Positions 1 to 24,622 of a DNA stretch of 24,622 nucleotides are shown here, piece after piece. A program made the translations under genes and the position numbers. The notes below the pieces were generated by a model. It ran no database searches, was not told where the DNA came from, and saw nothing but the letters and a program-made list of their open reading frames with translations. The stretch comes from a virus. The number at the start of each line of letters is the position of its first letter. The first letter of the stretch is position 1. The DNA is taken from IMG/VR virus record IMGVR_UViG_3300042458_000225, positions 1-24,622 of that record; one strand, written 5' to 3'.

Positions 1-12
1 AAAATCTATACG

Positions 13-53
13 GGTTCCGTTGTCCGTGTTTCAGGGATCTCGGACAACGAACC
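13..53 (+). repeat. Imperfect inverted repeat (GGTTCCGTTGTCCG / CGGACAACGAACC)
   Basis: The arm at 13-26 is complementary to the arm at 41-53 apart from one bulged C, leaving a 14-base loop. The right arm is the clearest non-coding copy of the GGACAACGAAC word that recurs at 362-372 (degenerate), 508-527 and, inside a gene, 6013-6024. Function unknown. Confidence 0.5.
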
Positions 54-140
54 ACCAACTCTCGTTCTCGGCCCTGATAAATTTGAGTGGCAGCTCCTGG
101 ATCAGTTACTCTTTCCCGCCTCCAGGTAGCTCTCGGTAAC

Positions 141-162
141 TCTCGTTTCTCGTTTGGCTATT
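141..162 (+). repeat. CTCGTTT-type dispersed repeat, copy A
   Basis: This 22-base element ends in TTTGGCTATT and matches the copy at 247-268 in 20 of 22 positions; the two differences are T/G changes after each CTCG. It lies in the non-coding leader. Confidence 0.6.
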
Positions 163-246
163 TGCTTTTCTTAAAGTTCACCATGCAGCGTCCTTCCCGC
201 AGGTAGCTCCTGTTTCTGTTAAGGAAAAAATACTAATGCTCGTGGT

Positions 247-268
247 TCTCGGTTCTCGGTTGGCTATT
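247..268 (+). repeat. CTCGGTT-type dispersed repeat, copy B
   Basis: The element contains two tandem TCTCGGT units followed by TGGCTATT, and matches copy A at 141-162 in 20 of 22 positions. Shorter relatives lie at 58-71, 334-345, 1245-1260 and 1939-1958, all in non-coding DNA of the left end. Confidence 0.6.
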
Positions 269-429
269 AGTTGTGTGTTAGACCATCAAAGTTCCTCAGG
301 CAGCCGAAGGCGTTTCACCTGTTTCCTTTCGAAGCTCTCGGTTGGGTTTGCGTTTTCCGTGGACAACGGAACACTAAAGTACAGGGAGCCTGAGCGTAGC
401 TCTGTTTCAAATATATTTTTTATTATCCA

Positions 430-464
430 TTGACTTTAATCCTGAGCTATCTTATCTAGATAGG
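430..464 (+). promoter_or_regulatory. Promoter with overlapping operator-like repeat, P1
   Basis: TTGACT (430-435) and TATCTA (453-458) are separated by 17 bases, a sigma70-type layout. TATCTTATC at 448-456, then TA, then GATAGGAG overlaps the -10 and matches the element at the 2122-2150 promoter in 16 of 19 positions. TATCTAGATA (453-462) is a perfect 10-base palindrome. It should drive the 536-1157 genes, and the palindrome suggests control by a dimeric repressor or activator. Confidence 0.55.
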
Positions 465-465
465 A

Positions 466-507
466 GCAGGGACACACGGTCTTGTAAATTGGCTAGCCAG
501 TCCCTGC
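466..507 (+). promoter_or_regulatory. 5' leader hairpin
   Basis: GCAGGGAC (466-473) pairs perfectly with GTCCCTGC (500-507). The 26-base loop contains the perfect palindrome TGGCTAGCCA (490-499, its last base before the right arm), so two folds are possible. It lies directly downstream of promoter P1 and about 28 bases before the first start codon. It could stabilise the mRNA, act as an attenuator or bind a protein. No T-run follows, so it is not a standard terminator. Confidence 0.55.
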
Positions 508-535
508 ACAACAACAACGAACAACGGAGAAACAA

Positions 536-688
536 ATGAAAGATGAACTACAAAAGTGGATGGATAAACACGTGATGGTGATGACTCTGTCTGATAATAA
601 GAAACAAGAAAAGAAAATAAAAAAAGCAATTGAGACTAAGGTGCGTGAATCGTTAACAGCGGAGAATAAAAATGCTAAAACAATTTAG
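536..688 (+). CDS. Small basic hypothetical protein (50 aa)
   Basis: This short gene was read directly. ATG at 536 is preceded by GGAGA (526-530) at good spacing, and the frame runs to TAG at 686-688. The 50-residue product starts MKDELQKWMDKHV and has a very Lys-rich middle (KKQEKKIKKAIETKVRE), probably helical. There is no membrane segment or known domain. It is the first gene after promoter P1, and its last 17 bases overlap the next gene, whose own ribosome site lies inside it, so the two are probably translationally coupled. I do not recognise the family; a small nucleic-acid-binding or host-takeover protein is possible. Confidence 0.6.
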   Translation: MKDELQKWMDKHVMVMTLSDNKKQEKKIKKAIETKVRESLTAENKNAKTI

Positions 689-851
689 GGTAATAATTCA
701 ATGGGGGCTGACAACGTTACCTGACAGCGAAGTTAAGACATATTACTTTGAAACCGAAAAGGAAATGGAATCGTTTCTCGATGGTGTTCATGAGGCTAAT
801 GGTTGGTTGGATTATGAGATCAAAGAAGAGGGACGCAATGTGGACAGATAA
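672..851 (+). CDS. Hypothetical protein (59 aa)
   Basis: ATG at 672 follows GGAG (661-664) by 7 bases, and the frame closes with TAA at 849-851. The 59-residue product begins MLKQFRVIIQWGLTTLP and continues with acidic, aromatic-rich sequence (YYFETEKEMESFLDGVHEA, then NGWLDYEI). The alternation suggests a compact alpha/beta fold, with no known motif. It overlaps both neighbours out of frame, typical of this cluster. I do not recognise the family. Confidence rests on the good ribosome site, the plausible composition and the overlap pattern. Confidence 0.6.
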   Translation: MLKQFRVIIQWGLTTLPDSEVKTYYFETEKEMESFLDGVHEANGWLDYEIKEEGRNVDR

Positions 852-1056
852 AAATACCATTGCCATCTTGTGGGGCGTAGAAGACGTTCAGACTCAGGCT
901 ACTATTCGCGGCCTTAAGCTTACAAAGAAAGAATGCCGGAAGGTTCTCGAAGCATGTTTGAATCAACATGATGCAACGTTAGGGCTGTCGTGGGACATTC
1001 TCGATCATCACATCATCGTACTGTTTGGTGACAGAATCGGGAAGGAGGCAGCGTGA
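838..1056 (+). CDS. Conserved phage hypothetical protein (72 aa)
   Basis: The frame stays open upstream to about 748, but ATG 838 is preferred: it has a purine-rich GAGGGA just upstream, overlaps the previous stop by 14 bases, and gives a sensible N-terminus (MWTDKNTIAILWGVEDVQ). The product has an acidic N-terminal third, then LTKKECRKVLEACLNQHDAT and GLSWDILDHHI. The sequence resembles a small family common in marine phages, in which a 'T.EECR.VL...  .HDA..G.NWD' pattern recurs. Its function is unknown to me. It overlaps the next gene as TGATG. Confidence 0.75.
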   Translation: MWTDKNTIAILWGVEDVQTQATIRGLKLTKKECRKVLEACLNQHDATLGLSWDILDHHIIVLFGDRIGKEAA

Positions 1057-1157
1057 TGCACGGAGTAGCGCTGCTCCTGGTGTTGATGTTAATCCATCCG
1101 AAGACCTGGGTGCCGTTGTTCGGGATCCTCGTTCTCTTCTTGATATCACTGTTCTAA
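1056..1157 (+). CDS. Tiny hydrophobic membrane protein (33 aa)
   Basis: ATG 1056 overlaps the preceding TGA as TGATG and has a strong Shine-Dalgarno, GGAGG, at 1044-1048 with 7-base spacing. The 33-residue product (MHGVALLLVLMLIHPKTW, then VPLFGILVLFLISLF) is almost wholly hydrophobic, with one HPK turn between two short hydrophobic stretches. It could be one tilted or two very short membrane segments. Possible roles are a membrane-stress peptide, a superinfection factor or a small holin-like peptide. No family was recognised. The strong ribosome site is the main evidence for it. Confidence 0.6.
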   Translation: MHGVALLLVLMLIHPKTWVPLFGILVLFLISLF

Positions 1158-1374
1158 TCTCTCGCTCGGCCTGGAGCCTGCAGCGTGGAAGCTGGTAATT
1201 AAACACTGAGCCGTCAGGCACGGAGAAGGTTGGTGTCAAGGTAAATCTCGTTTCTCGGTTTGAGATGAATTGTGTGATTCAACTTATAAGTTAAAACAGG
1301 GACGGGTGGCAGGTCATTGGAACTTCAACTTGGAAATCCTTGTGGCTTATAGAAAGACTTTTTTTGGTAAAAAT
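1158..1374. other. Non-coding spacer with repeat copies
   Basis: No gene is seen between TAA 1157 and the promoter before 1436. The spacer carries CTCG-type copies at 1158-1169 and 1245-1260 and an ACAGGGACGGG word near 1297. It does not fold convincingly as a tRNA. Confidence 0.5.
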
Positions 1375-1408
1375 TTCGTTTGACATTAAAAACGAATATA
1401 TTTATTTT
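1375..1408 (+). promoter_or_regulatory. Promoter P2 with inverted repeat
   Basis: A perfect -35, TTGACA (1380-1385), is followed after 17 bases by TATTTT (1403-1408). TTCGTTT (1375-1381) and AAACGAA (1390-1396) form a 7-base inverted repeat that overlaps the -35 and part of the spacer, a usual operator position. It drives the gene at 1436. The operator is unlike the one at P1 and P3, so this gene may be controlled separately. Confidence 0.6.
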
Positions 1409-1435
1409 TACATCAAACTAACAAAAGGAGAAAGT

Positions 1436-1933
1436 ATGGGCTTTGACTTATACGGAAACAACAAAGGAAATTCCACAGGCGAATATTTTAGAAACAATGT
1501 TTGGTGGTGGAGACGACTTGCTGACTATGTTTGTGAACATACCAAAGTGGTTGATGAGAAAGACTTTGAGAAATGGCAATACAATGACGGACATCAAGTT
1601 AGCAAAGAAGAGGCAGAACAAATTGCTAATCAACTTGAACACTTAATTAATTCAGGTCATGCTGAAAAGTATGCCGAACAAGTTAAGCAAGAACAAGAGA
1701 TTGCAGAGGCAACTAATAAAAAGGTTGAAGAACTTTTTGAAAAGATAAAACATAAGGTTAAGGTTGCAACTGGTAAAGAACTCGTTCCAAATGAATATCC
1801 AAAAGAATATAAAGATGAGTGGGATAGAACCTATCAACTGCGAGACAGCAGAGAAAGCTATCCATTCAACATTGCAAATGTAAAAGAGTTTATTGAATTT
1901 TGTAGAAACTCAAACGGATTTAGAATAAGTTAA
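1436..1933 (+). CDS. Conserved phage/bacterial protein of the 'GFDLYG' type
   Basis: ATG 1436 follows AAAAGGAG (1423-1430) and lies downstream of promoter P2. Upstream in-frame codons would run through the promoter, so they are rejected. The 165-residue protein opens with MGFDLYGNNKGN, then GEYFRNNVWWWRRLADYVC and YNDGHQVSKEEAEQIA. This is the signature of a widespread small family seen in phages and bacteria, to my knowledge without assigned function. Residues 65-115 form a charged helical stretch. The C-terminus (YPFNIANVKEFIEFCRNSNGF) is also a family feature. It stands alone between two non-coding regions with its own promoter, suggesting expression in a different phase from the head genes. 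Its Lys/Asn-rich codon use fits the AT-rich genome. Confidence 0.85.
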   Translation: MGFDLYGNNKGNSTGEYFRNNVWWWRRLADYVCEHTKVVDEKDFEKWQYNDGHQVSKEEAEQIANQLEHLINSGHAEKYAEQVKQEQEIAEATNKKVEELFEKIKHKVKVATGKELVPNEYPKEYKDEWDRTYQLRDSRESYPFNIANVKEFIEFCRNSNGFRIS

Positions 1934-2121
1934 AAATTAATCTCTCGCTCTCGCTCGGAATTTCTGGGCGAGGGCTTACCTCTAAACTAGAACTCACCAC
2001 AGGTCGCCGAGCAACTGTTTCGTTGTTCCTTGTTCGTTTAAATCAAACTTTTTTTACAACTTAAAAGCTAGAGTGTAATAAACACAGCAAAATTAAAATT
2101 AAAATATTTTTAGTTTAACCC
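1934..2121. other. Non-coding spacer with repeats
   Basis: No gene is seen. CTCGCTCTCGCTCGG (about 1944-1958) is the densest CTCG tract in the window. TTTCGTTGTTCC and TTGTTCGTTTA (2018-2040) are inverted-orientation copies of the ACAACGAAC word. CTCGC at 1945-1949 or 1951-1955 could pair with GCGAG at 1969-1973. The part after 2040 is plain AT-rich promoter-upstream sequence. Confidence 0.5.
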
Positions 2122-2164
2122 TTGAAATTTGATTAAAGATAAACTATCTTATCAAGATAAGATA
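2122..2164 (+). promoter_or_regulatory. Promoter P3 with perfect 9-bp operator palindrome
   Basis: TTGAAA (2122-2127), 17 bases, then TATCTT (2145-2150) form a good sigma70-type promoter. TATCTTATC (2145-2153), AA, GATAAGATA (2156-2164) is a perfect 9-base inverted repeat that starts on the -10. An extra half-site, TATCTTAT, lies at 2173-2180. The same element, slightly degenerate, covers the -10 at P1. It should drive 2212-2949. Confidence 0.65.
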
Positions 2165-2211
2165 AAATAAATTATCTTATATAACAACTAACAACAAAAA
2201 AAGGAAAACAA

Positions 2212-2553
2212 ATGACAGCACTAAAAAAAGTAAAGTCAAAAAGTTTAACCGACAAAGAAAATAAGTTAGGGTTAAATTTTGCTTTGATTAAATATCAAAT
2301 CAAAGACTACACAAAGAAATTAGATTTGTTAAAAGAGCAAATCTCAATTTTATTTGAACAGAAAAAACAAAATGTAATTTTTATCTTTGATGAAAAACAT
2401 CAAGGTTATATTCAGAAAATTACTAGAGTAATGAAAAGATTTGACACAACTAAATTCAAATCAGAAAACCCAGAGGTTTATGAAAAGTATTTGGTTGATT
2501 CTAATTATTTAGAGTTCAAACCTTTTATTGAGGAGTTAGAAAATGGCAAATAA
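2212..2553 (+). CDS. Hypothetical helical protein (113 aa)
   Basis: ATG 2212 follows AAGGA (2201-2205) by 6 bases and is the first gene after promoter P3. The product is Lys-rich and mostly helical: a basic N-terminus (MTALKKVKSKSLTDKENK), a heptad-like stretch at about residues 22-55 (IKDYTKKLDLLKEQISILFE), then a C-terminal part with KITRVMKRFDTTKFKSENP and EVYEKYLVDSNYLEFKPFI. The 'RFDTxKFKxxxPxxYEKY' pattern looks like a recurrent phage family, but I cannot name a function. Its 3' end overlaps the next gene by 11 bases, so the pair is probably co-translated. As a helical DNA-binding-like protein before TerL it is one weak candidate for the missing small terminase subunit. Confidence 0.7.
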   Translation: MTALKKVKSKSLTDKENKLGLNFALIKYQIKDYTKKLDLLKEQISILFEQKKQNVIFIFDEKHQGYIQKITRVMKRFDTTKFKSENPEVYEKYLVDSNYLEFKPFIEELENGK

Positions 2554-2782
2554 TCTAACTACAATCATACAAAGTAATTTAGCTAAGGTTAATAATAATA
2601 CTCAATTAACTGAAAGTCAGAAAAAAACTTTCAGAGAATTAGATTATCAATTAATGTTTAAGACACTTGAGAGCATTGTTGAGGAAACAATGTTAGAGTA
2701 TCAAGGAACAGAGAGTGTGGAGTTCTTGAGAAGAAAGTATATTGAGAAGTTCCAACATCTACTTGAGTTAATAAGTAAGTAA
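2543..2782 (+). CDS. Hypothetical protein (79 aa)
   Basis: ATG 2543 lies inside the previous gene, with GAGGAG (2530-2535) as ribosome site. The 79-residue product (MANNLTTIIQSNLAKVNNNT, then LTESQKKTFRELDYQLMF) is acidic and helical, with no membrane segment or metal site. The end, EFLRRKYIEKFQHLLELISK, is an amphipathic helix. It overlaps the next gene as TAATG. I recognise no family. Together with 2212 and 2782 it makes a three-gene operon ended by the hairpin at 2955-2980. Confidence 0.65.
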   Translation: MANNLTTIIQSNLAKVNNNTQLTESQKKTFRELDYQLMFKTLESIVEETMLEYQGTESVEFLRRKYIEKFQHLLELISK

Positions 2783-2949
2783 TGACTGATAAGAATAATC
2801 TTTGGATATATCGGTCAGATATTAATAACCCTAGTCGAGTGGCTAGGGTTAAACTAAAGACAGTCATTAGGTATCTTAATCGCAAGGTTGCGAGACGATA
2901 CACATACCACGCAAACAAGACTACAACTAAAGGTTGCTTTAGCAGGTAG
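2782..2949 (+). CDS. Small very basic protein (55 aa)
   Basis: ATG 2782 overlaps the preceding TAA as TAATG, and TAG lies at 2947-2949. The 55-residue product (MTDKNNLWIYRSDINNPSR, then VARVKLKTVIRYLNRKVARR, then YTYHANKTTTKGCFSR) is rich in Arg/Lys and has one Cys near the end. Composition and size suit a nucleic-acid-binding peptide. The coding sequence contains an 8-base inverted repeat, AACCCTAG/CTAGGGTT (2827-2834/2843-2850), that could form a hairpin in the mRNA. The gene is too short for most gene callers, but its coupling and strong charge bias support it. Confidence 0.65.
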   Translation: MTDKNNLWIYRSDINNPSRVARVKLKTVIRYLNRKVARRYTYHANKTTTKGCFSR

Positions 2950-2954
2950 CATCA

Positions 2955-2980
2955 ATAGCCCAGCTTAATAGCTGGGCTAT
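2955..2980 (+). terminator. Strong hairpin closing the left operon
   Basis: ATAGCCCAGCT (2955-2965) pairs perfectly with AGCTGGGCTAT (2970-2980) across a 4-base TAAT loop, an 11-bp GC-rich stem 6 bases after the 2782-2949 gene. What follows is CGTTCCGAGTTTAG, not a T-run, so it may be a weak or factor-assisted terminator or a processing/stability hairpin. Its place between operons supports an end-of-transcript role. Confidence 0.6.
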
Positions 2981-3130
2981 CGTTCCGAGTTTAGAGTTCC
3001 ATTTTCCAAAAACCTATATAAATCAATATCGAACCCCCCCACCCCCCGTTTTACAGTTCTATGTATCTGGGCGTCTTAGTCTGTAAGCAAGTTGCACACA
3101 CGCATAGGGGTGGTATATTCTACAATTCAT
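2981..3130. other. Spacer before terminase with C-tract
   Basis: No gene is seen. Seven Cs, an A and six Cs (3034-3047) form the longest C-tract in an AT-rich genome. The part after 3060 is of mixed composition (TCTGGGCGTC, GTTGCACACACGC). No consensus promoter was found, so terL transcription may come from read-through or a phage-specific promoter. A packaging site in this spacer is possible but not shown. Confidence 0.4.
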
Positions 3131-4603
3131 ATGGAAAACGAATTGTTGACGGGGGAGCAGCTTAGAGACAAAGTGGAGTCCCTTTGGTTGAAACACATAA
3201 AATTATGTCAGGATAATTTTTTATATTTTGTAAAAGAAATGTGGCCAGATATTATTTTTAAAAAAGAAAAAGATAAATCTAAGTGGGGCCACCATCAAGT
3301 TATTGCAAATGAATTTACTAAGATAGCTAAACAGAAAAAAGGGAGGCTCATTATCAATATGCCACCTAGACATACTAAATCTGAATTTGCTTCCGTTTAT
3401 TATCCTGCATGGATTATAGGGAAGTTTCCTAAGATGAAATTAATGCAAGTTTCTCACAACGCAGAACTAGCAGCACGATTTGGTAGTAAGGTTCGTAATC
3501 TAGTTGACTCACCACAGTATAAACAAATCTTTGGTGATGTTCGTTTAAGAGAAGATTCTAAAGCAAAGGGACGTTGGGAAACGAATCATGGTGGTGAATA
3601 CTATGCTGCCGGTGTCGGTGGTTCTATTACAGGTCGAGGTGCTGATTTATTAATTATAGATGATCCACATACAGAACAAGATATCTTAAGTGATACTGCT
3701 ATGGAAAAAGCATATGAGTGGTATTCATCAGGACCCCGTCAGCGTTTACAACCAGGTGGTTCCATCTTGCTAGTAATGACTAGATGGGCTGAAGATGATT
3801 TAACTGGACGACTTATTAAAACACAAACAGAAGTTAAAGCAGATAAATGGAAATTAATTTCTTTTCCAGCAATACTTCCAAGTGGTGAACCAGTATGGCC
3901 AGAGTATTGGAACCTAGAAGAATTAGAAAAAGTTAAAGCATCTATTTCAATTAGAAACTGGAATGCTCAATACATGCAGGATCCTGTTGCAGAAGAAGGT
4001 GCAATTATAAAAAGAGATTGGTGGAGACCATGGAAAAAAAGTATACCTGCTTTGCAACATGTTATTCAAAGTTATGATACTGCATTTAGTAAAAAAGAAA
4101 CTGCGGATTATTCTGCTATTACAACATGGGGAGTCTTTTACCCAGATGAAGTTACCCCTGCATTAATTCTATTAGATGCTGTAAAAGGAAGGTATGACTT
4201 TCCTGAACTTAAAGCAGTAGCTTTAGATCAATATAAATACTGGGAGCCAGAGTCCGTGGTTATTGAAGCAAAAGCCTCTGGATCTCCATTAATTCAAGAA
4301 TTACGTAGAATGGGTATACCTGTGATAGATTTTAGCCCTAGCAAAGGAAATGACAAGTTTACTAGGGTAAATGCCTGTGCCCCTGTTTTTGAATCTGGTT
4401 CCATCTGGTATCCCCATGGTGAGAGTTTTGCAGATGAAGTAATTGAGGAATGTGCAGCGTTTCCACATGGTTCTTATGATGACTATGTTGATAGCATGAC
4501 ACAAGCTGTGTTAAGATACCGACAGGGTAATTTCGTTTCTACATATTCCGACTACGTAGAACCTGAAAGAATACCACGTGAATATAAATACTACGAGGGA
4601 TAA
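3131..4603 (+). CDS. terL: Terminase large subunit (packaging ATPase/nuclease)
   Basis: This is the motor that cuts concatemeric DNA and pumps it into the prohead through the portal. In the 490-residue product the ATPase half has a Walker A-like MPPRHTKSE (about 77-85), Walker B LLIIDDPH (173-180) and the coupling TRW (217-219). The RNase H-like nuclease half has SYDTAFS (314-320), VIEAKASG (377-384) and SYDDYVDSMTQA (448-459), giving the expected acidic triad D316, E379, D451/D454. The Walker A has Thr where most relatives have Gly (PPRHGKSE). The frame can be opened 13 codons upstream from a TTG at 3092, but ATG 3131 gives the usual N-terminus. Neither start has a good Shine-Dalgarno. The last codons (GAGGGA) supply the ribosome site of the next gene. 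No small subunit is recognisable in the window. Confidence 0.95.
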   Translation: MENELLTGEQLRDKVESLWLKHIKLCQDNFLYFVKEMWPDIIFKKEKDKSKWGHHQVIANEFTKIAKQKKGRLIINMPPRHTKSEFASVYYPAWIIGKFPKMKLMQVSHNAELAARFGSKVRNLVDSPQYKQIFGDVRLREDSKAKGRWETNHGGEYYAAGVGGSITGRGADLLIIDDPHTEQDILSDTAMEKAYEWYSSGPRQRLQPGGSILLVMTRWAEDDLTGRLIKTQTEVKADKWKLISFPAILPSGEPVWPEYWNLEELEKVKASISIRNWNAQYMQDPVAEEGAIIKRDWWRPWKKSIPALQHVIQSYDTAFSKKETADYSAITTWGVFYPDEVTPALILLDAVKGRYDFPELKAVALDQYKYWEPESVVIEAKASGSPLIQELRRMGIPVIDFSPSKGNDKFTRVNACAPVFESGSIWYPHGESFADEVIEECAAFPHGSYDDYVDSMTQAVLRYRQGNFVSTYSDYVEPERIPREYKYYEG

Positions 4604-4607
4604 ACAT

Positions 4608-5012
4608 ATGTTATCAGCAAAACAAAAAAAGATTGCTTCAAAAGCAGGCGATCCAAATAAAATAGACGCAAAAGATTTCGCAGTTCTAAAAGCAGAAAAA
4701 GCTAAAGGAAGAGGAATGGGTTTACAAGATGAGCAATTACCACCAGGAAAAATGGTAGCTGCCAAAAAAGGTAAGATGATTAAAAAAGCCAAAGACATGT
4801 CCAAGTTGCATGAGAACAGAGAAACTACTATGCAAGAAGGAAAAGAAACTATGATGGAATCAAAAGGTTATAAAGAATCTTCATCAGGTAAAATGGTTAA
4901 AAAAATGGGCGGTGGTATGGTAGATCCAACTATGGCTAACTATCAAAAAGGTGGTTCAGTTATGGCAAGAGGATCTAAACTTGCTAAAGTAAGACCAACT
5001 AAATTATACTAA
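4608..5012 (+). CDS. Small basic protein with C-terminal GG tail (134 aa)
   Basis: ATG 4608 follows AGGGA (4596-4600), which lies in the last codons of terL. The product opens with LSAKQKKIASKAGDPNKIDA, a pattern (LTxKQxKIAxxAG..KKI) that I associate with small proteins beside phage terminases. It is Lys/Met-rich, with KMVKKMGGGMVDPTMA near residues 94-110, and ends QKGGSVMARGSKLAKVRPTKLY in the GG-hydrophobic, basic, aromatic pattern shared along this cluster. No enzyme motif or membrane segment is seen. It is first of six consecutive genes between terminase and portal, four of them joined as TAATG. A DNA-binding or internal virion protein is plausible but unproven. Confidence 0.8.
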   Translation: MLSAKQKKIASKAGDPNKIDAKDFAVLKAEKAKGRGMGLQDEQLPPGKMVAAKKGKMIKKAKDMSKLHENRETTMQEGKETMMESKGYKESSSGKMVKKMGGGMVDPTMANYQKGGSVMARGSKLAKVRPTKLY

Positions 5013-5365
5013 TGGCTGAACCAAAAAAAGAAAAGAAATCAAAAAAACCAGTACGTGCACCTGCATTACAGGAACTTGCACCAAGATCACCAGGAGCATT
5101 AGCGGGATCTGCAGCAGGTGCTGTAGCAGCAGAAGCTACTGATCCATTTCTTTCAAGAAATGAATTCAAAGAAGGATTTTATAGTCAACCAAGCCAACCA
5201 GCAACTACTGCAGAAACAATGTATGGTAAAGGAACTAAAAGAGGATTTGAATCTCCAATAGTTGATCCTGATACAAGCATGATGCAAAACATGGCAGAAG
5301 GTGGATCTGTAAGAGGACAGAAAGCAATTCAAGTAAAGAAAAAACAATTTAAAGGAATCTTTTAA
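5012..5365 (+). CDS. Small basic protein with GG tail (117 aa)
   Basis: ATG 5012 overlaps the previous stop as TAATG. The N-terminus is strongly basic (KKEKKSKKPVRAPALQEL), followed by an Ala/Gly-rich hydrophobic patch (PGALAGSAAGAVAAEATD, about 29-47) that might be membrane-active or simply flexible, then a polar Gln/Thr/Pro stretch. It ends MAEGGSVRGQKAIQVKKKQFKGIF, very like the end of the 5697 gene (GGMVRG...FKGVF), although the bodies of the two proteins are unrelated. The FKGIF codons (AAAGGA) form the likely ribosome site for the next gene. Function unknown; a structural or internal virion protein fits the location. Confidence 0.75.
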   Translation: MAEPKKEKKSKKPVRAPALQELAPRSPGALAGSAAGAVAAEATDPFLSRNEFKEGFYSQPSQPATTAETMYGKGTKRGFESPIVDPDTSMMQNMAEGGSVRGQKAIQVKKKQFKGIF

Positions 5366-5697
5366 TGGGAGTATTTTTTAGAAAAAAATCTGAAGAAGAA
5401 ATTAAACAGGAACAACCTGAAACTAATGCTGAGAAGAAAGCTAAAAGATTAGAAGAGTTAAAAAAAGAAATTCAAGGCAAAGCAAAAGGTGGACAAGCTA
5501 AAGTTGCTAAAGTCATGAGAGAATTTAAAAAAGGAAAATTACATTCTGGAGATAAAAAAGGCCCAGTTGTAAAGAATCCTAAACAAGCAATTGCTATTGC
5601 TTTATCAGAAGCAGGTATGTCTAAACCACAAAAGAAAAAAGACGGTGGTATGATTAGATTTAAAAAACAATATCAGATGCACAATGGTAAATTCTAA
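5365..5697 (+). CDS. DUF6496-like small basic protein (110 aa)
   Basis: ATG 5365 overlaps as TAATG. Residues about 48-87 hold KVAKVMREFKKGKLHSG, then KNPKQAIAIALSEAGMSK, the hallmark of the small family I know as DUF6496 (KVMHEFK..LKSG...V.SRKQAIAIALSEA). It is common in phages, mobile elements and some bacteria, with no established function; the domain name comes from memory and was not searched. The N-terminal third is a charged helix (MGVFFRKKSEEEIKQEQPE). The C-terminus, DGGMIRFKKQYQMHNGKF, fits the shared GG-tail pattern. Its position among head genes and strong positive charge suggest DNA contact inside the head. Confidence 0.85.
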   Translation: MGVFFRKKSEEEIKQEQPETNAEKKAKRLEELKKEIQGKAKGGQAKVAKVMREFKKGKLHSGDKKGPVVKNPKQAIAIALSEAGMSKPQKKKDGGMIRFKKQYQMHNGKF

Positions 5698-6116
5698 TGA
5701 AGAAAAAAGCAAAAGCTTTAAAAAAAGCATCTACAAAAAATAAAATTATTAAACCAGTAAAAGCATTTACAGGATTAGAGATTGCTTTAATATCTGGAGC
5801 GGGCACATTGCTTGCTGGTGAATTGATGAAGCCTAAAGCTGCATCAGCATCTCCATTTAAAGATCCATTTAAACAATACGATCCAGCAATGACACCAGCA
5901 CAATATGTTGCTAAACAAACTTCGGCTACAGATATTACAGGTCAGTCCCTTGACCCTGTTACGTCAACCGGTGAATCTGCAACAAAGTCAGCGATGACTG
6001 GTACAGGGACCACGGACAACGAACAAGAAGAAAAAACAGTCACTATGAAGCGTGGTGGCATGGTTCGCGGTCAAGGAATAGCTTTGAGAGGTACGAGATT
6101 TAAAGGGGTATTCTAA
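5697..6116 (+). CDS. Small protein with possible membrane segment and GG tail (139 aa)
   Basis: ATG 5697 overlaps as TAATG. After a very basic start (MKKKAKALKKASTKNKI) comes a hydrophobic stretch, FTGLEIALISGAGTLLAGEL (about 24-43), that could be a membrane or membrane-entering helix. The middle is polar and Thr-rich. The C-terminus, KRGGMVRGQGIALRGTRF then KGVF, is the clearest copy of the shared tail. The DNA from about 5940 to 6030 is richer in G+C than its neighbours and contains CACGGACAACGAACAA (6011-6026), matching the non-coding leader repeat at 41-52, so a repeat may have been acquired within the gene. AAAGGGG in the tail codons precedes the next ATG. Confidence 0.75.
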   Translation: MKKKAKALKKASTKNKIIKPVKAFTGLEIALISGAGTLLAGELMKPKAASASPFKDPFKQYDPAMTPAQYVAKQTSATDITGQSLDPVTSTGESATKSAMTGTGTTDNEQEEKTVTMKRGGMVRGQGIALRGTRFKGVF

Positions 6117-6715
6117 TGCCTAGAGGAACTTGTTGGAAGGGTTACGCACAAAAAGGCATGAAGATGAAAAACGGAAGATCAGTTCCAAATTGTGTTCCAG
6201 TACAAAAAGCATATCTTGGTAAGGCTATAAAACAACCATCAGAAACAGATAACGAATTTAAAATAAGACATGAAATGCATACGCCATTCATGGATATAAA
6301 AAAGAAAAAACCAATTAAAGCACAGACAGGTAAAGAAATAAAAAGAGCTATGAAACAAATATCTAAAACCGCTCCTTTTATAGGTTACGATGTATCTGAT
6401 TTAGTAGGACTAGATCAAAGCAAGGGAGAGAGTGCTGCTCTTGGAGCAAAATTAGATTTAAGTAAAGATAGTCCAAGACCAGCTCTTACTGCAAGCATGA
6501 CAAAAGGTCCTTTAGAATTTGCTGTATCTGGAACAAACAAAGATGATTATGGTATTGGTGGTAGATATTTTTCAAAAGATAAATCAACAGAATCTATATT
6601 AAGTTACTCAAAAGATAATGATAGGAACGAAGCAAAATTTACACTTAAAAAATCTTTTAGTACAGGTGGAATTATAAAAGGTAAACCAAAACTTGCACTA
6701 CGTGGATGGAAATAA
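6116..6715 (+). CDS. Phage protein with NCVP motif and beta-repeat body (199 aa)
   Basis: ATG 6116 overlaps as TAATG. The N-terminus, CWKGYAQKGMKMKNGRSVPN then CVP (6-28), is a small motif (GY..KGMK.K.GR.VPNCVP) frequent in marine-phage proteins, with two Cys that might bind metal. The middle is Lys-rich. Residues about 115-190 alternate polar and apolar residues with Gly and Asp turns (LGAKLDLSKDSPRP, FAVSGTNKDDYGIGGRYFS, SILSYSKDNDR), like successive beta-hairpins of an outer-membrane barrel or a fibre. It ends STGGIIKGKPKLALRGWK, a variant of the shared tail. It may be a virion-internal protein that contacts the membrane on ejection; this is inference. Confidence 0.75.
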   Translation: MPRGTCWKGYAQKGMKMKNGRSVPNCVPVQKAYLGKAIKQPSETDNEFKIRHEMHTPFMDIKKKKPIKAQTGKEIKRAMKQISKTAPFIGYDVSDLVGLDQSKGESAALGAKLDLSKDSPRPALTASMTKGPLEFAVSGTNKDDYGIGGRYFSKDKSTESILSYSKDNDRNEAKFTLKKSFSTGGIIKGKPKLALRGWK

Positions 6716-8767
6716 ATGGTAGAGCAAACAAAAAAGGCGCAGGAACAAAAAGATGATACAGCAGGGTTAGGAACTCTTGTTGGTATTACTGCATTAGCTG
6801 CAATTCCTTTTTTAAGACCTGTTAGAAATTTCGTAAGACAAAAATTAGCAAAAGAAACAATAGAGTCCCAAGCAGGAACAAATACACCAAGAGTTGTAGC
6901 TGGAGAGGCACAGGTTGTTCCACAAATAACTTATTCCCCAGATAAGACCAAGATCAATTACATGGTCAAACAGAAGCAACCACAGATTGAACCATTATTA
7001 AATGATAGACCTTTTGAATCTAAACCTATGTTTGGTTCTGCATTGTATGATGCAATTAAAACATCTCCTGCTGATGAGATGTTAGCAGATGATTGGCTTA
7101 AATTTTTTAAAACAAAACAAAATGTAAAATATAATGATGGAAGATCAGCTTCTATTCAAATGGAAGAGTTATTTGATACAAACATTGCAAGCGTAGATCC
7201 TCAAGGAAATTTAATAGGTGGTCTTTTAGCTGCAGCTAAAAATATTAATGCTCCAATTAATAAAGAATTATTATTATCACAAGTTAAAAACAATCCAATT
7301 AATAAAATGAAACTTGTTGAGTTTAAAGCTCCAGAAAATTTTCAAGGTTCAATTGGTGCAATAGATACTCAAATTAAAAATGTATATGATACAGTTAGAA
7401 AAAAATACCCTGAAGCTTTAGCAGGAGATCAAGTATCAGGAATCTCAGATTTACAAAAAGCTTTACAAATGGTTCAAGGAATTAGATTAAACAATGCTCA
7501 ATTCTCTGGTTCTAATTTAAGTGATACAACATTACAGAGTTTAGGACAAATATTTAGAGACAGTCTTAAAAAATTAAATGTAAAAGGAATTGATCCACAA
7601 GATAAATCTATATTTGAAAATGCTTTAAAGACTGTAAATGCAGAAACTGAGAAGTTAGTTATGGCAGCAAGAAGTCCGTATAAATTACAACATAACTCAC
7701 AAGAAGTAGGGCAATACAAATTACCTGGTGAAACAAATCCAGTAGAAATGGTTTGGTATTATCCTGAAAAAATTGCAACGAATAGATCTTCTTCGAGTCA
7801 TTTTAGAATTCCAGATGTAAAAACTTCTGGTGAATCACAGCCATTAGTGCATGCAATGTACGGAACAAGATTTACACCAAAAGGTGAAAAAGTTTTATCA
7901 ATAAATGAAATTCAAGCAGATGTTCAACAATCTGTTTTTGAACAAGTTAAAGAAGAAGGTAAAAAAAGAATTAATCCTTTTAATAAAGAAGCACAAGCTG
8001 GTTTATTAATTAAACCTAAAGAACAAGTAAAAGAAAAAATTAATGCAATTTTAAAAAAAGGTATGTATAGAACAGAAGAGGAAGGAAATCAGTTAAATAA
8101 ATTATTACAAGAAGACACTATAATGAGAAAAGGATTATCTCCGGAAAAAGAAATATCTGGAGCAGATTATTTACCTATGTTTGATACTAAACAATATACA
8201 GATTACGCAGTTAAAACTATTGCAAGAAGAGCAGCAGAACAAGGAAATCAATATGTATCTGTTGTCCCTGTTAATTATATCAGTAGAGGTAAAGGAGCCA
8301 TTCCTGGTAATGAATTAGTTTATGGATATGCAAATGGTAAAGGAGTTGCTAAAAAAGGAGAAGCTATAGTTCCAGAAGCAATGAGAAAATTAGCTAATCA
8401 ATATAAAACAGAAGCTAAAACCATACAGGTTTCCAAATCAGATCCTGAAAGTCCTTTTAAAGTTGTACAAGTAAAAAAAGTAAAAAGATTTGATAAGAAT
8501 CCAGATAAGTTTGATGATGCTAAAGAATTAGAAGAATTTAAAGTAAATCATCACGTTGCTGCCTTTAAAAATGAACAAGATGCAAAATCTTTTTTAAGCG
8601 GTTATGGAGAAGGTGGTAAAATAGAGTTTATTCCTAAAGATAGCCCTGAATTATATGATTTAATGTATGCTTTAAGAGTAACACCTGATATGGCTAATAA
8701 ACCTTTTAAACTTTACAAACATACCGGTGGTCTGATAGAAGATATCTTTAAAGCACCTTTAATATAA
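6716..8767 (+). CDS. Large virion-associated protein with EIQAD motif (683 aa)
   Basis: ATG 6716 directly follows the previous TAA; the ribosome site is in the RGWK codons. Residues about 17-35 are hydrophobic (LGTLVGITALAAIPFL) and followed by a basic stretch, a membrane-anchor-like start. Residues 353-363 (IATNRSSSSHF), 396-402 (INEIQAD, then VQQ) and 489-517 (FDTKQYTDYAVKTIARRAAE, then QGNQYVSVV) recall large marine-phage proteins with a conserved EIQSDWHQ-type segment followed by a helix and a strand; I know no demonstrated activity for those. The C-terminus, HTGGLIEDIFKAPLI, keeps the GG tail. It sits between the small GG-tail genes and the portal, where podovirus-type phages often encode proteins ejected into the host. 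It could be an internal or ejected protein or a toxin-like effector. Confidence 0.75.
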   Translation: MVEQTKKAQEQKDDTAGLGTLVGITALAAIPFLRPVRNFVRQKLAKETIESQAGTNTPRVVAGEAQVVPQITYSPDKTKINYMVKQKQPQIEPLLNDRPFESKPMFGSALYDAIKTSPADEMLADDWLKFFKTKQNVKYNDGRSASIQMEELFDTNIASVDPQGNLIGGLLAAAKNINAPINKELLLSQVKNNPINKMKLVEFKAPENFQGSIGAIDTQIKNVYDTVRKKYPEALAGDQVSGISDLQKALQMVQGIRLNNAQFSGSNLSDTTLQSLGQIFRDSLKKLNVKGIDPQDKSIFENALKTVNAETEKLVMAARSPYKLQHNSQEVGQYKLPGETNPVEMVWYYPEKIATNRSSSSHFRIPDVKTSGESQPLVHAMYGTRFTPKGEKVLSINEIQADVQQSVFEQVKEEGKKRINPFNKEAQAGLLIKPKEQVKEKINAILKKGMYRTEEEGNQLNKLLQEDTIMRKGLSPEKEISGADYLPMFDTKQYTDYAVKTIARRAAEQGNQYVSVVPVNYISRGKGAIPGNELVYGYANGKGVAKKGEAIVPEAMRKLANQYKTEAKTIQVSKSDPESPFKVVQVKKVKRFDKNPDKFDDAKELEEFKVNHHVAAFKNEQDAKSFLSGYGEGGKIEFIPKDSPELYDLMYALRVTPDMANKPFKLYKHTGGLIEDIFKAPLI

Positions 8768-8782
8768 TATAAACTTATAAAT

Positions 8783-11122
8783 ATGGCTATTGAAAACGAA
8801 TTTCCAAACGAGCAGATAGAAGATTTAAATGTAACAGATAGAGAAGCTCCCGTTGGTTCAGCAAACGATGTTAACGTTGTTGTTGAAGGAGAAGAACCTG
8901 TTGTTGAAGAACAAGTAGAAGACGATTTTAATAAAAACATTGCAGAAGAAATGGATGAAAGAGATCTTCAAGATCTTGCTAATCAATTAATTTCTGATTT
9001 TAGAAATGATAAACTTACAAGAGAAGATTGGGAACAAAGTTATACTAAAGGTTTAGACTTATTAGGATTTAAATACACATTACAAACAAGACCGTTCCAA
9101 GGAGCGTCAGGAGTAACTCATCCATTACTTGCTGAAGCTGTAACACAATTTCAAGCACAAGCTTATAAAGAATTACTTCCATCTGAAGGACCAGTAAGAA
9201 CTCAAATCATTGGTGTTCAAAATCAAGAAAGAGAAGATCAAGCAGCTAGAGTTTCTGATTTTATGAATTACATGTTAATGGAAAGAATGGATGAATATAC
9301 TCCAGAGTTTGATCAATTATTATTTTATTTACCATTAGCAGGATCTGCATTTAAAAAAGTTTATTACGATGAAGTTTTAGAAAGAGCTGTTTCTAAATTT
9401 ATACCAGCTGAAGATTTAGTAATACCTTATTATGCAACAGACATAAGAGATTGTGAAAGAATAACTCATATCATTAGAATGACTGAGAATGAGATTAGAA
9501 AAAAACAAGTTGCTGGTTTTTACAGAGACATAGAATTAAATACACCACAAGATAACACATCTGATATTAAGAAAAAATATAATGAACTAGAAGGTGTTTC
9601 TAAAGGAGCAGAAAATGAAGACACTTATTCTGTTTTAGAAATGCATGTTGATTTAGATATTGAAGATGAAGATAATGTAAAAATACCTTACATAGTTACA
9701 ATAGATGAAACTTCACAAGAGATTTTATCTATATACAGAAATTACAAAAAAGATGATCCTAAAGCTAGAAAGATAAATTACTTTGTACATTATAAATTTT
9801 TACCAGGACTAGGTTTTTATGGTTTTGGTTTAATTCATATGATAGGTGGTTTATCCACTGCAGCAACTGCTGCATTAAGACAATTATTAGATGCAGGAAC
9901 TTTAGCTAACTTACCTGCTGGATTTAAATCTAGAGGAATGAGAATTAGAGATGATGAACAGCCAATTCAACCAGGTGAATTTAGAGATGTAGATGCACCA
10001 GGAGGAAATATTAGAGATCAATTCCAATTATTACCTTTTAAAGAACCAAGCGCTACGTTGTATCAATTAATGGGCTTTTGTGTTGAAGCTGGTCAGCGTT
10101 TCGCGGGTATTGCAAGCATGCAAGTGGGTGATGGTAATCAAGGAGCAGCAGTTGGAACAACGATTGCTCTACTAGAACGTGGTGCAAGAGTGATGTCAGC
10201 AATTCATAAACGAATTTATTACGCAATGAAGCAAGAATTTAAAATTTTATCACGAGTTTTTGCAGAATACTTACCTCCAATATATCCATATGATGTTTAT
10301 GGTGGTGAGAGAACAGTAAAAGTAACAGATTTTGATGACAGAGTAGATATTTTGCCAGTTGCAGATCCAAATATTTTCTCAATGTCACAAAGAATTACAC
10401 TTGCGCAGACACAATTGCAGATTGCACAGACAAATCCGCAAATTCATAACGTTTATGAAGCATATAGACGTGTATATTCAGCATTAGGAACAAAAAATAT
10501 AGATGAAATTTTGTTAAGACCAGAAAAACCATCTCCAAAAGATCCAGCAATTGAAAATATGGAAGGATTACAGATGAAATTACCAAAAGCTTTTGCTGAA
10601 CAAGATCATGATGCGCATATTATGGCTCATAAAATGTTTATGCAGAGCAGAATGGTACAAATTAATCCACCTGTATACGCTTTATTCCAAGGACACATAT
10701 CGGAACACATATCTTTGAAAGCTACAATGGAAGTTTATGTTGCAATGAAGCAAGATCCTAAGTATGCTGAAATGGAACAAGCTAATCCAGATGCTTTTAG
10801 AATAGAAGCAGATGCTTTGGTTGCACAAAGAATTAATGAATTAACAATGGCACTTATTCAAGAGGAATCAGCAACTTCTCAACAAGATCCATTAGTTGCT
10901 TTAAAACAAAGAGAGCTAGATTTAAAAGCAATGGATATTCAAAGACGTTCTCAATATGATGCTGAAAAATTAGATCAACAACAAAATCAATTTGAAGATA
11001 GATTAGATTTAGACGAAGAAAAACTACAACAGCAAAAAGATTTACAAGCTCAAAGATTAGCTGTATCAATGCAATCAACAGCAATGAAAATGAACAAGCC
11101 TAGAGGTTCAGGTGATAGGTAA
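8783..11122 (+). CDS. Portal protein (779 aa)
   Basis: The portal is the dodecameric ring at one capsid vertex through which DNA enters and leaves. The N-terminal 50 residues are acidic and disordered. The core (about 60-480) carries segments recurrent in marine-phage portals: GLDLLGFKY, RPFQGASGVTHPLLAEAV, QAQAYKELLPSEGPVRT, LLFYLPLAGSAFKKVYYDE, SKFIPAEDLVIPYYATD, YKFLPGLGFYGFGLIHMI, AGTLANLPAGFKSRGMRI and GAAVGTTIALLERGARVMSA. The C-terminal 100 residues are Gln-rich coiled coil (VALKQRELDLKAMDIQRRSQ and on). The length suits the large portals of P22-like podoviruses, which is my expectation for a profile search. ATG 8783 has no clear Shine-Dalgarno. Its last codons overlap the 39-residue gene at 11112. 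Confidence 0.9.
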   Translation: MAIENEFPNEQIEDLNVTDREAPVGSANDVNVVVEGEEPVVEEQVEDDFNKNIAEEMDERDLQDLANQLISDFRNDKLTREDWEQSYTKGLDLLGFKYTLQTRPFQGASGVTHPLLAEAVTQFQAQAYKELLPSEGPVRTQIIGVQNQEREDQAARVSDFMNYMLMERMDEYTPEFDQLLFYLPLAGSAFKKVYYDEVLERAVSKFIPAEDLVIPYYATDIRDCERITHIIRMTENEIRKKQVAGFYRDIELNTPQDNTSDIKKKYNELEGVSKGAENEDTYSVLEMHVDLDIEDEDNVKIPYIVTIDETSQEILSIYRNYKKDDPKARKINYFVHYKFLPGLGFYGFGLIHMIGGLSTAATAALRQLLDAGTLANLPAGFKSRGMRIRDDEQPIQPGEFRDVDAPGGNIRDQFQLLPFKEPSATLYQLMGFCVEAGQRFAGIASMQVGDGNQGAAVGTTIALLERGARVMSAIHKRIYYAMKQEFKILSRVFAEYLPPIYPYDVYGGERTVKVTDFDDRVDILPVADPNIFSMSQRITLAQTQLQIAQTNPQIHNVYEAYRRVYSALGTKNIDEILLRPEKPSPKDPAIENMEGLQMKLPKAFAEQDHDAHIMAHKMFMQSRMVQINPPVYALFQGHISEHISLKATMEVYVAMKQDPKYAEMEQANPDAFRIEADALVAQRINELTMALIQEESATSQQDPLVALKQRELDLKAMDIQRRSQYDAEKLDQQQNQFEDRLDLDEEKLQQQKDLQAQRLAVSMQSTAMKMNKPRGSGDR

Positions 11123-11231
11123 AAGATTTGGTCCACCACCATTAAAAGGACCTGCTTCTCAAGGACTAAGGTTAAAAAAACTTAAATTAAAAAAATCTAA
11201 ATTAAAAAAACTCAATGTTAGAAAAAAGTAA
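11112..11231 (+). CDS. Tiny basic GPPPLKGP protein (39 aa) overlapping portal and endonuclease genes
   Basis: GTG 11112 has AGAGG (11102-11106) 5 bases upstream and lies inside the portal gene's last codons, in another frame. TAA is at 11229-11231, inside the endonuclease gene that starts at 11215. The 39 residues begin MIGKRFGPPPLKGPASQGL (GTG read as Met) and end in three tandem copies of LKK(L/S)(K/N). The FGPPPLKGPxSQG motif recurs in small marine-phage proteins beside portal genes as I recall them, which together with the ribosome site makes the call credible. The Lys-rich repeats come from a 15-base tandem repeat. Function unknown; a DNA- or portal-binding peptide is possible. Confidence 0.7.
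   Translation: MIGKRFGPPPLKGPASQGLRLKKLKLKKSKLKKLNVRKK
11172..11216 (+). repeat. 15-bp tandem repeat, three copies
   Basis: TTAAAAAAACTTAAA, TTAAAAAAATCTAAA and TTAAAAAAACTCAAT lie head to tail (11172-11186, 11187-11201, 11202-11216). They encode LKKLK, LKKSK and LKKLN of the 39-residue protein; the third copy also carries the start of the endonuclease gene. A7 runs make slippage likely, so copy number may vary between relatives. Confidence 0.75.
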
Positions 11232-11628
11232 TTCTTTAGAGTTGTTTAAATTTAAAGAAAAAGAAAGAGTAAGAAAACAAATTTATTATAAAAATAATAC
11301 AAAGCTTATAAGCGAAAGAATAGCTAAGTATAATAAATTAAATCCTGAAAAGAGAAAATTAGTTGTAAAGAAATCTTGGATAAAATGTAAATATGGAATT
11401 GTTTATGAAGATTATTTATCCATGCATCGTGAACAAGAATATAGATGTAAAATTTGTAAAAGACATGCTGATGAGTTTAAAAAAAAATTAGTAGTAGATC
11501 ATGATCATAAAACCGGTAAAGTTAGAGCTTTATTATGCACTAATTGCAATTCACAATTACATGTGTTAGAAAATAAAGAGCTATACGATAAGTATATGAA
11601 TTATTTAAATAGTTATAAAGAGGAGTAA
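11215..11628 (+). CDS. Endonuclease VII/HNH-type nuclease (137 aa)
   Basis: This looks like a member of the recombination endonuclease VII family, which in T4 resolves branched DNA during packaging and elsewhere also occurs as free-standing homing endonucleases. Visible signature: YEDYLSMHREQEYRCKIC with C78 and C81, VVDHDHKTGKVRALLCTNCN with D95, H96, D97, H98 and the second zinc pair C108 and C111, then N112. The N-terminal 60 residues are Lys/Arg-rich and helical. There is no clear ribosome site. The gene is among the most AT-rich here, starts inside the 39-residue gene and ends overlapping the holin as TAATG. Position and composition fit a mobile gene inserted next to the portal, though a role in packaging is equally compatible. 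Confidence 0.85.
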   Translation: MLEKSNSLELFKFKEKERVRKQIYYKNNTKLISERIAKYNKLNPEKRKLVVKKSWIKCKYGIVYEDYLSMHREQEYRCKICKRHADEFKKKLVVDHDHKTGKVRALLCTNCNSQLHVLENKELYDKYMNYLNSYKEE

Positions 11629-12056
11629 TGTTACCTATGTTAAATGCAATTGCACCACTAGCTAAAATACTTTTTAATACAATTGAAAAGTCTGTTCCAG
11701 ATAAGGATTTACAAGCTAAATTAAAAGCAGATTTACAAACTCAGTTATTACAATCTAATACAGCAGAATTACAAGCTGCAGCAAAGATAGTTGAAGCTGA
11801 AGCAAAAGCTGGTTGGTTTTCAGCAAGTTGGAGACCTTTATTAATGTATGTATTAATTTTTATATTAATATGGAATTATGTATTAGGACCTGTTATCTTA
11901 TTTTTCTTTAAAGCTTCTATAACTATTACTCTTCCAGGAGACGTATGGACCCTTTTGCAAATTGGTCTGGGAGGTTACGTTGTGGGACGCAGCGCGGAAT
12001 CAGTTGCACGAACAATGGCTAATAAACCACAACCAAAAGAGCAAGAAAACGGGTAG
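11628..12056 (+). CDS. GTA-type 3TM holin-like protein (142 aa)
   Basis: ATG 11628 overlaps the previous stop; GAGGAG (11620-11625) is the ribosome site. Residues 1-60 form an amphipathic helical region (KLKADLQTQLLQSNTAELQA). AGWFSASWRPLLMYVLIFIL begins at residue 61, with a long membrane segment at about 71-95 and a second at 107-122 (LLQIGLGGYVVGRSAES). The AGWFxxSWRPL motif before the membrane segment is typical of the family I know as GTA_holin_3TM, used to release gene transfer agents and phages. It probably forms inner-membrane lesions at lysis. The last third, from about 11937, changes to more GC-rich codons. It is followed at once by a small lipoprotein gene. Confidence 0.8.
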   Translation: MLPMLNAIAPLAKILFNTIEKSVPDKDLQAKLKADLQTQLLQSNTAELQAAAKIVEAEAKAGWFSASWRPLLMYVLIFILIWNYVLGPVILFFFKASITITLPGDVWTLLQIGLGGYVVGRSAESVARTMANKPQPKEQENG

Positions 12057-12157
12057 TGAAGTATCTGTTATTGTTATTATTGCTTTATAGTTGCAATAAT
12101 GTAAATTCGCCTTATATAGATAATATAACATTATTAAAAATAGAAAAAAAATTTTAA
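12056..12157 (+). CDS. Tiny lipoprotein (33 aa), spanin-like candidate
   Basis: GTG 12056 overlaps the holin TAG as TAGTG, and TAA lies at 12155-12157. The 33 residues begin MKYLLLLLLLYSCNN (GTG read as Met): a single Lys, seven Leu and a perfect lipobox, L-Y-S-C with Cys13, so the mature lipoprotein would be about 21 residues. Phage outer-membrane spanin subunits of the Rz1 type are short lipoproteins encoded beside holins, so an o-spanin-like role is attractive, although no partner is obvious beside it. Other options are a lysis-inhibition or superinfection-exclusion lipoprotein. The gene starts with GTG and is short enough to be missed by standard calling. Confidence 0.6.
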   Translation: MKYLLLLLLLYSCNNVNSPYIDNITLLKIEKKF

Positions 12158-12158
12158 C

Positions 12159-12356
12159 ATGATTGAAAGACTAAAAGATCTAATTGCAAATAATTTTATT
12201 GCAAAAAAAATTCAAGAAAAAAACAATATCTTATTAAGAAGCCGTAAAGAAGTAGAAATTAACGGTAATGGAACTTCTGGATATACCTTAAAAGAGGGCG
12301 AACATAAAGGAACTGTTTTAGGTCATATTAAGCGAGATAAAAAAGTAATTGAATGA
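12159..12356 (+). CDS. Hypothetical protein (65 aa)
   Basis: ATG 12159 lies one base after the lipoprotein stop. The 65-residue product begins MIERLKDLIANNFIAKKIQE as an amphipathic basic helix, then RSRKEVEINGNGTSGYTLKE and GEHKGTVLGHIKRDKKVIE, probably a short beta structure. There is no membrane segment or known motif. The helical start is compatible with a peripheral membrane or protein-binding role. It overlaps the next gene as ATGA, so the two are probably coupled. No family recognised. Confidence 0.6.
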   Translation: MIERLKDLIANNFIAKKIQEKNNILLRSRKEVEINGNGTSGYTLKEGEHKGTVLGHIKRDKKVIE

Positions 12357-12580
12357 TAGATTACGAAAGCTATAAATACATAAGAAATCAAATAAATAAG
12401 TCAGTAGAACGTTTAAAAGAAGCTCTAGTGTACAGTGTAGACAAATGGGAAGACATCTTATATATTAGAGGAAAAATTCAGGGCCTTGAAACCCTGCTAC
12501 AGGATCTCACTGACCTGCAGAAAAAACAGGAGCTATTTGATGACGACAAAGACACCAAGTCTGGAAGTACCGAAACATAA
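12353..12580 (+). CDS. Hypothetical helical protein (75 aa)
   Basis: ATG 12353 overlaps the previous TGA. The product is a probable long helix pair: MIDYESYKYIRNQINKSVER, LKEALVYSVDKWEDILYIRG, then IQGLETLLQDLTDLQKKQEL and a short acidic tail. Heptad-like leucines suggest a coiled coil or oligomer. From about 12481 the codons are noticeably more GC-rich, and the last 41 bases overlap the GroES-like gene in another frame. Function unknown. Small helical proteins between portal and scaffold are usual in such phages and may assist head assembly. Confidence 0.65.
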   Translation: MIDYESYKYIRNQINKSVERLKEALVYSVDKWEDILYIRGKIQGLETLLQDLTDLQKKQELFDDDKDTKSGSTET

Positions 12581-12995
12581 AGAAGCACTTCTAGATTCCT
12601 ACAAAGAAAAAGAAGTTAAAGAAGAACCTTTAACTCCAGAAAATTTTCAAGAATCAGCACTAGATCAATTACCTAATCCAACAGGATATAGAATATTAGT
12701 TCTAATGCATGCTGGTGCTAGAAAAACAAAGGGCGGCATTCATCTCACAGAAAATACATTAGAAACAATACAGATGACATCTGTTTGTGGCTACGTATTA
12801 AAAATGGGAGATCTTTGCTATAAAGACGAAAAAAAGTTTCCGAATGGACCATGGTGTAAACCAAAAGAGTGGGTTATGTTTGGTCGATACGCGGGAGCAC
12901 GATTCAAAATAGAGGGAGGAGAAATCAGAATTCTTAACGATGATGAAATCATTAGTACAATTAAGAATCCTGAATCTATTTTGCAACTGTACTAA
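12540..12995 (+). CDS. GroES-like co-chaperonin (151 aa)
   Basis: ATG 12540 has AGGAG (12528-12532) 7 bases upstream. The frame stays open to 12486, but that start has no site and adds unrelated residues. After a 45-residue charged N-terminus the protein has a Cpn10-like pattern: LPNPTGYRILVLMHAGARKT, GGIHLTENTLE, GYVLKMGDLCYKDEKKFPNG, VMFGRYAGARFKIEGGEIRI and LNDDEIISTI. The GGI(I/H)L...(mobile loop) and 'GRYAGARF' segments are the recognisable parts. Phage GroES homologues (T4 gp31 type) redirect host GroEL to fold the capsid protein, which fits a place just before scaffold and capsid. The 45-residue extension and the CYKDEKKFPNGPWCK insert with two Cys are unlike bacterial GroES. Confidence 0.8.
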   Translation: MTTKTPSLEVPKHKEALLDSYKEKEVKEEPLTPENFQESALDQLPNPTGYRILVLMHAGARKTKGGIHLTENTLETIQMTSVCGYVLKMGDLCYKDEKKFPNGPWCKPKEWVMFGRYAGARFKIEGGEIRILNDDEIISTIKNPESILQLY

Positions 12996-13011
12996 ATAAC
13001 ATGGAGTATGT

Positions 13012-14007
13012 ATGGCTGAAGAAAACAAACGTCAGCCAGATGTCGAACTAGACACTGATGACGCAAAAGAGACAACCATACAACTTGAGGAAAAGAAGGA
13101 AGAAAAAGACAAAAGACCAAATCTAAATCTAGGAGAAGTAGATTTAGAATATACAGATTACAGTCAAAATAAAAAAGAAAAGATTGATATATCTGTAGAA
13201 GAAAAAGAAGAGATAAAAGCAGACAAACCTGCTGATCAAGAAGATCTATCTTCTTTTAGTGATTCTGTTCAAAAAAGAATAGATAAGCTTACTCGTAAAA
13301 TGCGTGAAGCAGAAAGACGAGAACAAGCAGCGCTTGATTACGCTCAAGGTTTACAAAAAAAGTACACCGATGCTCAAAAAAAATATCAAGAAATAGATGA
13401 TAGTTATATTAAACAGTATGACGCTAGAATAGATGCTGAAAAAGATACTGTTAAAAAGAAACTAAAAGATGCTATCGAATCTCAGGACGCAGAAGCAATC
13501 ATATCTGCTAATGAAGAACTTTCTAGATTAATTGTTGAGAAAGAAAGAGCTAAAGTATCTATAGCAGCAAAAGAAAGACAGAAAAAAGATACAGAACAAA
13601 ACGAAAAAGAAGCTCAAAATGTTGAACAAAATCAACAGGTTGAAAGAAAAGCAGTAGCACCAAGTACTAAGGCTAAAAAGTGGGCTGAGGACAATACTTG
13701 GTTTGGAAGCGATGAATACATGACTAATACAGCGTTTCAAGTTCATGAAAAACTACAAAGTGAAGGGTTTGACCTGGACAGTGACGAGTATTATAATGAA
13801 ATCAACAAACAGATGAGGGATATTTATCCTCATAAGTTTGCTGAAGATAAGCAAGAACAGAGAAAGCCCGTCCAAACTGTTGCCTCTGCAAATAGAGGAA
13901 AAACTGGACGCAGAACTGTGAAACTCACCAAGTCGCAGGTTGCTATTGCAAAAAAATTAGGGGTGCCACTAGAAGAATACGCAAAATACGTGAAGGAGGC
14001 AAATTAG
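13012..14007 (+). CDS. Scaffolding protein (331 aa)
   Basis: ATG 13012 follows GGAG (13003-13006). The protein is highly charged and low in aromatics: an acidic N-terminus to about residue 75, then a long helical coiled coil (RIDKLTRKMREAERREQAAL, YTDAQKKYQEIDDSYIKQYD, SANEELSRLIVEKERAKVSI) to about 230, and a compact C-terminus with LTKSQVAIAKKLGVPLEEYA. Such a C-terminal element binds coat protein in phage scaffolds, and this LTxxQVAIAKxLGVPLEEYA version recurs in marine-phage scaffolds as I know them. Its place between portal and capsid is the classic one. It guides prohead assembly and leaves or is digested before packaging; no protease gene is seen here. Confidence 0.85.
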   Translation: MAEENKRQPDVELDTDDAKETTIQLEEKKEEKDKRPNLNLGEVDLEYTDYSQNKKEKIDISVEEKEEIKADKPADQEDLSSFSDSVQKRIDKLTRKMREAERREQAALDYAQGLQKKYTDAQKKYQEIDDSYIKQYDARIDAEKDTVKKKLKDAIESQDAEAIISANEELSRLIVEKERAKVSIAAKERQKKDTEQNEKEAQNVEQNQQVERKAVAPSTKAKKWAEDNTWFGSDEYMTNTAFQVHEKLQSEGFDLDSDEYYNEINKQMRDIYPHKFAEDKQEQRKPVQTVASANRGKTGRRTVKLTKSQVAIAKKLGVPLEEYAKYVKEAN

Positions 14008-14008
14008 T

Positions 14009-14479
14009 ATGAGCGAAGAAATAAAAAAGACTTCACGCAACTCAGAGTTGAGGTCTAAGGACAAGAGAAAAACTCAATGGGTTCTACCATCTAACTTAGA
14101 TGCACCACCCGCGCCTGAAGGTTATAAACACCGATGGCTTAGAGCAGAAGCAGGAGGTTTCGTGGACACAGCAAATATGTCTAAGAAACTTAGAGAAGGA
14201 TATGAACTAGTTAGGGCTGAAGAATTAAAAGAACTAATTGGTGATAATGAATATCCTGTAGTTTCTGAAGGTAAACATTCGGGGGTAATTGGAGTTGGAG
14301 GCCTTGTGCTGGCAAGGATACCGATCGAGATTATTAAGCAGCGATCTGCATACTTTAATAGAAAAAGTACGGATCAAATTCAAGCTGTAGATAATGATCT
14401 TATGAAGGAACAGCGACCAGAGATGCCGATTAATATTAGTCGACAATCTCGTGTAACTTTTGGTGGTAACAAGAAATAA
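14009..14479 (+). CDS. Conserved protein between scaffold and capsid (156 aa)
   Basis: ATG 14009 has a strong AAGGAGG (13993-13999). Visible segments: WVLPSNLDAPPAPEGYKHRW, LRAEAGGFVDTANMSKKLRE, GYELVRAEEL, then GVIGVGGLVLARIPIEIIKQ, RSAYFNRKSTDQIQAVDNDL and a Met/Pro-rich end. This protein recurs at the same place in marine phages as far as I recall, with no known function. A beta-rich middle and helical end would suit a head-assembly or minor capsid protein. No protease motif was seen. It is co-transcribed with the scaffold (one base between stop and start codons). Confidence 0.75.
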   Translation: MSEEIKKTSRNSELRSKDKRKTQWVLPSNLDAPPAPEGYKHRWLRAEAGGFVDTANMSKKLREGYELVRAEELKELIGDNEYPVVSEGKHSGVIGVGGLVLARIPIEIIKQRSAYFNRKSTDQIQAVDNDLMKEQRPEMPINISRQSRVTFGGNKK

Positions 14480-14484
14480 TTTTT

Positions 14485-14511
14485 TTGTAAAACCATCCAA
14501 AAAAATATAAA
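14485..14511 (+). promoter_or_regulatory. Weak possible promoter before the decoration/capsid genes
   Basis: TTGTAA (14485-14490) and TATAAA (14506-14511) are 15 bases apart, shorter than ideal, in a 55-base AT-rich gap. This could boost transcription of the abundant decoration and capsid proteins, but AT-rich DNA gives such matches by chance. Confidence 0.25.
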
Positions 14512-14534
14512 CTAAAAAATGGAGAAAATAAAAA

Positions 14535-15113
14535 ATGCCTAACACACTTGAAAGATTTGGTTTAAGACCAAGTCGTCAATTAAACGGTAGTCCATTTATT
14601 AACGCACAGAACAGATATAGAATCGCGTCTGGCAACTCAACTGCTATTTTCCAAGGAGATTTGGTAACACCACTTTCTTCTGGAACAATAACTAGATATG
14701 TTGCTAACACTTCTAATGTTGTTGTGGGTGTTTTTAATGGCTGTTTTTATACAGATCCAACAACTCAAAAACCAACGTTTAGTAACTTCTATCCAACATC
14801 TACAAATGCATCAGACATTACTGCATTCGTAATAGATGGTCCGGATACAGTATATGAAGTAAATGCTAACGCTGTTTTTGCTGTTGCTGATTTGTTTCAA
14901 AACTACTCAGTAAACAATGTAACAGGAAGCACTCAGACAGGTATATCTTTAGTACAATTAGATGTAGCTCAATCTGGGACAGCTGGAACTTATGTGGTTC
15001 AAGCAATTGATATCTCACAAGATCCAAATAACAGTGACGTTGCGACATCGAACGCGAATATTATGGTTAGAATTAATAACCATTTCTATCGCCAAGGTGG
15101 AACAGGTCTATAA
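14535..15113 (+). CDS. Probable head decoration protein (192 aa)
   Basis: ATG 14535 follows TGGAGAAAA (14520-14528). The protein is beta-rich with few charged residues: LERFGLRPSRQLNGSPFINA, RYRIASGNSTAIFQGDLVTP, then VVVGVFNGCFYTDPTTQKPT, VYEVNANAVFAVADLFQNYS and IMVRINNHFYRQGG. The opening 'FGxRPxRxLNGSPxxxxxNxY.I.......FxGD.V' pattern marks a family that sits directly before the capsid gene in marine phages, probably trimers stabilising the capsid surface like lambda gpD. This is inference from position, length and composition. No signal peptide is present. Confidence 0.75.
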   Translation: MPNTLERFGLRPSRQLNGSPFINAQNRYRIASGNSTAIFQGDLVTPLSSGTITRYVANTSNVVVGVFNGCFYTDPTTQKPTFSNFYPTSTNASDITAFVIDGPDTVYEVNANAVFAVADLFQNYSVNNVTGSTQTGISLVQLDVAQSGTAGTYVVQAIDISQDPNNSDVATSNANIMVRINNHFYRQGGTGL

Positions 15114-15127
15114 TAGGAGAATAAATA

Positions 15128-16039
15128 ATGGCTATATCACGATCACAACTAGTTAAAGAACTAGAGCCAGGATTGAATGCACTATTCGGCCTGGAATACA
15201 GTAGATACGAGAACGAGCACGCTGAAATCTTTATAACTGAAACTTCTGACAGAGCGTTTGAAGAAGAAGTTATGTTAACAGGTTTTAACGGTGCTGAAGT
15301 TAAACAAGAAGGTGCTCCAGTAGTATTCGATCAAGCTTCTGAAGCATATACTTCAAGATACACTCATGAAACAATCGCATTAGCGTTTGCTATCACTGAG
15401 GAAGCTATTGAAGATAACCTTTACGATAGACTTGCATCTCGTTATACAAGAGCGTTAGCTAGATCAATGGCTAACACTAAACAAGTTAAAGCAGCAGCTG
15501 TATTAAACAATGCGTTTAATTCAAGCTTTACAGGTGGGGACGGAAAAGAGCTTATTGCTACTGATCACCCTCTTGCTAACGGTGGAACTTTCAGTAATGA
15601 ACTTGCTACTGCAGCTGACCTTAACGAAACATCACTAGAGCAATCATTAATCGACATCGCAGCGTTTGTTGACGAAAGAGGATTAAGAATCGCTATCCAA
15701 GGTAGAAAATTGATAGTTCCAAAAGAATTACAATTCACTGCGGAGAGAATCTTAAAAACTCCTTTAAGAACAGCAACAGCTGATAACGATATCAATGCAA
15801 TCAAAAATATGGGAATGATTCCAGAAGGTTATAGAGTTAACCACTTCTTAACTGATACTGACGCATTCTTCATTATGACTGATGCTCCAAATGGTCTAAA
15901 ACACTTTGTAAGATCGCCAATTAAAACTGCGATTGAAGGTGATTTCGACACAGGTAACGTTAGATTCAAAGCTAGAGAGAGATACGTATTCGGATTCTCT
16001 GACCCTAGAGGAATCTTCGGATCACCAGGAGCTGCATAA
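15128..16039 (+). CDS. Major capsid protein (303 aa)
   Basis: ATG 15128 follows AGGAG (15115-15119). The protein has the order of an HK97-fold capsid with a helical N-terminus (SQLVKELEPGLNALFGLEYS), an E-loop-like region (VMLTGFNGAEVKQEGAPVVF), a long spine helix (FAITEEAIEDNLYDRLASRY, then TRALARSMANTKQVKAAAVL) and an A-domain with HPLANGGTFSN, GLRIAIQGRKLIVPKELQF and AIKNMGMIPEGYRVNHFL. The end (FKARERYVFGFSDPRGIFGS) is typical. It resembles the capsid group sometimes annotated as Mu gpT-like. Its codons (AAC, GAC, GCG, TTC among AT-rich neighbours) are more even than nearby genes, suiting high expression. The intrinsic terminator follows at 16062. Confidence 0.93.
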   Translation: MAISRSQLVKELEPGLNALFGLEYSRYENEHAEIFITETSDRAFEEEVMLTGFNGAEVKQEGAPVVFDQASEAYTSRYTHETIALAFAITEEAIEDNLYDRLASRYTRALARSMANTKQVKAAAVLNNAFNSSFTGGDGKELIATDHPLANGGTFSNELATAADLNETSLEQSLIDIAAFVDERGLRIAIQGRKLIVPKELQFTAERILKTPLRTATADNDINAIKNMGMIPEGYRVNHFLTDTDAFFIMTDAPNGLKHFVRSPIKTAIEGDFDTGNVRFKARERYVFGFSDPRGIFGSPGAA

Positions 16040-16061
16040 TACGTTAATTAAGTAGTTCAAT

Positions 16062-16097
16062 AAAAGGGGCTAGAGTTTACTCTGGCCCCTTTTTCTT
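16062..16097 (+). terminator. Intrinsic terminator after major capsid gene
   Basis: AAAAGGGGCTAGAG (16062-16075) pairs with CTCTGGCCCCTTTT (16080-16093) across loop TTTA, a 14-bp stem with one G-U pair, followed by TCTTTT. This is a textbook Rho-independent terminator 22 bases after the capsid stop. Confidence 0.92.
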
Positions 16098-16119
16098 TTA
16101 TAATAATAAATAATCTAGA

Positions 16120-16183
16120 TATAATTAGTTTTGTAGACTGGCTAGACAGACGGTATAGAGACTACAGAGCTTAACCACTATAC
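16120..16183 (+). promoter_or_regulatory. Promoter -10 and structured leader before 16195
   Basis: A consensus TATAAT (16120-16125) lies just after the terminator; the -35 at the right distance (TTTATA, 16097-16102) is weak. The leader then carries TGGCTAGACAGAC (16139-16151), 11 of 13 like TGGCTAGCCAGTC at 490-502 in the P1 leader, and a small stem GTATAG/CTATAC (16153-16158/16178-16183) just before the GGGAG ribosome site. From memory, similar leaders precede structural genes in related marine phages. It should drive the long 16195-24622 unit. Confidence 0.5.
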
Positions 16184-16194
16184 GGGAGAATAAT

Positions 16195-16710
16195 ATGGGA
16201 CAAACAACTTTTTCAGGACCAGTAAAATCTTTAGCAGGTTTTATTAGTGCTGGAGTATCAAACTCAGTAACAACAGCAGTAGGTGCAACATTAACTGTTG
16301 CAGATAATGCTGGAAAACAAATCTATTACACAAGCACAGCAGCAGCAACTTTTACTTTACCAGCTGTAAATACAACTGCACCAAGTGATCCAACTGATCC
16401 AAATCAAGCAAATAATTATGGTGCAACTTTTGATTTTGTACTTTCAACAACAGTAACAGGTAATTTTGTAGTACAAGTAGCAAATGCTTCTGATACTATA
16501 GTAGGAACAGCCATTCTTGGTTCTGGAACTACAGCATTAGTATTTAGCACAGCAACTGCATCTGACACTATTACTTTAAGTGGTACAACTACAGGTGGAG
16601 TAGGCGGAGCAACTATTACTGCTACAGTAGTAGGAGCTAACAGATACAAAGTTAATGTAGTATCTGGAGCTACAGGAGCAGTAGCAACACCTTTTAGTGC
16701 TGCAGTATAA
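16195..16710 (+). CDS. Beta-rich structural protein (171 aa)
   Basis: ATG 16195 follows GGGAG (16184-16188). The protein is almost free of Lys, Arg and Glu and very rich in Thr, Val, Ala and Gly: TTFSGPVKSLAGFISAG, NAGKQIYYTSTAAATFTLPA, FDFVLSTTVTGNFVVQVANA and GTAILGSGTTALVFSTATAS. The TFSGPVxSxxGF start is a recurrent one in marine phages. The pattern is of a beta-sandwich surface or decoration protein. As the first gene after a strong terminator and new promoter it is probably abundant. A head fibre or virion surface protein is my best guess. Confidence 0.75.
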   Translation: MGQTTFSGPVKSLAGFISAGVSNSVTTAVGATLTVADNAGKQIYYTSTAAATFTLPAVNTTAPSDPTDPNQANNYGATFDFVLSTTVTGNFVVQVANASDTIVGTAILGSGTTALVFSTATASDTITLSGTTTGGVGGATITATVVGANRYKVNVVSGATGAVATPFSAAV

Positions 16711-16719
16711 TTAATTTAT

Positions 16720-16747
16720 TTTAAGGAGCTCTTCGGGGCTCCTTAAA
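16720..16747 (+). terminator. UUCG-capped hairpin
   Basis: TTTAAGGAGCTC (16720-16731) pairs with GGGCTCCTTAAA (16736-16747) over the very stable tetraloop TTCG, with one wobble pair. No T-run follows; TACTAAGGAG leads straight into the next ribosome site. It may be a partial terminator or an RNase-resistant 3' end that sets the dose of the 16195 gene above those downstream. Confidence 0.6.
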
Positions 16748-16762
16748 TACTAAGGAGTAAAA

Positions 16763-17098
16763 ATGAAATCAGATGTAAAACCAGTCATATGTGCTAGTAC
16801 ATCATCTAATGCAGTATTGTTTACTGGTCCTACAAGACTTAGAGGATTCATGATTCAATCTACTGGTACTTCTGGAACAGCTATTATTAATGGTTTAGCA
16901 AATGCTTCCACTGTTAGTTCATCAGTTAATACACAAGTTTATATTCCAGTCCAAGTTGGAGCTGGTGGAACTGAGACATTAAATCTTCCAGAAGATGGAG
17001 TTTTATTTGCTCAAAGAGGTGGAGTAGGAATCATTGATGGTATTGGAGTTACTGGAAACACAAGTGCTTTAACTATTACACTATTTATAGATAAATAA
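16763..17098 (+). CDS. Small beta-rich structural protein (111 aa)
   Basis: ATG 16763 follows TAAGGAG (16751-16757) just after the UUCG hairpin. The product is a compact beta protein: MKSDVKPVICASTSSNAVLF, then RLRGFMIQSTGTSGTAIING, VYIPVQVGAGGTETLNLPED and GVLFAQRGGVGIIDGI. This looks like a single jelly-roll or Ig-like domain. The pattern resembles small virion proteins that come in tandem after the capsid gene in marine phages. No signal peptide or catalytic motif. It overlaps the next gene as TAATG. Structural role inferred from position and composition. Confidence 0.7.
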   Translation: MKSDVKPVICASTSSNAVLFTGPTRLRGFMIQSTGTSGTAIINGLANASTVSSSVNTQVYIPVQVGAGGTETLNLPEDGVLFAQRGGVGIIDGIGVTGNTSALTITLFIDK

Positions 17099-17439
17099 TG
17101 ATTCAAGAAGATATTCTTGATTATCAAGAGTCAGTAATGCAGCTCGTTTCAGGAATGAAACGTGGTGGCGATGTAATGCCAGCTAGAAATAAGAAAAATT
17201 TTAGACCTACAGAAAAAGGCGCTGGAATGACTCGCGCGGGCGTGCAGGCGTACAGGCGCGCGAACCCTGGTTCAAAATTATCTACAGCAGTTACAGGTAA
17301 AGTTAAACCAGGAAGTAAGTCAGCTAAGAGAAGAAAATCTTATTGTGCAAGATCTGCCGGTCAAATGAAAATGTTTCCAGGAGCAGCCAAAGATCCTAAC
17401 TCAAGATTGCGCCAAGCTAGACGTAGATGGAAATGTTAG
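17098..17439 (+). CDS. Small basic Cys protein (113 aa), DUF6321-like
   Basis: ATG 17098 overlaps the previous stop. After a 30-residue N-terminus with a KRGGDVMPARNKK element, the protein carries GAGMTRAGVQAYRRANPGSK, LSTAVTGKVKPGSKSAKRRK, SYCARSAGQMKMFP and DPNSRLRQARRRWKC at the end. The 'S(Y/F)CARSAGQ' and terminal 'RRWKC' segments, each with a Cys, recur in a small basic phage family that I recall as DUF6321; that name needs a search. The protein is likely to bind nucleic acid or metal. The codons at 17226-17263 are strikingly GC-rich (CGCGCGGGCGTGCAGGCG) within an AT-rich gene. Confidence 0.8.
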   Translation: MIQEDILDYQESVMQLVSGMKRGGDVMPARNKKNFRPTEKGAGMTRAGVQAYRRANPGSKLSTAVTGKVKPGSKSAKRRKSYCARSAGQMKMFPGAAKDPNSRLRQARRRWKC

Positions 17440-17457
17440 TTAAAGTTCCGTTTATAA

Positions 17458-17859
17458 ATGGAAAAAAATAATTTATTAGTTCACAAACATTTAATTGTTC
17501 GTGCTGAAGTTTATCGTCCACCCATGGACGAGGAGTTTCTTAGGCGATGGTTAAATGACTTCATTACAGAAATTGGAATGAAAGTTATGATGGGTCCTTA
17601 TGTTCAATATTCTAATATGGTTGGCAATCGTGGTATTACTGGTGCTGCTATTATAGAAACATCACATATTGTTATGCACGTATGGGACGAAGTACATCCT
17701 GCATTAATGCAATTTGATGTATATAGTTGTGGAGAATTTGATCCAGAAACTATATGTAATAAAATAGAAAAAGATTTCACAGTTCACAAAATTGAATACA
17801 AATTCCTTGATAGAGAGCATGATTTAAAGGAAATATTCAAATTGAAAGTAGCAGAATAG
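17458..17859 (+). CDS. speD: SpeD/AdoMet decarboxylase-like pyruvoyl protein (133 aa)
   Basis: The bacterial and archaeal S-adenosylmethionine decarboxylases make decarboxylated AdoMet for spermidine synthesis and self-cleave before a Ser to create a pyruvoyl cofactor. Here GAAIIETSHIVMHVWDE carries S69, H74 at the expected +5, and DVYSCGEFDPETI carries the catalytic Cys91, all in the family order. The residue before S69 is Thr, not the usual Glu, and the S-to-C gap is two residues longer than in short SpeD proteins. Size matches the class. ATG 17458 has no clear ribosome site. Phage speD genes are known from marine phages, and some SpeD homologues are reported to act on other amino acids, so the substrate should be left open. 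It probably tunes host polyamines during infection. Confidence 0.8.
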   Translation: MEKNNLLVHKHLIVRAEVYRPPMDEEFLRRWLNDFITEIGMKVMMGPYVQYSNMVGNRGITGAAIIETSHIVMHVWDEVHPALMQFDVYSCGEFDPETICNKIEKDFTVHKIEYKFLDREHDLKEIFKLKVAE

Positions 17860-17875
17860 TAGTATATAAACTACT
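17858..17875 (+). promoter_or_regulatory. Small hairpin between speD-like gene and next
   Basis: AGTAGT (17858-17863) pairs with ACTACT (17870-17875). The left arm includes part of the speD-like stop codon, and the right arm ends 6 bases before ATG 17882, which lacks a Shine-Dalgarno. It might influence initiation. Confidence 0.3.
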
Positions 17876-17881
17876 TGCTAT

Positions 17882-18544
17882 ATGTCATATTTAAATGCTA
17901 ACATACCTCCAATTTATTGTAAAATAAGAAGGGAATATTTATATGACTTACGAGAACATCATGGCGAAACTGAAGACTGTGTGGTCTTTGCTATTGCAAG
18001 CATTCCAGGGCGTGCAATCTTATTTCATGCTTTACTTACGAATGGTGCAATATATTGGAGGCTTCCTATCAGTGCTTTTCTTCAAGGAGGAAACAGCGGT
18101 GTTGTGCATAGCACACAGATGGAATCTCCAGATCTCGAAGATCTTGAGCTATGGAATTCATTTAGTTATTATCCTTCTATTACTACTTTTGATTTTTTAA
18201 TCGGACAACGCTGTAAATATTTAGGTAAAGATAAAAAATTTATTCATGGGGAATATTTATTTACAATTGATTGGGCACATCCAGAACCTAATATCTTGGA
18301 TACTGAACATTCCGAAATTCCTGATCAACATAAGTGCGCACATATTTTGGCCCTTGATAACGGTAATTATGCAGCTCAGCCTAACAATCGTATTTTGTGG
18401 AACATTAGTAGTTTTACTACTTCTAAACATTGGCCAGATTATAAAGTTACAACTACAGAATGGAATGTTGAAAATAAAGGGTTTGTGACAGATGACACAG
18501 ACAATTTTTTCTATGATATAATGGATAAGGATAAAAAAATATGA
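17882..18544 (+). CDS. Conserved marine-phage protein of unknown function (220 aa)
   Basis: ATG 17882 begins MSYLNANIPPIYCKIRREYL. Further segments: CVVFAIASIPGRAILFHALL, TNGAIYWRLPISAFL, LELWNSFSYYPSITTFDFL, GEYLFTIDWAHPEPNILDTE, HKCAHILALDNGNYAAQPNN, then RILWNISSF and TEWNVENKGFVTDDTDNFFY. These match my memory of a conserved 200-230 residue protein found near structural genes of marine phages, with no assigned function. Soluble, mixed alpha/beta, rich in Trp/Tyr, with conserved His and Cys (HKCAH) that could bind metal. There is no Shine-Dalgarno. It ends overlapping the next ATG as ATGA. A virion-associated or host-modifying role cannot be told apart. Confidence 0.8.
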   Translation: MSYLNANIPPIYCKIRREYLYDLREHHGETEDCVVFAIASIPGRAILFHALLTNGAIYWRLPISAFLQGGNSGVVHSTQMESPDLEDLELWNSFSYYPSITTFDFLIGQRCKYLGKDKKFIHGEYLFTIDWAHPEPNILDTEHSEIPDQHKCAHILALDNGNYAAQPNNRILWNISSFTTSKHWPDYKVTTTEWNVENKGFVTDDTDNFFYDIMDKDKKI

Positions 18545-18891
18545 GCAGTGAATTTAAATTAAGCGACCAAACAAGTGTAGCACTACCGATTAAAAATATA
18601 GTTGCTATTGTATCTGCTATTGTTGTAGCAGTATGGACGTATTTTGGTATTGTTGAAAGATTAAATAGAATAGAGACTAATGAGAAATTAATGGCTCAAG
18701 ATCTTCTTAAAAAAGCAGATCAAACTCCAAAAAACCAAGAATTATTTATGTTGATTGAGTATCAAGCTAAAACAATAGAAAAACATACAAAACAATTAGA
18801 GGAAAATGTTCACACTAAAGTATTAATATCTCAATTAGAAAAGAAAGTAGATAAATTAGAAAAAGAATTAGATACCGTAAGAGGTAAATAA
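18541..18891 (+). CDS. Membrane-anchored coiled-coil protein (116 aa), i-spanin-like candidate
   Basis: ATG 18541 overlaps the previous stop. Residues about 17-38 (IKNIVAIVSAIVVAVWTYFG) form one membrane segment after a short polar N-terminus. The rest is a long coiled coil (VERLNRIETNEKLMAQDLL, IEYQAKTIEKHTKQLEE, ISQLEKKVDKLEKELDTVR). This topology is shared by Rz-type inner-membrane spanins, small lysis-module proteins and some holins. Its place two genes before the glucosaminidase supports a lysis role. A lipoprotein partner is not adjacent; the 33-residue lipoprotein at 12056 is the only one seen. Confidence 0.7.
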   Translation: MSSEFKLSDQTSVALPIKNIVAIVSAIVVAVWTYFGIVERLNRIETNEKLMAQDLLKKADQTPKNQELFMLIEYQAKTIEKHTKQLEENVHTKVLISQLEKKVDKLEKELDTVRGK

Positions 18892-19106
18892 TGATAGAAG
18901 TAGTATTTGCATTATTAATGTATATGAATGGTAAACTAGAAGGCTATTCACCTAAAGCTAATGTTGCTGATTGCTTAGAACAAAAAAGAAAAGTAGAACG
19001 TGATGGTAATCCTAGTGTTACTTCATGGAGTTGTAAAGAAGTAAAAGCCATTATAGAAATAGATAAACATGGCATTAAAAGAATCAAAGAAGTTAAGCAA
19101 GATTAA
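18891..19106 (+). CDS. Small lysis-region protein (71 aa)
   Basis: ATG 18891 overlaps the previous TAA as TAATG. The N-terminal MIEVVFALLMYMNGK is hydrophobic but short, then EGYSPKANVADCLEQKRKVE, SVTSWSCKEVKAIIEIDKH and a basic end. The two Cys (in DCLEQKR and SWSCKEV) about 20 residues apart may form a disulphide if exported. The DCLEQKR...WSC pattern seems to recur in small marine-phage proteins beside lysis genes as I recall. Function unknown. Located between the coiled-coil membrane protein and the glucosaminidase. Confidence 0.7.
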   Translation: MIEVVFALLMYMNGKLEGYSPKANVADCLEQKRKVERDGNPSVTSWSCKEVKAIIEIDKHGIKRIKEVKQD

Positions 19107-19159
19107 TTGTATTAACAATCTGACAGTTGGATGCTGTCTCTCAAATCAATGTAAATGTT

Positions 19160-19765
19160 ATGACAATAAAGAGTATAGTAATAAAATATTTGATAGTAGC
19201 TCTTCTAGCGTTTGTATTAGGTACATTCTTTCCGAATCCAGTCGCCAAGAAGAAGACTGAATCGGCCACGATCGCCTGGGCGAAAAGTCTAGGTTTTGGT
19301 CCCCCGAGGTTTGAATATCGTAACAATGCAGAATTCATCACTTCCCTTAAAAAATGTATCGCCTACGTCAATTTTGATACTCCCACAAGAAAACAAGTAA
19401 ATACAGAACTAATAATAGCTCAAGCTATTGTTGAAAGTAATTATGGAACTTCACGTTTTGCTATTGAAGGAAATAACTTATTTGGTATAAGGGTATGGTC
19501 TAAAGAAGGTATGTTGCCTTATAGACAACCTGAATCAATAGATTGGCGAGTAAGAGTCTTTAAAACTAAGTGTGATTCTGTTAAATACTATATTGAAATT
19601 CTAAATACAAAAAAAGTGTATGCAGAATTTAGAAGAGTTAGAGAATTAACATTAAATAGGAACCCTATTGCAATGGCTAAAACATTAGATAATTTTTCTA
19701 CAAACAAAGAGTATGAAAAACATGTTATTGAGGTTATTATAAAATTAAGAAATGAATCTAAGTAA
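19160..19765 (+). CDS. Membrane-anchored Bax-like glucosaminidase (201 aa)
   Basis: This probably cleaves the glycan strand of peptidoglycan. ATG 19160 starts MTIKSIVIKYLIVALLAFVL, a signal-anchor segment (about 5-24); a longer frame to TTG 19127 is less likely. The enzymatic part has ELIIAQAIVESNYGTSRFAI with the candidate catalytic Glu92, then GNNLFGIRVWSKEGMLPYRQ, VRVFKTKCDSVKYYIEIL and NPIAMAKTLDNFSTNKEYEK, matching the Bax/glucosaminidase family (PF01832 type). The anchor suggests export without a cleaved signal, as in SAR endolysins. There is no ribosome site by eye, and the next lysin overlaps by 14 bases. Confidence 0.85.
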   Translation: MTIKSIVIKYLIVALLAFVLGTFFPNPVAKKKTESATIAWAKSLGFGPPRFEYRNNAEFITSLKKCIAYVNFDTPTRKQVNTELIIAQAIVESNYGTSRFAIEGNNLFGIRVWSKEGMLPYRQPESIDWRVRVFKTKCDSVKYYIEILNTKKVYAEFRRVRELTLNRNPIAMAKTLDNFSTNKEYEKHVIEVIIKLRNESK

Positions 19766-20210
19766 AAGTTTTACATTAAATGAATTAACAAAGTCGCAAG
19801 AAGCGACAAGACTTGGAATAAATAATACACCAAGTGATGAGCATATATTAAATTTAAAAATACTTTGTGAAAATATACTACAACCTATAAGAGACTTTTA
19901 TGGTATGCCTTTGTCCGTGAGTTCTGGATATCGATCAGCGGCACTTTGTGAAGCTGTAGGTTCTTCATCTAAAAGTCAGCATACTAAAGGTCAAGCAGCA
20001 GATTTTGAGATATTTGGTATAGCTAATAAAGAATTAGCTGATTGGATTACAACTAATCTTGATTATGATCAATGCATATTAGAGTTTTGGAATGAAAATG
20101 AACCTAATTCTGGATGGGTACATTGTAGTTATTCAACAAATGGCAATAGGAAGCAATACTTGAAGGCTCAGAAGATAGGTGGTAAAATTGTTTATTCACC
20201 AATGGAGTAA
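19752..20210 (+). CDS. M15-type peptidase (D-Ala-D-Ala carboxypeptidase-like endolysin, 152 aa)
   Basis: The peptidase_M15_3 pattern is visible: SVSSGYRSAALCEAVGSSSK, SQHTKGQAADFEIFG with zinc ligands H77 and D84, and GWVHCSY with H124; catalytic Asp/Glu lies in the DYDQCILEFW segment. It lacks a signal peptide, so it would need the holin to reach the cell wall, or act from the virion. It overlaps the glucosaminidase gene by 14 bases, giving a pair that attacks both glycan and peptide bonds. N-terminal LSKSFTLNELTKSQEATRLG is the family's usual start. ATG 19752 has no strong site, consistent with coupling. Confidence 0.9.
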   Translation: MNLSKSFTLNELTKSQEATRLGINNTPSDEHILNLKILCENILQPIRDFYGMPLSVSSGYRSAALCEAVGSSSKSQHTKGQAADFEIFGIANKELADWITTNLDYDQCILEFWNENEPNSGWVHCSYSTNGNRKQYLKAQKIGGKIVYSPME

Positions 20211-20212
20211 AA

Positions 20213-20317
20213 ATGCCAATAGGAAGATCACAAATACCGCAACAAATCGAAGGTAAGATACGAGGTGCAAAGCCATCAAGGGCTATGCTTAAATCTAAAA
20301 GAAGAAAGAAAAAATAA
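20213..20317 (+). CDS. Tiny basic protein MPIGRSQ type (34 aa)
   Basis: ATG 20213 follows GGAG (20204-20207) by 5 bases; TAA lies at 20315-20317 and overlaps the next ATG as TAATG. The 34 residues begin MPIGRSQIPQQIEGKIRGAK and end RRKKK. The MPIGRSQxxQQ(I/V)xG start is a recurrent feature of tiny phage proteins near the adaptor genes as I know them. It is strongly basic at the C-terminus. The good ribosome site, coupling and motif make it real despite its size. Function unknown. Confidence 0.75.
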   Translation: MPIGRSQIPQQIEGKIRGAKPSRAMLKSKRRKKK

Positions 20318-20568
20318 TGGGTAAACTTTGCCCAAGAGGAAAAGCTGCGGCTAAAAGAAAATTTAAAGTGTACCCTAGCGCGTACGCGAATATGTATGCA
20401 TCAGCAGTTTGCTCTGGTAAAGTAACACCTGGTGGTAAAAAAAAGAAAATGAGTGGTGGTAGTATTTCACAAGAAAGAAAAGCAGTATCTAATTATAAAC
20501 AAGGTGGTGTTGCTAAAGGTTGTGGAGCTGTAATGGAAAAAAGAAGAAAAGTAACTAAAAAATATTAA
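20317..20568 (+). CDS. Small basic Cys protein with GG tail (83 aa)
   Basis: ATG 20317 overlaps the previous stop. MGKLCPRGKAAAKRKFKVYP then SAYANMYASAVCSGKVTPGG is a widely recurrent small phage motif (C.RGKAAAKRKF.VYPSAYANxYAxxVCxGK). A Lys-rich linker follows, and the end QGGVAKGCGAVMEKRRKVTK then KY is a GG-tail variant with a CGAVM element familiar from marine phages. Two conserved Cys in the N-terminal part may bind metal. AGCGCGTACGCG at about 20377-20388 is a GC-rich codon patch encoding the SAYA motif. Likely a nucleic-acid or head protein; unproven. Confidence 0.8.
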   Translation: MGKLCPRGKAAAKRKFKVYPSAYANMYASAVCSGKVTPGGKKKKMSGGSISQERKAVSNYKQGGVAKGCGAVMEKRRKVTKKY

Positions 20569-20569
20569 T

Positions 20570-20905
20570 ATGAGTTTACGTAAATGGGTTGCAGAAAAAT
20601 GGGTAGACATCGGAGCTAAACGCAAAGATGGTTCCTTTGCTCCTTGTGGAAGATCTGGAGGAGAAAAAAGAAAAGGATATCCTAAATGTGTTCCCTTAGC
20701 TAAAGCTAGATCAATGTCAGAAGGTCAAAGACGTTCAGCAGTTGCAAGAAAAAGAGCAGCAGGAAACACTGGTCCTAAACCTACAAATGTTAAAACATTT
20801 GCAAGTGAAGGTGCTTACATTGGTAAATTTATAAGTGGAGAGTTTGATGGAGTAAAACATTCAAACGAATCTAAAGTAGATTACTATGGAGATTTATTAA
20901 AATAA
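20570..20905 (+). CDS. DUF5872-like small basic protein (111 aa)
   Basis: MSLRKWVAEKWVDIGAKRKD, FAPCGRSGGEKRKGYPKCVP and MSEGQRRSAVARKRAAGNTG give the 'KWxxEKWVDIG...CGR....GYPKCVP...RRSAVxRKR' pattern that I recall as DUF5872. It is basic with two Cys in CGR and PKC that could bind zinc. The C-terminus FASEGAYIGKFISGEFDGVK then ends DYYGDLLK, almost identical to the end of the next protein (KKYYGDLI). The TATGGAGAT codons of YGD form the likely ribosome site of the following gene. The gene starts one base after the previous stop. Function unknown. Confidence 0.82.
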   Translation: MSLRKWVAEKWVDIGAKRKDGSFAPCGRSGGEKRKGYPKCVPLAKARSMSEGQRRSAVARKRAAGNTGPKPTNVKTFASEGAYIGKFISGEFDGVKHSNESKVDYYGDLLK

Positions 20906-21369
20906 TGGTTAAGCCTAAACTAATTTTAGATATAGCAGAAAAAGCCTTTCCTAAAGCATCTGAGAAAGTTAGAGCTTATTTCAAAAAAACATATGATGAT
21001 ATGCGCATTGATATGTCAGAAGGTTCTGCATTTGAAGCAGCTAAAAAAGAAACAAGAGAAAAAATTAAAATAGAACCAGAGACTAAATTTAAAGGTGGAT
21101 CTATTAAAAAGAAAGTTAATAAAATGTTTGTTGGAGGAATACCAGATCCTAGTACAATTGTATCAAAACTTTCAGCAGCTTCACCACAAGATTATATTGA
21201 TTATAAAACTAATACTGGAAGTCAAACTTCTACAGAGCCAGAAGAAAGAACTGGATATAAAGCAGCAGAATTTAAAACTACAGTAGAAGAAAAACCAACA
21301 GAAAAAAGTAAAGGTGGTATGATTTATACTAAACCGCATCAAAAAAAATATTATGGAGATTTAATATAA
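20905..21369 (+). CDS. Small basic protein with GG tail and YYGDLI end (154 aa)
   Basis: ATG 20905 overlaps the previous TAA as TAATG. The N-terminal half is a charged helical region (MVKPKLILDIAEKAFPKASE, DMRIDMSEGSAFEAAKKETR). An internal KGGSIKKKVNKMFVGGIPDP is a tail-like element, and the end, KSKGGMIYTKPHQKKYYGDLI, is the full GG tail plus the YYGDLI end shared with the previous gene. The middle is polar and Thr-rich, probably disordered. Last of the second GG-tail cluster, directly before the adaptor-like 21370 gene. The GGAG in the last codons serves the next ATG at 21370. Confidence 0.75.
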   Translation: MVKPKLILDIAEKAFPKASEKVRAYFKKTYDDMRIDMSEGSAFEAAKKETREKIKIEPETKFKGGSIKKKVNKMFVGGIPDPSTIVSKLSAASPQDYIDYKTNTGSQTSTEPEERTGYKAAEFKTTVEEKPTEKSKGGMIYTKPHQKKYYGDLI

Positions 21370-22056
21370 ATGGCTACATCAGGAACAACAGATTTTAACT
21401 TATCAATTGATGAGATTGTAGAAGAGGCTTATGAAAGAATAGGCATTCGATCTAATTCTGGTTATGACATCAAGTCAGCTAGAAGAAGCTTAAATATATT
21501 GTTTTCTGAATGGGGTAATAGAGGAGTTCATCTTTGGAAAGTAGAATTAAAAAATCAAGCATTAACTGCAGGCACTATTACTTACGCTACACCAAGTGAT
21601 TGTAGCGATGTTTTAGAGGCTTATGTATCTTCAACATCAGGTATTACAACATCAACAACAGATCTATCTTTAACTAAAATTGATAGATCAACTTATGCTG
21701 CGCTTCCTAACAAAGGACAAACTGGTCAGCCCTCACAGTACTATGTGGATAGACAGATAACTCCTACCATTAGTTTATATCTTGCTCCTGATAATATTAC
21801 TTATCAATTTTTAAAATATTATTATATTCAAAGAATTCAAGATGCGGGTTCTTATACTAATGACGCAGATTTACCTTATAGATTTATACCATGTATGGTT
21901 TCAGGACTTGCTTATTATTTAGCACAAAAAAGATCTCCTGAAAGAATTGATTTACTAAAAATGGCTTATGAAGATGAATTTAAAAGAGCTTTGGATGAAG
22001 ATGGACAAAGAACTAGTTTATACATATCACCACAAACTTATTTTCCACAAGGATAA
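21370..22056 (+). CDS. Head-tail adaptor / tail accessory factor-like protein (228 aa)
   Basis: Residues FNLSIDEIVEEAYERIGIRS, YDIKSARRSLNILFSEWGNR then GVHLWKVEL and PSQYYVDRQITPTISLYLAP show a family common beside the connector in marine podovirus-like phages; I think of it as P22 gp4-like (packaged-DNA stabilisation or tail accessory). It would cap the portal after packaging. The helical N-terminus (12-50), beta middle and helical C-terminus (PCMVSGLAYYLAQKRSPERI and on) fit that fold. Ribosome site GGAG is inside the previous gene's YGD codons. A profile search is needed to separate it from other adaptors. Confidence 0.7.
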   Translation: MATSGTTDFNLSIDEIVEEAYERIGIRSNSGYDIKSARRSLNILFSEWGNRGVHLWKVELKNQALTAGTITYATPSDCSDVLEAYVSSTSGITTSTTDLSLTKIDRSTYAALPNKGQTGQPSQYYVDRQITPTISLYLAPDNITYQFLKYYYIQRIQDAGSYTNDADLPYRFIPCMVSGLAYYLAQKRSPERIDLLKMAYEDEFKRALDEDGQRTSLYISPQTYFPQG

Positions 22057-22059
22057 TTT

Positions 22060-22413
22060 ATGCCAGTATTTGCTAAAGGTAAAAGATCACTAGCTATATC
22101 AGATAGATCAGGAATGCAATTTCCTTATCTTGAAATGGTTAAAGAATGGAATGGTTCATTTGTACATTTTTCAGAATATGAAGCTAAACAACCTCAATTA
22201 GAACTTAGATCTCAAGGAGGAGATGCTCAAGCATTACAATCTCCAAGAGCAGATGTAAGACCTGGTGGTGCATGTGATGTTGATTTAGATTTATATTATT
22301 GGCCAGGACAATATGTTTCAAACGGAATGCAACCAGGTATAAGTGGAGATATTATTAATACAAAAAGAGCAGCTTACACAGGTGTAGGTGAAGTAACTGT
22401 TAGTATAACATAA
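22060..22413 (+). CDS. Conserved marine-phage adaptor/neck-region protein (117 aa)
   Basis: ATG 22060 follows AAGGA (22049-22053). FAKGKRSLAISDRSGMQFPY, LEMVKEWNGSFVHFSEYEAK, QPQLELRSQGGDAQALQSPR are the recognisable parts: a 'FAxGKxxxxxCDRxG....Y.EMVxEWNG..V....FE.K.PQL' pattern typical of small proteins of this region in marine phages. There is no signal peptide. It is probably part of the neck or tail hub, inferred only from neighbours. C-terminus is Gly-rich beta (GQYVSNGMQPGISGDI). Usual catalytic motifs are absent. Confidence 0.72.
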   Translation: MPVFAKGKRSLAISDRSGMQFPYLEMVKEWNGSFVHFSEYEAKQPQLELRSQGGDAQALQSPRADVRPGGACDVDLDLYYWPGQYVSNGMQPGISGDIINTKRAAYTGVGEVTVSIT

Positions 22414-22414
22414 A

Positions 22415-23098
22415 ATGACATACGCAGAATTAGTACAAAAAATTAGAGATTATACAGAAGTAGGTTCTGAAGTTTTAACAGCTACTATTGTAGATGGTTT
22501 TATTAGAGATGCTGAATTTAAAATATTTAGAGAAGCAGACGCAGACTACGCGCGCGAGTACGCGACATCTACATTTACAGCTAACAATAAATATTTAGCA
22601 TTACCTAATTCATCTGGTTCATCTGGTACTAATAGTTCTAGAAGAGCTTTAATTGTTCGTTCTGTTGTTGCTACAAATACATCAGGTATTCAAGTATCAC
22701 TAGAACCAAGAGATGATACATTTATAACAGAATATAATTCATCAGGATCTGCTGGTTTTCCTAAATATTATGCTACATTTAGAGAAAATGCTATTGAAGT
22801 AGCTCCTAAACCAAGTTCAAATTTTGTAGTAGAATTAGATTATATCTATACTCCAGATGGTTTAAGTGCAACAAACACAGAAACTTATATTTCTATTAAT
22901 GCACCAGAATTATTATTATATGCATGTTTAGTGGAAGCTTTTGCATACTTAAAAGGACCTATGGATATGTACAAACTGTATCAAGAGAAGTATAATATGG
23001 CATTACAAGGATTTACGTTAGAGCAAACAGGTCGAAGACGTAGAGACGAGTATCAAGATGGAACGTTACGAATTAAAGTACCGTCACCATCACCATAA
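22415..23098 (+). CDS. Second head-tail adaptor-like protein (227 aa)
   Basis: MTYAELVQKIRDYTEVGSEV then VDGFIRDAEFKIFREADADY begins a family with helical N-terminus followed by a beta domain (YLALPNSSGSSGTNSSRRAL, VRSVVATNTSGIQVSLEPRD, IEVAPKPSSNFVVELDYIYT) and a helical end (PELLLYACLVEAFAYLKGPM). This architecture is like small tail-completion and connector proteins of podoviruses (T7 gp11 or P22 gp4 type); the exact relation is unresolved. The stretch about 22546-22571 (YAREYAT) uses GC-rich codons. ATG 22415 has no clear Shine-Dalgarno. Likely bridges portal and tail. Confidence 0.68.
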   Translation: MTYAELVQKIRDYTEVGSEVLTATIVDGFIRDAEFKIFREADADYAREYATSTFTANNKYLALPNSSGSSGTNSSRRALIVRSVVATNTSGIQVSLEPRDDTFITEYNSSGSAGFPKYYATFRENAIEVAPKPSSNFVVELDYIYTPDGLSATNTETYISINAPELLLYACLVEAFAYLKGPMDMYKLYQEKYNMALQGFTLEQTGRRRRDEYQDGTLRIKVPSPSP

Positions 23099-23119
23099 TA
23101 AATTTATAGGAGAATAATT

Positions 23120-23557
23120 ATGACATTAAGTATAGATCAAGCAGTTTGTAATAGTTTTAAATCAGAACTATTAGGAGCTGTACACGATTTTGATTCTGGT
23201 TCAGGGCAAGTTTTTAAATTAGCGCTTTATCAATCAAACGCAGTATTAAACGCTACTACAACAATATATACATCAACTAATGAAGTTGCAAATACTGGAC
23301 AGTATACTGCAGGTGGAGGAGTATTAGCTTCTCAACAAGTATCACTAGATGGTTCAGTAGGTATAGTAGATTTTGCAGATTTATCTTTTACAGGAGTTAC
23401 ATTAAGTGCACTTGGTGCAGTAATATATAATTCATCAGCAAGTAATAAAGCTGTTTGTGTATTAGATTTTGGTGCTGTTAAAACTGCAACATCTGGAACA
23501 TTTACAATTCAATTCCCAGCTTTTACATCGGCAGCAGCTATATTAAGAATAGCTTAA
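23120..23557 (+). CDS. Beta-rich structural protein (145 aa)
   Basis: ATG 23120 follows AGGAG (23107-23111). QAVCNSFKSELLGAVHDFDS, GQVFKLALYQSNAVLNATTT, GQYTAGGGVLASQQVSLDGS, and SALGAVIYNSSASNKAVCVL are the features of a family common in marine phages (SFKxELLxGVHDF....FKLALY.....L......Y....EV...GY.AGG). A single beta-sandwich is likely, perhaps a fibre, decoration or tail-surface protein. It lies before the WG-rich fibre-like gene, with a good ribosome site, so it should be well expressed. Function not established. Confidence 0.78.
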   Translation: MTLSIDQAVCNSFKSELLGAVHDFDSGSGQVFKLALYQSNAVLNATTTIYTSTNEVANTGQYTAGGGVLASQQVSLDGSVGIVDFADLSFTGVTLSALGAVIYNSSASNKAVCVLDFGAVKTATSGTFTIQFPAFTSAAAILRIA

Positions 23558-23567
23558 GGAGGAATTC

Positions 23568-24338
23568 ATGTCGGCTCCCTGGGGTTCAGGCGTATACGGT
23601 ATAGGATACTGGGGAGAAGGCAATCAAGACGCTACAGTAACGTTTGAAGCGTGGGGCCAAGGTTCGTGGGGCGCTAATGCTTGGGGAGTTGGTTACATAA
23701 CCACGGCTCTTGGGACTACTACAAGTTCTGTTTTAATTCAAATAGATAACGATGTTGCGTTAACTGGAAATCAATTAAATTCTACAGTTAATATAGTTTC
23801 AGCTACTGCTGATTCTAATTTAACATTATCTACAAATTTATTACAAATAAATTTAGGTAATGAAAGTACTTCTGCGGATGTTGCAATTAGTTTAACAACT
23901 CTAAATTTATTAAATACAACTATTGGACCAATATCTATTACTGCAAATGGTAATACATCTGAAATAGTAGTAGGTGATTCCATGAATTCTGCAGTTGGAA
24001 CAATAACAGCTGATGCGGGATCTTCCTTCGAAGTAACTGGTAATCAAGTTACTGTATTAATAGGAGATGAAGTTCTTACTGGAAATGCTTCTGTTACTTT
24101 ATCTACAAATTTATTAAACACAACTACAGGCACAGCTACGGGTGATGTAGCTACTGTTATTTTAACTGGTTCTAGCGTTTTAACTAGCACAGGAACAGTA
24201 ACATTTACTATTGATGGATCTGTTATATTAACAGGAGTAAATATGACAGCTTCTACAGGTCGTTTATTTATTACGGCTTGGGCAGTTATTGATATAGGGG
24301 TAACTAATAACTGGGGGGTTGTTGACATAGCCGCTTAA
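23568..24338 (+). CDS. WG-rich repetitive fibre-like protein (256 aa)
   Basis: ATG 23568 follows AAGGAGG (23556-23562). The N-terminus is Trp/Gly-rich (APWGSGVYGIGYWGEG, FEAWGQGSWGANAWGVGY), a family hallmark in marine phages. The rest is built from degenerate beta repeats rich in Thr, Asn, Val and Gly (VALTGNQLNSTVNIVSA, NLTLSTNLLQINLGNE, SVTLSTNLLNTTTGTAT), nearly free of charge. At DNA level an 18-base identical repeat (TTATCTACAAATTTATTA) occurs at 23826 and 24099. A fibre, spike or surface adhesin made of stacked strands is likely; repeats may let its length vary. No enzymatic motif. Confidence 0.75.
   Translation: MSAPWGSGVYGIGYWGEGNQDATVTFEAWGQGSWGANAWGVGYITTALGTTTSSVLIQIDNDVALTGNQLNSTVNIVSATADSNLTLSTNLLQINLGNESTSADVAISLTTLNLLNTTIGPISITANGNTSEIVVGDSMNSAVGTITADAGSSFEVTGNQVTVLIGDEVLTGNASVTLSTNLLNTTTGTATGDVATVILTGSSVLTSTGTVTFTIDGSVILTGVNMTASTGRLFITAWAVIDIGVTNNWGVVDIAA
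23826..24130 (+). repeat. Internal DNA repeats of the WG-rich gene
   Basis: TTATCTACAAATTTATTA is identical at 23826-23843 and 24099-24116. A related pair, AAATTTATTAAATACAAC and onward at 23903-23926 versus 24107-24130, matches 21 of 24. The repeats encode the (L)STNLLN/TLNLLN units and mark recent duplication within the gene. Confidence 0.75.
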
Positions 24339-24381
24339 TGAAACTAAAATTGATAATATTACATAATTTATAAGAATTTTT

Positions 24382-24622
24382 ATGGCATCATCCTATTCTA
24401 CAGACCTCAAACTAGAGTTAATGGTAACAGGGGAAAACTCTGGAACTTGGGGAGATAAAACAAACTCAAATTTAAATTTATTACAACAAGCCATTGCAGG
24501 TTTTCAATCTATAGCACTTACATCTACTAATACAACATTGTCAATGACAAATGCTACTATTTCAGATGCAAGAAATGCTATTTTAAAATTTACAGGAACA
24601 ATTACTGCAAACTGTACAATAT
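24382..24622 (+). CDS. Tail-fibre N-terminal region (partial at window end)
   Basis: ATG 24382 opens a frame still open at the last base (about 80 residues). MASSYSTDLKLELMVTGENS then GTWGDKTNSNLNLLQQAIAG is a distinctive N-terminus I know from marine-phage tail-fibre-like proteins (STDLKLELMxTGExxGTWGxxTNxNLxLxxQAI.G), thought to attach the fibre to the tail. The following part (FQSIALTSTNTTLSMTNATI) is beta-rich. No clear ribosome site is visible. The C-terminal host-binding part lies beyond the window. Confidence 0.82.
   Translation, partial: MASSYSTDLKLELMVTGENSGTWGDKTNSNLNLLQQAIAGFQSIALTSTNTTLSMTNATISDARNAILKFTGTITANCTI

Follow-up and report, generated by a model that had tools for sequence, protein, structure and literature searches.

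Directional arrays of lineage-specific short words at leader gene boundaries in HTVC023P-type pelagiphages, and their possible role in transcription control

The window analyzed here is a 24.6-kb virus contig, taken over its full length of 24,622 nucleotides. Its terL shares 75.8% identity over 97% with the terL of HTVC023P, a Pelagibacter phage, and gene X, a conserved leader gene of 165 aa (1436-1933, + strand) that we used to align relatives, shows ~50% identity to HTVC023P gp23. As judged from terL and leader-gene homology, the window is a member of the HTVC023P-type pelagiphage group. Rfam covariance models run over positions 1-3200 (E up to 1) gave no match, and a tRNA scan found nothing. 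Cumulative GC skew rises throughout the window, and the skew change that the initial annotation had proposed to look for is not seen in the leader, where the direction stays the same.

The leader, whose features described here all lie on the + strand, opens with the 3′ end of a VRR-NUC/Hjc-like nuclease gene (1-129; frame KIYTGSVVRVSGISDNEPPTLVLG...FPASR*, stop at 127-129), the 5′ part of which falls beyond the contig. The whole gene is visible in the related contigs L158 and L152, with the same C-terminus as the window frame, and the homolog in L076 matches PHROG 2165 (7e-16). This coding tail holds two ACAACG words and the first CTCG words (TCTCGTTCTCG, 60-70), the latter conserved in L120, L152, and L158. 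It also contains a predicted hairpin (12-52, arms GTTCCGTTGTCC and GGACAACGAAC; RNA fold of -19.5 kcal/mol), of which L152 keeps only the seven loop-distal pairs. Array A follows, with TCTCGGTAACTCTCGTTTCTCGTTT at 131-155, CTCGTGGTTCTCGGTTCTCGGT(T) at 240-261, identical in L152 and L158, and TCTCGGTT at 336-343. About 90 nt past this array, a promoter-like TTGACT...TATCTT (430-458) was read from the sequence; it is conserved in L152 and L158 and scores under the cut-off of a generic scan. Array B starts directly 3′ of a 33-aa membrane-peptide-like frame (1056-1157) and consists of TCTCGCTCGG (1160-1169) and TCTCGTTTCTCGGTT (1246-1260), with a promoter-like site, TTGACA-17-TATTTT (10/12), beyond it at 1380-1408. 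Array C, TCTCGCTCTCGCTCGGA (1943-1959), lies just past the gene X stop, and its words form the 5′ arm of a hairpin (1947-1975; 13 predicted pairs, segment MFE z-score of -3.9); the promoter-like site past it, TTGAAA-17-TATCTT, is at 2122-2150.

The initial annotation had described a degenerate repeat family with two types of word in this leader, and the first type is real. CTCG words are present at or near every place given for them (60-71, 131-155, 247-261, 336-343, 1160-1169, 1246-1260, and 1943-1956). Three stretches of the leader were tested (1-535, 1158-1435, and 1934-2211). CTCG[GT]TT occurs in them seven times on the + strand and never on the - strand, against a shuffle mean of 0.29, and CTCG[GTC]T occurs 12 times and never, against 1.09; in 2,000 dinucleotide shuffles, neither + strand count was ever attained. 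The other 22.5 kb hold two copies of CTCG[GT]TT, one per strand. The 20/22 match reported between two copies (141-162 and 247-268) was also found, as was a composition unlike that of the phage, with a G+C content of 0.50 at 10-410 versus 0.34 downstream of the terL start. The statement that the copies are almost all non-coding holds only in part: as positions 1-129 are the 3′ end of the nuclease gene, coding sequence includes the copies at 14-25, 41-52, and 58-71. The copy at 510-530 is 5′ UTR, that of the gene at 536. The second set of words, ACAACG and ACAACGAAC, does not make one family. ACAACG[AG] is above chance (four copies on the + strand and two on the - strand; shuffle mean of 0.14), but we rejected ACAACGAAC as a second word family because its copies are coding sequence, hairpin arms, or 5′ UTR. 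A predicted hairpin of ~13 pairs has the copies at 14-25 and 41-52 as its arms, and the copy at 361-372 is half of a small local hairpin.

Relatives were examined in two sets. In one, over-represented 6-mers were counted without bias across the 6 kb that precede terL, and the other consisted of 80 contigs centered on gene X. The same kind of array is found between terS and terL, and in both sets many relatives have one dominant strand-specific word each: CTCGTT in most, CCCGTT alone or together with CTCGTT in some, CCCACG in others, and CCTCGC in a few. The window carries such an HTVC023P-type array, with one over-represented word, on the terL strand only, confined to the terS-terL leader. The tally over genome and relatives thus places the words far above chance and outside this contig as well, which excludes both a chance-level occurrence and a feature unique to the contig. 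In near-complete genomes of 56-61 kb, the word is confined to ~4 kb. This stretch holds 22/24, 22/22, and 15/16 of the same-strand CTCGTT copies in genomes G001, G010, and G015, and 15/15 and 11/11 of the same-strand CCCACG copies in G016 and G006. Tandem CTCGTT pairs are absent from G006, tandem CCCACG pairs are absent from the CTCGTT genomes searched, and HTVC023P and its nearest kin have none of these words. A different repeated word is present upstream of terS.

The leader is built of successive units: the nuclease is followed by an array and a promoter, the small genes by another array and promoter, and gene X by a third array and promoter, after which come two genes and terL. Most of the promoters outside the window were read by eye. 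Past gene X, most relatives show the stop codon, then a stable hairpin, and immediately the lineage word, as in L200 (GGCGAGGGCTAACACCCTCGCC then CCACGCCCACGCCCACG) and L193 (CGGCACGGTCAAACCGTGCCG then TCTCGTTTCTCGTTT); the window differs, as its array-C words make up the 5′ arm of the hairpin rather than coming after it. The next promoter lies ~90-170 nt beyond the array. Conserved coding matches cover 45-53% of the span examined, and 268/319 CTCGTT copies (84%) and 100/103 CCCACG copies (97%) fall outside them. No intrinsic terminator, that is, a hairpin with a U tract, was found past gene X, where the hairpin leads into the word array, and terminator-like sites in a generic scan were near chance level.

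The words are sequence-specific. Across 26 non-redundant leaders, CTCGTT was observed 332 times versus 14.7 expected, and its reverse complement 16 times versus 26.9. CTCATT, CTCCTT, and CTCTTT are depleted (0.65, 0.34, and 0.64 of expectation), and CCCGTT, CTCGGT, CTCGCT, and CTCGTA/C/G are enriched. Neighboring words stand head to tail, mostly 6, 7, or 8 nt apart (26, 42, and 20 cases), and, neighboring words aside, no information extends further than 1-2 nt from the word. The flanks, counted without the words, contain C and G at 0.235 and 0.240. Rho-dependent ends usually lie behind 3′ hairpins and before the next promoter, and the phage words could be generic Rho utilization sites, being likewise C-rich, strand-specific, and placed behind hairpins ahead of the next promoter. 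However, an exact, G-containing word, the depletion of its G-less C-rich neighbors, and flanks equal in C and G, with no C-over-G bubble, argue against a loose C-rich signal of this type, and the GCTTGNN form of a more distant clade, described below, is not C-rich. We therefore rejected the C-rich, G-poor Rho site, and loading of Rho is a very improbable explanation of the arrays.

The spelling of the word (CTCGTT, CCCGTT, CCCACG, or CCTCGC) turned over in concert between lineages. In a tree built from 51 terL sequences, the leaders with CCCACG are one clade (support 100/99), sister to a CTCGTT clade, and the word states need 10 changes on this tree versus 27.9 with shuffled labels. As leaders of the CCCACG clade retain 0-2 CTCGTT each, their copies were respelled together. 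Between the window and L152, array region A shows 88% identity within the words and 63% outside them, a difference that is somewhat biased upward because only one of the two sequences served to define the words.

The direction of the arrays was most informative in the more distant pelagiphage clade of HTVC027P, where the leaders of HTVC027P and of 80 contigs with a homolog of its gp33 carry GCTTGNN repeats with an exact 7-nt period. In this clade, 634 of the spacings below 40 nt between neighbors are exactly 7 nt. Among the 453 units flanked by exact units on both sides, from 47 non-redundant loci, the five core positions are 95-99% fixed, and the remaining two are close to random. Tandem pairs in 80 loci number ~1,100 on the terL strand and 0 on the other (per-locus counts summed by hand). 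As gp33, which lies between the arrays, is transcribed opposite to terL, the direction of the repeats follows the genome and not the local gene. The CTCGTT and CCCACG leaders cannot separate transcription from DNA-level readings in this way, as all their conserved genes run with terL (311/311 matches).

The direction of the GCTTGNN arrays fits transcription control directed towards terL, and it fits a DNA-level process such as packaging equally. A phage protein might bind the words in double- or single-stranded DNA for pac recognition, replication start, or a polar barrier to forks or transcription. Arrays within a single 4-kb stretch between terS and terL, a direction that is that of the genome, and a spelling private to each lineage, which would suit packaging specificity, all favor such an element, and the exact 7-nt period of the GCTTGNN clade resembles the 7-bp sites of omega/parS (PMC9499535). 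On the other hand, the copies form several arrays that extend over ~3 kb and stand between genes and behind hairpins; contig ends, examined as possible physical ends, do not peak sharply at the leader; contiguous words of 6, 7, and 8 nt would present themselves to a double-strand reader at changing angles; and the repeated word upstream of terS is a better pac candidate. Packaging or replication is a close rival of transcription control, although we consider it somewhat unlikely.

Another possibility, which we hold to be unlikely, is that the words are single-stranded RNA sites for a host or phage RNA-binding protein of the cold-shock, S1, or Csr-like type, acting in 3′-UTR stability or as a sponge. 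Y-rich tandem words of 6-7 nt, many of them behind hairpins in the fashion of CsrB-like RNAs, would suit such a protein, and direct repeats of heptamers are reportedly bound by the cold-shock protein CspB, with each heptamer taking up one protein (PMC4679880). However, switching of the word between lineages is disfavored under a conserved host protein, and the direction of GCTTGNN follows terL and not the local transcript. Predicted RNA folding was mixed, the words not being consistently unpaired, and a CsrB-like sponge with uniformly unpaired words was rejected on this ground.

It is less probable still that the arrays are neutral or selfish repeats, spread by polymerase slippage and recombination with no reader. 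In most prokaryote genomes, heptanucleotide repeats have been cited as the most frequent class of this kind and attributed to slippage (PMC4679880), and leader cassettes do vary among close relatives. Nevertheless, dispersed copies keep one spelling over 3 kb, copying would not yield five fixed and two near-random positions in GCTTGNN, and the words are more conserved than their surroundings. The words are also strand-specific in 22/26 cases, and the confined pattern was found in every genome read. Homology breakpoints are barely nearer to words than random (12.2% versus 9.2% within 20 nt of a word); the recombination hot spot suggested in the initial annotation is thus at most weakly supported, and the words were rejected as recombination joints. 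A miniature mobile repeat, also suggested there, is disfavored by fixed gene-boundary positions, a lineage-changing spelling, and the lack of any unit beyond 6-7 nt; REP-like elements were rejected too, as there is no conserved palindromic unit longer than the word and the copies are confined to one region.

Among the open-access papers searched, none describes the words or leader repeats of this phage group. The published features that come nearest are the TAACTGA repeats and the omega/parS heptads, and the phage arrays fall under neither definition. TAACTGA repeats of marine Beggiatoaceae, Cyanobacteria, and Bacteroidetes are, like the phage words, short intergenic direct repeats of one exact word, for which similar heptamers are rare and a nucleic-acid-binding protein has been proposed as reader (PMC4679880). 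However, they keep one spelling across distant bacteria and mostly lie within a few nucleotides upstream of start codons (PMC4679880), whereas the phage words are 3′ of genes and respelled by lineage. The 7-10 contiguous non-palindromic 7-bp sites of omega/parS on plasmid pSM19035 are comparable to the GCTTGNN arrays, but they are WATCACW in mixed orientations, overlap promoters, and have a ribbon-helix-helix (RHH) reader (PMC9499535); the phage arrays have one orientation, other words, and no convincing RHH/Arc protein. GCTTGNN arrays are also frequent in some bacterial chromosomes (seen in Pseudomonas, Halopseudomonas, Hymenobacter, Flavitalea, and others). In 14 bacterial genomes, chosen for holding such an array, we counted 10 to 431 triple units each, and 0 or 1 of the reversed pattern. 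They share with the HTVC027P type the same heptad, mixed NN, and gene-end positions, but they often form inverted pairs, in which a CAAGC array is followed after 20-100 nt by a GCTTG array, and have no single direction.

Regulator sites, one of the functions first suggested, or other recognition sites fit these observations best. Our preferred reading, which we put forward tentatively and from the anatomy of the leader, is that the words are sequence-specific sites at gene boundaries between terS and terL, acting on terL-bound polymerase in termination or antitermination. Each unit would consist of a promoter, one or more small genes, usually a stable hairpin, and the word array, followed by the next promoter. 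The arrays would be transcribed, and the words, recognized either in the growing RNA or in the non-template strand while it is exposed, would recruit a putative factor, which would decide between stopping at the hairpin and passing on towards terL and the late genes. In lambdoid phages, the nut sites of N-dependent antitermination are directional leader elements by a hairpin, with phage-private specificity, placed before later genes. The phage words resemble them in being directional, adjoining a hairpin, and lying ahead of later genes with a specificity of their own, and the factor could act in their manner; they differ in their many tandem copies, and no boxA/boxB arrangement was recognized (by eye in the case of boxB) and no N-like protein identified among the profile matches of the leader proteins. 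Site and factor would change together, lineage by lineage, and for this reason each lineage would have its own spelling.

Transcription control is favored because it brings the fixed direction together with the position at hairpins and gene boundaries. It also agrees with an exact word rather than generic C-richness, with its restriction to one strand, that of terL, in every lineage, and with the greater conservation of words than surroundings. A flexible 6-8-nt head-to-tail spacing suits a single-stranded target, and whole-leader respelling from CTCGTT to CCCACG between sister clades is expected of a co-evolving site and reader. Against this, several units have their own promoter-like site and so do not require through-transcription, RNA running in the terL direction in the HTVC027P type would have to pass through a gene transcribed the opposite way, these words are missing from HTVC023P and its near kin, the words are both paired and unpaired in predicted RNA, and array C of the window is a hairpin arm instead of following the hairpin. 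Searches for the reader protein by leader-protein profiles, near-complete genome comparison, and RHH_1/Arc profiles found none; the RHH_1 and Arc profiles gave one sub-threshold match in 12 genomes, although remote RHH proteins could be missed by them. Profile matches of the leader proteins included no antiterminator. A leader protein of ~111 aa fitted among near-complete genomes, and it was rejected as the reader, being absent from the window and other word-bearing contigs.

From a biological perspective, arrays at the same gene boundaries with different words point to a control signal, so far undescribed, in ocean phages of a very abundant group. This signal is possibly a directional cis code, in which private words of 5-7 nt, set head to tail at leader gene boundaries in the direction of terL, are respelled together with a candidate phage-encoded reader. 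A many-copy, sequence-specific signal that is spelled differently by lineage amounts to a natural experiment, in which a phage protein whose specificity changes along with the word should be the reader. The question of the reader is testable now in HTVC027P, which has the GCTTGNN form and a cultured host strain, HTCC1062. Finally, uncultured contigs of this phage group can be sorted simply, with the arrays as marker.

The CTCGTT-type C-rich words are absent from HTVC023P, where leader repeats of another kind are present: CTTGAGAATACATACCGAAAATTTTTTG in tandem and three copies of TTGAGAATAACAACGAAA, at positions 12373-12565 and 14888-15304 of the HTVC023P locus L168. On the upstream side of terS there is a second repeated word, the spelling of which varies between lineages. 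It reads ACTAGGAAAA in HTVC023P (L168, about 11700-11830), CTCCTAG in the compared locus L076 (1260-1440), and GTGACAAG, in both orientations, in locus L024 (2760-2990). These words are candidate terminase or operator sites. Very short membrane-peptide-like frames adjoin the arrays (1056-1157 in the window, 4787-4861 in L024, and 6849-6914 in L050), and some array words double as their codons, with CTCGTT, for example, encoding Leu-Val.

GCTTGNN heptads like those of HTVC027P-type leaders were also counted in bacteria (loci L358-L437 and the 14 genomes G020-G033, each chosen because it held such an array). Some bacterial chromosomes are rich in these arrays, with 10-431 triple units per genome vs 0-1 for the reversed control. 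The bacterial arrays often form inverted pairs, and among the gene boundaries where they lie, convergent ones outnumber divergent ones 21 to 1. Contig IMGVR_UViG_3300046171_000113 (62,993 bases) carries the gp33-bearing leader segment near both ends, in slightly different copies (L317 and L352, 87% and 81%), and is possibly a chimeric assembly.

Elsewhere in the window, an HNH-type endonuclease (11215-11628), a GroES-like co-chaperonin (12486-12995), and an S-adenosylmethionine-decarboxylase-like protein (17458-17859) were recognized only by eye.

Two operator-like dyads in the window, TATCTTATCTAGATAGGA (448-465) and TATCTTATCAAGATAAGATA (2147-2164), overlap the -10 regions of leader promoters, and the latter dyad is also found in L024. 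As judged by eye, the leader promoters of relatives (L024 at 4629 and 5147, L034, L065, and L076 at 3367) have in common an extended form near TTGACA-N3-TCCCAYGA-TCTTATATA. This common sequence form suggests that one common regulator may act behind them.
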